DNA of 64,000 nt from Bacteroidales bacterium (GTDB lineage Bacteria; Bacteroidota; Bacteroidia; Bacteroidales; UBA932): the NCBI GenBank assembly GCA_012839605.1, contig DUNA01000078.1, forward strand, positions 1-64,000, written 5' to 3'. The notes beneath the pieces were generated by a model that saw only the letters and a program-made list of their open reading frames with translations, did not search any database and was not told where the DNA came from. Made by a program: the position numbers and the translations under genes. This document shows, in pieces, positions 1-64,000 of this stretch (positions are counted from its first letter, which is position 1; each line of letters opens with the position of its first letter).

Positions 1-136
1 AAACCCATAAGGTACAAAGTTAAAATTTTACCACAAATAGCCTCTTTCTACCCCTTCTTTGCTTTTTTTATCCCAAAGCAATTCGCGTTATCCCTTTTTT
101 TTGACAAACAGAAGCCATTTCTCTTGTTTTGAATCC

Positions 137-1291
137 ATGAAAAGAACAAAAGAATTGTATGGCCGGTTTTCTTATGAAAAACCGTTTCTTGTTCCGGACA
201 GGCCCATTGAGGTTTTTCCGTTTCATTTTACATCCGTAATGGGACAGCAGGAAGTGGCACGTGTACGAGAGTCTATGAAAACAGCTCCGTTTTACCCGGC
301 TGCAGACAGTACGGTGGCTGAAAACCAAGCTTTTTCCTATGTTGTGTTTGTTCCGTCAGGGAGAGAGACATACAACCGTGCCATCATTCTGTTGCACGGA
401 TTGAATGAAAGAAGTTGGAACAAATACTTGGTGTGGGCAGAAGATCTGGTTACGACGTGCGGGGTGCCGGTGCTGTTATTTCCCATGGCGTTTCATATGA
501 ACAGAACCCCGGCATCCTGGTTTTCACCGCGGTGGCTAAAACCTTGGCTGAGCAGACGCAAACAGGAAATCTTGGGGTTATGTAATGCTTCATTTTTTAA
601 CATAGCTCTTAGTTCAAGGTTGTCTGTGGAACCCTTGCGTTTTTACAGCTCGGGCCTGGAATCTTCTTACAACTTGTATCAGTTGATGGGTGATATGAAA
701 CACGGTCGGCATCCGCTTTTTACAGAAGGAGTGAAGGTTGATTTTTTTGCTTATTCTATTGGGGCACTGCTTGCCCAGGTAGTTCTGATGGCTGATCCTT
801 GCGGTTATGCGGCAGACTCGGCTTTATTTACTTTTTGCGGAGGATCTGTTTTTGAAAGAATGAATGGAAATGCACGGGATATCATTGATCAGGAAGCGTA
901 TGAAAAAATCAGAGATTATTATTTGGGGAACTTTTCTCAGCCATCCCGGATGTTTGCTGCGCAAGATCAACAGATGGGGCTTCAATTTACAGAAGCTTTC
1001 TGCAAGATGATTCCTTCTTTGGACGCAGGCAGTAAACGGCAACCGTTCTTTACGGCTGCTCGGGACAGGGTTCGGATGGTTTCGTTGCGAAAAGATACGG
1101 TCATTCCAACAGCAGGGGTGCAAGAAGCTGTCGGAAACGACCTGGTAGGTATCATTACAGAAGAACTTGATTTTCCGTATGCTTATACACATCAAACCCC
1201 GTTTCCTGAAAACGAGAAAGTAAGCGAAGAAGAAGTTGTGCTTGCCTTTCGGAGTGTATTTGACAGGGCTGCTGCTTTTCTTACAACTTGA
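137..1291 (+). CDS. alpha/beta-hydrolase-like protein, function unknown
   Basis: ORF 59..1291, likely start ATG 137 (MKRTKELYGRF). Contains 'AIILLHGLNERSW' and 'DFFAYSIGALLAQ' nucleophile-elbow-like motif. Confidence 0.6.
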   Translation: MKRTKELYGRFSYEKPFLVPDRPIEVFPFHFTSVMGQQEVARVRESMKTAPFYPAADSTVAENQAFSYVVFVPSGRETYNRAIILLHGLNERSWNKYLVWAEDLVTTCGVPVLLFPMAFHMNRTPASWFSPRWLKPWLSRRKQEILGLCNASFFNIALSSRLSVEPLRFYSSGLESSYNLYQLMGDMKHGRHPLFTEGVKVDFFAYSIGALLAQVVLMADPCGYAADSALFTFCGGSVFERMNGNARDIIDQEAYEKIRDYYLGNFSQPSRMFAAQDQQMGLQFTEAFCKMIPSLDAGSKRQPFFTAARDRVRMVSLRKDTVIPTAGVQEAVGNDLVGIITEELDFPYAYTHQTPFPENEKVSEEEVVLAFRSVFDRAAAFLTT

Positions 1292-2210
1292 TGGAAAATT
1301 TTTTCAACCGGGTATCCAACATGCCTGAGGGAATGATTTGTTTTACAGTGTCTGCAACGGCATTCAGTAACGCTTCTCTGTAAAAGTCTTTGTATACGAC
1401 CAGAGATATTTCACGTACCGGCGGTGGTGATATTACAGGTCGGATATGTTGCAACTGTTCTTGGTTGAGCATGGGTATGTGAAGTTGAGGGATGAGTGTG
1501 TAGCCTCCGTTTGTGTCTATAATGCGTATGAGGTTGTCTATGCTTCCCGCTTCGTATATTTGTTTGTCTGCCGGAGCGTCCGGTGTGCAAAAATTAAAAA
1601 TCTGGTCTCTTAAGCAGTGTCCTTCTTGCAGTACCCACAGGTGCTGAAGCGGCAATTCGCTTGCCATCAAATTCTCTTTGGAGTAATTGTTGTCAGAGGG
1701 TGACACGTAAGCAACAAATTTTTCATAGTACAGAGGAATTTCCAACAGGTCCTGGTCTAGTAAAGGTGTAGCTAAAAGACCTATATCTACCTTTGCGTCC
1801 TTTATGTTGCGGATGATTTCTTCTGTACGCATCTCAGAAACTTTGACTTCGGTTTTGGGAAAATCTTTTTTAAAGTGCGTTATAAATTCAGGAATAATAT
1901 AAGGTGCGACGGTAGGTATTACGGCCAGATTGAAACGTGTTTCCAAATTTTCTTTCCCTTTTTGAACCAAATCTTGAAGCTCTCTAGACTGTTGTAATAT
2001 TTTATGAGCTTGTCTGATGACTTCAGTTCCTAATGGAGTAGGTTCAATGGGCTGCTTTGTCCTGTCAAAAATCTTTACATCCAATGCTTCCTCCAGGCGA
2101 GCAACCATGGTGCTCAGTGTAGGTTGAGAGACGCGGCACGCTTCGGCTGCTTTCACAAAATGTCTGTAACGATCCAAGGCTACGATGTATTGGAGTTGTT
2201 GTAGGGTCAT
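1281..2210 (-). CDS. oxyR: LysR-family transcriptional regulator, OxyR-like
   Basis: N-terminal HTH 'MTLQQLQYIVALDRYRHFVKAAEACRVSQPTLSTMVARLEEALDVKIFDR'; conserved-Cys region 'LQEGHCLRDQIFNFC'; divergent from a peroxiredoxin gene. Confidence 0.9.
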   Translation of the reverse strand: MTLQQLQYIVALDRYRHFVKAAEACRVSQPTLSTMVARLEEALDVKIFDRTKQPIEPTPLGTEVIRQAHKILQQSRELQDLVQKGKENLETRFNLAVIPTVAPYIIPEFITHFKKDFPKTEVKVSEMRTEEIIRNIKDAKVDIGLLATPLLDQDLLEIPLYYEKFVAYVSPSDNNYSKENLMASELPLQHLWVLQEGHCLRDQIFNFCTPDAPADKQIYEAGSIDNLIRIIDTNGGYTLIPQLHIPMLNQEQLQHIRPVISPPPVREISLVVYKDFYREALLNAVADTVKQIIPSGMLDTRLKKFSIKL

Positions 2211-2241
2211 ACGTCATTCGATTTGATGGATGTGCAAATAT

Positions 2242-2277
2242 ATAGATAATATCTATATATCCATAGACAATATCTGT
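2242..2277. promoter_or_regulatory. candidate OxyR operator (two tandem imperfect palindromes)
   Basis: ATAG-N7-CTAT (2242-2256) and ATAG-N7-CTGT (2263-2277), 21 bp start to start, in the oxyR/peroxiredoxin divergent intergenic region. Confidence 0.55.
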
Positions 2278-2308
2278 TTGACCAATAGGTTAGGTGTCGA
2301 TATCTTTG
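2277..2308 (+). promoter_or_regulatory. Bacteroidetes-type promoter of peroxiredoxin gene
   Basis: TTTG (2277-2280), 20-bp spacer, TATCTTTG (2301-2308); matches TTTG/TAnnTTTG consensus. Confidence 0.7.
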
Positions 2309-2339
2309 CACTAGAAAAACAATCATAGAACTAAATATT

Positions 2340-3065
2340 ATGGAAAATATAAACAACCTGACAAATATTCATCCCATCCCCAGAATTGGGGAACCCGCAC
2401 CAAAATTTAAAGCTATAACAACGCAGGGAGAAATAAATTTCCCGGCTGATTACAAAGGAAAATGGGTTATTCTTTTTAGCCACCCTGCCGATTTTACACC
2501 TGTGTGTACGTCTGAGTTTATGACCTTTGCGTCTATGCAAGATGAGTTTAAAGAATTAAACACAGAACTTGTAGGACTGTCTGTTGATGGATTGTACAGC
2601 CACATTGCTTGGTTGAGAACCATCAAAGAGAAGATTGAATTCAAGGGCATGAAGGATGTTGAAGTAAAATTCCCGCTTATTGAGGACATCAGTATGGAAG
2701 TTGCCAACTTGTATGGAATGCTTCAACCGGGAGAAAGCAACACCAAAGCTGTAAGAGCTGTATTCTTCATAGATCCGGAGGGCATGATCAGAACCATAAT
2801 TTATTATCCTCTATCTCTTGGCCGAAATTTTGATGAGATAAAAAGAGTATTGATTGGATTGCAAGCGGCCGATGCATTTAAAGTAGCCCTACCGGCAGAC
2901 TGGCGTCCCGGAGACGATGTAATAGTTCCTACGGCAGGAACATGCGACCAGGCTAAAGACCGTGTAGACATTCCGGAAGAAGGTGTCACATGTTACGACT
3001 GGTTCTTCTGTACCAAAAAGTTGGAGAAAGAAAAAGTAGAGGAAGCTTTGTGGAAGAAAAAGTAA
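2340..3065 (+). CDS. peroxiredoxin (Prx6/archaeal-type, AhpC/TSA family)
   Basis: 'HPADFTPVCTSEF' peroxidatic Cys motif; 'GRNFDEIKRVLIGLQ'; C-terminal 'TCYDWFFCTKK'. Confidence 0.93.
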   Translation: MENINNLTNIHPIPRIGEPAPKFKAITTQGEINFPADYKGKWVILFSHPADFTPVCTSEFMTFASMQDEFKELNTELVGLSVDGLYSHIAWLRTIKEKIEFKGMKDVEVKFPLIEDISMEVANLYGMLQPGESNTKAVRAVFFIDPEGMIRTIIYYPLSLGRNFDEIKRVLIGLQAADAFKVALPADWRPGDDVIVPTAGTCDQAKDRVDIPEEGVTCYDWFFCTKKLEKEKVEEALWKKK

Positions 3066-3102
3066 AACATGTTGCATCAGTACGATGGGTTACATAAGTA
3101 CG

Positions 3103-3137
3103 AGCGCGCAGACAATGGTTGATTGCGCGCTTTTTTT
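3103..3137 (+). terminator. rho-independent terminator after peroxiredoxin gene
   Basis: AGCGCGCA ... TGCGCGCT stem followed by T7. Confidence 0.8.
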
Positions 3138-3164
3138 GTTATTTTTGGACAAAATACACGTATT

Positions 3165-3350
3165 ATGGAAGAGGATATTCTTATTTGTTATTGCAACGAA
3201 GTCTACAAAAGCACGATTGTTCAGGCGATTAAGGAAAAAAATCTGAAAACGGTAGAAGAAGTAGGTCAAGAAACAGGAGCCGGAGAAGTGTGCGGACAAT
3301 GCCAGGACGATATCCAGGTGTTGTTGGATCAGGTACAAGCAGAAAGCTAA
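3165..3350 (+). CDS. small (2Fe-2S)-binding BFD-like protein
   Basis: MEEDILICYCNEVYKSTIVQAI...GAGEVCGQCQDDIQVLL: CxC...CxxC arrangement of bacterioferritin-associated ferredoxin family. Upstream in-frame extension to 3123 is probably not used. Confidence 0.75.
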   Translation: MEEDILICYCNEVYKSTIVQAIKEKNLKTVEEVGQETGAGEVCGQCQDDIQVLLDQVQAES

Positions 3351-3387
3351 GTTCTCCTTAAAAATATTGAAAATAATTTGGATTGAG

Positions 3388-3401
3388 TGAACATATGTTC
3401 A
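3388..3401. promoter_or_regulatory. perfect 14-bp palindrome TGAACATATGTTCA, candidate repressor operator
   Basis: Perfect palindrome 11-24 bp upstream of the TATCTTTG (3412-3419) element of the following gene. Confidence 0.5.
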
Positions 3402-3449
3402 TTTAATTTGTTATCTTTGTGCTATAATAACAAGATAAAAATTAACAAT

Positions 3450-3803
3450 ATGCCAAGAGGAGATAAAACCGGACCTATGGGACAAGGTCCCATGACCGGA
3501 AGAAATTTAGGATTTTGCGCCGGGTATGATACCCCGGGAATAGCCAAAAATGTTGGCTATGGAACAGGTTTTGGTCGCGGAATGGGCCGCGGAATGAGAG
3601 GAGGTATGGGCCGAGGTATGGGCCGCGGAATGGGATTTGGAATGCGTGGAGGTTTTGGACGCGGAGCCGGCTTTGGTTACGGATGGAATGCGCCTATGAC
3701 AAAAGAAGAAGAAATCCGTTCGTTGAAAACAAGAGCGGAGTTTTTGGATCAAAATCGTGCCGATATTACACGTAGGCTGGAAGAATTGGAAAAGGAAGAG
3801 TAA
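3450..3803 (+). CDS. DUF5320-like protein with Gly/Arg/Met repeats
   Basis: MPRGDKTGPMGQGPMTGRNLGFCAGYDTPG N-terminus; GRGMGRGM repeat; coiled C-terminus 'EEEIRSLKTRAEFLDQNRADITRRLEELEKEE'. Confidence 0.75.
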   Translation: MPRGDKTGPMGQGPMTGRNLGFCAGYDTPGIAKNVGYGTGFGRGMGRGMRGGMGRGMGRGMGFGMRGGFGRGAGFGYGWNAPMTKEEEIRSLKTRAEFLDQNRADITRRLEELEKEE

Positions 3804-3840
3804 GTCTGTAACAGTTCAATGGCACACGTTTGTGAACGGA

Positions 3841-3874
3841 AAAGCCGGAAGAGATAATTCTCTTCCGGCTTTTT
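3841..3874 (+). terminator. rho-independent terminator
   Basis: AAAGCCGGAAGAG-ATAATT-CTCTTCCGGCTTTTT. Confidence 0.88.
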
Positions 3875-3890
3875 GTATTACTTTTGAAGT

Positions 3891-4790
3891 ATGAGATACA
3901 TTCTTTTATGCCTGGGGCTTTTGTTTTCCCTCAAGATGTACGTTCCAGCCGTACTGTACACACAAGAAGATTTGGCTGTGTATGACAAAGTGATGCAATT
4001 GATGGAATCTGTATGCGAAGAGCCCATGCAAGTCAGAGTTGCGATCGCCGCCAAAGCCATGTTGGGAATTCCATACGTAGCAGGAACTTTGGATAAGCAG
4101 TCGGAAAATGCAAAAAAGAACAAATGGAATGAACAACTGATTGTGTCTTTGGCGGGAACAGATTGTATTTTATTGGTAGAAGCGTGTGTAGGTATGGCAC
4201 TCACAGCGGGTCAGGAAGACAGGAGTTTTGAAGCTTTTTGTAGAAATCTGCAATTGTTGCGCTACCGCGCTGGAGTAATAGATGGTTATGCAAGCCGGTT
4301 GCATTATACGAGTGAATGGATTTTGCAGGCGGAAGAGCGCGGTATTGTATCAGAAATTTCTTGCAATCAAGGTGGCAAGCGTTTTCATCAACATATTTCT
4401 TTTATGACTACACATGCTCAAAAATATCCTGCTTTGGCTGCAAATTCGGAAGAAGTGAAACAAATGGTTTTGGTGGAGCGCGATATAGAGGAGCGATTGA
4501 ATGGGTCGGGAAGTTGTTATATCCCAAAAGAACAAATGGATGACAGAATGGACTGGTTGCGTGCAGGAGATATTGTTTGCTTTGTGACTAATGTAAAAGG
4601 ATTGGATATCAGTCATGTGGCTTTTGCTTGGCCGCATACGGAACAAGAGCAGGCGCCGGGCGCTTCTGTTTCCGGTTTTTTGCATGCTTCTACAGCAGAA
4701 ATGAGAGTAGTGGTTGACAAACAGACGATAAAAGAATACGTGTCTGATAGGGCTTCATGTCCCGGTATACGTGTTGTCAGGGTGTGGTAA
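3891..4790 (+). CDS. DUF1460-type N-acetylmuramoyl-L-alanine amidase-like protein
   Basis: 'MLGIPYVAGTLD...LAGTDCILLVEACVGMAL' (Cys in NlpC/P60-like fold) and 'LRAGDIVCFVTNVKGLDISHVAFAW'. Confidence 0.75.
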   Translation: MRYILLCLGLLFSLKMYVPAVLYTQEDLAVYDKVMQLMESVCEEPMQVRVAIAAKAMLGIPYVAGTLDKQSENAKKNKWNEQLIVSLAGTDCILLVEACVGMALTAGQEDRSFEAFCRNLQLLRYRAGVIDGYASRLHYTSEWILQAEERGIVSEISCNQGGKRFHQHISFMTTHAQKYPALAANSEEVKQMVLVERDIEERLNGSGSCYIPKEQMDDRMDWLRAGDIVCFVTNVKGLDISHVAFAWPHTEQEQAPGASVSGFLHASTAEMRVVVDKQTIKEYVSDRASCPGIRVVRVW

Positions 4791-6447
4791 TCCAAGAAAT
4801 CATGGTTTGAACCAATGAAGGGATGGGAATTTCCGGGTCTGTAGTAAAGTACATCATTTTTTGATAATTGTCTTTTCCCGCATATTTTTCCACGTATGAT
4901 TGGAATGTTTCCTCCCCCCATTCATTCCTCATGTATTCTTCATAATTGTTGACAGTATAAAAGACAGTAACGCCTTTTTCTTCTAAGGCAACCAAGTGTT
5001 TATTCATCTCTTCTTCTTCTTCACGTCGTTCTTTGTAATTGCCGGAATGCCATTCAAAGCCAATAGCTATGTTCATGTCGAAGGCGAGTGCCAGTTCACT
5101 CAGGTGCAACATGTCTTGTTTGTTGCCTACGACCAGGATGGCGACATCATAGGTATCGTAATCAAGTTCCAAACGAGCTTGGTAGTTTAACAGAACCCTC
5201 TTTTCGTATAAATTTTCTACAAGAAGTACTTTTTTTGTGAAAAAAAGTTCATTCAATTCGTGGGAAATGATATTGCTGAAATAGGCTTTCAGCATGGGAG
5301 CATTTTCGTTATGAGGAGCTTTTGCTTTTGTGCCTTCTCCGTCATTGTGTATCATACGGACGGAATCAAAGTGAGGAAGGGAAACCATATACGTGGAATG
5401 GGTTACGTAAATCACTTGGTTCTTTTCACTTAATGTGTTCAGCACTCTAAACAAGCTGCGCTTCATACGGGGGTGCATATACATTTCCGGTTCTTCCATC
5501 ATCAGCACAAATCCATCTGCATTTTGCTTGTTGTAAGCATGCAATATGGAGAGGACAATGGCATTTTGTACGCCTTCCCCCAAAGCCCGTAGGGGAGTAA
5601 TGTGGTCACCTTCTATGAAACACATTTCCAAGGAATGGTAGAAATCTAAAGACGTGAGCGGTTTGAAATAGATATCCCACAAGGCTTCCTCTTGTTGGAT
5701 TTCGGTGCCAAGATACTCCATCATAGATTTACGAATGGTTTCTTTTAGCTCATCAAACGTACGGGTTCTCAAGGTGATCATGGCTTCGTTAATGCATTGC
5801 TCAAACCATTGTTTGCGTGGAATGCGGGATTCCGTACCGTCTGCGTTCATGATAAGGATGGTGTTGTCTTCACGCAAGAAATCGCAGTTGATTTTGTCCA
5901 ACAAACTGTTTAACAGCTGCTGACGGATATCTACCCGGGATTGTGTAGTAATCCTATCTGTACGTATGTACACGACAGGTATCATTTCTCTTATCTTTTG
6001 TAAGGGACATTCTAAGGTCTTGTATATGTGGGTAGAACCTGCACCGGATGGTTCTGCCAACACTTGCACCATTCGGTTGTCTTTTGTAAGACAGTATTGT
6101 TCCAATGTACGTGTTCCTTTTAACGGTCCCTCTTTGTGGCGTTTGTATATAAAACGCAGTTTGTCTATGTATGCGGGCAATGCTCCATCGTAAGGAATGT
6201 GTTCCAGGGGTTTGTTTAAGGTGATTTCTACATCAATATCTCTATTGGGATCTTGTTTATAAACGTCTTTTTCTGTAAAAATAGAAGAAGGGTCTGTTTC
6301 TTGTCCCAAAATTTTGTTGATGCACCATAAGATATTGCTTTTTCCGGAGTTGTTGGGACCCACTAAAGCAGTTAGGTTTGAAAAGTCCAGCTCAACAGCA
6401 TCTTTTATAGAGCGGTAGTTGGAAATGCGAACTTTTTTAATCTTCAT
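4777..6447 (-). CDS. AAA ATPase of OLD-nuclease-like family with C-terminal TOPRIM-like region
   Basis: Walker A 'VGPNNSGKSN', Walker B 'VLMMEEPEMYMHP', H-loop 'YVTHSTYMV', followed by 'KVLLVENLYEKRVLL...IAIGFEWHSGN'. Confidence 0.75.
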   Translation of the reverse strand: MKIKKVRISNYRSIKDAVELDFSNLTALVGPNNSGKSNILWCINKILGQETDPSSIFTEKDVYKQDPNRDIDVEITLNKPLEHIPYDGALPAYIDKLRFIYKRHKEGPLKGTRTLEQYCLTKDNRMVQVLAEPSGAGSTHIYKTLECPLQKIREMIPVVYIRTDRITTQSRVDIRQQLLNSLLDKINCDFLREDNTILIMNADGTESRIPRKQWFEQCINEAMITLRTRTFDELKETIRKSMMEYLGTEIQQEEALWDIYFKPLTSLDFYHSLEMCFIEGDHITPLRALGEGVQNAIVLSILHAYNKQNADGFVLMMEEPEMYMHPRMKRSLFRVLNTLSEKNQVIYVTHSTYMVSLPHFDSVRMIHNDGEGTKAKAPHNENAPMLKAYFSNIISHELNELFFTKKVLLVENLYEKRVLLNYQARLELDYDTYDVAILVVGNKQDMLHLSELALAFDMNIAIGFEWHSGNYKERREEEEEMNKHLVALEEKGVTVFYTVNNYEEYMRNEWGEETFQSYVEKYAGKDNYQKMMYFTTDPEIPIPSLVQTMISWITTP

Positions 6448-6485
6448 AACGGTTGGAGCGCGTTAGAAATGGCAAGTAAAGGTAG

Positions 6486-6520
6486 CAAAAAAAAACAACC
6501 CGCATCATTTGCGGGTTGTT
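6486..6520 (-). terminator. rho-independent terminator for the serC-serA-DUF1015 operon
   Basis: On the minus strand AACAACCCGCA-AATGA-TGCGGGTTGTT followed by a T run. Confidence 0.85.
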
Positions 6521-6548
6521 GAAGACTATTAATAAAGTGTTGAAAATA

Positions 6549-7790
6549 TTAAAAAGTATGAATAGCCAACCCGCTACGAAGCTTTGGTTCAAACCAAGTA
6601 GTTTTGGGTGGCATGATATTGCCTGTGTCAGCAATGGTAATCAATTGTTCCATAGTAACAGGGTACAAGGCAAAAGCAGCGGCCATTTCTCCGGAATCTA
6701 CGCGTTTTTTCAATTCTCCCAAACCGCGGATACCTCCTACAAAATCAATGCGAGTACTAGTTCTCAGATCTTTGATATCCAGCAGCTTGTCAAATACCAA
6801 GTTGGACAAAACGGTAACATCCAGTGTGCCAATGGGGTCGCTGTCGTCGTACGTACCTTCTTTAGCTGTTAAGGAATACCAGCGTTCTTCCAAATACATA
6901 GAGAAGTTGTGATGACCCGAGGGTGCATACGGTTCTTCTCTTCCTTCCAGAAGCTCTACCACAAAATCGTTAGAAAGGGCTTCCACAAAAGATTTGGGAG
7001 TCATTCCATTTAAATCTGTAACTACACGGTTGTAGTCTATGATTTTCAAATGGCTTTCCGGAAACGCAACAGTCATAAAATAGTTGTATTCCTCTTCTCC
7101 CGTATGGTTTGGGTTTTGTGCTTTCCTTTCCGCACCTACCAGAGCAGCCGCAGCTGTTCTGTGGTGTCCGTCTGCTACATAAAAAGCAGGAATGTCTGCA
7201 AACAAAGCCGTGAGCTTGTCAATATCTTCCTGTTCTTTGATGGGCCAGAAGTGGTGGCCAAATCCATCGTCTGCTACAAAATCGTATTCGGGGGCATCCT
7301 TGACAATTCTTTCTACCAATGCGTTGATTTCCGGAACGTCAGGATACGTGAAAAATACCGGTTCTATATTGGAACTTTGGATTCTTACATGAATCATCCT
7401 GTCTTCTTCTTTGTCTTTACGGGTTAATTCATGTTTTTTGATGTTCCCGTTGATGTAGTCGTCTACATGTGCGCAGACTACCAAGCCGTACTGTGTACGA
7501 CCGTCCATAGTTTGGGCATAGACGTAATACATTTCTTTGGGATCGCGTAGCAGCCAACCTCGCTCTTGCCACAGCGCGAAGTTTTCTATGGCTTTATCAT
7601 AGGCGGGTTGAGAATGTTCATCAATGATGGGATCAAAATCAATTTCCGGTTTTGTAATATGCAGCAGTGATTTTTCACCGGCTTCTGCTTTGGCTTCTTG
7701 TGAGTTTAAGACATCGTAAGGGCGTGCAGCTACTTCTTTTACAAATTTTTTTGGTGGACGAAGGGCTGCAAAAGGCTTGATTTTAACCAT
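6549..7790 (-). CDS. DUF1015 family protein
   Basis: 'IKPFAALRPPKKFVKEVAARPYDVLNSQEAK...' and 'PAFYVADGHHRTAAAALVG'; downstream of serA. Confidence 0.88.
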   Translation of the reverse strand: MVKIKPFAALRPPKKFVKEVAARPYDVLNSQEAKAEAGEKSLLHITKPEIDFDPIIDEHSQPAYDKAIENFALWQERGWLLRDPKEMYYVYAQTMDGRTQYGLVVCAHVDDYINGNIKKHELTRKDKEEDRMIHVRIQSSNIEPVFFTYPDVPEINALVERIVKDAPEYDFVADDGFGHHFWPIKEQEDIDKLTALFADIPAFYVADGHHRTAAAALVGAERKAQNPNHTGEEEYNYFMTVAFPESHLKIIDYNRVVTDLNGMTPKSFVEALSNDFVVELLEGREEPYAPSGHHNFSMYLEERWYSLTAKEGTYDDSDPIGTLDVTVLSNLVFDKLLDIKDLRTSTRIDFVGGIRGLGELKKRVDSGEMAAAFALYPVTMEQLITIADTGNIMPPKTTWFEPKLRSGLAIHTF

Positions 7791-7794
7791 AATT

Positions 7795-8715
7795 TTATTT
7801 GTTCAATTGAAAAGTACGGTCGCCTTCTTTCAAAAAGGCAACAATTTGACGTGCCGCGGCATAACCGGCATTGACGTTGGCTTCTTTTGTTTGAGCTCCC
7901 ATTTTCTTAGGTGTGGCGTACACGCGGTTGCCAAACTTTTCTTTCAATACGGCTTGGTTGTTGGGGGCCACGTCGGATGCAAATTTAAGGTCTTCTCTTT
8001 CAGCCAATATCTCTTCCAGTTCCTGTTCGTTCATAATCTCTTTTCTAGAGGTGTTGATGACGCAGGCTCCTTTAGGTAGCAAAGACAATAAGGATTTTCC
8101 AATGGATCCTATAGACTGCGGCCTTGCAGGTACGTGCAAGGACAAGTAGTCGCTCACTTTGTAAAGTTCTTCTACAGTATCTACTCCGTTGATGGTGTCT
8201 GTTTGCAATTCGGAGCCTTTAAATCTGTGGTGATATACATAGACCTTCATTCCCAGGCCCGTAGCCAACCCGGCCACCAGACGTCCAATATCTCCATAGG
8301 CGTGGACACCTAACGTTTTCCCCTTTAACTCTGTACCTGTACCGGGTTGGAATTGATTGCGGGCCATATAAATCATCATACCAATAGCCAATTCGGCTAC
8401 TGCATTCGCATTTTGTCCCGGAGTGTTCATGGCTACAATCTGTTTTTCAGTACAAGCTTCCAGGTCCAGGTTGTCGTAACCGGCTCCTGCGCGTACTACA
8501 ATTTTCAGATTGTTAGCAGCTTCAATCACTTCACGTGTTATCAAATCTGAGCGGACTATCAAAGCGTCTGCATCTGCGACGGCTTCTATTAATTGTTCTT
8601 TTTCTGTATAATTTTCTAATAAAGCCAATGTCATTCCTGCTTGTGTCACGATATCACGGATACCGTCTATGGCAGTTTTGGCAAAAGGTTTTTCTGTAGC
8701 TACCAGTACTTTCAT
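7795..8715 (-). CDS. serA: D-3-phosphoglycerate dehydrogenase
   Basis: 2-hydroxyacid dehydrogenase motifs: 'VVRAGAGYDNLDLEAC', 'GKTLGVHAYGDIGRLVA', 'ACVINTSRKEIM'; adjacent to serC. Confidence 0.9.
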   Translation of the reverse strand: MKVLVATEKPFAKTAIDGIRDIVTQAGMTLALLENYTEKEQLIEAVADADALIVRSDLITREVIEAANNLKIVVRAGAGYDNLDLEACTEKQIVAMNTPGQNANAVAELAIGMMIYMARNQFQPGTGTELKGKTLGVHAYGDIGRLVAGLATGLGMKVYVYHHRFKGSELQTDTINGVDTVEELYKVSDYLSLHVPARPQSIGSIGKSLLSLLPKGACVINTSRKEIMNEQELEEILAEREDLKFASDVAPNNQAVLKEKFGNRVYATPKKMGAQTKEANVNAGYAAARQIVAFLKEGDRTFQLNK

Positions 8716-8721
8716 AATTGT

Positions 8722-9795
8722 TTATTTGTGAAGTTTTTCAAATTCCTGCATGCAATCAACAAGCGCTTGAACGCTTTCCATAGGACATGCATTGTAGATA
8801 GAGGCACGGAATCCTCCTACGGAGCGGTGTCCTTTAATACCAACCATTCCTTTCGTTTTGGCAAATTCCATAAACTCTCCTTCCAACGATTCATAGCCTT
8901 CTGCCATGACAAAACATACGTTCATTAAAGAACGATCTTCTTTGGCAGCAGTTCCTTTGAACAGAGGGTTGCGATCAATTTCTGCGTACAGTAGAGCAGC
9001 CTTTTCTTTGTTGAATTTTTGAATGGCTTCCAATCCTCCTAAGTTTTTCAACCATTTGAGTGTTTGAGTCATAACATAAATGGGGAATACCGGGGGAGTA
9101 TTGAACATGGAGCCTCCGTCAACATGAGTGCGGTAATCCAACATGGCGGGGAGGTGGCGTGTTACTTTGCCTAACATGTCTTTTTTAACAATCACAAAAG
9201 TGACACCTGCCGGCCCAACGTTTTTCTGTGCACCTCCGTAAATAAGGGCGTATTTTGAAATATCTACGGGACGGCTCATGATATCGGAAGACATGTCTGC
9301 AACTAAAGGCACGGGGCTGTCTATGTCTTCATGAATTTCTGTTCCGTAAATGGTGTTGTTTGTTGTAATATGGAAATAGTCTGCATCTTCCGGTATGGTA
9401 TAGTCTTTTGGAATATAATTGAAAGTGGTTTCTGCAGATGAGGCAACGGTAATGACCTCACCAAATGCTTTGGCTTCTTTTAAAGCTTTTTTTGCCCAAG
9501 CTCCTGTTTCCAGATAAGCGGCTTTTTTATTCATCAGGTTCATGGGAACCATGCAAAATTGCATACTGGCTCCTCCTCCTAAGAAAAGCACTTCGTAATC
9601 ATCGGGTACTTGAAGCAATTCTTTCCATAAATTGCGGCATTCGTTCATGACGGCTTCCCAGTCTTTAGAGCGGTGAGAAACCTCTACAACCGACATTCCG
9701 GAATTATTGAAATCTTTCAAAGCCTCTATACCGGCTTGAACGGCTTCCCGTGGCAAAACACAGGGACCAGCATTAAAGTTGTGTACTTTTTTCAT
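8722..9795 (-). CDS. serC: phosphoserine aminotransferase
   Basis: '[20 protein letters not shown]', '[11 protein letters not shown]', '[18 protein letters not shown]'. Confidence 0.95.
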
Positions 9796-9833
9796 GTTAA
9801 ATACTATTTTTCGTTACGATTTTTATGGGATTA

Positions 9834-9841
9834 CAAATATA
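9834..9841 (-). promoter_or_regulatory. -7 element TATATTTG upstream of serC
   Basis: Plus-strand caaatata; TAnnTTTG consensus. Confidence 0.5.
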
Positions 9842-9864
9842 AAGTAAAAATATACAATTAAAAA

Positions 9865-10335
9865 CTAATTAGAACTGATAATCTGTAAGTTTTTTTGATT
9901 GGTTTCTTTCTCACAATAATGGCATTTCAATACCAATCCGTCAAGCATGACAACGGTATTGAAACGAGTTCTTACCGGTTCGTGATTCGTAATACACTTG
10001 GGATTCGGACAACGAACAAGACCTCGAATTTCAGAAGGAATAATCACTTTTCTTTTTTCAACTACTTGGTATTCCTTGATGATGTTCAAGACGGCGTCCG
10101 GTGCTACAAGAGCTATCAGGTTGACATCGTCTTCTTCAAAGAATTTGTCTGTAATTTTAATGAGAGATTTGCTACCTAAAACTTTGCTTTTCAAGTTGGC
10201 ACCAAAGGTCATTTGGTAATTTCCTTTGGCCAATCCTAAAATCTCAATGACATGAAACAATTCACCGGCCGGAATTCTATCAATGACTGTACCGTTTTTT
10301 ATAGCGCTTACTAATAATTGTTTTTTGGCTATCAT
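9865..10335 (-). CDS. pyrI: aspartate carbamoyltransferase regulatory subunit
   Basis: 'KNGTVIDRIPAGELFHVIEIL', Zn site 'CPNPKCITNHE...LKCHYCEK'; downstream of pyrB. Confidence 0.94.
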   Translation of the reverse strand: MIAKKQLLVSAIKNGTVIDRIPAGELFHVIEILGLAKGNYQMTFGANLKSKVLGSKSLIKITDKFFEEDDVNLIALVAPDAVLNIIKEYQVVEKRKVIIPSEIRGLVRCPNPKCITNHEPVRTRFNTVVMLDGLVLKCHYCEKETNQKNLQIISSN

Positions 10336-10343
10336 GGCAATCG

Positions 10344-11243
10344 TTATTGGTTCATTAGATACGTGATGATTCCCATACGCGTATAGACACCGTTTTTAGC
10401 TTGTTCAAAATAGTAAGCTTCCGGACGATCGTCTACGTCAATGGCTATTTCATTGACTCGCGGTAGGGGGTGTAAAATGCGTAAGTTGGGACGCGTGTTG
10501 GTAAGCATGGATGCGTCCAATCTCATGAGGTTTTTCACACGTTCGTATTCCATGGGGTCTTGGAAACGTTCTTGTTGTACTCGTGTTATGTACAAGATGT
10601 CTGTGTCTTGTATTTGGCCTTCCAATTTGTGGTGTTGGGTATACGGAATGTTACGGGCATCAAGGAAATTCTTGTACTCTTGCGGAATTTCCAAATCCGG
10701 ACAAGACACAAAATGAAACTTTGGGTTAAAGTGACTCATGGCTTGCAAGAGAGAATGTACGGTTCTTCCGTATTTTAGATCGCCCACTATTGTAATGGAT
10801 AGATTCTCCAAGGTTTTCTGTGTTTTTCGGATGGAATACATATCCAAAAGCGTTTGTGTAGGGTGCTGGTTGGCTCCATCTCCGGCGTTGATTACAGGAC
10901 AACCGGCTATTTCAGAAGCATAACGTGCCGTACCATCCAAATGGTGACGGATGACTATCATGTCTGCATAATTAGATACCATTTTTATGGTGTCTTTCAG
11001 ACTTTCCCCTTTGGCAATACTTGTATGGCTTAAGGAAGCAAAGCCCACAAAGCGAGCACCCAGTCTTGTAGCAGCTGTTTCAAAACTCAATCGCGTACGC
11101 GTGGAAGGTTCAAAAAATGTAAGCGCAATCAACTTGTCTTTAAAGATGGGGCGGTTGGGATTGGCTTCGTATTCGGCTGCAAGGTCCAATACCTGCAACA
11201 TTTCTTCTTTGTTGAAGTCGTTGATGGAAATTAAAGATCTCAT
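10344..11243 (-). CDS. pyrB: aspartate carbamoyltransferase catalytic subunit
   Basis: 'FFEPSTRTRLSFETA', 'NAGDGANQHPTQTLLDMYSI', 'HPLPRVNEI'. Confidence 0.96.
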   Translation of the reverse strand: MRSLISINDFNKEEMLQVLDLAAEYEANPNRPIFKDKLIALTFFEPSTRTRLSFETAATRLGARFVGFASLSHTSIAKGESLKDTIKMVSNYADMIVIRHHLDGTARYASEIAGCPVINAGDGANQHPTQTLLDMYSIRKTQKTLENLSITIVGDLKYGRTVHSLLQAMSHFNPKFHFVSCPDLEIPQEYKNFLDARNIPYTQHHKLEGQIQDTDILYITRVQQERFQDPMEYERVKNLMRLDASMLTNTRPNLRILHPLPRVNEIAIDVDDRPEAYYFEQAKNGVYTRMGIITYLMNQ

Positions 11244-11833
11244 ACTTTAAAAAGATGTATAAGTGTTTCTTTTTCTGCTATGGGAACGCGGACTGTCAGT
11301 ATACAAGGGAGAGGTCCTTCTGTATAGGATTGCTCTACAATTTCTGACTCTGTATTTTGGATAGTCCGCATGACTATATCTGTTTGCTCATATGTAAATT
11401 GAAGGGTAATGGTTTCCATTACTCTTTCTTCAACAACGTCGGCTTGTTCCAATGCGTCACGTGCTGCCGCCTTGTAAGCTTGTGCCAAGCCACCCGTACC
11501 TAGTTTGACGCCTCCAAAATACCGAACAACAACAAGCAGGATGTTTGTAAGATCAAAGGACAGCAATTGTCCCAGTATGGGTTTTCCCGCTGTAGATGAC
11601 GGTTCTCCGTCGTCATTGGCTCTTTGTATGTTGCCTTCAGGGCCTAAACGATAGGCATAACAAACGTGCCGTGCGTCAAAGAACTTTTTTTTATATGTCC
11701 CCAGAATCTCTTGTATGGCTTCTTCAGAGACGACAGGAAATCCAAAAGCAAGAAAACGGCTTCCTTTTTCTTTGTATCGGCCTTCACAAGAACTTTTTAT
11801 GGTTCTGTATGTCTGAACAGCAGAGGACATCAT
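11240..11833 (-). CDS. YigZ/IMPACT family protein
   Basis: 'SRFLAFGFPV', 'RANDDGEPSSTAGKPILGQL', 'VVVRYFGGVKLGTGGL'; 4-bp overlap with pyrB. Confidence 0.9.
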   Translation of the reverse strand: MMSSAVQTYRTIKSSCEGRYKEKGSRFLAFGFPVVSEEAIQEILGTYKKKFFDARHVCYAYRLGPEGNIQRANDDGEPSSTAGKPILGQLLSFDLTNILLVVVRYFGGVKLGTGGLAQAYKAAARDALEQADVVEERVMETITLQFTYEQTDIVMRTIQNTESEIVEQSYTEGPLPCILTVRVPIAEKETLIHLFKV

Positions 11834-11853
11834 ACAAAAATACGTCTTTTACG

Positions 11854-11861
11854 TATCTTTG
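11854..11861 (+). promoter_or_regulatory. -7 element TATCTTTG upstream of acyl-CoA reductase-like gene
   Basis: TAnnTTTG consensus, 21 bp before ATG 11883. Confidence 0.55.
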
Positions 11862-11882
11862 CAAAACAGCGAAGATGAAAAT

Positions 11883-12917
11883 ATGGGATTTGTACGAAAA
11901 TTTATAGAACAAGCCTCCAAAGCACTTTCCGAGATACCTTCCGGGGCCTTATTGAAAGCAGAAGAGAAGAACCCTTGGTTTATTCCTTATTTTGTACAAC
12001 ATAGGTTGAATGCCTTAAAAACAAGCTTGATTGAAGAGAAAGATACGATTTGTAAATGTCTGCAAATGGAAATACAAGCCGATGCTCCACAAATCATATC
12101 TATAGTAGCGGCTGGAAACATTCCTTTGGTCTGTTGGCACGATGTGGTATGTTGCTTGGCGTATGCAGCGGCACATCCTAAAAAAGCAACGGTGGAAATC
12201 AAATTGTCTTCCAAGGACGATGTGCTGTTGCCTGCTTTCTTTGATCGGTTGTCTTTGTTGGACAATGCCCTTTTAAACGGTATAGATGTACGGTTTGTAA
12301 ACAATGTACATGCTACCACACAAGCCGTTTTGTTTACGGGCGGTTCGTTGGCGCAGTCTCACTATAACCGCACTTTTCCGAAAACACCTTTGCTGTTGCG
12401 AACGGGAAGAAGTTCGGTAGCCGTGTTAAAGGGTGAAGAAACCTCGGCTCAATTGGAAGGATTGGCAGAGGATTGTTTTATGTATTTTGGTTTGGGTTGC
12501 AGGAATGTGTCTTTGTTGCTCGTCCCGGCCGGATTTGATTTTGAACCGTTTGCCCAGAAAGTACGCACACGTTTTGGTAGGTTTTTGTCTCAACATGAGG
12601 GCTACAGCAACGCCTTCAGGCATGCCCGGGCCTGTCAGGCTATGGAAGGCCTGTCGAGTCAAGAGACAGACTCGGCTTTAAAAGCTTTTTTTGTTTTGAA
12701 AGAAGAAGCAGACTTGTTGCCTCCCATGGGCGTATTGCATTACCTTACGTATGATAATTTTGCACAGGCTCAGCACTTTGTTGAGCAGCGGCAGCAGGTG
12801 ATTCAATGTGTGGCCGGTACTGCCGAGGTACCTTTTGGGTCTACGCAAAGGCCTTTGTTTACAGATTTTGCAGATGGTTTAAATACAGTGGAATGGCTAC
12901 AAAAATTATCTTGTTGA
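11883..12917 (+). CDS. LuxC-like acyl-CoA reductase
   Basis: 'ISIVAAGNIPLVCWHDVVCCLAYA', 'EIKLSSKDDVLLPAF', 'LLRTGRSSVAVLKG'; start refined to ATG 11883. Confidence 0.7.
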   Translation: MGFVRKFIEQASKALSEIPSGALLKAEEKNPWFIPYFVQHRLNALKTSLIEEKDTICKCLQMEIQADAPQIISIVAAGNIPLVCWHDVVCCLAYAAAHPKKATVEIKLSSKDDVLLPAFFDRLSLLDNALLNGIDVRFVNNVHATTQAVLFTGGSLAQSHYNRTFPKTPLLLRTGRSSVAVLKGEETSAQLEGLAEDCFMYFGLGCRNVSLLLVPAGFDFEPFAQKVRTRFGRFLSQHEGYSNAFRHARACQAMEGLSSQETDSALKAFFVLKEEADLLPPMGVLHYLTYDNFAQAQHFVEQRQQVIQCVAGTAEVPFGSTQRPLFTDFADGLNTVEWLQKLSC

Positions 12918-13774
12918 CGGGTCCCACAGGAGTAGGGAAAACAGAACAAGCACTAGCTATTGCAAAGTTGCTTAAAACGCCGGTAATCAATTGTGACAGC
13001 CGGCAGATTTATAAGGAATTGAATATTGGGGTAGCTCGTCCTTCACAGGAGTATTTGGTTTCCATAAAACATTATTTTGTTGCCTCTCATACCATTCATC
13101 AATCGTATTCGGCAGGTGACTATGAGAGAGAAGCGTGGGAGTTGGTCATGCGTTTGGCTCCGTCTTATGAGTACCTTTTGATGGCAGGAGGGTCCGGGTT
13201 GTATGCAGATGCTTTTGTTAGAGGATTTGATCCGTTGCCTTCACCTGACGCAGCCTTAAGAAAGAAGTTGGCTTTACAAGCAGAAGATCCTGTGGGATTG
13301 GAAGAATTGCGTATGCGACTGAAAGAATTGGATCCCGTTACGTATGAAAAGATAGATTTGGCAAATAAGAGAAGAGTAATGAGAGCCGTGGAAGTATGTA
13401 TACTGTCCGGAAAGCCGTACCATTCCTTTTTGAGCAACACGCCACGAAAAAGACCTTTTGAAATAGAGCATTTGGTAATGACAAAACCAAGGGATGAACT
13501 TTATAGGCGGATAAACAGCAGGGTAGATGTCATGGTGCAAGAAGGCTTGGTGGAAGAAGCACGTTCTTTGCACGTGCATAAAAAACTCCCTGCACTCCAA
13601 ACGGTGGGGTACAGAGAGTTGTTTGATTGTTTTGAAGGAAAGATTTCTTTGGAACAAGCCATTGATTTGATCCGTAGAAATACCCGCAGATATGCCAAAC
13701 GTCAGATGACGTATTGGAGAGACGTTTCCACGCCCAAAGATCATCCGCTTTTGAGGTCCAATCCTGAAATGTAG
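12893..13774 (+). CDS. miaA: tRNA dimethylallyltransferase
   Basis: 'ILLTGPTGVGKTEQALAIAKLLKTPVINCDSRQIYKELNIGVARPS', 'LMAGGSGLYADAFVRG', 'RRNTRRYAKRQMTYWR'. ATG 12893 preferred to the ORF start at 12806. Confidence 0.94.
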   Translation: MATKIILLTGPTGVGKTEQALAIAKLLKTPVINCDSRQIYKELNIGVARPSQEYLVSIKHYFVASHTIHQSYSAGDYEREAWELVMRLAPSYEYLLMAGGSGLYADAFVRGFDPLPSPDAALRKKLALQAEDPVGLEELRMRLKELDPVTYEKIDLANKRRVMRAVEVCILSGKPYHSFLSNTPRKRPFEIEHLVMTKPRDELYRRINSRVDVMVQEGLVEEARSLHVHKKLPALQTVGYRELFDCFEGKISLEQAIDLIRRNTRRYAKRQMTYWRDVSTPKDHPLLRSNPEM

Positions 13775-14482
13775 TTATTCGACTACAGGGAAAATTTTGT
13801 TTACTTCCACCTCGAAAATGAGTGTGCTGTTGGGGCCAATGATTCCTCCCGCTCCGTTTTCTCCATAACCCAAATTTGAGGGAACGTACAGTATGATTTT
13901 GCCTCCTTCTCCTACCAATTGCATACCTTCTGTCCACGCCGGAATCACGCGGTTCAAGGGGAATTTGGCCGGTTCGTTACGGCTATAAGAAGAATCAAAT
14001 TCTGTTCCGTCAATAAGCGTTCCTACGTAATGTACTTCAACGGTATCTGTTTCTTTTGCCCGTACGTCGCTACCTTCTCTTATGACTTTGTATTGCAATC
14101 CGCTAGGTAAGGTGATAACGCCTTCTCTGTCTTTGTTTTCTTCAAGAAAGGCCATACCTTCTTCCAAGTTGCGTTCTCCTTCCATCATGCTCTTTTTTTG
14201 CATATAAGAAGTGATTTCATTGTTCCATTCCATCATTTCATCCTGGGTAGGATCTTCTGTACGTGCCATCATTTCTTTATAGGCTTTCATGACAACGCGA
14301 TGGTTCAATGCTCCAAAATCTGATTGTTTTACCATAGAAGCCAAAGAGTAGCCAATATATTTGCTTACGGAATCTACGGCACCTTTTGAGAAATCATTGC
14401 TTTTCTTTGTAGATGTGCTGTCACAGGATAGGACCAACAATCCACTCAGAAGAGCCATGGTCAAAAATTTTAAAGTTCTCAT
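13775..14482 (-). CDS. FKBP-type peptidyl-prolyl isomerase lipoprotein
   Basis: Lipobox 'SGLLVLSCDS'; 'VHYVGTLIDGTEFDSSYSR...FPLNRVIPAWTEGMQLVGEGGKIILYVPSNLGYG'. Confidence 0.93.
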   Translation of the reverse strand: MRTLKFLTMALLSGLLVLSCDSTSTKKSNDFSKGAVDSVSKYIGYSLASMVKQSDFGALNHRVVMKAYKEMMARTEDPTQDEMMEWNNEITSYMQKKSMMEGERNLEEGMAFLEENKDREGVITLPSGLQYKVIREGSDVRAKETDTVEVHYVGTLIDGTEFDSSYSRNEPAKFPLNRVIPAWTEGMQLVGEGGKIILYVPSNLGYGENGAGGIIGPNSTLIFEVEVNKIFPVVE

Positions 14483-14538
14483 TGTAAATTATAATTATTG
14501 ATGTTGAATAACAAAGTTGCAAACCACAAATGTACGGT

Positions 14539-15573
14539 TTATTTCTTGTTATTCACATATGTATAGCAGCATATTTTATGCAAGAGTCTGGCTCCAACTA
14601 TGGCATCCCAAGGATCGTTTTCTCCCGGGGCTACTTCACATAGGTCAAAGCCTATGATTTTGCGGTTGGAAGCGGCTAAAAGGTATAGCAGATAGTCTAC
14701 TTGTTGGAAAGTAAGTCCACCGGGAACCGGGGTGCCTGTATTGGGACATAAATCGGGGGAGAGTCCATCTATATCTAAACTGATATATACATGATCGGGG
14801 AGGCTTTCCATAATTCTATGGCATTGTTCCCTCCAAGTAAGACCTTCAAAAAGGCCCTCTTGTAAGGATTCATCTGAAAAGAAAGAAATGCGGTCGCTGT
14901 TTTGTATGAGATCGTGTTCTTCTTGACAAAAATCCCTAACAGCCACTTGCGTAATTGCAGAAACAGAAGGAACGGTTTTTAGTACATTGTACATGATGGA
15001 AGCGTGTGAAAAGGTAAATCCTTCATAAGCTTCTCTAAGGTCTGCATGGGCATCTATATGTAGAATGCCAAAAGAGTCATAATATTCTCCCAGAGCCTGC
15101 AGGTAGCCTAATGGGACGGAGTGTTCTCCTCCCACCAAACCTACAAATTTTCCCTGACGCAACAGCGCTGAACTTTGTAGGTACACAATACGATTCATAC
15201 GCGAACACGCTTGATTGACTTGTTCCAACACTTCTGAGAGTTCGTTGTCACGCGGATCCTTTCCTTCTTCCCAACCGGCAATGATTTGCTCTGCCATTTT
15301 TCTGGCACTGCGGTTGAGTATGGGTAGTTCCTCATGAATCGGCTCTGTGGCTATAGGAATATTCCAGGCTTGCGGTACGCGTATGTTGAAAAGATCTACT
15401 TGGGTAGAAGCGTCTATAATGGCTTGGGGTCCTAAATGTGTTCCCGGCCTATACGATGTAGTCACATCCCAGGGTACGGAAAGGAGAACTGTGTGGGCTT
15501 CTTCTTTAGTAAAAGGAAGGGCAAAATAACCTCCTGTTGCCACTCCCGGTAAATTGGGATCGAACGTTTTCAT
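14539..15573 (-). CDS. agmatinase/arginase family ureohydrolase
   Basis: 'GGEHSVPLGYL', 'ILHIDAHADLREAYEGFTFSHAS', 'SLDIDGLSPDLCPNTGTPVPGGLTF'. Confidence 0.9.
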   Translation of the reverse strand: MKTFDPNLPGVATGGYFALPFTKEEAHTVLLSVPWDVTTSYRPGTHLGPQAIIDASTQVDLFNIRVPQAWNIPIATEPIHEELPILNRSARKMAEQIIAGWEEGKDPRDNELSEVLEQVNQACSRMNRIVYLQSSALLRQGKFVGLVGGEHSVPLGYLQALGEYYDSFGILHIDAHADLREAYEGFTFSHASIMYNVLKTVPSVSAITQVAVRDFCQEEHDLIQNSDRISFFSDESLQEGLFEGLTWREQCHRIMESLPDHVYISLDIDGLSPDLCPNTGTPVPGGLTFQQVDYLLYLLAASNRKIIGFDLCEVAPGENDPWDAIVGARLLHKICCYTYVNNKK

Positions 15574-16559
15574 ACAATTCCTTCTCTTATGATATCGTGA
15601 ATATGCACCATGCCCACGTATATTTTATCTTTAAGGACTATCAGTTGGGTGATTTTGTGTGATTGCATAATGTTGTAAGCATGGATGGCAGTCTTGTCGT
15701 AAAGAATGGTTTTTGGTGAACGAGTCATCATATCTGCTGCTGAAAGATCGTAGGGATTGCTGTTCTTTTCCAACATCCTTCGCACGTCACCGTCTGTTAT
15801 GATGCCACACAATGTGTCTTTTTCATCCAATACGGCAGTGGCTCCCAGTCTGTTTTCAGAAATGATCATGAGTGTATCTTTTACACCCGATTTTGGATGA
15901 ACAACAGGGCGCAATTGGTGGTTCATAATGTCTGATACTTTCAGGTACATCCTTTTTCCAAGTGTGCCGCCCGGATGAAACCGTGCAAAATCTTCCGGAG
16001 TAAATCCGCGTAACTTAAGGAGACAAATAGCCAGAACGTCTCCAAGGACCATTTGAGCCGTGCTACTGGATGTAGGTATCAGGTTGTTGGAGCAGGCTTC
16101 ATGGGGTATGACCGTTACCAATGTAAAATCTGCACATCGGGCCAAGTAAGAATGTTTGTTGGCAACCATGGCAATCAAAAGGTTTCCTGCTTGTTTTATC
16201 AAAGGCGCCAATACTTTGAACTCTTCTGTTTCTCCACTTTTTGAAAGACACAGTACGATGTCTTCCGGACCAACCATGCCCACGTCACCGTGAAGCGCAT
16301 CTGCAGCATGCATAAATAGCGCAGGAGTGCCCGTAGAATTAAAAGTAGCAGCCATCTTTTGTCCCACCAAGGCGCTTTTCCCAATACCCGTTATGACTAT
16401 ACGGCCTTTAGACGTATAAAAAGATTTGACCACTTCGTAGAAAGAAGCATCTATCGACTTCCGTAATGTGTCAAGAGCATGTTGTTCTTTTTCAATTACT
16501 TCAAAAGCGGTCTTTTGTATGTCTTCCCATGGGATGTTCATTATATTTTGAAAGAACAA
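15570..16559 (-). CDS. kdsD: KpsF/GutQ family arabinose-5-phosphate isomerase (SIS + 2 CBS)
   Basis: 'GRIVITGIGKSALVGQKMAATFNSTGTPALFMHAADALHGDVGMV', 'SKSGETEEF', CBS 'ICGIITDGDVRRML'-type motif. Confidence 0.92.
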   Translation of the reverse strand: MFFQNIMNIPWEDIQKTAFEVIEKEQHALDTLRKSIDASFYEVVKSFYTSKGRIVITGIGKSALVGQKMAATFNSTGTPALFMHAADALHGDVGMVGPEDIVLCLSKSGETEEFKVLAPLIKQAGNLLIAMVANKHSYLARCADFTLVTVIPHEACSNNLIPTSSSTAQMVLGDVLAICLLKLRGFTPEDFARFHPGGTLGKRMYLKVSDIMNHQLRPVVHPKSGVKDTLMIISENRLGATAVLDEKDTLCGIITDGDVRRMLEKNSNPYDLSAADMMTRSPKTILYDKTAIHAYNIMQSHKITQLIVLKDKIYVGMVHIHDIIREGIV

Positions 16560-16581
16560 AACAAACGTCTAACTTAGTAGA

Positions 16582-16589
16582 CAAAGGTA
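16582..16589 (-). promoter_or_regulatory. -7 element TACCTTTG upstream of kdsD-like gene
   Basis: Plus-strand caaaggta, 23 bp before start codon 16559. Confidence 0.45.
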
Positions 16590-16596
16590 GTAAAAT

Positions 16597-18786
16597 ATGC
16601 ATACTTCATCTGAATTACATTTTCAGCTGAAAAGACATTTTGGTTTTGATTCTTTTAAAGGTCAGCAAGAAGAGGTTATTTCTCATGTCATGCAAGGTGG
16701 TGATGCCTTTGTACTTATGCCCACCGGAGGAGGAAAATCTTTATGTTACCAGTTGCCGGCTCTACTCATGCCGGGAACGGCTATTGTCATCTCTCCTTTG
16801 ATTGCTCTTATGAAGAATCAGGTGGATGCTATTCGTGGGTTTACTGAAGGAAATACAGGTGTTGCACATTTCTTAAATTCTTCGCTGACTAAAACGCAAC
16901 TTGAAGAAGTGAAGCAGGCCCTGTTGACCGGAAAAACGAAGTTGCTTTATGTAGCACCGGAATCACTTACAAAAGCTGAAAACATTCAATTGTTAAGAAG
17001 GCTGAACATTTCTTTTTATGCCATAGACGAGGCCCATTGCATTTCTGAATGGGGTCATGATTTCAGACCGGAATACCGCCGTATAAGAGAACAAATTACA
17101 ACCATTGGGAAAGCTCCTGTCATAGCGTTGACGGCCACAGCTACACCTAAAGTGCAGCAAGACATTCAGAAAAACTTGGCTATGACTAAAGCCAGGGTAT
17201 TCAAAACTTCTTTCAACAGACCCAACCTGTATTATGAAATAAGACCTAAAGTGGGCATCAATAAGGAGTTGATAAAATTTATAAAACAAAACAAAGGCAA
17301 AAGCGGAATCATATATTGTTTGAGTCGTAAGAAAGTAGAAGAAATTGCCACGTTGTTACAAGTGAACGATATAAGAGCACTTCCGTACCATGCAGGAATG
17401 GATGCGGCCACTCGCACAAAAAATCAAGATCTTTTTTTGATGGAAGATGCAGATGTGATTGTTGCCACAATCGCTTTTGGTATGGGAATTGACAAGCCGG
17501 ATGTCCGCTATGTGATTCATTATGACATTCCTAAGTCTTTGGAAGGGTATTATCAGGAAACGGGAAGAGCCGGGCGTGACGGAGGAGAGGGACAGTGCAT
17601 AGCTTTTTATAGCTACAAAGACATATTAAAATTGGAGAAGTTCAAGCAAGGCAAACCTATTGCAGAACAAGAAATCAGCAAATTGCTATTGATGGAAACA
17701 GTAGCGTATGCAGAAACAAATGTTTGCCGTCGGAAAATCTTATTGAACTACTTTGGAGAAATATACAAACAAGACAACTGCCACAATTGTGATAATTGCC
17801 TGCATCCTAAAAAACAGTTTGACGGCCAAGAAGAAATGTGCCTGGTGTTGGAAGCTGTGCTGGAGTCGTTGGAGCAATTTAATACAGAGCATATAGCTTC
17901 TGTTGTTGCAGGAGTATCCAATGCTATGATTAAGTCATACAACCACCATGAATTAGAAGTTTTTGGGTTGGGAAAAGACAAATCTGTTTCTTTTTGGAGT
18001 GCCATCATCAATCAAGGAGTATTGTTGCAATTTTTGGAAAAAGACATTGAGCAATATGGCATATTGTCTGTAACTTCTCAAGGAAAAAATTTCCTTGAGA
18101 ATCCTCAAAAATTGATGTTGCATGAGGATAGAGAAATTGAGGAGGCAGACGACGACGACAGCGACTACGGTCCTAAAGCATCCGGCGGAGGCGGAGACGA
18201 AACGTTGTTGGCCATGTTGAAGGATCTAAGAAAATCAAGGGCTCATAAGTTGCAGTTGGCGCCTTATGTGATTTTTCAAGATGTCAGCCTGGAAGACATG
18301 TCCATTATTTATCCTATTACTATAGAGGAACTCACAAAGTGCCAAGGAGTGGGAGAAGGAAAGGCAAATAAATACGGAGCGCCTTTTTTGGAATTGATAA
18401 AAAAATATGTTGAAGAGAACGATATTATAAGACCGGAAGACATAGTGGTGAAATCCACTCCAAAAAGGTCTGCCAACAAATTGTATATTATTCAAAGTGT
18501 AGACAGAAAACTTGATTTTGAAGATATAGCAGAAGCCAAGGGGATGACTATGGAGGAATTGCTTGGAGAAATAGAAGCTATAGTCAATTCCGGTACAAGA
18601 TTAAATATTGATTATTATCTGCGACAAAGTATTGACGATGACAAGTTGGATGACATTTTTGATTATTTCCGTTACGATGCTACTTCAGACTCCATTGAAG
18701 AAGCGCAAGATGAATTGGGGGTAGATTACTCGGAAGAAGAAATTCGTCTTGTCAGAATCAAGTTTTTAGTTGAGGTTGCCAACTGA
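16597..18786 (+). CDS. recQ: ATP-dependent DNA helicase RecQ
   Basis: 'VLMPTGGGKSLCYQLPA', 'AIDEAHCISEWGHDFRPEYR', 'YYQETGRAGRDGG', Zn-binding 'CRRKILLNYFGE...CHNCDNC', HRDC-like C-terminus. Confidence 0.96.
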   Translation: MHTSSELHFQLKRHFGFDSFKGQQEEVISHVMQGGDAFVLMPTGGGKSLCYQLPALLMPGTAIVISPLIALMKNQVDAIRGFTEGNTGVAHFLNSSLTKTQLEEVKQALLTGKTKLLYVAPESLTKAENIQLLRRLNISFYAIDEAHCISEWGHDFRPEYRRIREQITTIGKAPVIALTATATPKVQQDIQKNLAMTKARVFKTSFNRPNLYYEIRPKVGINKELIKFIKQNKGKSGIIYCLSRKKVEEIATLLQVNDIRALPYHAGMDAATRTKNQDLFLMEDADVIVATIAFGMGIDKPDVRYVIHYDIPKSLEGYYQETGRAGRDGGEGQCIAFYSYKDILKLEKFKQGKPIAEQEISKLLLMETVAYAETNVCRRKILLNYFGEIYKQDNCHNCDNCLHPKKQFDGQEEMCLVLEAVLESLEQFNTEHIASVVAGVSNAMIKSYNHHELEVFGLGKDKSVSFWSAIINQGVLLQFLEKDIEQYGILSVTSQGKNFLENPQKLMLHEDREIEEADDDDSDYGPKASGGGGDETLLAMLKDLRKSRAHKLQLAPYVIFQDVSLEDMSIIYPITIEELTKCQGVGEGKANKYGAPFLELIKKYVEENDIIRPEDIVVKSTPKRSANKLYIIQSVDRKLDFEDIAEAKGMTMEELLGEIEAIVNSGTRLNIDYYLRQSIDDDKLDDIFDYFRYDATSDSIEEAQDELGVDYSEEEIRLVRIKFLVEVAN

Positions 18787-18791
18787 AGTTT

Positions 18792-18799
18792 TATCTTTG
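18792..18799 (+). promoter_or_regulatory. -7 element TATCTTTG, start codon only 7 bp downstream of its end
   Basis: TATCTTTG 18792-18799, ATG 18806. Confidence 0.5.
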
Positions 18800-18805
18800 T
18801 TACTT

Positions 18806-21076
18806 ATGCGTAAACGTACTGTCTTATTTTTGACACTTCTATCTGTATTGATGTTGGGTGCAGCAGTGTATGGTTTTATAGTGCTGTTCCGTACTCCTTC
18901 CAATCCTGTTGTTCATAACAATACGTACAAGGCTGTTCCAATGGACGCTGTTATGATACAACACTTTAGCAGACTTGAAACACTTACTTCAGATGTGTTG
19001 GTTCCGGGGGGATACTTACAAGATGTCTTTGATCCGGGAAATGGCTTGCGTAGTTTTTGGAACCATTTGGCGTCTTTTTTTGGGACGCAATATCCTATGA
19101 TGCAGAAAGCAGAGGCGCTTTGCTCTTTGCATCCTTCTGAAAAAAACACGTTGGATTTGCTTTTTTGTTTGTCTGTAGCAGAGGTGCTTGATGGAAGATG
19201 GTGGGCAGAATTTCTTTCTGTTGCAGGAATATCCTACAAGACACGTTCTTACAACGGGCAAACCATATTTAGTCTGCACAATAAAGAAGAGGTTGATGTG
19301 GTATACGTCTCTCTGTCAGACGGTTTATTGGTAGCTTCCGGGTCACAAGTAGTGTTGGAATCTTCATTAAGGCACATTGACAGGAAGAGTTCTGTGATGG
19401 AAAACAAAACGTTTGCACAGTTGGTGGAACAGACTCCTGTTTCCAAGCCTATCCGTATTTTTATCCCTCATGACAAATTGCCCGCTTTGGTAGCTGCTTA
19501 TTTAGGAAGGCCTATGCAGAAGTATGCAGCCTTTCTGAGAACTTCAGGACAATGGACTGTTTTGGACGGTTTTATCTCTGACAATCAATTGCAGGCAGAC
19601 GGATACACCTGGGTACATTCCGGAGGAGAACAATTTTTCTCTATCATGCGGGAGCAGCAACCGCAAAAATGGATGGCACAAGAGGTGCTTCCGGCAACAA
19701 CATTGGCGGGACTGTCTATAGCAGTATCTGATGTTTCGTTGTTTGTTCAATCTATGGCTACCTACAGAGAGTTTAGGAAAAGCAACAAAGTAAGACCCGA
19801 CAAAGAGAAGGTAGAATGGTTTGATTTGTTGTATCCTACAGAAGTATCCTTGGCGTGCGTTCCTTTTAGAGGTAGTTATCATTGGGTTTCCATTATTCAC
19901 TCAAGATACATACAGCAAGCAAAAATTCAGTTTGCATTATTAAACATACAAGAGGAAAACAAAGTGATGGAAAACCCGCTTCCCAATGTGTTATCCGAAG
20001 TTTTTGGAACTGTATTTGACTTGTGTCCTGACTCTCATTATTGTTATCAAGGATCTTTCATTCTTATGGGGGATAAGGACTTGCTTGCCGATCTTCTGCG
20101 ACGCAATCAATTAGGAAATTCACATTCACTATCAGATGCCATACAACAGACAAAAACTTTTAAAGGAGTCATGAACACGTCCGGTTTGACGTTGTTTTTG
20201 CAATTGTCCTCCGGTGCGGATCCTATTTTGCCGCTTTTGGATAAAAGGTATGTGAAGCATATGGATGCGGTAAGAAAATATAATGCTCAATATGCATTTC
20301 TTCAATTTTCGTCCTTGGAGGATAGGATGTATGCACACATGGCTGTTTATGGAGATTCTTTGGAAGTGTCTCCGCTTGTACCACGGCGTCGTGAACTGAG
20401 GTTGCGATCTGTACCAAAACAAGACTCTTTGGTTAAGGAGAAACCTCCTTATAAGGTGTTAAATCACTATACCGGTAAAGAGAACGAACTGTTCCAATCT
20501 CCCTGGCCGGAATGCAGACTCATTCTTAGAGATTACACAGGCAAAGTGTTGTGGGAAAAAACTATGGAAGGACCTGTGCAAGATAAAGTAGTGCAGATTG
20601 ATTTTCTAAAAAACAACAAATTGCAGATGCTGTTTGCCATAGGCAACAGGATGTACCTGATTGATCGCTTGGGACGTAACGTAAATCCTTATCCAAGAGT
20701 ATATCCAACAAGCATCTTGTATGGACCGTATGTATTTGATGTGAAAAGAAACAAGGAGTATGTCTTTTTGTTAGTTCATCAAGACAACAAGTTGGGATGT
20801 TACAACAAACAAGGCTTGCCGTTGGCGGAGTGGGAAGCATTGACGCTTCCCGGATTCCTTACAGGAGAGCCTAAATACGTATCGGGGGGAAGAAAAGGGT
20901 ATTGGGTTGTTTACACAGACAGCCAAACGTTGATTTTGTCTGTAACGGGGCAGGTTTGTGCTGTGGCTTCTTACAAAGATTGTCTTGATCCGCGTGTTGA
21001 AGTGAACATTGTAGAAGAATATGAGCTGCACGGCACAACTATTGAAGGGAAACCTATAACATTACAATTGCAATGA
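18806..21076 (+). CDS. large membrane-anchored protein of unknown function
   Basis: MRKRTVLFLTLLSVLMLGAAVYGFIVLF N-terminal TM, about 756 aa; no catalytic motif recognised. Confidence 0.6.
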   Translation: MRKRTVLFLTLLSVLMLGAAVYGFIVLFRTPSNPVVHNNTYKAVPMDAVMIQHFSRLETLTSDVLVPGGYLQDVFDPGNGLRSFWNHLASFFGTQYPMMQKAEALCSLHPSEKNTLDLLFCLSVAEVLDGRWWAEFLSVAGISYKTRSYNGQTIFSLHNKEEVDVVYVSLSDGLLVASGSQVVLESSLRHIDRKSSVMENKTFAQLVEQTPVSKPIRIFIPHDKLPALVAAYLGRPMQKYAAFLRTSGQWTVLDGFISDNQLQADGYTWVHSGGEQFFSIMREQQPQKWMAQEVLPATTLAGLSIAVSDVSLFVQSMATYREFRKSNKVRPDKEKVEWFDLLYPTEVSLACVPFRGSYHWVSIIHSRYIQQAKIQFALLNIQEENKVMENPLPNVLSEVFGTVFDLCPDSHYCYQGSFILMGDKDLLADLLRRNQLGNSHSLSDAIQQTKTFKGVMNTSGLTLFLQLSSGADPILPLLDKRYVKHMDAVRKYNAQYAFLQFSSLEDRMYAHMAVYGDSLEVSPLVPRRRELRLRSVPKQDSLVKEKPPYKVLNHYTGKENELFQSPWPECRLILRDYTGKVLWEKTMEGPVQDKVVQIDFLKNNKLQMLFAIGNRMYLIDRLGRNVNPYPRVYPTSILYGPYVFDVKRNKEYVFLLVHQDNKLGCYNKQGLPLAEWEALTLPGFLTGEPKYVSGGRKGYWVVYTDSQTLILSVTGQVCAVASYKDCLDPRVEVNIVEEYELHGTTIEGKPITLQLQ

Positions 21077-21080
21077 AAAA

Positions 21081-21287
21081 ATGAACATTCTTATTATATT
21101 GTTTTCGCTTCTGGTTGTTTATTTTATTATGCGCCTGGCTCCCATATTGCTTTCCATGCGAATAAACAAGATGTTTAAAAAGCATAAAAACTCGACAAAC
21201 AGGGTGCATAAGAAGCCGTCAAAGGAAAAGATTATTGGCAAACAAGTAGGAGAGTACGTGGATTTTGAAGAAGTTGAAGATTCATGA
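21081..21287 (+). CDS. DUF4834-like small membrane protein
   Basis: MNILIILFSLLVVYFIMRLAPILL then basic tail and 'KQVGEYVDFEEVED'. Confidence 0.65.
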   Translation: MNILIILFSLLVVYFIMRLAPILLSMRINKMFKKHKNSTNRVHKKPSKEKIIGKQVGEYVDFEEVEDS

Positions 21288-23116
21288 AACCTTTTCTGCG
21301 GATATTGGCTTATGGCAAGCCGTATGGAACGTACGGAATTGTCTATGTACTGCTTTCTCTGCTAGGAGTATTGTTTGGTATAGCCAATTACGCATTGATT
21401 GCTCCGCTTTTAACAGTTTTGTTTGAACCTCATACTTTAGATGCTGTACCGGTCTTTCCCGAACGTGCATTCTCACTTACCTATATTGTGCAGTTGTTTA
21501 CGTATTATTTAGTACGCATTAAACTAGACGAAGGTATTTTGATGGCGTTGTTGTACGTGTCTGTATGTCTCATCTTGGCCTCTTTGCTGTCTAATCTGAT
21601 GTTGTATATGACACGGAGGATTTTAGTACATGTACAAACAAACTTGGTTAGAAACTTAAGAAACCATGTTTTTTCAGAAATTACCCGGATGCCTCCCGGG
21701 TATTTTAGCAGCCGTAGAAAAGGAGATATATTATCAGTTGCGTCAAGCGATTTGAATGAAGTACAATATTCTGTGGTAGGTACTTTTCACATTTTATTCA
21801 GAGACCCGTTATTGGTTGTGGGATTTCTCACAGTGTTGTTTTATATGAGCCCGCGTCTTACGCTTGTAGCTTTGTTGACCTTACCTATATCTGTGTTCTG
21901 TATTGGAAGAATAACAAGGGCTTTGCGTTCGGGAGCTGAAGTGTCACAAAGGTTGTTAGGTAGGTTGCTCAGCCATTTTGAAGAGGCCGTACATGGTGTC
22001 CGCATTATTAAGGCATTCAACGCTCGAGGGTATGTAAACGCCAGGTTTGACAGGGTAAATGAAGTCCATAGGAGAGAAACAAAAAAAATACTCAACAAAC
22101 AGGAGCTGGCTTCTCCATTGAGTGAGTTTCTGGGAATAACCATTGCAGCCGGAATCCTTTTTTATGGAGGATGGTTGCAAGTACAAGGAAAACTGGGTAT
22201 GGGCTGGCCTGCTTTCATAGTCTATATAGGTTTTTATTGGCGTGTTTTAGAACCGGCCAAATCCATTTCAAAGGCGTATGCGCTGGTACGCAAAGGCATG
22301 GTATCTGCTGACCGCATATTTCAATTGATAGATGTACCGGGACATCAACAAGAGAAGGAAGGAACCGTACCTATAGACACATTCAAAGAATCTGTTGTGT
22401 ATAAAAATGTATCTTTCAAATACGACCCAACCGGTCCCTATGTATTGCAAAACATAAATTTGAAAATACCTAAAGGGCAGGTTGTTGCATGGATAGGACC
22501 TTCCGGAGCCGGAAAAACCACAATGGCAGATTTGCTATCCGGGTTTTATGGTGTACAAGAGGGGGAAATTCTATTGGACGGTATCCAAATACAAAAATAC
22601 AGAAGAAAAGATTTGGCAAAACAAATAGGAGTCGTCACGCAGGAAGCCATCTTATTTAACGATACTGTTGCAAATAATATTACCTTTGGATTGAAAAATG
22701 TTCCACAGGCAGACATAGAACAAGCTGCAAAAACAGCTAATGCTCATAATTTTATTATAGAGATGGAACACGGGTACTATACAAATATCGGCGATAGAGG
22801 AGATAAACTTTCAGGAGGCCAAAGACAAAGATTGGCTATAGCCCGTGCGGTGTTACGCAACCCCTCCCTTTTGATTTTAGATGAGGCTACCAGTTCTTTG
22901 GACCCGGAAAATGAAGCGTTGGTGCAAGAAGCTTTATCAGGTCTCATGAAAAACCGTACGACTATTGTTATAGCGCATAGGCTTTCTACCATAAGAAATG
23001 CCGATAAGATAGTAGTATTTGATAAAGGCCGCATTGTGGAACAGGGAACGTATGACGAATTATTTAAAACCAACAATTATGAATCAGAACATTTTGAAAA
23101 CAAAGTCCTTGAATGA
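21284..23116 (+). CDS. ABC transporter ATP-binding/permease protein (MsbA-like)
   Basis: TM domain plus 'VAWIGPSGAGKTTMADLLSGFY', 'LSGGQRQRLAIARAVLRNPSLLILDEATSSLD'. Confidence 0.93.
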   Translation: MKPFLRILAYGKPYGTYGIVYVLLSLLGVLFGIANYALIAPLLTVLFEPHTLDAVPVFPERAFSLTYIVQLFTYYLVRIKLDEGILMALLYVSVCLILASLLSNLMLYMTRRILVHVQTNLVRNLRNHVFSEITRMPPGYFSSRRKGDILSVASSDLNEVQYSVVGTFHILFRDPLLVVGFLTVLFYMSPRLTLVALLTLPISVFCIGRITRALRSGAEVSQRLLGRLLSHFEEAVHGVRIIKAFNARGYVNARFDRVNEVHRRETKKILNKQELASPLSEFLGITIAAGILFYGGWLQVQGKLGMGWPAFIVYIGFYWRVLEPAKSISKAYALVRKGMVSADRIFQLIDVPGHQQEKEGTVPIDTFKESVVYKNVSFKYDPTGPYVLQNINLKIPKGQVVAWIGPSGAGKTTMADLLSGFYGVQEGEILLDGIQIQKYRRKDLAKQIGVVTQEAILFNDTVANNITFGLKNVPQADIEQAAKTANAHNFIIEMEHGYYTNIGDRGDKLSGGQRQRLAIARAVLRNPSLLILDEATSSLDPENEALVQEALSGLMKNRTTIVIAHRLSTIRNADKIVVFDKGRIVEQGTYDELFKTNNYESEHFENKVLE

Positions 23117-24749
23117 GCTTTTTGAAAAAAGTTTTAAAAAGTATTGGGATTTCAAAGCTCTGACAGATTTTAAAGGAGACACCTTTTATTACAGAGACGT
23201 AGCCATACGTATCAGAACCATTCACATGGGATTTGAGAAATGCGGTTTGAAGCAAGGAGATAAGGTAGCATTATGTGGAAGAAATCAGGCCCACTGGGCT
23301 ATTGCATTTTTGGCGACTGTCACCTACGGTGCCGTTGTGGTACCTATCTTACATGAATTCAAGCCGGGAAACATCCACCACTTGGTAAACCATTCGGACT
23401 CACGCATTTTCTTTGTGGGAGAACAAGTCTGGGAAAGTTTAAACGAGGCGGAAATGCCTAACTTAGAGGCCATTGTAGGGCTCAACAATTTTGATATTTT
23501 ATATACTCCCGACCAAGAAATCACCGCCATCCGCAGAGGTCTTAACAAAGCTTTTATATCATTGTATAGAGAGGGGATGAAGCCGGATGATGTCAGTTAT
23601 TACAAGGACCAGCCGGAAGAATTGGCTTTGATTAACTACACAAGCGGCACAACGGGATTTTCTAAAGGAGTTATGCTACCGTATCGTTCTTTGTTATCCA
23701 ATGTCCATTTTGCTTGGGAAGTCTTGCCGGAAGTAAGTAACGGAGCAAAAATAGTTTCTATGCTTCCCTCTGCACATATGTACGGTTTGATGTTTGAACT
23801 GTTGTTTGAAATGACGAGTGGAGCGCATGTGCACTTTCTCACACGTGTACCTTCTCCCAAGGTCATTGCAGAAGCTTTCCAAAATGTGAAGCCAAAGGTC
23901 ATTATTGCCGTTCCTATGATAATAGAGAAGATTTACAAACAAAAACTTCTTCCGCTTCTCAAACGACCTTCCATTAAAGTGATGTTGAGGATGCCGTTTA
24001 TAGATCAAAAAATCAAAAAACGAATTCATGACGAATTGGTAGAGGCTTTTGGTGGAGAGTTTATAGAAATCATTGTGGGTGGAGCTCCTTTAAACCACGA
24101 GGTAGAGCCTTTCCTCTGCAAAATCCGTTTGCCTTTCACCATAGGTTATGGGTTAACGGAATGCGGTCCTATTGTTACGTATGCGCCTTGGGATGAGAGG
24201 CCGCTTTTCTCTTGTGGAAGAGCTGCTCCTAGGATGGAAATTCGTATAGATTCACCGGATCCTGAGAATATACCCGGTGATATTCAGTTGAGGGGAGATA
24301 ATGTTATGTTGGGGTATTATAAAAAATCAGAGGCTACAAAGCAGACTTTCACTGAAGACGGATGGTTTAAAACGGGCGATTTGGGTACCATGGACAAAAA
24401 CGGGTACCTCTTTATTAAAGGACGTTCTAAAACCATGATTCTGGGACCGAGCGGTCAAAATATTTATCCGGAAGAAATAGAGAGTTCCATAAACAACATG
24501 TCTTACGTTAATGAAAGTTTGGTTATTATGGAAGACGGGCTGTTGGTAGCACTTGTCTACCCTGACTTTGAGAAAGCAGCTGCTGATGGGTTGCCTGATA
24601 CGGCTATGGAAGCTACCATGGAATCTTTACGTGATCAAATCAATTTGGAATTGCCCAAATATTCTCAAATTTCCAAAATAAAAATTGTTCCGGAAGAGTT
24701 TGAAAAAACTCCTAAAAGAAGCATCAAACGTTTTCTGTATAATGGATAA
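23079..24749 (+). CDS. AMP-dependent synthetase / long-chain fatty-acid-CoA ligase
   Basis: 'LALINYTSGTTGFSKGVML', 'FTIGYGLTECGPIVTYA', 'GWFKTGDLGTMDKNGYLFIKGRSKTMI'. Start refined to ATG 23079, overlapping the upstream gene by 38 bp. Confidence 0.92.
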   Translation: MNQNILKTKSLNELFEKSFKKYWDFKALTDFKGDTFYYRDVAIRIRTIHMGFEKCGLKQGDKVALCGRNQAHWAIAFLATVTYGAVVVPILHEFKPGNIHHLVNHSDSRIFFVGEQVWESLNEAEMPNLEAIVGLNNFDILYTPDQEITAIRRGLNKAFISLYREGMKPDDVSYYKDQPEELALINYTSGTTGFSKGVMLPYRSLLSNVHFAWEVLPEVSNGAKIVSMLPSAHMYGLMFELLFEMTSGAHVHFLTRVPSPKVIAEAFQNVKPKVIIAVPMIIEKIYKQKLLPLLKRPSIKVMLRMPFIDQKIKKRIHDELVEAFGGEFIEIIVGGAPLNHEVEPFLCKIRLPFTIGYGLTECGPIVTYAPWDERPLFSCGRAAPRMEIRIDSPDPENIPGDIQLRGDNVMLGYYKKSEATKQTFTEDGWFKTGDLGTMDKNGYLFIKGRSKTMILGPSGQNIYPEEIESSINNMSYVNESLVIMEDGLLVALVYPDFEKAAADGLPDTAMEATMESLRDQINLELPKYSQISKIKIVPEEFEKTPKRSIKRFLYNG

Positions 24750-25152
24750 ACAAAAACAATTCGATCTCCATTACCTTGAGATGGCGCGCATCTGGGCTCG
24801 TAATTCCTATTGTGAAAGAAGAAAAGTAGGTGCACTTATGGTGAAGGACCGGATGATTATATCGGACGGTTACAATGGCACTCCGCGCGGTTTTGAAAAC
24901 ATCTGTGAAGATGAAAAAGGGGGGACAAAGCCTTATGTTCTTCATGCCGAGGCAAATGCTATAACAAAGGTAGCCCGTAGTAACAACAGCAGTGAAGGTG
25001 CGACTATTTATATTACGGCTTCGCCATGCATAGAGTGCGCTAAATTGATTATTCAATCGGGGATTGTACGTGTAGTGTATAGCGATGATTACAGGCTGCA
25101 AGACGGTATAGAGCTTTTGAAAAGAGCCGGTATAGAGGTAGATAAGTATTAA
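24742..25152 (+). CDS. dCMP deaminase / ComEB-like
   Basis: 'MARIWARNSYCERRKVGALMVKD', 'VLHAEANAI', 'ASPCIECAKLIIQSGIVRVVY'. Confidence 0.92.
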   Translation: MDKQKQFDLHYLEMARIWARNSYCERRKVGALMVKDRMIISDGYNGTPRGFENICEDEKGGTKPYVLHAEANAITKVARSNNSSEGATIYITASPCIECAKLIIQSGIVRVVYSDDYRLQDGIELLKRAGIEVDKY

Positions 25153-25159
25153 GAGTGTT

Positions 25160-26833
25160 ATGGACAATCGCCAAGGAATAAGGAAAACCGGTATAGTCGT
25201 TTTGGTTGTTTTGTGTGCTCTGCTTGTTGCAGTAGCTCTGCGATGGGGGGCATATACAAAAAGAAATAAACAAAAAGGACAGTTGGGCAAGGAGTGGACA
25301 AAACTGGAACTCATCTTGAACCAGATTCAACACAATTACGTAGATTCGGTAGATGTAGCCGCTTTTATTGAAAAAACAGTTCCGGGTATTTTGGAAGAGC
25401 TGGATCCCCATTCCATATATTTACCTCCTGAAGAATTGCGTTCTGCAGACGAAGAATTGCGGGGTAATATTGAAGGGATTGGTATTGTTTTTAACGTTCC
25501 GGAAGATACAGCCACTGTAATCAATGTGGTAGTGGGAGGTCCTTCGGAGAAAATGGGTCTTCAGGCAGGAGATAAGATTATACAAATAGGAGAAAAAACA
25601 GTAGCCGGAGTAAAGATTCCTCAAGACTCTATTGTCAAGCTGCTCAAAGGTCCTAAGGGCACACAGGTAGATGTGAAAATCAAACGGTTTGGAGAAAAAG
25701 ACCTTATTCTCTTTTCAATAATACGGGACAAAATACCTGTGCATAGTGTAGATGTGGCTTATATGGTAGATTCAATCACGGGCTATATCAAATTGTCACG
25801 TTTTGCCATGACAAGCTACGCAGAAATTCTAGGAGCATTAGCAGATTTGACGAAAGCTGGGATGAAACAGTTGGTGTTCGATCTTAGGGACAATACAGGA
25901 GGATACTTGGATCAGGCGTTGAGGATAGCCGGAGAATTTTTGGATGAAAACAAATTGGTTGTATATACAGAAGGAGTTCATAGAAAAAGGCAAGATTTTC
26001 ACACAAGAAAAAGAGGTCTTTGCTACAACATGCCATTGGCATTGTTGATCAATGAAGCTTCAGCCTCTTCCTCGGAAATTATGGCAGGTGCTCTTCAAGA
26101 TAACGACAGGGGAATCATAGTAGGAAGGCGATCGTACGGGAAGGGCTTGGTCCAGGAACCTGTATATTTTTCGGATAATTCCGGATTGAGAATTACAGTA
26201 GCGCGTTTTTATACTCCTTTAGGCAGGTCTATTCAAAAACCTTACGGTAGCAACTCAAAAGAATATGCTTATGACTTGTTGGAAAGATACCGGCATGGGG
26301 AATTGTTGGAAGAAGATTCCATCCCTAAAAACGATTCGCTCAAGTATGTAACTGCAGCGGGTAAGGTACTTTACGGAGGAGGAGGGATTATCCCGGATGT
26401 GTTTGTTCCATTAGACACAACGAAAGTAAACGATTTGTATGTTCGTGTTACAAGACAAAACTTACCCATACGGTTTAGCATGGATTTTGCGGACAGAAAT
26501 AGAAAACAACTTTCAGCTATAGATGCATTTGAAGGACTGGAGCGGTTTTTTGAGACGCACGGACCTGAAAAAGAGTTTATAGCCTATGTGCAAAGGCAAG
26601 GTATACCTTTTGACAGGCTGCAATGGATGGAATGCGGAGACATTATCATGACACAAATCAAAGCATACGTTGGCAGGAACACTTCTTTGGAAGACAAAGG
26701 GTTCTATCCGTATTTGGGCAGAATCGATAATGTGTTGGAAAAAGCGCTTAACGTCTTGAACGAACAGTTAGTAACCGAATTGTCTCAGACGGGATCGGCT
26801 CTCCCTCCAATTGGGGAGTACTTTGACAAATAA
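25160..26833 (+). CDS. S41 family C-terminal processing peptidase (PDZ + peptidase)
   Basis: PDZ 'GPSEKMGLQAGDKIIQIGEKTV'; catalytic 'LINEASASSSEIMAGALQDNDRGIIVGRRSYGKGLVQ'. Confidence 0.94.
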   Translation: MDNRQGIRKTGIVVLVVLCALLVAVALRWGAYTKRNKQKGQLGKEWTKLELILNQIQHNYVDSVDVAAFIEKTVPGILEELDPHSIYLPPEELRSADEELRGNIEGIGIVFNVPEDTATVINVVVGGPSEKMGLQAGDKIIQIGEKTVAGVKIPQDSIVKLLKGPKGTQVDVKIKRFGEKDLILFSIIRDKIPVHSVDVAYMVDSITGYIKLSRFAMTSYAEILGALADLTKAGMKQLVFDLRDNTGGYLDQALRIAGEFLDENKLVVYTEGVHRKRQDFHTRKRGLCYNMPLALLINEASASSSEIMAGALQDNDRGIIVGRRSYGKGLVQEPVYFSDNSGLRITVARFYTPLGRSIQKPYGSNSKEYAYDLLERYRHGELLEEDSIPKNDSLKYVTAAGKVLYGGGGIIPDVFVPLDTTKVNDLYVRVTRQNLPIRFSMDFADRNRKQLSAIDAFEGLERFFETHGPEKEFIAYVQRQGIPFDRLQWMECGDIIMTQIKAYVGRNTSLEDKGFYPYLGRIDNVLEKALNVLNEQLVTELSQTGSALPPIGEYFDK

Positions 26834-27643
26834 TTCCAAGTACACTTTTTTCTGAAAGAATTCCTCCATATCCAAGCGAGCTTGGGTTCCCGTTTTTTTC
26901 AAAGCCGCACCCTTTTTTCCTATAAGGATTCCTTTTTGTGAATCGCGCATGACATATATGACGGCTTGGATGTGATACCTGTCCGGTGTTTCTTTGAAAT
27001 CCTCTATTTCTACTTCTGTACAATACGGTACTTCTTGTGCATAATTGAGGAAGATTTTTTCACGTATGATTTCCGAGGCAAAAAAGCGAAGGCTTTTATC
27101 TGTCAACCGATCTTTTTCAAACCAGGGCGGGGCGGGCGGCAGGTGGTCTAAAACATGTTGTAGAAGAGAATCCAAGTTGAAGCCTTCTAAAGCACTTATG
27201 GGATAAATCCCGGCCTTCGGCAGCAAAGCCTGCCATTGAGACATCAGTTCTCGTACTTCGTCTTCAGAGCTTTTGTCAATTTTATTTAAGGCAACCAAAA
27301 CAGGCACCTCTATCATAGACAATTTTTCAATATAAGATGGATTTTTTTGCATCTTTTCTACCACATCTGTCACGTACAGAATAATATCTGCATCAACAAG
27401 AGCGGCATCTACAAATTGCATCATGTTTTTTTGGAGCAAATAGTGAGGACGAATGATTCCCGGGGTATCTGAGTATACAATTTGGTAATTGGGGCCGTTC
27501 ACAATGCCCATGATACGATGGCGCGTAGTTTGGGCTTTAGACGTGATGATGGATAATTTTTCACCTACCAGGGCATTCATCAATGTAGATTTACCCACAT
27601 TGGGATTTCCAATAATATTTACAAATCCTGCTTTGTGTGTCAT
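26768..27643 (-). CDS. era: GTPase Era
   Basis: 'IIGNPNVGKSTLMNALVGEKLSIITSKAQTTRHRIMGI', 'SDTPGI', 'ALNKID', KH domain 'ILIGKKGAALKKTGTQARLDMEEFF'. Confidence 0.96.
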   Translation of the reverse strand: MTHKAGFVNIIGNPNVGKSTLMNALVGEKLSIITSKAQTTRHRIMGIVNGPNYQIVYSDTPGIIRPHYLLQKNMMQFVDAALVDADIILYVTDVVEKMQKNPSYIEKLSMIEVPVLVALNKIDKSSEDEVRELMSQWQALLPKAGIYPISALEGFNLDSLLQHVLDHLPPAPPWFEKDRLTDKSLRFFASEIIREKIFLNYAQEVPYCTEVEIEDFKETPDRYHIQAVIYVMRDSQKGILIGKKGAALKKTGTQARLDMEEFFQKKVYLELFVKVLPNWRESRSRLRQFGY

Positions 27644-28569
27644 TGATAGAAACCCGACTTCAGTTTGTTTATCTCTTCATTTGTGAGGTAACGCCATTGT
27701 CCACGTTCCAGCCCTTTCTTTGTAAGACCGGCAAAATAGACTCTGTCCAGCTTTTTGACTTTGTATCCTAGCGATTCAAAAAGCCGGCGGACAATTCTGT
27801 TTTTCCCCGAGTGGATTTCCACTCCAACATCTTTCTCACTATCGTTTATATACGATATCGCATCTACGTGCATGGGACCGTCTTCCAGTTTGACTCCTTG
27901 AACCAATTTTTCCATATCGGATTTTTTTAGCCTTTTGTCTAACTGTACTTGGTAAATCTTCTTCTTGTTGTAGGAGGGATGCGTGAGCTTTTCTGTGAGT
28001 GCACCGTCGTTTGTAAACAACAATACTCCTGTGGAATTTTTATCAAGTCTGCCTACGGGAAAGACTCGTTGCGTACATTGTCCGGCTATTAAATCCATGA
28101 CCGTATTGTCCGCATGCTTGTCTTTCATAGTAGTAACGTATCCTTTGGGCTTATTCATTACAAGGTACGTTGTAGCTTCCGGATTTATCCGCTGTCCGTT
28201 TAAACGCACATCATCCGATATGTGCACTTTCACGCCAAGCCTTGTTTCTGTTTTTCCATTCACGGTAATCAGTCCTGTTTCTATGAAGACATCTGCTTCT
28301 CTACGAGAACATATACCGGAGTTGGCAATAAATCTGTTCAATCTGATTTCACCCGGAACTTTTGGTTGCTTAGATAAAGGAGCGTGGCTGTCTTTACGGT
28401 GAGGTCTGTCTGCTCTATAAAGGCCTTCGCGATGAGGTTTTTGTGGGCCGCTTCCACCATCCCGGCGGATTTGTTTATGGCCTGTTTCCTTTTGGTACTG
28501 GGTTGTTATGCGTTTTCGTTTGGGACGCCCTTGGTTCCCTTTACCACCGGAATCGTTGTTTGTTTGCAT
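27640..28569 (-). CDS. RluB-like rRNA pseudouridine synthase with basic N-terminal extension
   Basis: S4 'IRLNRFIANSGICSRREADVFIETG', 'FPVGRLDKNSTGVLLFTNDG', 'GKNRIVRRLFESLGY'. Confidence 0.92.
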   Translation of the reverse strand: MQTNNDSGGKGNQGRPKRKRITTQYQKETGHKQIRRDGGSGPQKPHREGLYRADRPHRKDSHAPLSKQPKVPGEIRLNRFIANSGICSRREADVFIETGLITVNGKTETRLGVKVHISDDVRLNGQRINPEATTYLVMNKPKGYVTTMKDKHADNTVMDLIAGQCTQRVFPVGRLDKNSTGVLLFTNDGALTEKLTHPSYNKKKIYQVQLDKRLKKSDMEKLVQGVKLEDGPMHVDAISYINDSEKDVGVEIHSGKNRIVRRLFESLGYKVKKLDRVYFAGLTKKGLERGQWRYLTNEEINKLKSGFYQ

Positions 28570-28586
28570 TTTTACATCTTATGGGC

Positions 28587-28594
28587 CACAAATG
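28587..28594 (-). promoter_or_regulatory. -7 element TACATTTG upstream of RluB-like gene
   Basis: Plus-strand caaatgta, 18 bp before start codon 28569. Confidence 0.45.
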
Positions 28595-28620
28595 TACGTG
28601 AAATTTCTTAATATTGCATT

Positions 28621-29880
28621 ATGAAGCGTCCATCCTTTCTTAGATTTTTCCCTTTGTTTCGTGAGAACTTAAACGTTTCTCTTACAGCAGTTAAGACGAA
28701 TAAGTTGCGTTCCATTCTCACAATTTTGATGATTGCAATAGGTATTATGGCTTTAGTAGGGATTCTTACAGCCATTGATGCAATAAAAGGATCTGTGACA
28801 GATAGTTTTAATCAAATGGGAGCCAGTACTATTACCATAAAAGCCAAATCTTTGAGGGGAGAATCTTCAGAATCAAGAAGACGTGTACGGAACCAGCCAC
28901 ATATCACATACAAACAGGCTGCAGCATTTGCAGAGCATTATCCAACTCCCTCAAAAATAGCTATTTACACAACTGCACGGGCTATGCTGGAAGTAAGCTA
29001 CGGGTCTGAGAAAACAAATCCGGAAATTACGGTCATGGGAGTCAATCCGGACTATTTTCCTGTGCATGCACTAGACTTTGTAAGCGGTAGAAATTTTTCA
29101 CAATTTGAAACAAGTTCATCAGGATTTGTTGCCATCATAGGAGACGGACTGCTCCATTTGTTCGGTAAAAAAGAACCCGTAGGCGAATTTCTAAATGTTG
29201 ACGGCAGGCGGTATCAGGTAATAGGTATTTTGCGCTCTAAAGGAGCTGCTTTTGGAGGAGGAGTAGACAAACAAATTTTTATTCCTATTGGTAATGCCCG
29301 TAGTACTTATGGTGGAGAGAGTTTGAATTTTCAAGTCAAGATCCAACCCAATATAGGGGAAAACACGCGACAGGCATATGAAGAAGCAGAGATCTATTTT
29401 AGGAATGTGCGTCGGCTCTCGCCTACAGATCAAACAGATTTTCAAATAGAACGTAGTGAAGACATGTTGGAGCGATCTATGGAAACCATGAGAATTGTCA
29501 CCATTGTGGCAGTTATTATAGGATTTATTACACTGTTGGGAGCTGCAGTAGGTTTGATGAACATCATGCTTGTTTCTGTCAATGAAAGGACGCGTGAGAT
29601 AGGGACAAGAAAAGCTATGGGTGCTTCTTCGCAAGTCATCAAGCAGCAATTTTTGTTTGAAGCCATAGTCATAGGACAATTGGGTGGCTTAGGTGGTATT
29701 GTGCTGGGTATACTGGCCGGCAACTTGACATCTATTGGTATGAAAACGGCTTTTATTGTTCCGTGGTTGTGGATGCTGTTGGGGGTGACAGTTTGTTTTG
29801 TAGTAAGTATTTTATCGGGATATTTACCGGCTCTTCGTGCCAGCAAGTTGGATCCTATAGAAGCGTTACGTTACGAATAG
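28621..29880 (+). CDS. MacB-like ABC transporter permease
   Basis: 'LRSILTILMIAIGIMALVGILTAIDAI', FtsX domain 'LMNIMLVSVNERTREIGTRKAMGAS', 'LPALRASKLDPIEALRYE'. Confidence 0.93.
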   Translation: MKRPSFLRFFPLFRENLNVSLTAVKTNKLRSILTILMIAIGIMALVGILTAIDAIKGSVTDSFNQMGASTITIKAKSLRGESSESRRRVRNQPHITYKQAAAFAEHYPTPSKIAIYTTARAMLEVSYGSEKTNPEITVMGVNPDYFPVHALDFVSGRNFSQFETSSSGFVAIIGDGLLHLFGKKEPVGEFLNVDGRRYQVIGILRSKGAAFGGGVDKQIFIPIGNARSTYGGESLNFQVKIQPNIGENTRQAYEEAEIYFRNVRRLSPTDQTDFQIERSEDMLERSMETMRIVTIVAVIIGFITLLGAAVGLMNIMLVSVNERTREIGTRKAMGASSQVIKQQFLFEAIVIGQLGGLGGIVLGILAGNLTSIGMKTAFIVPWLWMLLGVTVCFVVSILSGYLPALRASKLDPIEALRYE

Positions 29881-29888
29881 TAAAGCAT

Positions 29889-30641
29889 TTATCTCAACGT
29901 AAAGACATATGTGATTTTGCCTTCCTGTACAGGAGGGGCTGTTCCGCTTATATTAAATTTTGCTTGTAAGGCAGCTTTTTTTGCAGCCTCCCACAGCACT
30001 TTGTTTTGTACTGTAGTTCCTTCCATTCCCGGAGTGGCAGAGGTGACTACACCATACGTATCTACCAATATTTTTACGACCACTCTGCCCGATACGTTTT
30101 GAGCGTATTCCGGCAAAGGCAATTTTCCTATTACGGTACGTCCCGCCAATTGAGCAGTCGGTTCTCCTAAAGGGTTGCCTGCAGCTGTGTTTCCCGCGGC
30201 GTGACCGGCTTGCCTTTCAGGAAATGTTGTAGTACCTGTTTGCTCACCGGGAAGGGAATCTACGTCTCTGCTACGGAACAAAGCTCTTTCGCTTATTTTG
30301 GGAGGTTCCGGATCTGCCACTTCCACATCGCCTTCTTCTCCCGGTGTGCTTTCTTGAGTACGTTGCTCTCCTTCCATAGGTTCGGGAACTACGGCTTGTT
30401 GTACCAATTCAGGTTCTTGATGGGGTACCGGCTTGGGAGACCTGGGAGCCGTTCCTTGCTCTGCCAACAATCTTACCGGTATAGGAGGTCGCTCCTCGGC
30501 CAGCTCTACTTCAATTTCCGGCATTTCTTTAACTTGGGGAAGCGTCAACCCCATTCCCGAATAGACTAAAGCTACAGCCAGTACTATATGAAGTATTACA
30601 GTACTTATCAGGCCGATTGTATGTCCTCTTTTGTCAGACAT
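29889..30641 (-). CDS. TonB-like energy transducer
   Basis: N-terminal TM, Pro/Glu-rich spacer, C-terminal 'GRVVVKILVDTYGVVTSATPG...AALQAKFN'. Confidence 0.8.
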   Translation of the reverse strand: MSDKRGHTIGLISTVILHIVLAVALVYSGMGLTLPQVKEMPEIEVELAEERPPIPVRLLAEQGTAPRSPKPVPHQEPELVQQAVVPEPMEGEQRTQESTPGEEGDVEVADPEPPKISERALFRSRDVDSLPGEQTGTTTFPERQAGHAAGNTAAGNPLGEPTAQLAGRTVIGKLPLPEYAQNVSGRVVVKILVDTYGVVTSATPGMEGTTVQNKVLWEAAKKAALQAKFNISGTAPPVQEGKITYVFTLR

Positions 30642-30656
30642 AGGTTGTATATTGGG

Positions 30657-31070
30657 CTATTCCGGAGATGTAGCCAATACTATTTTGTAAAGGTTTCGTT
30701 TGGCAATATTCATAACTTGTACCACCTGTTCCATGGGAACGGACTTATCTACGTACAAAGACAGTGTAGGCTCATGCGTGTCTTCAAGCATTTCCTGTAA
30801 TCTGGGCTCTATTTCATCAAATGGAACAGCCGTGCGGTTTCCATCTATGTGGTAACTAAAAGTACCGGCTTCCTGGTAATGCTTGATAGAAATGCTTACT
30901 TGTCCTTTGTCCGGTATTTGGTTTGTGCTTTTTGGCAACAACAGCTTCAGTGCGTTGGGGTTGATGAGTGTAGAGGTTACCAGAAAGAAAATCAACAACA
31001 GAAATACGATATCTGTCATGGAGGCCATGGTAAAGCCGGCCTGAATCTTTGTGTTTCTTTTGATGGCCAT
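30657..31070 (-). CDS. ExbD/TolR family protein
   Basis: 'ASMTDIVFLLLIFFLVTSTLI', 'LYVDKSVPMEQVVQVMNIAK'. Confidence 0.9.
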   Translation of the reverse strand: MAIKRNTKIQAGFTMASMTDIVFLLLIFFLVTSTLINPNALKLLLPKSTNQIPDKGQVSISIKHYQEAGTFSYHIDGNRTAVPFDEIEPRLQEMLEDTHEPTLSLYVDKSVPMEQVVQVMNIAKRNLYKIVLATSPE

Positions 31071-31076
31071 AGCTAT

Positions 31077-31745
31077 TTACTTTAGAGGTTCTTGCAACAA
31101 GTCTAGAAAGTCCAAAGTGGATTTTTCCATAGAGTTGACAATAGAACCAATTTTAGAAGCCAAATAGTTGTATGCAAAGTAAGCAGGAATACCAATCAAC
31201 AAACCACCAACGGTCGTGACCATGGCAATATAGATGCCTTCCGATAAAAGGGTAATATCTATATTGTTTCCGGCCATAGACATGTTGTAGAAAGCTTTGA
31301 TCATGCCAATGACTGTTCCCAAAAACCCAACCATGGGTGCTCCTCCCGCAATAGATGCCAACACAGGAAGCCCTTTCTCCAGGCGTGCTACCTCTATACT
31401 TCCAACGTTTTCAATGGCCGATTTGATATCTGCCAAGGGGCGTCCAATATTTTGTAACCCTTTTCCAATAAGGCGTGCTGTCAAGGTGTCTTTGCTCTCA
31501 CATAAATGAACGGCAGACTGCACTTTCCCGTCATAAATGTATTCTTTGATATTGCTCATAAAATCTTGGTCCACTTTGGCAGCTTTTCTGAGAACAACCA
31601 GGCGTTCTCCAAAAATATAAACGGCTATGACAGATAATGCAAGCAAAACAAGCATGAGCCATCCGCCTTTAGCGGCCATAGACAACAAGGAAATAGAGGA
31701 TGAGGCATTTACAATAGCCTCTGTTTGAAGTACAATGTGCAACAT
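31077..31745 (-). CDS. MotA/TolQ/ExbB proton channel family protein
   Basis: 'LASIAGGAPMVGFLGTVIGMIKAFYNMS...MVTTVGGLLIGIPAYFAYNYL'. Confidence 0.92.
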   Translation of the reverse strand: MLHIVLQTEAIVNASSSISLLSMAAKGGWLMLVLLALSVIAVYIFGERLVVLRKAAKVDQDFMSNIKEYIYDGKVQSAVHLCESKDTLTARLIGKGLQNIGRPLADIKSAIENVGSIEVARLEKGLPVLASIAGGAPMVGFLGTVIGMIKAFYNMSMAGNNIDITLLSEGIYIAMVTTVGGLLIGIPAYFAYNYLASKIGSIVNSMEKSTLDFLDLLQEPLK

Positions 31746-31758
31746 ATTGGTTTACAGT

Positions 31759-32526
31759 TTAAAATTTGTCGTAAGCAACCTTCCAAAGAAACAAACCTTC
31801 AGCCGGTACGGAATGTCCTGCAAAAGAACGATTTTTTTCTGTCATTAGCTGCAAAATCCATTCCACAGGTTTTTTCTTTTTTCCAATTTCTAAAAGCGTT
31901 CCTACCATACAACGTACCATATCTCGTAAGAACCTGTTGGCAGAGACCTGAAAAACCCACATGGGTGTTACGGAAAAATCAGGAGTTTCAATAGACCAGA
32001 AAGCTTCTGTTACAGTACATATATGATTGGAAGTATTGGAGTGCAACTTTGTAAAGCCGGTGAAATCATGGGTTCCTATAAGGAGTGCTGCAGCTTTATT
32101 CATGAGTTCCATGTCCGGGAGCTGTGCGGCGTATGTTCCGGGAGCAGCCGATACGTGGTGTAAAAAAGGTTCTTTGCCGGTGCGTATGAAATACTTGTAC
32201 GTTCTTTCTTTTGCATCAAAACGCGCATGTTGGTTTTCATGGACGGGGTAAATATTGTATATGTGTATATCCTTTGGCAATATGGCATTAAATTTGTACG
32301 TTAATTGTTCACAATCCAAGAGGTTTTCCGAGCAATCAAAATGAGCTCGAAAATCTTTTGCGTGAACACCAGCATCTGTACGGCCACAGCCGATGACAGA
32401 AACGGTGTTCCCCAAAATACAACTGAGTGCCTCTTCTATACGAGCTTGTACAGTGGGTGCATTTTTTTGTATTTGCCAACCGTGGTAATTGCCTCCGTTA
32501 TAGGCCAAATGGATAAAATAACGCAT
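31759..32526 (-). CDS. truA: tRNA pseudouridine(38-40) synthase
   Basis: 'MRYFIHLAYNGGNYHGWQIQKNAPTVQ', 'GCGRTDAGVHAKDFRAHFD', 'ANRFLRDMVRCMVGTLLEIG'. Confidence 0.94.
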   Translation of the reverse strand: MRYFIHLAYNGGNYHGWQIQKNAPTVQARIEEALSCILGNTVSVIGCGRTDAGVHAKDFRAHFDCSENLLDCEQLTYKFNAILPKDIHIYNIYPVHENQHARFDAKERTYKYFIRTGKEPFLHHVSAAPGTYAAQLPDMELMNKAAALLIGTHDFTGFTKLHSNTSNHICTVTEAFWSIETPDFSVTPMWVFQVSANRFLRDMVRCMVGTLLEIGKKKKPVEWILQLMTEKNRSFAGHSVPAEGLFLWKVAYDKF

Positions 32527-32534
32527 AAACGATG

Positions 32535-32542
32535 TATCTTTG
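32535..32542 (+). promoter_or_regulatory. -7 element TATCTTTG upstream of moxR-like gene
   Basis: TAnnTTTG, 18 bp before ATG 32561. Confidence 0.55.
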
Positions 32543-32543
32543 A

Positions 32544-32551
32544 CAAATATA
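32544..32551 (-). promoter_or_regulatory. -7 element TATATTTG upstream of truA
   Basis: Plus-strand caaatata, 1 bp from the opposing -7 element. Confidence 0.5.
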
Positions 32552-32560
32552 ATTGATAAT

Positions 32561-33553
32561 ATGGAAACCGTAAACATTAAAGAGTTGAACGAGCGGATTC
32601 AGCGGGAAAGTGCTTTTGTAGACATCATGACATTAGAAATGAGTAAAGTGATTGTGGGGCAAAAGCAATTAGTGGAAAGCTTGCTGATAGGCCTTTTGGC
32701 AAATGGTCATATTTTGTTAGAAGGGGTTCCGGGTTTAGCTAAAACTTTGGCTATTAGAACCTTGGCAAGTGTGATAGATGCGCAATTCAGTCGTATCCAG
32801 TTTACACCGGATTTGCTGCCGGCAGACCTCATTGGAACATTGATTTACAGTCAACGTACAGAAGAATTCCAAGTGAAAAAAGGGCCTGTTTTTGCTAATT
32901 TTATTTTGGCAGATGAAATCAACCGATCGCCGGCTAAAGTACAATCAGCCCTTTTGGAAGCCATGCAGGAAAGGCAGGTAACCATTGGAGAACACACATT
33001 TCCTTTACCGGAACCGTTTTTGGTATTGGCAACACAGAACCCCATAGAGCAAGAAGGTACGTATCCTTTGCCCGAGGCACAGGTAGACCGGTTTATGTTG
33101 AAAGTGATAGTAGATTATCCCAAAAAAGAAGAAGAGAAATTGATCGTACGCATGAACAATTCGGGAGAATTTCCTGTAGCAGCACAGGTGTTGAAACCGG
33201 CTGATATCAGGAAAGCGAGAGAGGTGGTCCGGGAAGTGTACATGGATGAGAAAATAGAACGGTATATTGTAGATTTGGTTTTTGCTACCCGAGAACCGGG
33301 ACAATACCGTCTCTCCAACTTACAGCCTTTGATTGCTTACGGTTCTTCACCCAGAGCCAGTATCTCCTTAGCCATTGCTTCCAAAGCATATGCATTTATC
33401 CGCCGCAGGGGCTATGTAATACCGGAGGATGTGCGAGCTGTAGCTTACGAAGTACTACGCCATAGGATTGGACTTACGTACCAGGCAGAAGCAGACAACG
33501 TAGTGAGTGAAGACATCATTACATCTATTATCAACGCTGTGGAAGTTCCTTAA
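32561..33553 (+). CDS. MoxR-like AAA+ ATPase
   Basis: 'LLEGVPGLAKTLAIRTLASVI', 'ILADEINRSPAKVQSALLEAMQERQVTIG', 'ATQNPIEQEGTYPLPEAQVDRFM'. Confidence 0.95.
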   Translation: METVNIKELNERIQRESAFVDIMTLEMSKVIVGQKQLVESLLIGLLANGHILLEGVPGLAKTLAIRTLASVIDAQFSRIQFTPDLLPADLIGTLIYSQRTEEFQVKKGPVFANFILADEINRSPAKVQSALLEAMQERQVTIGEHTFPLPEPFLVLATQNPIEQEGTYPLPEAQVDRFMLKVIVDYPKKEEEKLIVRMNNSGEFPVAAQVLKPADIRKAREVVREVYMDEKIERYIVDLVFATREPGQYRLSNLQPLIAYGSSPRASISLAIASKAYAFIRRRGYVIPEDVRAVAYEVLRHRIGLTYQAEADNVVSEDIITSIINAVEVP

Positions 33554-33562
33554 AAACTACTC

Positions 33563-34444
33563 ATGAGCAACGATTTACTCAAGAACGTACGAAAAATAGA
33601 AATTAAAACACGTGGTCTTTCACGTCAGATTTTTGCCGGTGAATACCATTCTGCCTTTAAAGGACGAGGAATGGCTTTCAGCGAGGTTCGTGAGTACGGA
33701 TACGGAGACGATGTCCGAAGCATGGACTGGAACGTTACGGCCCGGATGAACGCTCCTTATATCAAAGTGTTTGAGGAAGAAAGGGAGTTGACCGTTGTTT
33801 TGCTCATTGACGTGAGTGGATCTCGTTTGTTTGGAACAAGGGGAAAAATGAAGAAAGAGCAACTGGCAGAAATAGCGGCTGTTTTAAGTTTTTCGGCGTC
33901 CATTAACAACGACAAGGTAGGGGCTTTGTTTTTTAGTGATAAAGTAGAAAAATTCATTCCTCCCAAAAAAGGAAGGACTCATTTGCTCCATATTATTAAG
34001 GAAATGTTGGAGTTTGAACCGGAAAGCAAAGAGACGAATATTTCAGAGGCGTTGCGCTTCTTAACGAATGCCATTAAGAAACGTTGTACGGCTTTTCTTT
34101 TGTCAGACTTGATGGATTTGGATGAAGAGGACTATCCACGCTTTGAAGAAGCTTTGAAAATTGCGGTAAACAAACACGATTTGGCAGCCATTCAAGTTTT
34201 TGATTTCAGAGAAACGCAGTTGCCAAATGTTGGTTTGGTACGGATGGCAGATGCAGAAACGGGTGGAGAGCAATGGATTGATACTTCAAGAAGGAAAATA
34301 AGAGATTCGTATGCTCGTTGGTACCAAGAAGGACAAGAGCGTATCAAAGAGCTTCTCAATAAATACGGAGTAGATCATGCAAGGATTGCCACAGATCAGG
34401 ACTACGTACAACCTTTGATACGTCTTTTTAAGAACAGAGCGTGA
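33563..34444 (+). CDS. DUF58 domain protein
   Basis: 'GEYHSAFKGRGMAFSEVREYGYGDDVRSMDWNVTARM' followed by VWA-like region. Confidence 0.92.
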   Translation: MSNDLLKNVRKIEIKTRGLSRQIFAGEYHSAFKGRGMAFSEVREYGYGDDVRSMDWNVTARMNAPYIKVFEEERELTVVLLIDVSGSRLFGTRGKMKKEQLAEIAAVLSFSASINNDKVGALFFSDKVEKFIPPKKGRTHLLHIIKEMLEFEPESKETNISEALRFLTNAIKKRCTAFLLSDLMDLDEEDYPRFEEALKIAVNKHDLAAIQVFDFRETQLPNVGLVRMADAETGGEQWIDTSRRKIRDSYARWYQEGQERIKELLNKYGVDHARIATDQDYVQPLIRLFKNRA

Positions 34445-35415
34445 TGATGCAACTATTCAATAGAAAATATATGGTATGGGGACTTGTCGTCTCTTTTCTG
34501 TTGTGTCCTTATTTTTTGATGGGGCAAATAGACTTAAAATCTGTATTGGAAAGAGACAGCATACTTATTGGAGATCAAGTGTGGTGGAGTATGACGTTGC
34601 CTAAGGATGTGTGGAAAGAAAGAGAGATTGAAACAGTTGTTTTTCCGGAACCGCCTTTTGAGATCATGCAGGGTGTAGAGGGGTTGTCGTCGTTACAATT
34701 GGATTCACTTTTGCACAGAAAGCGTTTGGAAGGCATACAGGTCAAGTTGCTTATTACGTCTTTTGACAGCGGAGCCTATCGGCTGCCTCATATGCCCTTG
34801 TACTTGAAAAAACAAGACGGTACGATAGATACGTTGTGGTTTAAAGGTCCGGATTTATATGTAAACACCATTCCCATAGATACTGCGTCTTTTGAACCGT
34901 ATGGAATCAAACCGCAAATGAGATATCCCATCACATGGAAAGAAATCATCTCTATTGTAGGTGTTGTTTTTCTTGTAGCGGCAGTCGTTGTATTGCTTAT
35001 TTATGTGGTAAAGCGACGCAAAGCAAACCGTTCCGTTTTTGCTGATTTAAAGCCGGAAGATCCACCGCATACGGCAGCTTTGAAGGTACTCCATGCCATC
35101 AAAGAGCAAGAATTGTGGAAAAAGCAGAAAGCCAAACCGTATTATACGTTATTGACAGATACTATACGTCTGTATTTGAAGGGAAGATGGGATATACAGG
35201 CTATGGAGCAAACTTCAACAGAAATGTTGGATTCACTCCGTGAAAAAAGCCGAGAAGATGCTTTGTTGACGGAAGAGGCCATAGAAAGCCTTTCTTCTAT
35301 GCTTATGAAGGGAGATTTGGCAAAATTTGCAAAATACGTTCCTGAAGACCATGAGAACGTTGATTCCTTGGATAGTGCCATACGTTTTGTAACATTGACG
35401 ACTTATGTTTTTTGA
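34441..35415 (+). CDS. Bat-operon membrane protein of unknown function
   Basis: N-terminal signal, one central TM 'IISIVGVVFLVAAVVVLLIYVVKRRK', position between DUF58 and BatA genes. Confidence 0.65.
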   Translation: MMMQLFNRKYMVWGLVVSFLLCPYFLMGQIDLKSVLERDSILIGDQVWWSMTLPKDVWKEREIETVVFPEPPFEIMQGVEGLSSLQLDSLLHRKRLEGIQVKLLITSFDSGAYRLPHMPLYLKKQDGTIDTLWFKGPDLYVNTIPIDTASFEPYGIKPQMRYPITWKEIISIVGVVFLVAAVVVLLIYVVKRRKANRSVFADLKPEDPPHTAALKVLHAIKEQELWKKQKAKPYYTLLTDTIRLYLKGRWDIQAMEQTSTEMLDSLREKSREDALLTEEAIESLSSMLMKGDLAKFAKYVPEDHENVDSLDSAIRFVTLTTYVF

Positions 35416-36394
35416 ATATCCACGGCTTTTGTTTTTAATGATCCTGCTTGTCCTCTTAGCAGGCAGGTATGTATATAGAGAGTGGAAAGGAAAAAATGCC
35501 CCAACTCTTAGGGTGTCAACACTTTTGCCATTTAAGTCCCACGAAAAATCCCTGAAAAGAGTGCTGTACCATGTTCCTTTTGTGTTGAGATTGATAGCTT
35601 TAGCTGCCTTGATACTAGCTATAGCTCGTCCTCGTTCTTCATGGGATTATCAAACGACCACTACAGAAGGTATTGATATTATGCTTGTGATTGATGTGTC
35701 TTCTTCCATGTTGGCACGTGATTTCAAACCGGATAGGATTTCAGCAGCTAAAGATATTGCTATCCAATTTGTGGCAGAAAGACCTTTAGATAGAATGGGC
35801 GTTGTGGTTTTTGCAGGAGAATCTTATACACAGTGTCCTTTGACAACTGACCGTGTTACGCTCATCAATATGGTAAAAGAAGTGCAGACAGGATTGATTG
35901 AGGACGGAACAGCCATTGGTAACGGTTTGGCTACGGCCATAGCAAGACTTAAAGATTCGGATGCCGTCAGCAGAGTAGTTGTTTTGTTGACAGACGGTGT
36001 GAACAACAGAGGAGAGGTCACTCCTTTGACAGCGGCAGAAATAGCAAAAACATACGGAATTCGGGTTTATACTATTGGTGTGGGTGCACACGGAATGGCT
36101 CCTTTTCCGGTAATGACACCGTATGGTGTGCAATTGCAACAGATGTTGGTAGAAATTGATGAAGAGTTGCTCAAGCAAATGGCGGAAATGACAGGAGGGG
36201 AATACTTCCGGGCTACCGACAACACCAAGTTGATGTCTATATACAGTCAAATCAACAAGCTGGAAAAGAGCAAAACGCAGGTAGATTCCTTTCCGGTTTA
36301 CAAAGAGCTGTTTATGAGTTTTGCTTTAATAGCTCTGTTTGCATTGGCTTTGGAGTTCTTGATACGTTGGATTGTTTTAAGAAGAATACCTTAA
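35405..36394 (+). CDS. batA: BatA-like VWA membrane protein
   Basis: 'DIMLVIDVSSSMLARDFKPDRISAAKDIA' MIDAS, terminal TMs, operon context. Confidence 0.9.
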   Translation: MFFEYPRLLFLMILLVLLAGRYVYREWKGKNAPTLRVSTLLPFKSHEKSLKRVLYHVPFVLRLIALAALILAIARPRSSWDYQTTTTEGIDIMLVIDVSSSMLARDFKPDRISAAKDIAIQFVAERPLDRMGVVVFAGESYTQCPLTTDRVTLINMVKEVQTGLIEDGTAIGNGLATAIARLKDSDAVSRVVVLLTDGVNNRGEVTPLTAAEIAKTYGIRVYTIGVGAHGMAPFPVMTPYGVQLQQMLVEIDEELLKQMAEMTGGEYFRATDNTKLMSIYSQINKLEKSKTQVDSFPVYKELFMSFALIALFALALEFLIRWIVLRRIP

Positions 36395-38080
36395 TTGCAT
36401 ATGATACAAATAGCTCAAGCACAGTATTTATGGATTCTAGCTTTCATTCCGTTGCTGTTTCTGGTATACGGAATGTATAGAAGGTATGGGAGTCGGATGG
36501 TAAAAAAGTTTGGAGATCCCGAACTGATGAAACCTCTTATGCCTGATGTGTCGCGCAGACGGGGTTGGTTGAAAATGGTTTTGTTTTCTTTGGGATTGTT
36601 CTTTTTTGTATTGGGATTGTCTAGACCACAGACAGGAGCAAGAGTCAAAGAATTGAAACGTACCGGAGTAGAAATCATCATTGCCCTGGATGTATCCAAT
36701 TCCATGTTGGCAGAGGATTACTCTCCCAACAGGTTGGAAAGGGCGAAATTGGCTGTCTCTCGTTTGGTTGATAATTTAGGACGTGACAGGATAGGATTGA
36801 TTATTTTTGCAGGAGATGCTTTTGTGCAATTGCCTGTGACAACAGATTACGTGAGTGCCAAAATGTTCTTACACTCCATAAGCACAAATTCAGTTCCCAA
36901 ACAAGGCACAGCCATTGGACAGGCTATCTTTACAGGAATACGCAGCTTCAGTCCCGATACTCCCGGTAGCCGGGCATTGATTATCATATCTGACGGAGAA
37001 GATCACGAAGACAATCCGGTCCCTATGGCTCAAGAGGCGGCAGAACAAGGTGTTCAAGTTCATTGCATTGGCATTGGTTCGGCGGAAGGCAAACCCATAC
37101 CTATGGAGGACGGTTCTTTGCTTAAAGACAAGGACGGAGATATAGTTGTAACCAAATTGGACGAAAAAACACTCATGGAAGTAGCGGAAGCAGGTGGAGG
37201 GGTATACGTAAGAGCTGGAAATTCAGACTTTGGTTTGCAGGGGATCATAGATGAAATCAGAAAAATGGACGAACAAGAGTTTCAATCTGTAGTCTTTGAA
37301 GATTTTAACGAACAATACATGTACTTTTTTGGAATAGCCCTCTTTTTCTTTTTGCTGGACATGTTGGTTGGAGAACGAAAGATAAGACGGTTTAAAAGTT
37401 TTGATATCTTTACAAAAACCCTTGTGTTGTTTCTTGTTTTCACCGGCTTTTCTATAGTTGCAACGGCTCAGTCGGACAAGAAAGACATACGGGCAGGAAA
37501 CAGGGCGTTCAGAAAGGGAGACATGGAACAAGCCCTGATTGATTATCAAAAGGCATTTACAAAAGACACGACTTCACTAAAAGCCAAATACAACTTGGCC
37601 AATGTCTTGCACCAAATGGGGCAACATGAACAGGCTGCAAAAGCTATGCACACAGTGCCCGATTCGCTGCAAGCAGTAGGGCAGAAAGCCGATGCTTGGC
37701 ATAATATGGGCAATTTTCAGTTGAGTCAAGAAGATTATGCAAAAAGCATAGAGGCGTATAAAGATGCACTTCGCAAAAGACCCGAGGACTATGAAACGAA
37801 AGCCAATCTTGCCTATGCTCAGAAAATGTTAAAGAACCAGCAAGAAAACGAAGACCAGGACGAAAACCGGGATCAGGACGAGGATGAGGACCAAGATCAA
37901 GACCAAGATCAAGACCAAGACCAAGACCAAGACAGGGAGCAACCGGAGCCTTCCATAACTCCTCAGGCTGCACAACAAATTTTGGAAGCTATGCAGCAGA
38001 AAGAAAAAGAAACGCAGGATAAGATTCAGAAGGAAAAAGCCAAAGCAGCCGTTCCTGTGCGTTCAGATAAAAATTGGTAA
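36395..38080 (+). CDS. batB: BatB-BatC fusion: VWA membrane protein with C-terminal TPR domain
   Basis: 'EIIIALDVSNSMLAEDYSPNRLERAK' MIDAS, then 'FTKTLVLFLVFTGFSIVATAQSDKKDIRAGNRAFRKGDMEQALIDYQKAF' and TPRs with an Asp/Gln tail. Confidence 0.85.
   Translation: MHMIQIAQAQYLWILAFIPLLFLVYGMYRRYGSRMVKKFGDPELMKPLMPDVSRRRGWLKMVLFSLGLFFFVLGLSRPQTGARVKELKRTGVEIIIALDVSNSMLAEDYSPNRLERAKLAVSRLVDNLGRDRIGLIIFAGDAFVQLPVTTDYVSAKMFLHSISTNSVPKQGTAIGQAIFTGIRSFSPDTPGSRALIIISDGEDHEDNPVPMAQEAAEQGVQVHCIGIGSAEGKPIPMEDGSLLKDKDGDIVVTKLDEKTLMEVAEAGGGVYVRAGNSDFGLQGIIDEIRKMDEQEFQSVVFEDFNEQYMYFFGIALFFFLLDMLVGERKIRRFKSFDIFTKTLVLFLVFTGFSIVATAQSDKKDIRAGNRAFRKGDMEQALIDYQKAFTKDTTSLKAKYNLANVLHQMGQHEQAAKAMHTVPDSLQAVGQKADAWHNMGNFQLSQEDYAKSIEAYKDALRKRPEDYETKANLAYAQKMLKNQQENEDQDENRDQDEDEDQDQDQDQDQDQDQDREQPEPSITPQAAQQILEAMQQKEKETQDKIQKEKAKAAVPVRSDKNW
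37855..37933 (+). repeat. in-frame 6/12-bp repeat (Asp-Gln) in BatB-BatC
   Basis: gaccaagatcaagaccaagatcaagaccaagaccaagac encoding DQDQDQDQ. Confidence 0.9.
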
Positions 38081-38093
38081 AACACCACGTGGT

Positions 38094-39896
38094 ATGAAGA
38101 AAGTCATCATTGCAATAGTAAGTGTTTTATGTTTTGTGCAGGTAAGTGCACAAGGAAGGTTCTCTGTGGAAGTTCCCGGAGTAGTTGCAATGGGAGAACG
38201 TTTTCGTCTTGTGTTTACTGCTATAGATTTGCCGCATGAAACATTTACTCCACCAAAGATTCAAAACTTCCATGTTTTGGCCGGACCTACCACCTCTACC
38301 ATGAACAGGATGGAGTACATAAACGGACGCAGAACTCAGAGTCGTTCCGTTAGTTATACGTATATCTTGGAAGCGTATGAACCGGGAAGCTTTACGATAG
38401 GAGAAGCGTCGGTTGTATCTGATAATGTAACTTATAAGACAAGACCTGTCGTTGTAGAAGTAATACAAGGAGCAGACAAACCGGCCGAAGAGCGGACCAA
38501 GGAGCAAGCAACGACTACAGAAATTACAGACGACGATGTGTTTTTACGTCTGTCTGTCAACAAAAAACGAGTAGTGAAGGGCGAACCGTTGACGGCCACT
38601 CTTACTTTGTATACCCGGGTAAACGTAGCAGGAGCTGAAGACATCAAATTTCCGGAATTTAACGGGTTTTGGAGTCAAGAAGTATATTCTCCTCAGCAAA
38701 TTGAATGGCAACGAGAGAATGTAAAAGGAGAGATTTATCAAAAGGCTACTTTGAGGAGTTATGTGCTGTTGCCGCAACAAACAGGAGAAATACGCATTGA
38801 TCCATCAGAGATAGTATGTGTTATTCAAGTACGTAGCGCTCGCAGAGGACAATCTTTGTTGGATGATTTTTTTGACACCTATCAGACGGTGCGCAAACGA
38901 GTAATATCGCCATCTGTAACAATATCTGTTCGGGATTTACCATCCGGAGCACCTCCTTCATTTAAAGGAGCAGTAGGAAAATATTCCTTGCAGACATATT
39001 TGGGAAGAGATTCCGTTCGTACGCACGATGCGGTATCTATGTATGTTACTATTGCAGGAGAAGGAAATATCAATTTATTGGAGGCTCCGGCCGTGCAATT
39101 TCCTTTGGACTTCGAGGTGTATGACCCTAAAATCACAGACGACTACAAAAGTTCCGACGGTACATTTACAGGGTCAAAAACATTTGAATACCCTGTGATT
39201 CCAAGGAGCCACGGAACGTTTACCATAAATCCCGTAGTTTTTACGTATTACGATATACACACCGGTACATACAAAACATTGCGTAGCACACCTATGGCTT
39301 TAGAGGTAGCAAGAAGTACGGAATCAAACATGTATACCGGGGTATATGCACCTACTCACAGAAGAAAAGTAGAAAGCCTGGGCGAAGACATCAGGTACAT
39401 TCGAACGACAGCTCCTGTATGGAAAAAGAAAGGAGTATATTTTACCGGCAGCGTGTATTATTACACTATTTTGGCAGCTCTTTTATCCATTGCCGGTATC
39501 CTTTTCTCATGGTTAAAGAAGAGAAAAGAGCGCAAAAAAGATGTAGTGCGGGTAAGAAACAGCAAAGCCAATAAAATAGCCAGGGCACGTTTGAAAACGG
39601 CCGGAGCGCATATGAAGAGCCAATTGTTTTCAGCGTATTATGAGGAATTGAATCGTGCATTGTGGGGATACATAGCAGACAAATTGGCCTTATCACAGGC
39701 AGAGAGTTCCAGGGAAAAAATTGAGGCGCTGTTGATGGAACGTCAGGTAGATGAAGAGCTTATAAAAAAATATACAGATCTAATAGCCTCTTGTGAATTT
39801 GCCCGCTATGCTCCCGATCCGGGACAAACAGAAAAAGAAAGGATTTTTGAAGATGCTGTTGCCGTTATTAGCAAAATGGAACAAGTCTTGAAATAA
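38094..39896 (+). CDS. batD: BatD-like protein
   Basis: Signal peptide, beta-rich periplasmic region 'VSVNKKRVVKGEPLTATLTLYTRVNVAGAEDIKFPEF', late TM, operon position. Confidence 0.87.
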   Translation: MKKVIIAIVSVLCFVQVSAQGRFSVEVPGVVAMGERFRLVFTAIDLPHETFTPPKIQNFHVLAGPTTSTMNRMEYINGRRTQSRSVSYTYILEAYEPGSFTIGEASVVSDNVTYKTRPVVVEVIQGADKPAEERTKEQATTTEITDDDVFLRLSVNKKRVVKGEPLTATLTLYTRVNVAGAEDIKFPEFNGFWSQEVYSPQQIEWQRENVKGEIYQKATLRSYVLLPQQTGEIRIDPSEIVCVIQVRSARRGQSLLDDFFDTYQTVRKRVISPSVTISVRDLPSGAPPSFKGAVGKYSLQTYLGRDSVRTHDAVSMYVTIAGEGNINLLEAPAVQFPLDFEVYDPKITDDYKSSDGTFTGSKTFEYPVIPRSHGTFTINPVVFTYYDIHTGTYKTLRSTPMALEVARSTESNMYTGVYAPTHRRKVESLGEDIRYIRTTAPVWKKKGVYFTGSVYYYTILAALLSIAGILFSWLKKRKERKKDVVRVRNSKANKIARARLKTAGAHMKSQLFSAYYEELNRALWGYIADKLALSQAESSREKIEALLMERQVDEELIKKYTDLIASCEFARYAPDPGQTEKERIFEDAVAVISKMEQVLK

Positions 39897-39897
39897 G

Positions 39898-40665
39898 ATG
39901 ACTATGAGAAAAAGTGCGTTTTTATTCATTTTGTTGACCTTCAGTGCTTTTGTTGCCAAAGCTTCTGCAGTAGACAGCTTGTGGAACAACGCCAATGCTC
40001 TGTATGCAGAAGCGCAGTATGAAAGGGCATTGGAAGGATACTTGGAAATAGAACAATCAGGTACAGAGTCGTTCGATTTGTATTACAATATGGGAAATAC
40101 GTATTACAAGATGCAACAGTATGCTTATGCTATTTTGTATTACGAAAAAGCATTGCGATTGGACCCGGATCATGCCGATGCATTGCACAATCTTACGATA
40201 GTGAGGGAACAATGTATTGACAGGATCGAACCCATACCGCAATTCTTTGTAACACAGTGGATTCGTAAAAGTTACAAGAAACTCCCACCCGGTACTTGGT
40301 CTGTATTCTCATTGGTCCTGCTGGCTTTGTCCTTAACTTTTGTTTTGCTGTTTGTTTACGCCGGTTCTATCAGATTGCGAAAGGCTTCTTTTGTATTGGC
40401 CGTAGTTGTCTTTTTTCTTGCTGTAACATCGGGAATCTTTGCTCTTCAATCAAAGAAAGAAGCTACAAGAGAAGATATAGCCATTATTAAATCTGTCGTA
40501 AGTTCTGTAAAATCAGCACCGGGAGCACAAGGCAAAGACATCCTTGTTTTGCATGAAGGAACAAAGGTTCGGGTTTTGGAAGAAGCCGGTGAATGGGTTC
40601 GTATAGAGTTGGAGGACGGAAGACAAGGCTGGTTGCTGTTGCATGAGATTCTTTTTGTATATTAG
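39898..40665 (+). CDS. batE: BatE-like TPR protein with C-terminal SH3-like domain
   Basis: TPR 'YYNMGNTYYKMQQYAYAILYYEKALRLDPDHADALHNL', two TMs, 'GTKVRVLEEAGEWVRIELEDGRQGWLLLHEI'. Confidence 0.87.
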   Translation: MTMRKSAFLFILLTFSAFVAKASAVDSLWNNANALYAEAQYERALEGYLEIEQSGTESFDLYYNMGNTYYKMQQYAYAILYYEKALRLDPDHADALHNLTIVREQCIDRIEPIPQFFVTQWIRKSYKKLPPGTWSVFSLVLLALSLTFVLLFVYAGSIRLRKASFVLAVVVFFLAVTSGIFALQSKKEATREDIAIIKSVVSSVKSAPGAQGKDILVLHEGTKVRVLEEAGEWVRIELEDGRQGWLLLHEILFVY

Positions 40666-40685
40666 AAGGTTAAAAATATTAGTAC

Positions 40686-41309
40686 ATGGATTATAACACA
40701 CAAAGAAAGAAACTGATATTGCCTGAATACGGGCGTTATATTCAGGACATGGTAGAAGAGGCCAAGAAAATTGAAGATAAAGAAGCAAGAACAAGGCAGG
40801 TTAAGGCTATTGTAAACGCCATGAGTGCACTCAATCCACATATGAGAGAAATGAACGATTATTACCATAAGCTTTGGGATCACATACACATTATAGCCGA
40901 TTACGAGTTGGATGTAGATTCGCCCTTCCCGCTTCCTAGCAAAGAAAGTTTCACATGCAAGCCTCATAAAATAGATGCGGAAAGAGAGCCTGTAAAAGTG
41001 ATGCATTACGGGAGGAACATACAAAATATGGTTATGGCTATAGCTTCCAAGCCGGCGGGTGAGGAGCGCGACCAAATGACCATGGCGTTGGCATCTTATA
41101 TGCGCAAGCAGTATCTGATATGGAACAAAGATACGGTTGCAGACAAAACGATATTTAATGATATTTACACCCTGTCTAACGGCACTTTGTCTGTACCGGA
41201 AGGGGCTAAACTGTCTGAAATACAAGGTGAGTTCAAGCAGCCAAACATGATGGGACCTCGTCCCCAAAGACAGGGTCAGTGGCACAAGGGCAAAAAAAAG
41301 AAAAGGTAG
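40686..41309 (+). CDS. DUF4290 family protein
   Basis: 'MDYNTQRKKLILPEYGRYIQDMVEEAKKIEDKEARTRQVKAIVNAM'. Confidence 0.85.
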   Translation: MDYNTQRKKLILPEYGRYIQDMVEEAKKIEDKEARTRQVKAIVNAMSALNPHMREMNDYYHKLWDHIHIIADYELDVDSPFPLPSKESFTCKPHKIDAEREPVKVMHYGRNIQNMVMAIASKPAGEERDQMTMALASYMRKQYLIWNKDTVADKTIFNDIYTLSNGTLSVPEGAKLSEIQGEFKQPNMMGPRPQRQGQWHKGKKKKR

Positions 41310-41319
41310 TCTACCAATA

Positions 41320-43587
41320 TTGAGTTCTATGGATAATAAACTCCCCCGCAAAGAGATAATAAGAATAGTGGCTAGCTGGCTTATGTTGGCTGTCGGGGTT
41401 TATCTGCTCATTGCTTTTGTCTCCTTTCTATTTCATTGGAGTACAGATCAAAGTACCCTCAGTTTGGGGTACAATTCCAGTCCGGACATCCAGATTGCCA
41501 ACAAAGGAGGTATTGTAGGTTTGCGGTGGGCACAGTTGTTTATAGGGGATTTGTTTGGATTGAGTGCCTTTATCATTCCTTTTTTCTTTATTGCATTGTT
41601 TGTTTTCTTACTGAGAATCCGCCATGTAAGAATCATCCCTTTGTTTTTTATCACGGCTTTTGCTTGTATTATCTTATCCATTGCACTGGGATACATCTTT
41701 AGCTTTACCTCTTTGGAATTTCTCTTTGGTTCCGGAGTGGGTGGCACCTACGGATACAGGGTAAATACATGGCTTATAGAGATGCTTGGAACTGTAGGGA
41801 CGGGGCTTCTGCTTTTCTTTGTGTTTACAGCATTTCCATTGCCTTTTATTGTGTCTTATATCAGGAAACGAAAAAAGAAACGTCTTTCTGAGGATATAGA
41901 TCTTACCGATATACCAGATACTGATATAGTGCCGGAACCCGGTCCTGTGTTTCAAGTAGATATGGAAGAAGAACCGACACAGGGAAAAGAAAAAGAGAAG
42001 GAAAAGGAAAAGGAAAAGGAAAAAGAAAGTGAGCCTGCGTTTGAAGTAGAAGCGGTAGAAGAAGAGCCGGTAGATGGTAAAATGCTCTTTTACAATCCCA
42101 AACAAGATTTGTCTCGGTATAAAAAACCGCCTTTGCATTTGTTGGAATTGTATGAGGACCGTATTACCGATGTGTCGCAAGAGGAATTGGAGAGAAACAA
42201 CCAAAAGATCGTAGAATGCCTGAGAACGTTTGATATTCAAATAGAAAAAATTGTAGCTACTCCGGGACCAACTGTAACGTTGTACAAGATTGTTTTGTCA
42301 CCGGGAATCAGGATTTCACAATTTACAAGACTGGAAGACGATATCATGCTTTCGTTAGCGGCTCGTGGAATGCGTGTGATTGCGCCCATTCCGGGAACGA
42401 ATATGGTAGGTATTGAAGTGGCCAACGATAAGCCTTCGCTCGTTCCTATGAGAAGCGTTTTGGATTCCAAGAAATTCAAAGAATCGCGAGAAGACTTGCC
42501 TATAGTATTAGGAAAGAGCATATCGAATGAAATTGTGATGTTGGATTTGGCCAAATTGCCGCACTTGTTGGTAGCAGGAGCCACGGGACAGGGTAAATCG
42601 GTGGCGCTGAATGCCATCCTGGCTTCTTTGCTATACAAAATGCATCCGGCTTATTTGAAATTGGTGTTGGTAGACCCCAAAAGGGTAGAGTTGAATTTGT
42701 ATTCCAAATTGGACAAACACTTTTTGGCTCAACTGCCCGATGCGGAAAGCCCTATAATCATTGACACGAAGAAGGTAGTCTATACATTGAATTCCCTCTG
42801 TATAGAAATGGACGACCGCTTGGAATTGTATAACAAGGCCGGTGTACGTAATATCAAAGAATACAATAAAAAATTTACAAACCGGGTGTTGAACCCTGCC
42901 AAAGGGCATCGTTTCATGCCTTTTATTGTAGTCATCATTGACGAATTTGCAGATTTGATTATGACTGCAGGACGCGACGTGGAAGGTCCGCTCACGCGTT
43001 TGGCTCAGATGGGACGTGCTACGGGTATTCATTTGGTTATTGCTACACAACGTCCGACCACAAACATCATTACGGGAACCATCAAGGCCAATTTCCCGGC
43101 CAGGATTGCTTTCCGTGTGGCATCTAAAATAGATTCAAGAACGATTATTGATGTATCGGAAGCCAACCAATTGGTGGGAAGGGGGGATATGTTGCTTTCT
43201 GCCGGTACGGATTTGACGCGTGTGCAATGCGCCTTCATAGACACACCGGAAGTAGACAGGATGGTAGGATTTATTGCCAGTCAGCAAGGATATGCCGGTC
43301 CGTTTGAGTTGCCGGAATATGCAGAATCTGAAAAGAAAGACCCCTTGTTTTCCGGAACGGAACAACGAGACGACTTGTTTGAAGAAGCGGCCCGTTTGAT
43401 TGTGCAAAACGGAGAAGGATCTACTTCTTTGTTGCAACGTAGGTTCCGCTTAGGTTACAATAGAGCGGGGAGAATCATGGACCAATTGGAAGATGCCGGC
43501 ATTGTAGGACCTCCTAAAGGAAGCAGTCCCAGAGAATTGTTGGTATCAAGTACAGAACTTTTGGAAGACCTTTTAAAAACGTTATGA
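41320..43587 (+). CDS. ftsK: FtsK/SpoIIIE family DNA translocase
   Basis: N-terminal TMs; 'LPHLLVAGATGQGKSVALNAIL', 'MPFIVVIIDEFADLIM', 'THLVIATQRPT'-type motif; gamma domain 'STSLLQRRFRLGYNRAGRIMDQLEDAGIVG'. Confidence 0.96.
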   Translation: MSSMDNKLPRKEIIRIVASWLMLAVGVYLLIAFVSFLFHWSTDQSTLSLGYNSSPDIQIANKGGIVGLRWAQLFIGDLFGLSAFIIPFFFIALFVFLLRIRHVRIIPLFFITAFACIILSIALGYIFSFTSLEFLFGSGVGGTYGYRVNTWLIEMLGTVGTGLLLFFVFTAFPLPFIVSYIRKRKKKRLSEDIDLTDIPDTDIVPEPGPVFQVDMEEEPTQGKEKEKEKEKEKEKESEPAFEVEAVEEEPVDGKMLFYNPKQDLSRYKKPPLHLLELYEDRITDVSQEELERNNQKIVECLRTFDIQIEKIVATPGPTVTLYKIVLSPGIRISQFTRLEDDIMLSLAARGMRVIAPIPGTNMVGIEVANDKPSLVPMRSVLDSKKFKESREDLPIVLGKSISNEIVMLDLAKLPHLLVAGATGQGKSVALNAILASLLYKMHPAYLKLVLVDPKRVELNLYSKLDKHFLAQLPDAESPIIIDTKKVVYTLNSLCIEMDDRLELYNKAGVRNIKEYNKKFTNRVLNPAKGHRFMPFIVVIIDEFADLIMTAGRDVEGPLTRLAQMGRATGIHLVIATQRPTTNIITGTIKANFPARIAFRVASKIDSRTIIDVSEANQLVGRGDMLLSAGTDLTRVQCAFIDTPEVDRMVGFIASQQGYAGPFELPEYAESEKKDPLFSGTEQRDDLFEEAARLIVQNGEGSTSLLQRRFRLGYNRAGRIMDQLEDAGIVGPPKGSSPRELLVSSTELLEDLLKTL
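41983..42027 (+). repeat. in-frame hexamer repeat (EK)n in FtsK linker
   Basis: gaaaaagagaaggaaaaggaaaaggaaaaggaaaaa encoding KEKEKEKEKEKEKE. Confidence 0.9.
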
Positions 43588-44180
43588 TTGTCCTCTTCAT
43601 AACAGCGTGTTTATCTATACTCATTCCGGGAGTACAGCAGAAAAGCCCAAGTCAGGTATGGGAGACTTTTTTGGAACACATAGAAAAAGCACCGGCTCTG
43701 GAAATGCGGTTTACATGGAACAATACGGTAGAGGGTACCATGATCTTACAGGAACGTTCTTTTGCCATACATATGGATGAAATTCATGTCTATTGCAACG
43801 GAGTAGAGAGGTGGCTTTATAATGAAGGTTTTGATGAATGGGAAGCGTTGCCGTACGAAACGCAATCAGCCGACATGTTGGAAAATCCATCGGCTTTTTT
43901 TAACCAACTTCGCCACCAATTCCGGCTTTCTCCTGCTTCGGCGTTCAAGGAAGCAGCGGAAGGAAGTCCGCTGTGGGAGTTGCTGCTTGTGCCACAAAAT
44001 CCGCTGTCTGTTTTTACATACATAATAATATGCTTGGAAAGGGACGGACGGATTCCGAGAACAATACGTTATGGTTTGACTGACGGTTTTGAATACCGCA
44101 TAGAGGTCCTTTCTTTTCAATCGATTCCGGCTAAAGAGAAAACTTTTTTTACTCCGTATCTGTTATCACCGGATTCATAA
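43584..44180 (+). CDS. LolA-like outer-membrane lipoprotein carrier
   Basis: Signal peptide, 'ALEMRFTWNNTVEGTMILQERSFAIHMDEIHVYCNGVERWLYNEGFDEW'; directly after ftsK. Confidence 0.7.
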   Translation: MIVLFITACLSILIPGVQQKSPSQVWETFLEHIEKAPALEMRFTWNNTVEGTMILQERSFAIHMDEIHVYCNGVERWLYNEGFDEWEALPYETQSADMLENPSAFFNQLRHQFRLSPASAFKEAAEGSPLWELLLVPQNPLSVFTYIIICLERDGRIPRTIRYGLTDGFEYRIEVLSFQSIPAKEKTFFTPYLLSPDS

Positions 44181-45462
44181 AAATTTTGCGGCCTTTAGGA
44201 AGCAAATTGTTTGTTCTGTTTCCCAAGTTTTTGATAAATCCCAAAGGATATCCATCGTATATAACGAGTACGTACCCTTTTTCCATATCCGGGGAACTTG
44301 GTATATTTTCTTTTCGCAAAAAAGCAAGTGCCTGAGAACGTGTGACTTCAAGGCGTGGAAACGCATTGTGTTTTAAGTCTATGGCAAGAGCCAGGTCCGG
44401 ATGAGGCACCCGGTCCTTTCCTTTTTGTAGGGCAACGGCTATTCCGGAATGAACCACATGCAAATGCTTTTCTACAGTTGCCCACTCTTTTAGAAGATGA
44501 GAGGGTGCGGCTTTTATCAAATTGTCTTTTACGTAGTATGTATAGGAATCGTGTAAGGGTATTGGAAAATCCACGGGAGGTTGCTTTTTGAGTATTGTAT
44601 TGGCAAGCCGGCCGGACAGAGGCTTTTTCCCCGAGGGGCTTGTTTTTTCAAGTAAAGCCATAAAAAACCCTTCCCCTTGAATCCGATGAGGCAAGAACCG
44701 TTCCGGAGACCGGACAATCCGAGCTCCCAAGGTGTTTTCTATCCAAGAAACTTGCTCTTCGTTTTCTCGGGTGTTAAAGGTACAGGTAGTGTAGAGGAGC
44801 AATCCTCCTTGCTTGAGGGAAGGCCATACTTCTGTTAAGATGCGTTTTTGTCGACCAACGCATACATCTACCAGGGCCGGAGACCACGTTTCTCTTGCCG
44901 CCTTGTCTTTCCTAAAAAGCCCTTCTCCTGAACAAGGCACATCTGCCAATACGACATCAAAAAAACCTTCCAAGCTACGAAATGCCGAGGGGTCGTTTGC
45001 GGTAACCGCTACGTTGCCGTAGCCCCAACGGGCTATGTTGTTTGTGAGTGCAGGAATGCGGGAGCGGATGGTTTCGTTGCTTACCAAAAAGCCTTCAGGC
45101 GGTAGGATGTCTAGCAACAAGGTGCTTTTGCCTCCCGGTGCTGCGCAAGCATCCAGGACGCGAGGGGCCTCCATAGCTGCCAGGCAGGGTTCCAACATAC
45201 CTACGGACATACCCGAGGCCTCCTGTACGTAGTAGGCCCCTGCATGGAATCTGGGATCCAAGGTAAATACAGGTCGTTTGTTTAAATACCTTCCTCGGGA
45301 ACACCAAGGAACAGGCCGGCTGTTGGGAAACAACTCTTCTTTGGCTTTAAGAGCATGTTGGCGTATGCTAACAGGAGGTGTGGCATGGAGCGATGCAATA
45401 AAATCATGGACTTCTGTTGAAGGAAGCCACGATTCCAACATACGCAGAAAATCTGCCTTCAT
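44149..45462 (-). CDS. NOL1/NOP2/sun (RsmF-like) rRNA cytosine-C5 methyltransferase
   Basis: 'VLDACAAPGGKSTLLLDIL', 'VVLADVPCSGEGLFRKD', 'LLLYTTCTFNTRENEEQV'. Confidence 0.93.
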   Translation of the reverse strand: MKADFLRMLESWLPSTEVHDFIASLHATPPVSIRQHALKAKEELFPNSRPVPWCSRGRYLNKRPVFTLDPRFHAGAYYVQEASGMSVGMLEPCLAAMEAPRVLDACAAPGGKSTLLLDILPPEGFLVSNETIRSRIPALTNNIARWGYGNVAVTANDPSAFRSLEGFFDVVLADVPCSGEGLFRKDKAARETWSPALVDVCVGRQKRILTEVWPSLKQGGLLLYTTCTFNTRENEEQVSWIENTLGARIVRSPERFLPHRIQGEGFFMALLEKTSPSGKKPLSGRLANTILKKQPPVDFPIPLHDSYTYYVKDNLIKAAPSHLLKEWATVEKHLHVVHSGIAVALQKGKDRVPHPDLALAIDLKHNAFPRLEVTRSQALAFLRKENIPSSPDMEKGYVLVIYDGYPLGFIKNLGNRTNNLLPKGRKIFMNPVITDTE

Positions 45463-45482
45463 AATTTTTGCCTACAGTATGG

Positions 45483-45890
45483 TTATTTGTTTAGCCCTTC
45501 TGCCAGCTTAGACGTAAATTGGTTTACAAACTCTTTCATTTTGCCACCCAACATCATTTTCATCATCATATTCAATTGGGCGTCTACATCCAATTGCAGT
45601 TCGCACCCTTCATCTTTGGGGCGGATGTGTACCTGTATTTGAAACGAGAAAGGAACGCTGCCGTATTGTTCCATGATTATGAGCGACGGAGCTTGTCTCT
45701 CTATTACTTTTACGCCCAGCTGCATGCCTTGGGCTTCTGCAAGCAAGGTGTCTTCCGTAATGGTTACTTTGTCTTTGTGTTCTTCCGGCAATTGCTCTGC
45801 CAGACGTGAAAAATCGCTGAAAAGTTCAAATACGAAAGGAGCCGGTTTGTTGATAAAACAGGGATCTCCTGAAACGCGTGTGTTTGACAT
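45483..45890 (-). CDS. SRPBCC/START-like protein
   Basis: 'PAPFVFELFSDFSRLAEQLP...'; 135 aa with polyketide-cyclase-like pattern. Confidence 0.65.
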   Translation of the reverse strand: MSNTRVSGDPCFINKPAPFVFELFSDFSRLAEQLPEEHKDKVTITEDTLLAEAQGMQLGVKVIERQAPSLIIMEQYGSVPFSFQIQVHIRPKDEGCELQLDVDAQLNMMMKMMLGGKMKEFVNQFTSKLAEGLNK

Positions 45891-45893
45891 ATG

Positions 45894-46526
45894 TTATTGT
45901 CCCCAAGTATTAGGAGTCAGGCGCCAGATTTTTAAGGTTTCTATTTGCTCCGGACTGATAAAATTTTTAAGAGCTGCTTCTTCTATGAGGTTTTCATAGT
46001 TTGTAAGCGTATGCAGTTCGCAATTGCTTTTCTCAAAGGCTCTGCGTGCAATATCAAAATTGTATGAAAAGATGGCACTAACCCCAAGTACGTTGGCGTA
46101 AGACATTTTTAAACAGTCTACGGCAGAAAGAGCCGAATGACCGGTAGAAATCAAATCTTCCACAACTACTACGTTGGCTTTATCAGGGAATGTGCCTTCA
46201 ATGCGTGCCCCCGTGCCGTGTTCTTTTCTTCTTGGTCGAACGTAAACGAAAGGTTTGTTCAGTTTATCCGCAATAAGGGCCCCCATGGCAATGGCTCCTG
46301 TAGCTACCCCGGCTATCACTTGTACAGTAGGGTAATTGTGAAGAATAGATTCACACATGGCATTCCGTATGTAGCCTCTTACTTGAGGAATAGATAGAAT
46401 TTTTCTGTTATCACAGTAAATGGGCGATTTCCACCCCGATACCCACTCAAAGGGTTTTTCAATGCTGAGCTGCACGGCTTCTATTTCCAATAATTTTTGT
46501 GCAACCTTTTTTTCTACAGATTCCAT
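45894..46526 (-). CDS. pyrE: orotate phosphoribosyltransferase
   Basis: 'FEWVSGWKSPIYCDNRKILSIPQVR', 'AGVATGAIAMGALIADKL', PRPP loop 'NVVVVEDLISTGHSAL'. Confidence 0.95.
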   Translation of the reverse strand: MESVEKKVAQKLLEIEAVQLSIEKPFEWVSGWKSPIYCDNRKILSIPQVRGYIRNAMCESILHNYPTVQVIAGVATGAIAMGALIADKLNKPFVYVRPRRKEHGTGARIEGTFPDKANVVVVEDLISTGHSALSAVDCLKMSYANVLGVSAIFSYNFDIARRAFEKSNCELHTLTNYENLIEEAALKNFISPEQIETLKIWRLTPNTWGQ

Positions 46527-46536
46527 AATAATGACA

Positions 46537-46544
46537 TATCTTTG
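46537..46544 (+). promoter_or_regulatory. -7 element TATCTTTG upstream of NUDIX gene
   Basis: Ends 6 bp before ATG 46550. Confidence 0.5.
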
Positions 46545-46546
46545 TA

Positions 46547-46554
46547 CAAATGTA
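46547..46554 (-). promoter_or_regulatory. -7 element TACATTTG upstream of pyrE
   Basis: Plus-strand caaatgta, overlapping the NUDIX start codon. Confidence 0.45.
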
Positions 46555-47161
46555 CAGTATTTTCTTCAATAATAGACGCCTTGAACTTTGTAGACACAAC
46601 GGCCAACCCTGTACCCGACGGGATGTAGTTGTAGAAGCACTGGATGCTTTTAGATCTTGGGAAGATTTGATTGTCAGCTTTCAATGCCACAGCAACTGGC
46701 AACATTTGGTCATTCCCGTAGACAATCCGGGAGATTCTTTTACGCAACTGTGCAATAGTTTTCACGTGATAACGGCGGCAGGAGGGGTTGTTACAAATCC
46801 CCAAGGAGACTTGTTGATGATTTACAGGTATGGAAAATGGGACCTGCCTAAGGGAAAGCAGGAAGACGGTGAATCTTTGAAAGAAACAGCTCTAAGAGAA
46901 GTTGCGGAAGAAACGGGAACCGAACCGTTGCAATTGCTGAACGATACGTGTGACAAAACATACCACTGTTACAACTACCTGGGAGATAACGTACTTAAAA
47001 TGACCGCCTGGTACCGTATGACGGGCTGTTCTTCTTTAACACCGCAAGCGGAAGAGGGAATAGAAAAAGTAGAGTGGGTGCCGCGAAACAAATTGGAAGA
47101 GAGATTGGACCAGTGCTATGCTTCTGTAGCACAACTTATTCGTCGTGCCCTTTTAGATTAA
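46550..47161 (+). CDS. NUDIX hydrolase
   Basis: NUDIX box 'GKQEDGESLKETALREVAEETG'. Confidence 0.93.
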   Translation: MYSIFFNNRRLELCRHNGQPCTRRDVVVEALDAFRSWEDLIVSFQCHSNWQHLVIPVDNPGDSFTQLCNSFHVITAAGGVVTNPQGDLLMIYRYGKWDLPKGKQEDGESLKETALREVAEETGTEPLQLLNDTCDKTYHCYNYLGDNVLKMTAWYRMTGCSSLTPQAEEGIEKVEWVPRNKLEERLDQCYASVAQLIRRALLD

Positions 47162-47168
47162 AAACAAG

Positions 47169-48428
47169 TTATCCGCCAAAATCATCGAACAAGATATGGT
47201 CTTCCGGAACACCTAGGTTATCCAACATCTGGGTAACGGCCGAGGTCATCAGAGGCGGTCCGCAAAGGTAGTATTCAGCTTCTTCCGGTTCCGGATGGTG
47301 TTGCAAATAATTGTCTAAAAGTACTTTGTGGATAAAGCCCGTATGCCCTTGCCAGTTGTCGTCCTGTTGTGGATCTGATAAGGCTATGTGGAAAGAAAAA
47401 TTGGGAAAGACCTTTTCTATGGCTCGGAATTCTTCTTCGTAGAAAACTTCTTTTCTAGACCGGGCTCCGTACCAGAAAGATACTTTGGTATCTGTTTTCA
47501 GCGTTTTGAACAGATGGAAGATGTGCGAACGCATGGGAGCCATGCCGGCTCCTCCACCTATGAATATTTTTTCATTAGGAGTATCTTTTAAGAAGAAGTC
47601 TCCGTAAGGTCCCGATACTTTTATCGTATCCCCCGGTTTTAAGGAAAACACATAAGAGGAACAAACGCCGGGGTTGACTTTCATATACGTACCGCGGGAG
47701 CGGTCCCAAGGAGGAGGAGATATGCGTATGTTTAGTACAATCACGTTTCCTTCGGCCGGATGGTTGGCCATGGAATATGCTCGAAATCCGTATTCTTTGT
47801 TGACCATTTTCAAGCCTTCAAAGCCGAACGATTTCCAGCTGTCCATAAAAGGCGTGTCAATACGGATGTCTTTAGCAAAGTCAATGGAAACGGGAGGAAC
47901 GTCAATTTGTACGTAGCCACCCGGTTGAAAATCCAACGTTTCCCCTTCCGGCAGCTTAATAACCAATTCTTTAATCAACGACGTCAAGTTGTGGTTGCTG
48001 ATGACTTCGCACTCCCATTTTTTGATGCCCAATACCTCGGCAGGTATCTGCACCTCCATGTCTTCTTTTATTTTTACTCGGCACGCCAGGCGCCATTGGT
48101 TCTGTTGTTCCCGACGGGTGAAAAAGACCGTTTCCGTTGATTGAATAGAACCGCCTCCTGAAAGGATACGACACTTGCACAACCCGCACGTTCCCGTTCC
48201 GCCACAGGCAGAAGGCAGGTAAATGCCTTGTTCAGCCAATGTAGTCAACAAAGAATCTCCCGGTTCTACAGATATGGATTTTTCTCCGTTGATGGTGACT
48301 GTTACTCGTCCTTGCGGTAACAGTTTGCGTCTGGCATACAGCAGCAAAGCTACTAGGATTAAAGTAACTCCCAATATCACGGAAACAGACAGAAGCAAAA
48401 ACGAAAACAGCGACATATTACAAGGCAA
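47169..48428 (-). CDS. nqrF: Na+-translocating NADH:quinone reductase subunit F
   Basis: 2Fe-2S 'LPSACGGTGTCGLCKCRIL', FAD 'RAYSMANHPAE', NAD 'FIGGGAGMAPMRSHI'. Confidence 0.97.
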   Translation of the reverse strand: MPCNMSLFSFLLLSVSVILGVTLILVALLLYARRKLLPQGRVTVTINGEKSISVEPGDSLLTTLAEQGIYLPSACGGTGTCGLCKCRILSGGGSIQSTETVFFTRREQQNQWRLACRVKIKEDMEVQIPAEVLGIKKWECEVISNHNLTSLIKELVIKLPEGETLDFQPGGYVQIDVPPVSIDFAKDIRIDTPFMDSWKSFGFEGLKMVNKEYGFRAYSMANHPAEGNVIVLNIRISPPPWDRSRGTYMKVNPGVCSSYVFSLKPGDTIKVSGPYGDFFLKDTPNEKIFIGGGAGMAPMRSHIFHLFKTLKTDTKVSFWYGARSRKEVFYEEEFRAIEKVFPNFSFHIALSDPQQDDNWQGHTGFIHKVLLDNYLQHHPEPEEAEYYLCGPPLMTSAVTQMLDNLGVPEDHILFDDFGG

Positions 48429-49035
48429 TTCCCATAAAACTCATAAATGCAATACCCATAAGGCCGGTAATGATAAACGATATGCCCAGTCCCCGCATGG
48501 GAGCCGGAATATTGGAGTAACTTAATTTTTCTCTAATGGCGGCAATGGAAACGATAGCCAACAGCCATCCCAGACCGGATCCCAGTGCATAGGCAAATAC
48601 GTGCGATATGCTGCTGTAATCCCGTTCTTGCATAAACAGTGAAGCACCCAATATAGCACAGTTGACAGCAATCAGAGGCAGAAAAATACCTAAATTGTTA
48701 TATAGGGCCGGGGAGTACTTCTCAATAATCATTTCTACCAGTTGTACGATGGCAGCTATGACGGCAATGAACAAAATAAAACTTAAGAAACTGAGGTCCA
48801 CCGTTGCCCATTCAGGCTTTATATGCTCCAGAGCACCGGGTGCCAATACGTATTTGTGTAACAAATAATTGACAGGAACGGTGATGAGTAAGACAAAGAG
48901 TACGGCTATGCCCAGTCCCGTAGCAGTTTTGACCGTTTTAGAAACGGCCAGGTAAGAACACATCCCTAAGAAATAGGCAAAAATCAAATTTTCCGTAAAG
49001 ATGCTCTTTATAAATATGTCCACTACTGTTACCAT
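48418..49035 (-). CDS. nqrE: Na+-translocating NADH:quinone reductase subunit E
   Basis: '[42 protein letters not shown]'; between nqrF and nqrD. Confidence 0.96.
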
Positions 49036-49646
49036 ACGCTCTTTGCTTGTTTTGCGTTATAAATCCATACCAACAATCCTACCAGGATCAAAGCCATAGG
49101 GGGAAGAATAAAGAGTCCGTTGTTTTCGTAAAATCCGCCTTGTGATACATACCAATGTTCCGGAACAATCCTGTATCCCATAAGCGTACCCGAGCCCAGC
49201 AATTCCCTGACAACGGCTACCACTACCAATACAATTCCATAACCCAACCCGTTGGCTATGCCGTCCATAAAAGCCGGTAACGGTTTGTTGTTCAAGGCAA
49301 AAGCTTCAATGCGACCCATGATGATGCAGTTGGTGATGATGAGTCCCACAAAGACGGAAAGTTGTTTGCTGATTTCCCAAGCAAAGGCCTTCAGCACTTG
49401 GTCTACCAAAATGACCAATGTGGCTACTACCATCAATTGGACAATAATACGTATGCGGTTGGGGATGGTGTTACGAATAAGCGATAACAACAATTCAGAA
49501 AAACCGGTAACAAGCGTTACGGCCAAGGCCATGACAAGAGCCGGTTCCAGCTTAACCGTAACGGCCAATGCCGAACAAATCCCCAAGGCCAGTACGGGGA
49601 CGGGGCTGCTTCTGAAGAGCGGATCAAGGAAGGTGCGTTTGTTCAT
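49029..49646 (-). CDS. nqrD: Na+-translocating NADH:quinone reductase subunit D
   Basis: '[41 protein letters not shown]', '[19 protein letters not shown]'. Confidence 0.96.
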
Positions 49647-50247
49647 AAGCTTCTTTTATATACAACTCTATCGTTTCCCGAATCATGTTTTCTATACCTC
49701 GGCTTGTAATCGTACCTCCGGAAATACCGTCTACTTGGTTGATCGTTCTGGCACCGCCTTTGCCCGGTTGCAACACGCTGATGGACACAAAAGTGCTGTC
49801 CCGGTAAAGCGATTTTCCGCGGAAAGGAGCACTGAACTCTGCCCGAGACACTTCTGCACCCAGCCCGGGCGTCTCGGCTTCGTGGTCAAAATCGACTCCG
49901 TAAATGGTTTGTCCGTTGTCGTCGAGTGCCAAATACCCCCACAAAGGGCCCCAAAGGCCTTTGCCGCTGAGCGGAATTATGAATTTGCGGCTGCCGTCAT
50001 CCAAAGTGCAGATGTACAAAGGCAGCCGTTGCACTCCCACAACCGTATCTTTTATGTATTGTTCATACGATCGGTCTGCCAGATGAACGGCACGTAAAAT
50101 GCTCTGCTGCATTTCTACCTGCTTGTTGGCTTCTTGCCGAGGTTTCAGGATTTGCGACACAAAAGCCAGCAAAGCTGCCGTTATGGTAACCATAATGGCG
50201 GCATATAAGAACGTGTACAAGTCTCCGTTTCTTTTTTTCTTATCCAT
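49624..50247 (-). CDS. nqrC: Na+-translocating NADH:quinone reductase subunit C
   Basis: FMN-attachment region '[18 protein letters not shown]'; start [10 protein letters not shown] preferred. Confidence 0.94.
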
Positions 50248-51472
50248 GTGCGGCAATCCTTTTCATTCTACGTTTAACATGAACGGCTACAACTATATGG
50301 TCAATCAAAGGCGCAAATGTGTTCATGAGCAATATGGCCAACATCATGCCTTCCGGATACCCCGGATTGAACAACCGAACGATGACAGTCATTACGCCAA
50401 TGAGGAAACCGAAAATCCATTTGCCCGTTTCTGTCTGAGCGCTTGTAACCGGGTCTGTAGCCATAAATACGCAACCGAACGCAAACCCTCCCATCACCAA
50501 ATGGTAATGAAACGGTATACCGCCGGCCAACGACATCAGGAACGCTCCGCTTGCACAGGAGAGCATAATTTTCCAGCTGGCTACGCCCGTAAAAATCAAA
50601 ATGGCGGCTCCCAGTAAAATACAAATAACAGACGTTTCCCCAACAGATCCCGGAACCAATCCTATAAAAAGATCTGTCCAAGACGGCAACTCCGGAACGA
50701 CTCCTATGTGGAAGTGAGAAGCCATGCGGGTCCAGATGGATGCATGTTCCGTCAATTGTTCCAGAGGAACAGCCAGACTACTCAGATGTTCTAAAGGAGC
50801 CGTGCCTCCTGTCAACAGGGCTAGGGGAGTGGCTCCGCTGGATCCGTCTATCCAAATGCTTTCTCCGGTCATATATCCGGGATAAGCAAAGAACAAAAAG
50901 GCACGTGCCAACAAAGCCGGATTCCAGATGTTCATGCCGGTCCCTCCAAAAATTTCTTTTCCAATCAACACAGAAAAAGCTACGGCCAAAGCCAACATCC
51001 ACAGAGGAATGGTCACAGGTACTATGAGCGGAATGAGCATGCCCGTTACCAAATACCCTTCGTTCACTTGGTGACCTCGTATTTGTGCAATGGCAAATTC
51101 AATACCCAGCCCCGTTACGTAAGATACGACCAATAATGGGAGTACTTTTAGGAATCCGTACCAGAAAATTTGGAAAAATCCTACTTGAGCTGTTGTCGTT
51201 CCCAAAGCAGTGTAGTATTGCCATCCCGTATTGAACATGCCAAAAAGCAGGCTTGGCACCAATGCAATGACTACTACAATCATGACACGCTTCAGGTCGT
51301 TGGCATCACGTATGTGGGATCCTTTGTCGGTTACCCTGTCCGGTACAAGGAGAAAGGCTTCAAAGGCTTCAAACGTGGAATGCAAGAAAGACAACGGGCC
51401 CCCTTTGCGGAAGGCCGGCGCCATCTTACGCATGAGCTTGTCCGGAAATTGGATAAGGTTGCGAAGCTTCAT
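50240..51472 (-). CDS. nqrB: Na+-translocating NADH:quinone reductase subunit B
   Basis: 'GSSGATPLALL' FMN-Thr motif; multiple TMs; operon order. Confidence 0.96.
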   Translation of the reverse strand: MKLRNLIQFPDKLMRKMAPAFRKGGPLSFLHSTFEAFEAFLLVPDRVTDKGSHIRDANDLKRVMIVVVIALVPSLLFGMFNTGWQYYTALGTTTAQVGFFQIFWYGFLKVLPLLVVSYVTGLGIEFAIAQIRGHQVNEGYLVTGMLIPLIVPVTIPLWMLALAVAFSVLIGKEIFGGTGMNIWNPALLARAFLFFAYPGYMTGESIWIDGSSGATPLALLTGGTAPLEHLSSLAVPLEQLTEHASIWTRMASHFHIGVVPELPSWTDLFIGLVPGSVGETSVICILLGAAILIFTGVASWKIMLSCASGAFLMSLAGGIPFHYHLVMGGFAFGCVFMATDPVTSAQTETGKWIFGFLIGVMTVIVRLFNPGYPEGMMLAILLMNTFAPLIDHIVVAVHVKRRMKRIAAHG

Positions 51473-52836
51473 TGCATTTCCTTTATCATCAGGGCTATCC
51501 CTTGTTGTACAATATCTTGTATATCAATTTTTGACGAACAAATAAATTCGCACAAAGCCAAATCTTCCGGAAGTATTTCATAAATACCCAATTGTTCCAT
51601 CTTCTCTACATCGCCGGCCAAAATGGTTTTGAGCAACTGCGATACCAGAATATCCATGGGCAATACTTTTCTGTAGTCTGCCGTCATCACAAAAGCACGT
51701 TTGTCTCCGTTTGTATTGGTGTCTAGTGCAAAACGCCCCGTTTTCCCCAGCAGGGGTGCTACAAAAGTCAAGTACGTACGGGCTGTACTGAACCGATGCA
51801 AGCGCAGCGGTCTAGCCCAACCGAACAATTCCCTTTTGTTGCCTTCTTCCAGGAAGGTAATGTGTTGGTGGTGAAAACCCAAAAACCCGTCTTCTCCAAT
51901 ATTGTCTCCCGTAAGGGGATTGCCGCTGATGGTACGGATTTCTATATCCTTTTTTCTTGGGAAACCGGTCAGAGAAGCAATGTGCGTTCCAGCCAGGCAT
52001 GGGATGTATCCTGTTTTTTCCAACGCAGGCCCCGTAACGGCTACCATACGTACAGTATCTACCCAACCGTGTAAAAAGAGTTTGCCAACAATTGCCAGTC
52101 CCAGAGGAGTCAATGTCCAGATGATTCTGTTTTTTCCTGCCGGACATACGCGATGTATTTGCACACCGGGATTTCCTGCCGGATGGGGGCCGGTAAAGTA
52201 ATGCTTCTTACCTTTCAGTCGTTCAAATACGCTGTGCTCAGACATCTTGCCCGACAACCCCAAGTGTACGTTTTCCGGACAAAGTCTTTCCATCACACGC
52301 AAGCCCATGGCCAGTGCTTCTTCTTCTGCAGCAAAGGCAAAATCTAGATCGGGAGCCAGTGGCGCCGTATCAAAGCAACTGATATAGATATGCAGAGGTT
52401 GTTCTTCAGGCCTGGCAAGGGTACCGTACGGACGACGTGTTATGAAAGGCCAGCACCCGCTTTCCAATAGCAACTCTTTTATTCTTTCCGGTGAAAGGTT
52501 TTCCGGAATATCTACCGGGAACAAAACTTTCTGATTTTTTCCGTCAGCAGCTATGCGGATGGCAGTCAGTTTTCTTTTTTCTCCACGGACTATTTCTTGT
52601 ACCGTACCGCTTACGGGAGACGTAAATACCATGTGCGGATACGCTTTATTACAAAAGACAGGACTGCCCGCCAATACGGTATCTCCCTCATGTACCAATA
52701 GTTTGGGTACCAAGTGTGGAAAATCGGACGGTTTTAAGGCATACGACGTACAAGTATCCTCGAGGTCCATACGTAACAGGGCTTCTCCTTTCAACGGAAT
52801 GTTCAGTCCTTTTCTTAAGGTAAAATGGCTGCTCAT
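51469..52836 (-). CDS. nqrA: Na+-translocating NADH:quinone reductase subunit A
   Basis: 'LRKGLNIPLKG', 'YFTGPHPAGNPGVQIHRVCPAG'; operon order. Confidence 0.96.
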   Translation of the reverse strand: MSSHFTLRKGLNIPLKGEALLRMDLEDTCTSYALKPSDFPHLVPKLLVHEGDTVLAGSPVFCNKAYPHMVFTSPVSGTVQEIVRGEKRKLTAIRIAADGKNQKVLFPVDIPENLSPERIKELLLESGCWPFITRRPYGTLARPEEQPLHIYISCFDTAPLAPDLDFAFAAEEEALAMGLRVMERLCPENVHLGLSGKMSEHSVFERLKGKKHYFTGPHPAGNPGVQIHRVCPAGKNRIIWTLTPLGLAIVGKLFLHGWVDTVRMVAVTGPALEKTGYIPCLAGTHIASLTGFPRKKDIEIRTISGNPLTGDNIGEDGFLGFHHQHITFLEEGNKRELFGWARPLRLHRFSTARTYLTFVAPLLGKTGRFALDTNTNGDKRAFVMTADYRKVLPMDILVSQLLKTILAGDVEKMEQLGIYEILPEDLALCEFICSSKIDIQDIVQQGIALMIKEMQ

Positions 52837-52855
52837 TTACGATTTTTTGTAGATA

Positions 52856-52863
52856 CAAAGATA
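52856..52863 (-). promoter_or_regulatory. -7 element TATCTTTG upstream of nqrA
   Basis: Plus-strand caaagata, 20 bp before start codon 52836. Confidence 0.55.
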
Positions 52864-52885
52864 AAATTTTCAACGGCTTTTTCCC

Positions 52886-52893
52886 TATATTTG
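52886..52893 (+). promoter_or_regulatory. -7 element TATATTTG upstream of UvrD/PcrA helicase gene
   Basis: Ends 6 bp before ATG 52899. Confidence 0.5.
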
Positions 52894-52898
52894 TCACT

Positions 52899-55622
52899 AT
52901 GAAGGAGAATTTTCTGGAGGAGTTGAACGAAGCTCAAAGACAGGCAGTTGAAAATATCACAGGTCCATCACTCATCATTGCGGGCGCAGGAAGCGGCAAA
53001 ACAAAGGTCTTGACGTGCAGGATTGCGTACCTTTTGCAGCATGGAATTCCGGCTTCTTCCATTTTGGCGCTCACTTTTACCAATAAGGCGGCAAAGGAGA
53101 TGAAAGATCGGTTGGCGGCTATGGTGGAACCGGACTTGGTGCGTTTTTTATGGATGGGTACGTTTCATTCTGTTTTTTCGCGCATTTTAAGAACAGAAGC
53201 AGAGGTGTTGGGTTTCCCAAGAAATTTTACCATTTATGACAAAGCCGACACAAAGGCAGCCATCAAAAAGTGTATCAAAGAATTGCAATTGGATGAAAAA
53301 ACATATCCGCCCGGAGAGGCAGTTTCTCGCATATCGAGGGCTAAAAACAGTTTCTTGACGGCAGAAGGATACCGTAACAACCCTCGGGTGCAGGAAGCAG
53401 ACCAAGCCATGCGGAAATCGCGAATGGTTGATATATACGACCTCTATGCCAAAAGATGTAAATTGTCAGGAGCTATGGATTTTGACGATTTGCTGCTCTA
53501 CACCAATAAGTTGTTGCAGCAATATCCGGAAGTTTTGGAACGTTATAGAGACAGGTTCCGGTACATTTTGGTGGATGAGTATCAGGACACAAATCTGGTA
53601 CAATACCAAATCATAAAAAATTTGGCGCTTGTCCATCGCAACTTGACAGTAGTGGGGGACGATTCACAAAGCATTTACGCCTTCCGTGGCGCCCGCATAG
53701 AGAATATCCTCAATTTCAGCAAAGATTTCCCCGAGGCGGCCGAGTTTCGCTTGGAACAAAATTACCGCTCTACACAAACGGTAGTCAAAGCGGCCAACAG
53801 TTTGATCAGCCACAACAAGCGGCGTTTGCGCAAAGAATGTTTTTCAGAGGCTGCGCAGGGAGAAAAGATAGAACTAATACGGACATATACAGACAAAGAA
53901 GAAGCCTTTATGGTTGTGGGTTCCGTTGTAAACAAGCAGTACGCAACGAGCGATGGCTTTGGAGCATTTGCCATTTTCTACCGTACCAACGCCCAGTCCC
54001 GTTTGTTTGAAGAAGCCCTCCGGCGCAGAAACATTCCCTACAAAGTATATGGAGGCTTTTCTTTTTACGAACGAGCCGAGGTGAAAACTTTGTTGGCATA
54101 CATGCGTTTGGTGGTCAATCCTAATGACCAAGAGGCTTTCATACGTGCCGTGGGCACACCGGCACGCGGCATTGGGACCGTTTCTTTACAGAAACTCAAT
54201 ACGGCAGCTGCTTTTGCCGAGATGTCCTCTTTACGATACATTTTAGAGGGTGACCTTGCAGCCGCCGGTTTGAAAGGCAACATTGCAGGACGGATGAAGG
54301 CTTTTGCAGATATATTGGAAGCCGTCCGCAGCCTGCAGGAAGAAGGTAAAAACGCTTTTGAATTGACTATGGAACTGGCCCGGATGTCCGGCTATTTGGC
54401 GCACCTGAAGGAAGACAAATCCATTGAAGGCATGTCTCGGTTGGCCAACGTGGAAGAACTCTTCAACAGCTTGAAATCGTTTTGTGAAGAGGCCGTCCAG
54501 GACGTAGAACTGGAAACAGAAGTAGCGGCTCCCGAACCGGGAGAAGGAAAGCCCACCTTGGAACGCTTCCTGAACAACGTGACATTACTGACGCAAGCAG
54601 ACGAGGATGATACGCCCGATAAAGAAAAGGTGAGCTTGATGACGGTCCACTCGGCCAAAGGACTGGAATTTTCTCACGTCTACGTTACGGGTATGGAAGA
54701 AAAACTCTTTCCGTTGCTAATGACGTCTAACACGATAGAAGAAGAACTGGAAGAAGAACGCCGTCTGTTTTACGTAGCCATGACGCGCGCCAAAAAGACA
54801 CTCACACTGTCTTATTCCCAAACACGCATGCGCTGGGCAAACATAGAAAACAACCGCCCCAGCCGTTTCTTACAAGAAATCAATCCCGTTTTTCTAGCCC
54901 GATCCTTGCCGGACGATGCCGGCTTCTCAAGTTCGGGAAGCTTTGACCGCGGTAGTCTTGACAGCGGCGGCTTTGGCACCCGGTCTTTTAGCAGCACTTC
55001 CGCTCGTTCTTTCGGCAGAACAGACGCACGTTCCTCTGGCAGCAGAACAGACGCACGTTCCTCTGGCAGCAGGACAGACGCACGTTCCTCTGGCAGCAGG
55101 ACTGACGCTTCTTTTTTTGGCGCGACTTCCGGTCGTTCTTCCGGCAGCTCCGGAAGCGGTTCGCAGTCCGGTTCCCGGTTCGGCTCGCAGCCCGGCTCGC
55201 AGCTCGGCTCGCAGCCCGGCTCCCAGCCCGGTTCTCGGTTCGGCTCCCAGCCCGGCTCCCAGCCCGGTTCTCGGTTCGGCTCCCAGCCCGGCTCTCGGTT
55301 CGGCTCGCAGTCCGGTTCCCGGTTCGGCTCGCAGCCCGGCTCCCAGCCCGATACTCGGTTCGGCTCTCAGTACGACATGCAGCCTCGCTCCCGATCCGGC
55401 TCACCCCGTTCGTCTGCCCCCTCGGCCGGTGACGACTTTGTCCCTTCCGATCCCGGCAGCCTTGCGGTGGGCATGACCATTGAACACAACCGCTTTGGTC
55501 GAGGCCACATCATTTCTATGGAAGGCGACATGCCCAACACAAAAGCCGTCATCGACTTTGCCTCGGGAGGCGTCAAAACCTTGTTGCTCAAATTTGCCCG
55601 GATACGCATAGTAGAGGAGTAG
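52899..55622 (+). CDS. UvrD/PcrA family DNA helicase with long repetitive Ser/Gly/Gln/Arg linker and C-terminal Tudor-like domain
   Basis: 'LNEAQRQAVENITGPSLIIAGAGSGKTKVLTCRIAYLL', 'DFDDLLLYTNKLL', 'LVDEYQDTN', 'MTVHSAKGLEFSHVYVTGMEE', 'RRLFYVAMTRAKKTLTL'; C-terminus 'LAVGMTIEHNRFGRGHIISMEG'. Confidence 0.95.
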   Translation: MKENFLEELNEAQRQAVENITGPSLIIAGAGSGKTKVLTCRIAYLLQHGIPASSILALTFTNKAAKEMKDRLAAMVEPDLVRFLWMGTFHSVFSRILRTEAEVLGFPRNFTIYDKADTKAAIKKCIKELQLDEKTYPPGEAVSRISRAKNSFLTAEGYRNNPRVQEADQAMRKSRMVDIYDLYAKRCKLSGAMDFDDLLLYTNKLLQQYPEVLERYRDRFRYILVDEYQDTNLVQYQIIKNLALVHRNLTVVGDDSQSIYAFRGARIENILNFSKDFPEAAEFRLEQNYRSTQTVVKAANSLISHNKRRLRKECFSEAAQGEKIELIRTYTDKEEAFMVVGSVVNKQYATSDGFGAFAIFYRTNAQSRLFEEALRRRNIPYKVYGGFSFYERAEVKTLLAYMRLVVNPNDQEAFIRAVGTPARGIGTVSLQKLNTAAAFAEMSSLRYILEGDLAAAGLKGNIAGRMKAFADILEAVRSLQEEGKNAFELTMELARMSGYLAHLKEDKSIEGMSRLANVEELFNSLKSFCEEAVQDVELETEVAAPEPGEGKPTLERFLNNVTLLTQADEDDTPDKEKVSLMTVHSAKGLEFSHVYVTGMEEKLFPLLMTSNTIEEELEEERRLFYVAMTRAKKTLTLSYSQTRMRWANIENNRPSRFLQEINPVFLARSLPDDAGFSSSGSFDRGSLDSGGFGTRSFSSTSARSFGRTDARSSGSRTDARSSGSRTDARSSGSRTDASFFGATSGRSSGSSGSGSQSGSRFGSQPGSQLGSQPGSQPGSRFGSQPGSQPGSRFGSQPGSRFGSQSGSRFGSQPGSQPDTRFGSQYDMQPRSRSGSPRSSAPSAGDDFVPSDPGSLAVGMTIEHNRFGRGHIISMEGDMPNTKAVIDFASGGVKTLLLKFARIRIVEE
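55017..55109 (+). repeat. 27-bp in-frame tandem repeat (about 3.4 copies; RTDARSSGS)
   Basis: agaacagacgcacgttcctctggcagc at 55017, 55044 and 55071 (one substitution in the third), partial fourth copy. Confidence 0.95.
55158..55370 (+). repeat. 12/24/36-bp in-frame tandem repeat (GSQP / GSRF units)
   Basis: Repeated ggctcgcagcccggctcccagcccggttctcggttc pattern. Confidence 0.92.
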
Positions 55623-55651
55623 CTCTGTTTTCGGCTGTATCTTTTTTTGCC

Positions 55652-55746
55652 GAGGGTAATAAGTGCCATGTGATAGCGTAGTGGTGCAACTATCAGATAG
55701 ATAGTCTGTTACTATCTTTACTGGAAAACCGCTACTTACTACCCTC
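55652..55746. repeat. 95-bp intergenic repeat element, copy 1
   Basis: gagggtaataagtg ... acttactaccctc inverted termini. Confidence 0.88.
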
Positions 55747-55778
55747 CCTGAAAAACGTGAAAAACAGCTCTTTTGACC

Positions 55779-55873
55779 GAGGGTAGTAAGTGCCAAGAAA
55801 TGGCATATTGTTGTAAGCTGCTGTATGTCTGCGATTTAACGTCTTTGCTTGAAAGAGAGGACTTACTACCCTC
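55779..55873. repeat. 95-bp intergenic repeat element, copy 2
   Basis: gagggtagtaagtg ... acttactaccctc; 127 bp from copy 1 start. Confidence 0.9.
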
Positions 55874-55906
55874 CCTGAAAAACCGCGAAAAACAGCTCTT
55901 TTGACC

Positions 55907-56001
55907 GAGGGTAGTAAGTGCAATGCAATGGTGTAGTGTTGCAATAGCCCGATAGACAGCCCGTTAATATCTGCACCTGAAAACCGCCACTTATTACCCT
56001 C
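55907..56001. repeat. 95-bp intergenic repeat element, copy 3
   Basis: gagggtagtaagtg ... cacttattaccctc; 128 bp from copy 2 start. Confidence 0.9.
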
Positions 56002-56054
56002 TGAGGAAAGCAGTGCCAACGATATTTTGACACAATTAGATGCGTGGCTTGCTT

Positions 56055-56149
56055 AAGGGTAGCGAATCCCATAATGGGATGTGTTGATACAATTTACTGG
56101 AAACCTGTGTGTTAAAGTCTCGGCAGTAAAGCTGCTACTCACTATCCTT
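56055..56149. repeat. 95-bp intergenic repeat element, diverged copy 4
   Basis: aagggtagcgaat ... actcactatcctt; same 95-bp length, internal gtta(a) at the same offset. Confidence 0.6.
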
Positions 56150-56243
56150 CGGAAGGACCGGCGGACTTCAATGGAATACGTCAGTCGTTGTTGATTACGC
56201 AAAAGCGGCGGATCTCGCCATTTTCCCGCCAAAAATGAGAAAT

Positions 56244-56285
56244 GAAAAAAGCCAATTAGCTGTTTATTAGCTGATTGGCTCTTTT
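56244..56285 (-). terminator. terminator downstream of tRNA-Asp
   Basis: Minus strand AGCCAATCAGCT-AATAAAC-AGCTAATTGGCT followed by TTTTT; one stem mismatch. Confidence 0.8.
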
Positions 56286-56290
56286 CTGGG

Positions 56291-56365
56291 CGGTCCGGAC
56301 GGGACTCGAACCCGCGACCCCGTGCGTGACAGGCACGTATTCTAACCAAACTGAACTACCGGACC
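56291..56365 (-). tRNA. tRNA-Asp (GTC)
   Basis: Minus strand GGTCCGGTAGTTCAGTTTGGTTAGAATACGTGCCTGTCACGCACGGGGTCGCGGGTTCGAGTCCCGTCCGGACCG; 7-bp acceptor stem, anticodon GTC; CCA not encoded. Confidence 0.96.
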
Positions 56366-56938
56366 TTATTTGTTTGGGAGTGCAAATGTAGGTAATGTTT
56401 TTGAAACTGCAAAAAAACTAAAATGTACTTGACCGTATTTTTTTGTTTTTTCAAAACCGGGAATGTGGTCAAATGTATATTGTCCGGGATGTTCTACCAC
56501 CAACAATCCGTTTTCTTCTAAAATATCTGCTTGTAAAATCTTGATGGGCAGTTCTTCCAGACCCGGTAGGTCGTATGGTGGGTCGGCAAATACAAAATGA
56601 AATTTTTGGGTACAGATTTTTAAGAAATCAAACACGTTGTTGCGTACTACCCGTATGTATGAGGAGATACCTAATGCTTTGGCTGTTGCGTCTATAAAGC
56701 GTGTGTGGATGGGATTCATTTCTACACAGTGTACAGACGTGCAGCCTCTGGAAATGCATTCAAAAGCAATGTTTCCGCTTCCGGAAAACAAATCCAATAC
56801 GACAGTTGTTTCCAGGTCAAGGGTATTTTCCAGGATATTGAAAAGGCCTTCCTTGGCAAAATCCGTGGTAGGATGTGCCTGGAAATTTTTGGGAGGCGTG
56901 ATGGCGCGTCCTTTTAAAAACCCACTGATAATGCGCAT
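56366..56938 (-). CDS. rsmD: 16S rRNA (guanine(966)-N(2))-methyltransferase RsmD
   Basis: 'MRIISGFLKGRAITPP...HPTTDFAKEGLFNIL', 'VLDLFSGSGNIAFECISRG', 'FVFADPPYDL'. Confidence 0.93.
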   Translation of the reverse strand: MRIISGFLKGRAITPPKNFQAHPTTDFAKEGLFNILENTLDLETTVVLDLFSGSGNIAFECISRGCTSVHCVEMNPIHTRFIDATAKALGISSYIRVVRNNVFDFLKICTQKFHFVFADPPYDLPGLEELPIKILQADILEENGLLVVEHPGQYTFDHIPGFEKTKKYGQVHFSFFAVSKTLPTFALPNK

Positions 56939-57028
56939 GGTGAGAAATTTTTATGTTGTAGTATAATACCGAAAAACTGGGAGATTGGTAAAATAAGGAA
57001 GCTGGCAAAACAGGAAGGTGGAGATTGG

Positions 57029-57835
57029 TTATTGGCTATGTACCCGGAAAAAGTGTGCACCAAATTGCAAGTTCATAGATTCTGTAGGCAGTGTGTGGTT
57101 TTCTGCAGTAGCAACGGTGACGGAAGAGAAGAACGTGCAAAGTTGTTTCATGTGCAGCGGCTTGAGCGGACCGGTAATGTACAGGCTTAGGCTCTTTGGA
57201 TTCAATTGCCATTGTTTGAGGGCAAAGAACAAGAAGTACATAGCCGTTTTGAAACGGTCTATAGCGTATGCATTGCAGAGCAACAGTCGCTCACCCTGCA
57301 TGAGAATGAGGTTGACGTGGGTAGGTGTGTAATGCATGAGTGCACGTGAGTATTCCTTTTGCTCCATAATAAAACGAAGTAGTGGAATGACGCTTACGTA
57401 AAACTTGGCTTTGTGTTGATACTTGGCCACCATGGCATTGACGGGAGCCGGTAGCGCATAGATGAAAGTAGCGTCCAGCGGTTGGACGGTAGTATAATTG
57501 ACTTCGTCCAAATAGGCTACATCAAACAATTGGTTTAGCACTTCTATGGCTTGTTCGGGCTTGAAAAGCGATGTGGGAACGAGTGTGTATTTGTGTGTAT
57601 CAATCATGACGCTACAACGGCTAAAGCGCTTTTGCAACATCTCTTCTTGTTTGATGATGTGCCCCACTTCTTTGGCCCATTCGTTGTAATCGTTGGCAGG
57701 AAAAGCATACGAATGGTTTCTACAAAGAAGGCAATCGTTGTTTGCTGTGTCTTCCACAACAAAAGAAAGTCCATTCACACCAATATGAATGGACAATCTG
57801 TGGTGAGCCTGCGGTATTTTGATGTGCGCAGACAT
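57029..57835 (-). CDS. DUF3822 family protein
   Basis: 'RLSIHIGVNGLSFVVEDT...', 268 aa, adjacent to rsmD. Confidence 0.75.
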   Translation of the reverse strand: MSAHIKIPQAHHRLSIHIGVNGLSFVVEDTANNDCLLCRNHSYAFPANDYNEWAKEVGHIIKQEEMLQKRFSRCSVMIDTHKYTLVPTSLFKPEQAIEVLNQLFDVAYLDEVNYTTVQPLDATFIYALPAPVNAMVAKYQHKAKFYVSVIPLLRFIMEQKEYSRALMHYTPTHVNLILMQGERLLLCNAYAIDRFKTAMYFLFFALKQWQLNPKSLSLYITGPLKPLHMKQLCTFFSSVTVATAENHTLPTESMNLQFGAHFFRVHSQ

Positions 57836-57839
57836 GTTT

Positions 57840-58442
57840 CTATTCCCAGTTCCCCGCGTTGTTGTTGGGTTGATCTATGCTACCCACCTTCAAGCCGGGA
57901 TACCTGTTGGTAATGTTGCGGTCTTCGTTCAGGTTTACAATTAATTGGCGTTCCAGTCCTTTTAGGAGTATGTCAAAAGGAGTACATGCTTCAAACAGCG
58001 GGACATCCACACCGGATACTTTCTTTATGACGGCTCTCATTTCAAATTCTTCTCCGACCAAAGGAACCCATCTGAGAGAATCTATGCTGAAACCGGGACG
58101 TTTAAGTAGCGTATCTTTTACAGCCATTTCCATACTATCACGGAATACACGGCCTTGGGCTACGGCTAGGGAGTCGTCAAACGAGCCAATTTGTCTGATA
58201 ATGGTAATGTACCCTTCATTGTAAAATTGTTCCAGGGTATCAAAACTGTCAGTGTATTCGCCGTATTCTGTTTTGTAAGAAGTTTGCAGCACACGGATGT
58301 CTTTTAATCTATCAATGGCCAGATGCTGACGGTGTTCGCGTTCTTTTTGGAACTTGATGGGTGCTGTCAGACTTCTGATAATAAAGAAGCCCAGAACAAG
58401 AATAATCAAGGGCAGCACTACAATGGTAAAAATCTTTTTCAT
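57840..58442 (-). CDS. membrane-anchored protein of unknown function
   Basis: MKKIFTIVVLPLIILVLGFFIIRSLTAPIKFQKEREHRQHLAIDRLKDIRVLQTSYKTEYGEYTDSFDTL; start moved from 58517 to 58442. Confidence 0.7.
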   Translation of the reverse strand: MKKIFTIVVLPLIILVLGFFIIRSLTAPIKFQKEREHRQHLAIDRLKDIRVLQTSYKTEYGEYTDSFDTLEQFYNEGYITIIRQIGSFDDSLAVAQGRVFRDSMEMAVKDTLLKRPGFSIDSLRWVPLVGEEFEMRAVIKKVSGVDVPLFEACTPFDILLKGLERQLIVNLNEDRNITNRYPGLKVGSIDQPNNNAGNWE

Positions 58443-58517
58443 TATTGAATTATTAATACAGTCAAATGAGGAGTCCTGCAAAATTAGGAAAAAAAATAAA
58501 GCTTGCAATAAAACCAT

Positions 58518-58525
58518 TATATTTG
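58518..58525 (+). promoter_or_regulatory. -7 element TATATTTG upstream of DHH phosphoesterase gene
   Basis: TAnnTTTG, 16 bp before ATG 58542. Confidence 0.5.
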
Positions 58526-58541
58526 CATCAATATCTTTTGT

Positions 58542-59576
58542 ATGGAGTGTCTTTTTTCAGAGAGTTTAATAGAAAAATGGGTAGAAAACCTTGCCCATCC
58601 CAAAAATATAGTCATAGCTACCCATATTAACCCGGATGGTGATGCCATTGGATCTTTAGTAGGTCTGGGGTTGTATTTAAAGAAACGAGGGCATCACGTA
58701 ACGCTTGCTTGTCCTACTCCGTATCCTGATTTTTTGTCTTTTCTGGATCCTCATAAGAAGATTTTAGTTTACGTTTGGCAAGAAGAAGCTGTAGTTGAGG
58801 CAGTAGAACAGGCAGATTTGTTGATTGCAGTAGATGTGAGCAGTTTTTCCAGGATGGAGATGATGGGACCGCTTATGATGGAGTCAAACGCTTTTAAAAT
58901 CTTGATTGACCATCATATAGATCCGGTAGAGCAAGAGTTTGACTTGGTGTTGTCTTCTACAAAGGTAAGCTCTACTGCAGAACTGATATATAGGATTTTG
59001 GATTGTTGGGGTCCTCGTGTGAATTTGTCAAGAGAACAAGCTACGGCTTTGCTTACTGGCATTGTAACAGATACAAACCAGTTTTCCAACAGTGTGTTTC
59101 CAAGTACCTTTGAAGTAGCTTCTGTTTTGAAAGCCAGCGAAGCCGATATGGAAAAAATAGTGGCCAAGGTGTACCGTGATTTCAGTATTAACAGGTTGCA
59201 GTTGATGGGATATGCCCTTCAAAACATAAAAATTTTGCCGGAATATAAGACAGGATATATTGTACTTACACAAGATGTTTTGGAAGAGTATGGGTATAGG
59301 ATTGGTGATGCAGAAGGTTTTGTGAATTTCCCATTGACTATTGGAGGAATACTGGTGTCGGCATTTTTCCTGCAAAGAGAAGATCATATAAAAGTGTCTT
59401 TGCGTTCCAGAGGGGGGATAGCAGTAAATGAAATAGCAAAGACTTTTTTTAATGGAGGAGGCCATTTTAACGCTTCTGCCGGAAAAATGGAAAACATACC
59501 GGAACGCATAGAGGAGCGCTTGGTAGAAGCTTTGGGCACAATAATTGTATCTACTGAAACGCCGGAAAAGGAATAA
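58542..59576 (+). CDS. DHH/DHHA1 phosphoesterase, NrnA-like
   Basis: 'VIATHINPDGDAIGSLVGLGLYL', 'ILIDHHIDP', 'GIVTDTNQFSN', 'FFNGGGHFNASAGKM'. Confidence 0.93.
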   Translation: MECLFSESLIEKWVENLAHPKNIVIATHINPDGDAIGSLVGLGLYLKKRGHHVTLACPTPYPDFLSFLDPHKKILVYVWQEEAVVEAVEQADLLIAVDVSSFSRMEMMGPLMMESNAFKILIDHHIDPVEQEFDLVLSSTKVSSTAELIYRILDCWGPRVNLSREQATALLTGIVTDTNQFSNSVFPSTFEVASVLKASEADMEKIVAKVYRDFSINRLQLMGYALQNIKILPEYKTGYIVLTQDVLEEYGYRIGDAEGFVNFPLTIGGILVSAFFLQREDHIKVSLRSRGGIAVNEIAKTFFNGGGHFNASAGKMENIPERIEERLVEALGTIIVSTETPEKE

Positions 59577-59586
59577 AAAAATAAGC

Positions 59587-60138
59587 ATGAGATTTTTCCC
59601 CCTGCTGTTGTTAGTTGTTTTAATGAGCCTGTCTTCATGTGCAAAAGAAGACAGGAAACTGATGATTATCAAACAGGAAGAAGAGATAGACCGTTATGTG
59701 CAATCTTTAACTTGCGACACGGTACTCTATAGAAACGGAGTCGTAAGGGCTGTTTTTGAACAAGGAAAACCGTCTTTTGCCGGAGATACGGTAGCCAAAG
59801 GAGATACGCTGTTTTTTTATTATGCCGGTCACATCTTTTCAAGAGGAAAAGGCACCTTGTTTCATACGAATTCAGATAGTGTGGCGGCCGCTCACAACAG
59901 GGTATTGCCGGAAGACCAGGCTCGCGTACGTTCAGACGTTGTTGGCTCCGGCCGGTTCCTGAAAGGGTTGGAATTCGGATTTCCGGGGATGGCTTCCGGT
60001 GAACACTCGTACCTTATTTTTAACGCAGATCTGGGCTTTGGCAATACAAGTGCCGGGCAGATACCGGCCATGTCTCCTTTATTATTTGAGGTGTGGGTTG
60101 TGAAGGTTGTAAAAAATCAAATATCTTTGTCCCAATGA
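59587..60138 (+). CDS. FKBP-type peptidyl-prolyl isomerase lipoprotein (GldI-like)
   Basis: Lipobox 'VLMSLSSCAKE'; 'GRFLKGLEFGFPGMASGEHSYLIFNADLGFGNTSAGQIPAMSPLLFEVWVVKV'. Confidence 0.85.
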   Translation: MRFFPLLLLVVLMSLSSCAKEDRKLMIIKQEEEIDRYVQSLTCDTVLYRNGVVRAVFEQGKPSFAGDTVAKGDTLFFYYAGHIFSRGKGTLFHTNSDSVAAAHNRVLPEDQARVRSDVVGSGRFLKGLEFGFPGMASGEHSYLIFNADLGFGNTSAGQIPAMSPLLFEVWVVKVVKNQISLSQ

Positions 60139-61154
60139 AAAAGACCTTTATTTTTTGGATTGCTCTCCTTGTAGCTTTGCCGGTAGTGTTTTCTACCTGT
60201 GCTCGTATGCCGGATGAGAATGTGGAGGAAGCGCACAGGAAAATGCTAGAAGCTCACGTGAAAGTAATTCATTTGGACACGTTGCAAAAAACGGAATCGG
60301 GGTTGTATTATGCTGTACTTAAAAAAGGTACGGGTGGTATGAACACAGACTCTGCCATAGTCTTTGTCAGAGAAACCATAAGAGATTTACAATACGATAT
60401 CAAAGCCAGTACAGAAGAGGATGTTGCCAAGCAACTGGGCACGTTCAGATACGCCAACGCCTATATTCCGTTGTTGTGGCGTATGGGAACACAAACCATT
60501 TTAAGAGGCTTGGAAGAGATGTTGTTGGTAATGCGAGAAGGAGAGATACGAAGGATTTGGCTTCCTTACTGGATGTCTTCCTATAGTGAAGGCGGTACTG
60601 CGGAACACACATCGGCCATGGTGTATGATTTGGAACTGGTTAAGGTAATTCACAATATGGATACGTACCAGACAGACACGCTTGAGTCTTTTAGGGATAA
60701 GTACTACCCGGGAGTAGATTCGTTGGAAAAAGGGTTTTATAAGGTAACAATTGTTCCGGGGACGGGAGATACCCTCAAGCGTGGCGCTTCCATAGGCACA
60801 TATTACGTTGGTAAATTTTTAAACGGCCACGTGTTTGACACGAACGTAGCCGATACAGCTCTTAAATATAGAATACATAACGACCAAAAACATTATGAAC
60901 TTTTTCAAGTAGTAGTTCCTACAGAAGAAGATGATGATAAAAAAGATAAAGAAGAAGAAGGCTCTGCTATCAAAGGGTTCATAAAATGTGTAACGGATAT
61001 GAAATATGGAGAACAAGCCATTTGTTTTTTCCATTCCGACTACGGATACAAAGAAGAAGGCAAGCCGGAATCTATTGGTGGTACGTATTTGGGAGGAGGC
61101 ATTCCCGGATACACTCCCTTGTTTTTCTGGATCTCTATTCCGCCTAAAGAATAA
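60135..61154 (+). CDS. FKBP-like lipoprotein with two FKBP-like domains
   Basis: Lipobox 'VVFSTCARM'; two repeats starting 'ESGLYYAVLKKGTG' and 'EKGFYKVTIVPGTGD'. Confidence 0.72.
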   Translation: MKKTFIFWIALLVALPVVFSTCARMPDENVEEAHRKMLEAHVKVIHLDTLQKTESGLYYAVLKKGTGGMNTDSAIVFVRETIRDLQYDIKASTEEDVAKQLGTFRYANAYIPLLWRMGTQTILRGLEEMLLVMREGEIRRIWLPYWMSSYSEGGTAEHTSAMVYDLELVKVIHNMDTYQTDTLESFRDKYYPGVDSLEKGFYKVTIVPGTGDTLKRGASIGTYYVGKFLNGHVFDTNVADTALKYRIHNDQKHYELFQVVVPTEEDDDKKDKEEEGSAIKGFIKCVTDMKYGEQAICFFHSDYGYKEEGKPESIGGTYLGGGIPGYTPLFFWISIPPKE

Positions 61155-61164
61155 ACTGTAAAAA

Positions 61165-61211
61165 AAACAGAAAAAAGACACAGGGGTATGCAACGTTTTG
61201 ACATACCCCTG
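61165..61211 (-). terminator. terminator of the minus-strand DUF4493-like gene
   Basis: Minus strand CAGGGGTATG-N11-CATACCCCTG followed by TGTCTTTTTT. Confidence 0.7.
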
Positions 61212-61251
61212 CATCTATTAAGTGGTTTTAGGTTTATAGGTTTCAACGATT

Positions 61252-61289
61252 GAGGCAGGTCCGGTTCTAGGACTGCCTCTTGTTGTTTT
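61252..61289 (+). terminator. hairpin terminator of the plus-strand FKBP genes
   Basis: GAGGCAGgTCC ... GGACTGCCTC followed by TTGTTGTTTT. Confidence 0.6.
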
Positions 61290-62376
61290 ACCAAGAGTAT
61301 TCTTTTACGTTTTTTAATCCGTGAATATCCATATAGCTGTGGTTGATAGTTCCTTTCAACCATACTTTTTTGTTCAGATTCTCGGGATTATCCATAAGGT
61401 TTAAAGCGTTTCTAACAGAGGTTCCGCTTTTCAATTCTATAGAATACGTGTTTTCTTTTATTTGTTCGTCAGGGTTGTCCGCTAATGCCAGATTGGAGGC
61501 AACGGAAGTTTCACCGGGAGCAAAAGTTCTGTTTGATAGGTAACATCCTACAATATATCCATAAACCCATATGTCTCCTGTGTTATCCGGTAAGGTACGG
61601 GCTTGGGTTATACTGCAAGCCGTTTCTTTTGTCAAGCCGTCCGGGAACTCGTTATTGTCATAATGCTCATCATCCCAGATACCGTAATGCCACACCCTGG
61701 TTGTGTCTGTGGTAATTGAAAATACAGGTTCTACGTATTGTGTCAATGTATCCGGTGCATCCACTAAAAAAGTATACATATGGTTGGCGTCTATGGTTCT
61801 TTCGAAAGAACGGGACTGGATGTTGTTTTTGTACAACATGAGAATGACGGGGCCGGGATTGTAATAGCCCCAAAGGTGTTCTGTTGTTTTTTCAAACAAC
61901 AGTTCTCCATCAGAGCCGGTAATAATCATATGGCTTTCCGGATTGGAGTTCAAGTAATTTTCTGTAAATAAAACCCTGACACCGGCATTGTGCTGTGTAC
62001 ATACTATATTGGCATTGCAAGCACTCCCGGCAACAACATGTACTTGTGTTTGGTTGTAATAAAAGGGTTTTTCAAAAGCAGGTACTGTAAACCATTCATT
62101 ACATACGGTAATGGTATACGTTCCTTGTCTTAAAGAGAATGGTTCTCCCGTAACTTCCCCTACCGTACTGTTATAGAGGGTATCACCTTCTGCAGTGGTT
62201 AGAATGAAAACGAAAGAATCCACGTCCAGACTTTTGGTCTTTACGCCATAAGGTGTTCTTGTTGTTACTTTCACAAACAATTGACCATTGGGGTCATTTA
62301 CAACAACAAGGCCGTTGCAGGCCCATGTGGCAAGGAGTAATAGAAACCCGGCCATCTTAAAAATCGTTCTACACAT
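61288..62376 (-). CDS. DUF4493-like lipoprotein with C-terminal OB-fold-like domain (DUF6359-like)
   Basis: 'LLLLATWACNG' lipobox; 'VDSFVFILTTAEGDTLYNSTVGEVTGEPFSLRQGTYTITVCNE'; C-terminal 'DIWVYGYIVGCYLSN...LALADNPDEQIKENTYSIELKSGTSVRNALNLMDNPENLNKKVWLKG'. Confidence 0.65.
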   Translation of the reverse strand: MCRTIFKMAGFLLLLATWACNGLVVVNDPNGQLFVKVTTRTPYGVKTKSLDVDSFVFILTTAEGDTLYNSTVGEVTGEPFSLRQGTYTITVCNEWFTVPAFEKPFYYNQTQVHVVAGSACNANIVCTQHNAGVRVLFTENYLNSNPESHMIITGSDGELLFEKTTEHLWGYYNPGPVILMLYKNNIQSRSFERTIDANHMYTFLVDAPDTLTQYVEPVFSITTDTTRVWHYGIWDDEHYDNNEFPDGLTKETACSITQARTLPDNTGDIWVYGYIVGCYLSNRTFAPGETSVASNLALADNPDEQIKENTYSIELKSGTSVRNALNLMDNPENLNKKVWLKGTINHSYMDIHGLKNVKEYSW

Positions 62377-62504
62377 AGCTTATCTTATTAAAAGGTTAAA
62401 TTTGATGTGAAAGAAATCCTTTTTGTAAGTAAAAAGAAGACAATACGTATAAAACAATAAAAAAAAGTTTAAGTTTGTGATTCGTTTTTTCAAACATACA
62501 GCTC

Positions 62505-64000
62505 ATGTCATCAATTAGAAAACATCCCATACTTCCTATTCCGGATGAAGATCTTATTTCCTTTACTTATGAAGGACAAACCGTTTTTGGTCAAAAAGGT
62601 TTTACCATAGCAGCCGCATTGCATCAGGCCGGATTGTTGGTTCATAAACACAGCCTGGAACAAAGGAACAGAAGTCTATCGTGCGGTATTGGCAAATGCG
62701 GAGCTTGTGAAATGTTGGTAGATGGAAAAGTCCGTAGAATTTGCATTACAAAAGTAGATGGGGTACAAGAGGTAAGAAGGATTCCGGAAGGTTTTCTTAC
62801 GGAAAGCGGAACGGTTCCTGTTGTAGGGGCCATAAAGGCGTATAAAACAGTAGTAGCCATCATTGGAGCAGGTCCGGCGGGATTGGCTGTTCGTGAGGAA
62901 TTGAATGAAAGAGGCATTCCCAATCTGGTAATAGACAACAACGACCGTATTGGAGGTCAGTTTAATATGCAGACGCATCAGTTTTTCTTTTTTGAAAAGG
63001 AGAAACGCTTTGGAGGCATGCGCGGATTCGAGATTGCTTCCAGTTTAGCAGGAGACAATCACGACGGCATCCTTCTCAACAGTACCATATGGGATGTGTT
63101 TGACAACAAAAGATTGGCAGTAAAGAACATTGAAACACAGGAGGTTTTTTATGTAGATGCGGAATATCTGGTAGTAGCTACAGGAGCCGTGCCTTTTATG
63201 CCGGCTTTTGCAAACGACGATGTGCCCGGAGTTTATACGGCAGCTGTGTTTCAAAGAATGATGAATAGCGAACTTACTTTGCTGGGAAAGAACGTTCTTA
63301 CGGTGGGTGCGGGGAACATAGGGTATTTGACGTCTTATCAGGCCATGCAAGCCGGTGCTCATGTGAAAGCCATTATTGAAGGCATGCCGCACGAAGGAGG
63401 ATTTCCGGTGCAGGCCAACAGGGTCAGGCGCCTGGGTATTCCCATCATTACATCCCACGTGTTGTTGGAGGCCATTCCCAACGAAGATTATACGGGAATT
63501 ACGGGAGCTGTGATTGCTCAATGTGAGAATTTTAAGGCAGTACCCGGTACAGAAAGAATATTGGAAGGGATTGATACCATCAATATATGTACGGGACTTA
63601 TACCTGATGACCAGTTGTTGCAAAAAGGACAGGAAGTATACGGTTTCAAATGCCATGGAGTGGGAGATGCCATTCGGATTGGAGAAGGTACATCTGCAGT
63701 GCTCCGCGGAAAGCAATGTGCTTACGAAATTATGCAGCAAATGGGTTTGAGAATTCCTTATGAGGAGTATTTGTCCGTGTCTAAGGAATATATTGACTCT
63801 CAGCAACATCCGGTGCGTATCCTTGAGAAACCGGCTGTGCCTTCGGAAGAACGAATGAAAGCCAAACCTTTTGTGTTGTTTGATTGTCTGTATGGGTTTG
63901 CCTGCAACCCGTGTACGTTTGCTTGTCCCTACGGAGCCATTACGAAAAGCTCCACTTCTACAGTACCTGTTGTGGACTATGATTTGTGCATTGGTTGTAT
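62505..64000 (+). CDS. FAD/NAD-dependent oxidoreductase with N-terminal 2Fe-2S and C-terminal 4Fe-4S motifs (truncated by window end)
   Basis: Open frame from ATG 62505 to window end, absent from the ORF track because no stop is reached. 'SLSCGIGKCGACEMLVDGKVRRIC', 'VAIIGAGPAGLAV', 'FACNPCTFACPYGAITKS...YDLCIGC'. Confidence 0.85.
   Translation, partial: MSSIRKHPILPIPDEDLISFTYEGQTVFGQKGFTIAAALHQAGLLVHKHSLEQRNRSLSCGIGKCGACEMLVDGKVRRICITKVDGVQEVRRIPEGFLTESGTVPVVGAIKAYKTVVAIIGAGPAGLAVREELNERGIPNLVIDNNDRIGGQFNMQTHQFFFFEKEKRFGGMRGFEIASSLAGDNHDGILLNSTIWDVFDNKRLAVKNIETQEVFYVDAEYLVVATGAVPFMPAFANDDVPGVYTAAVFQRMMNSELTLLGKNVLTVGAGNIGYLTSYQAMQAGAHVKAIIEGMPHEGGFPVQANRVRRLGIPIITSHVLLEAIPNEDYTGITGAVIAQCENFKAVPGTERILEGIDTINICTGLIPDDQLLQKGQEVYGFKCHGVGDAIRIGEGTSAVLRGKQCAYEIMQQMGLRIPYEEYLSVSKEYIDSQQHPVRILEKPAVPSEERMKAKPFVLFDCLYGFACNPCTFACPYGAITKSSTSTVPVVDYDLCIGC

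Follow-up and report, generated by a model that had tools for sequence, protein, structure and literature searches.

REPIN/RAYT systems have been studied best in Pseudomonas and enterobacteria, and to our knowledge the reading of a target by a RAYT is understood only for GTAG-tagged hairpins. REPINs have inverted ends and a middle in which length and the ability to form a hairpin are what matters, form tandem clusters, and lie adjacent to a cognate RAYT gene (PMC3116915). Among the TnpA_REP proteins of Bacteroidetes, the REPs accompanying subclass 2.4 have a "double foot", one end carrying GT[AG]G and the opposite end C[TC]AC, and those of subclass 2.6 are described as having "atypical secondary structures" (PMC6006769). 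TIRYT/TIRtron systems consist of RAYT-like genes flanked by non-GTAG inverted repeats, and some of these repeats belong to families of moderate abundance (PMC3733652). Within the Bacteroidales, the BrickBuilt element of Porphyromonas gingivalis combines inverted ends with tandem repetition and is described as a MITE with a minisatellite inside (PMC4596501).

The window analysed here is a 64,000-nucleotide stretch of a Bacteroidales genome (contig DUNA01000078.1). It holds four gapless 95-bp units, three with near-perfect inverted ends. All four had been located beforehand by a reading of the sequence alone (the original prediction), and all are present:

52899 to 55622, plus strand: UvrD/PcrA-type helicase, flanking gene, for context only
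55652 to 55746, plus strand: unit 1, a 95-bp dyad element with arms at 55652-55665 and 55733-55746
55687 to 55711, plus strand: core of unit 1 (CAACTATCAGATAGATAGTCTGTTA), near-consensus
55747 to 55778, plus strand: linker 1-2, 32 bp, with phased A-tracts (CCTGAAAAACGTGAAAAACAGCTCTTTTGACC)
55779 to 55873, plus strand: unit 2, 95 bp, with an exact core (TAAGCTGCTGTATGTCTGCGATTTA) at 55814-55838
55874 to 55906, plus strand: linker 2-3, 33 bp, with phased A-tracts
55907 to 56001, plus strand: unit 3, 95 bp, with a near-consensus core (CAATAGCCCGATAGACAGCCCGTTA) at 55942-55966
56002 to 56054, no strand: 53-bp stretch from unit 3 to unit 4, not a normal linker, between the host-specific array and the older unit 4
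56055 to 56149, plus strand: unit 4, 95 bp, with decayed arms and an exact core (CAATTTACTGGAAACCTGTGTGTTA) at 56090-56114
56289 to 56365, minus strand: tRNA-Asp (GTC), flanking gene, for context only
56366 to 56938, minus strand: RsmD-like methyltransferase, flanking gene, for context only

The names of the helicase and of the rsmD-like gene are those we presume from recognising their sequences, not from a family search. At 54980-55400 the helicase has a long low-complexity insert before its conserved C-terminal domain, made of GRTDARSSGS repeats and then SGSQPGSRFGSQ; orthologous helicase open frames in relatives vary in length (810-925 aa).

A repeat search placed copies 1-3 in one ungapped family, in which the other two are 64% and 76% identical to copy 1 across 106 nt, and found their inverted ends as 14-21-nt arms that are 86-100% complementary. 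The arms of copy 4 have decayed (AAGGGTAGCGAAT / ACTCACTATCCTT), in keeping with the prediction, which had limited the inverted ends to copies 1-3. The two linkers within the array are near-identical, as predicted, and the array has a regular period of 127-128 bp in which linker-plus-ends are conserved and the middle is more variable. Scored with a covariance model trained on host units, the window copies reach 66-89 bits, far beyond chance, the window copies themselves being among the training rows.

A search for copies elsewhere, proposed in the original prediction, was productive. DNA searches of the host genome revealed ten further contigs with tandem arrays of this unit, and the host carries at least 50 units at no fewer than 20 mostly intergenic places, of which 38 units align at 95 bp almost without gaps. 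These copy numbers are lower bounds, since contigs C62, C25, C65 and C58 of the host assembly terminate in or close to arrays. The covariance model found elements in 10 of 13 genomes from this genus of uncultured Bacteroidales, and a sample of 150 genomes from the family showed them in no other genus; copy number differs greatly between species. Named records bearing copies are Bacteroidales MAGs (UBA5433, ADurb.Bin139 and AS18jrsBPVS_13), as is a further record labelled Petrimonas sp. AS05jafATM_30. Viral contigs gave no match to the elements. Pattern matches in three other records (L048, L052 and L053, two of them labelled Opitutus and Rariglobus) were rejected as GTAGCGA simple repeats with a chance resemblance. 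Because of the host's many units and the genus-wide copies, the window repeats are not a local relic, and the view that they are no recent simple tandem duplication was upheld.

Across eight genomes, 172 units span 93-98 bp and are overwhelmingly 95 bp (host and G009) or 97 bp (others) in length. Simple ORF calling placed 74 of 82 arrays or singles between genes; where both neighbours of such intergenic places were visible, 31 were tandem, 20 convergent and 6 divergent. REPs have also been reported chiefly downstream of genes (PMC3733652). Single units without linkers account for 26 of the 82 places.

Each unit is a dyad composed of lineage-specific arms and a central core. The interiors had been described as diverged, and the middle is indeed less conserved; it has not simply drifted, since the interiors have a conserved dyad core in common. 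Conservation inside the units is highest in columns arranged as a dyad about a central W, and the commonest form of the core is YAA-N4-CWG-N2-W-N2-CWG-N4-TTR. This 25-mer pattern occurs at 26 exact places in the 1.65-Mb host genome (reversed control, 0), a few of which, away from recognised units, may be due to chance. The N4 spacers flanking the core CWG lack complementarity, as would be expected of a site read by a dimer. In the consensus of the aligned units only the arms pair (RNAalifold), with no interior stems beyond them. Neither half forms a 20-40-nt REP hairpin with a 5' GT[AG]G foot, the long-range arms alone being paired, and GTAG or GTGG sits inside the arm. The motif GGGGWSAS is absent from the flanking repeats, whose arms are GGGTARTAAGT, GCGCGCCA and others.

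Compensatory changes, named beforehand as the sign of selected stems, are seen between the arms of subfamilies (GTAGTAAGT/ACTTACTAC, GTAGTGAGT/ACTCACTAC and GTAGGAAGT/ACTTCCTAC), but they fit equally well a dimer reading two half-sites. Compared with shuffled arms from the same genome, within-element matching was significant in G007 (p 0.0005) and G000, the host (p 0.05), and not in the other genomes. Since so few genomes gave a significant result, arm covariation arises mainly between subfamilies.

A search with Pfam Y1_Tnp led to RAYT-like open reading frames, and a profile built from these found further ones. The proteins, about 280-340 aa long, match Y1_Tnp and NCBIfam REP_Tyr_transpos (NF047646), with scores in the latter of 21.6-35.5 bits, far under the curated cut-off of 80. 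The HxH, Tyr and Asn (Y...N) are invariant in 11 aligned proteins, within SNH[FY]H and YV[LI][RK]N[SAG]; the W[EQ] motif is missing at the aligned place, as is the NP of the usual YxxNP (compare PMC6006769). A PDB profile search with the proteins gave no significant match, and a single-sequence AlphaFold model was unusable (mean pLDDT 34.7).

One lineage of these genes, with SNHFH and YV[LI][RK]N[AG]VHH, matches the elements described here. All seven intact genes of this lineage (G000 C62, G001, G004, G007, G008, G009 C15 and G012) have elements within about 250 bp, on both sides in G009 and G007. Chance adjacency is roughly estimated at about 2% per gene (some 20-30 places, 1.65 Mb and a 1.4-kb interval), with the cases partly dependent through orthology between genomes. 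A truncated gene in G009 C25 has no element beside it. The host also carries a decayed second gene of the lineage (G000:C40:7199-7786) with one in-frame TAG and an element 14 bp from the match. Elements are scarce or lacking in the genomes without the lineage (G011, G002, G003, G005 and G006), with the exception of G010, which has 97-bp elements, yet no matching-lineage gene was found there; perhaps its elements are a population that has outlived its own transposase.

Genes of other RAYT-like lineages also lie between dyads, which measure about 83-113 bp and have arms of other sequences (TAGCGCGCCA, GGTGCGCAA, ACCGCGCAA, CGTGAGCCA and TTCTGCGCCA). The centres of these dyads look related, often with CTG-N5-CAG, and the exact 25-mer core pattern was not found beside the other-lineage genes. 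A second RAYT-like gene of the host (C64:11275-12117) lies between dyads at C64:11159-11236 and C64:12150-12228 with TTGCGCACC-type arms. The TGCGCMA family, two members of which bracket this gene, is dispersed over 11 places in the host (control, 1), and a member beside the array on C5 has the exact core (C5:16729-16753).

Adjacent units in the 172-unit set are separated by linkers of 22-23 bp (21 cases) or 32-34 bp (68 cases) in 89 of 90 instances, the sole exception being the 53 bp between window copies 3 and 4. The classes differ by about one helical turn, and the A-tracts, roughly 10 bp apart, number about two in short linkers and three in long ones; linker sequences have diverged and their lengths have been kept. 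We infer that the two classes reflect DNA bending or phasing, and they could also descend from two ancestral linkers. Unit identity is 75% within arrays and 62% between arrays of one genome, and 45 of 146 units have an array-mate as their nearest relative, where about 1.2% would be expected at random; arrays therefore grow or homogenise locally. Just before an array on G000:C1 (L024, about 1330-1460), linker-like repeats (..CCCCTTTTGCC..) stand in a row with no units, possibly as scars of excised units. Direct repeats flank two other arrays: those at L021 6525-7381 (G000:C34) measure roughly 50 bp and come from the 3' end of a gene, and those at L023 4324-4672 (G000:C5) measure roughly 35 bp and come from part of an other-family dyad. 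No target duplication was found at the window array, and no clean empty site with one was read.

The history of the window locus can be read from two relatives. G009 (C18) and G007 (C24) each have a single element beside the same tRNA-Asp and rsmD-like gene, orthologous to window copy 4, and the flank of the G009 element (GCGTATTCCGTTGCAGTTCCGCCG) matches that of copy 4. In G009 the helicase gene is on the far side of the element with two other open reading frames between. Copies 1-3 are absent at this locus from both genomes. Copy 4 is thus the older resident, and copies 1-3, found in the host only, are most likely a host-specific gain. A local duplication, named in the original prediction as the alternative, holds in part for the array of copies 1-3, which lies beside the older, inherited copy 4.

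The elements resemble the REPINs of Pseudomonas fluorescens SBW25 in their inverted ends, less conserved middle of kept length (71/110 bp there), mostly extragenic position, distinct types each near its own RAYT gene, and tandem clusters that include flanking sequence (PMC3116915). They differ in their length of 95/97 bp, in having no GTAG-footed REP hairpin per half, in the central dyad core and in the two phased-A-tract linker classes, and they belong to another phylum and another RAYT lineage. They share with TnpA_REP 2.4/2.6 the pairing of RAYT-like genes with flanking repeats that recur at other sites in the genome; the 2.4 and 2.6 proteins carry NH[LIV]H or NH[IFV]H motifs together with WQ and YIxxNP, their median lengths being 194 and 179 aa (PMC6006769), in contrast to the longer present proteins with their SNH[FY]H, no aligned W[EQ] and YV[LI][RK]N[SAG]. 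Unlike TIRYT/TIRtron repeats (PMC3733652), each flank is a complete dyad and not one arm of a gene-spanning pair, and GGGGWSAS does not occur. Compared with BrickBuilt (PMC4596501), the repetition here is of whole dyads and linkers, with linkage to RAYT-like genes. We set the elements apart from plain REPIN/RAYT members because they depart from the strict REP definition and the proteins lack the subclass signatures of PMC6006769.

We conclude that the repeats are probably non-autonomous REPIN-like elements whose copies depend, or depended, on a RAYT-like HuH/Y1 transposase encoded elsewhere in the genome (probability roughly 0.7). The fixed length, the copies across genome and genus and the flanked RAYT-like genes bear out the earlier proposal of a REP/MITE-like element selected for end recognition. 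Recognition, cleavage, mobility and bending are proposed from these patterns. The unit is a 95/97-bp dyad in which 11-14-bp arms specific to one RAYT lineage enclose a core shared, in looser form, with elements of other lineages. When the element is single-stranded, for instance on the lagging strand, the arms would close a long hairpin; the cognate RAYT would read arms and core, and its HuH histidines and tyrosine would nick and rejoin the DNA, which would allow the excision, copying or insertion of elements between genes. Tandem duplication of a unit plus linker would enlarge arrays such as window copies 1-3, and phased A-tract linkers probably hold neighbouring units in register along the curved duplex. 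Counted against the REPIN-like reading are the absence of any observed movement or clean empty site with a target duplication, the low REP_Tyr_transpos scores, the missing W[EQ] and NP, the lack of a matching gene in G010, and the failure of a purely single-strand hairpin model to predict two linker classes.

Two neighbouring explanations give the linkers an architectural role. One retains the RAYT-like system and makes the elements duplex-DNA architecture, in which related core, lineage-specific arms and phased linkers would build curved arrays for a domesticated HuH protein or a partner; we regard this as a possibility of low probability. The other, which we think unlikely, regards the units as duplex sites bound by a protein dimer, either a domesticated RAYT or a protein of the nucleoid type, with phased A-tract linkers that would curve the DNA and organise or insulate the chromosome, mobility being no longer the point. 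Two linker classes that differ by a helical turn and carry phased A-tracts, a dyad core with non-complementary spacers, and a tightly fixed unit length all agree with such sites, but many units stand single and without linkers, the element type is tightly tied to RAYT-like genes, copy number varies greatly between species, and descent from two ancestral linkers could account for the classes.

A structured RNA had also been suggested and was not supported; we consider it very improbable, also in the form of a regulatory RNA whose tandem hairpins would act at transcript 3' ends. Units 1-3 fold better than shuffled sequences on either strand (z -2.5 to -5.0) and convergent-gene places outnumber divergent ones, but it is the arms, the only paired part of the consensus, that supply this stability, tandem places are the commonest, and the covariance model matches the near-dyad on both strands. 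An Rfam scan of 50000-60000 returned a tRNA as its sole credible match. Short, non-coding, dispersed elements with inverted ends could also be ordinary MITEs, derived from an insertion sequence of the DD(E/D) type that has GAGGGTAGTAAGTG as its terminal inverted repeats; the neighbouring genes are HuH/Tyr RAYT-like instead of DD(E/D), conservation extends to an internal core, and the window array lacks a target duplication, which makes this origin more improbable still. The regular period with its variable middle, and the likeness of units to their array-mates, recall a CRISPR-like array or a plain, decaying local tandem repeat. Here the interiors are homologous around a conserved core and are not unrelated spacers, and single units exist; both forms of this scarcely credible explanation were ruled out by the shared core and the genus-wide copies.

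The coexistence in another phylum of several RAYT-like lineages, whose element families have differing arms and a related core, makes it possible to test directly what sets specificity. The two linker classes and their phased A-tracts hint at a role for duplex geometry in the arrays, where a single-strand hairpin model predicts no such classes. If the architectural reading were true, a transposase family would be coupled to chromosome organisation.
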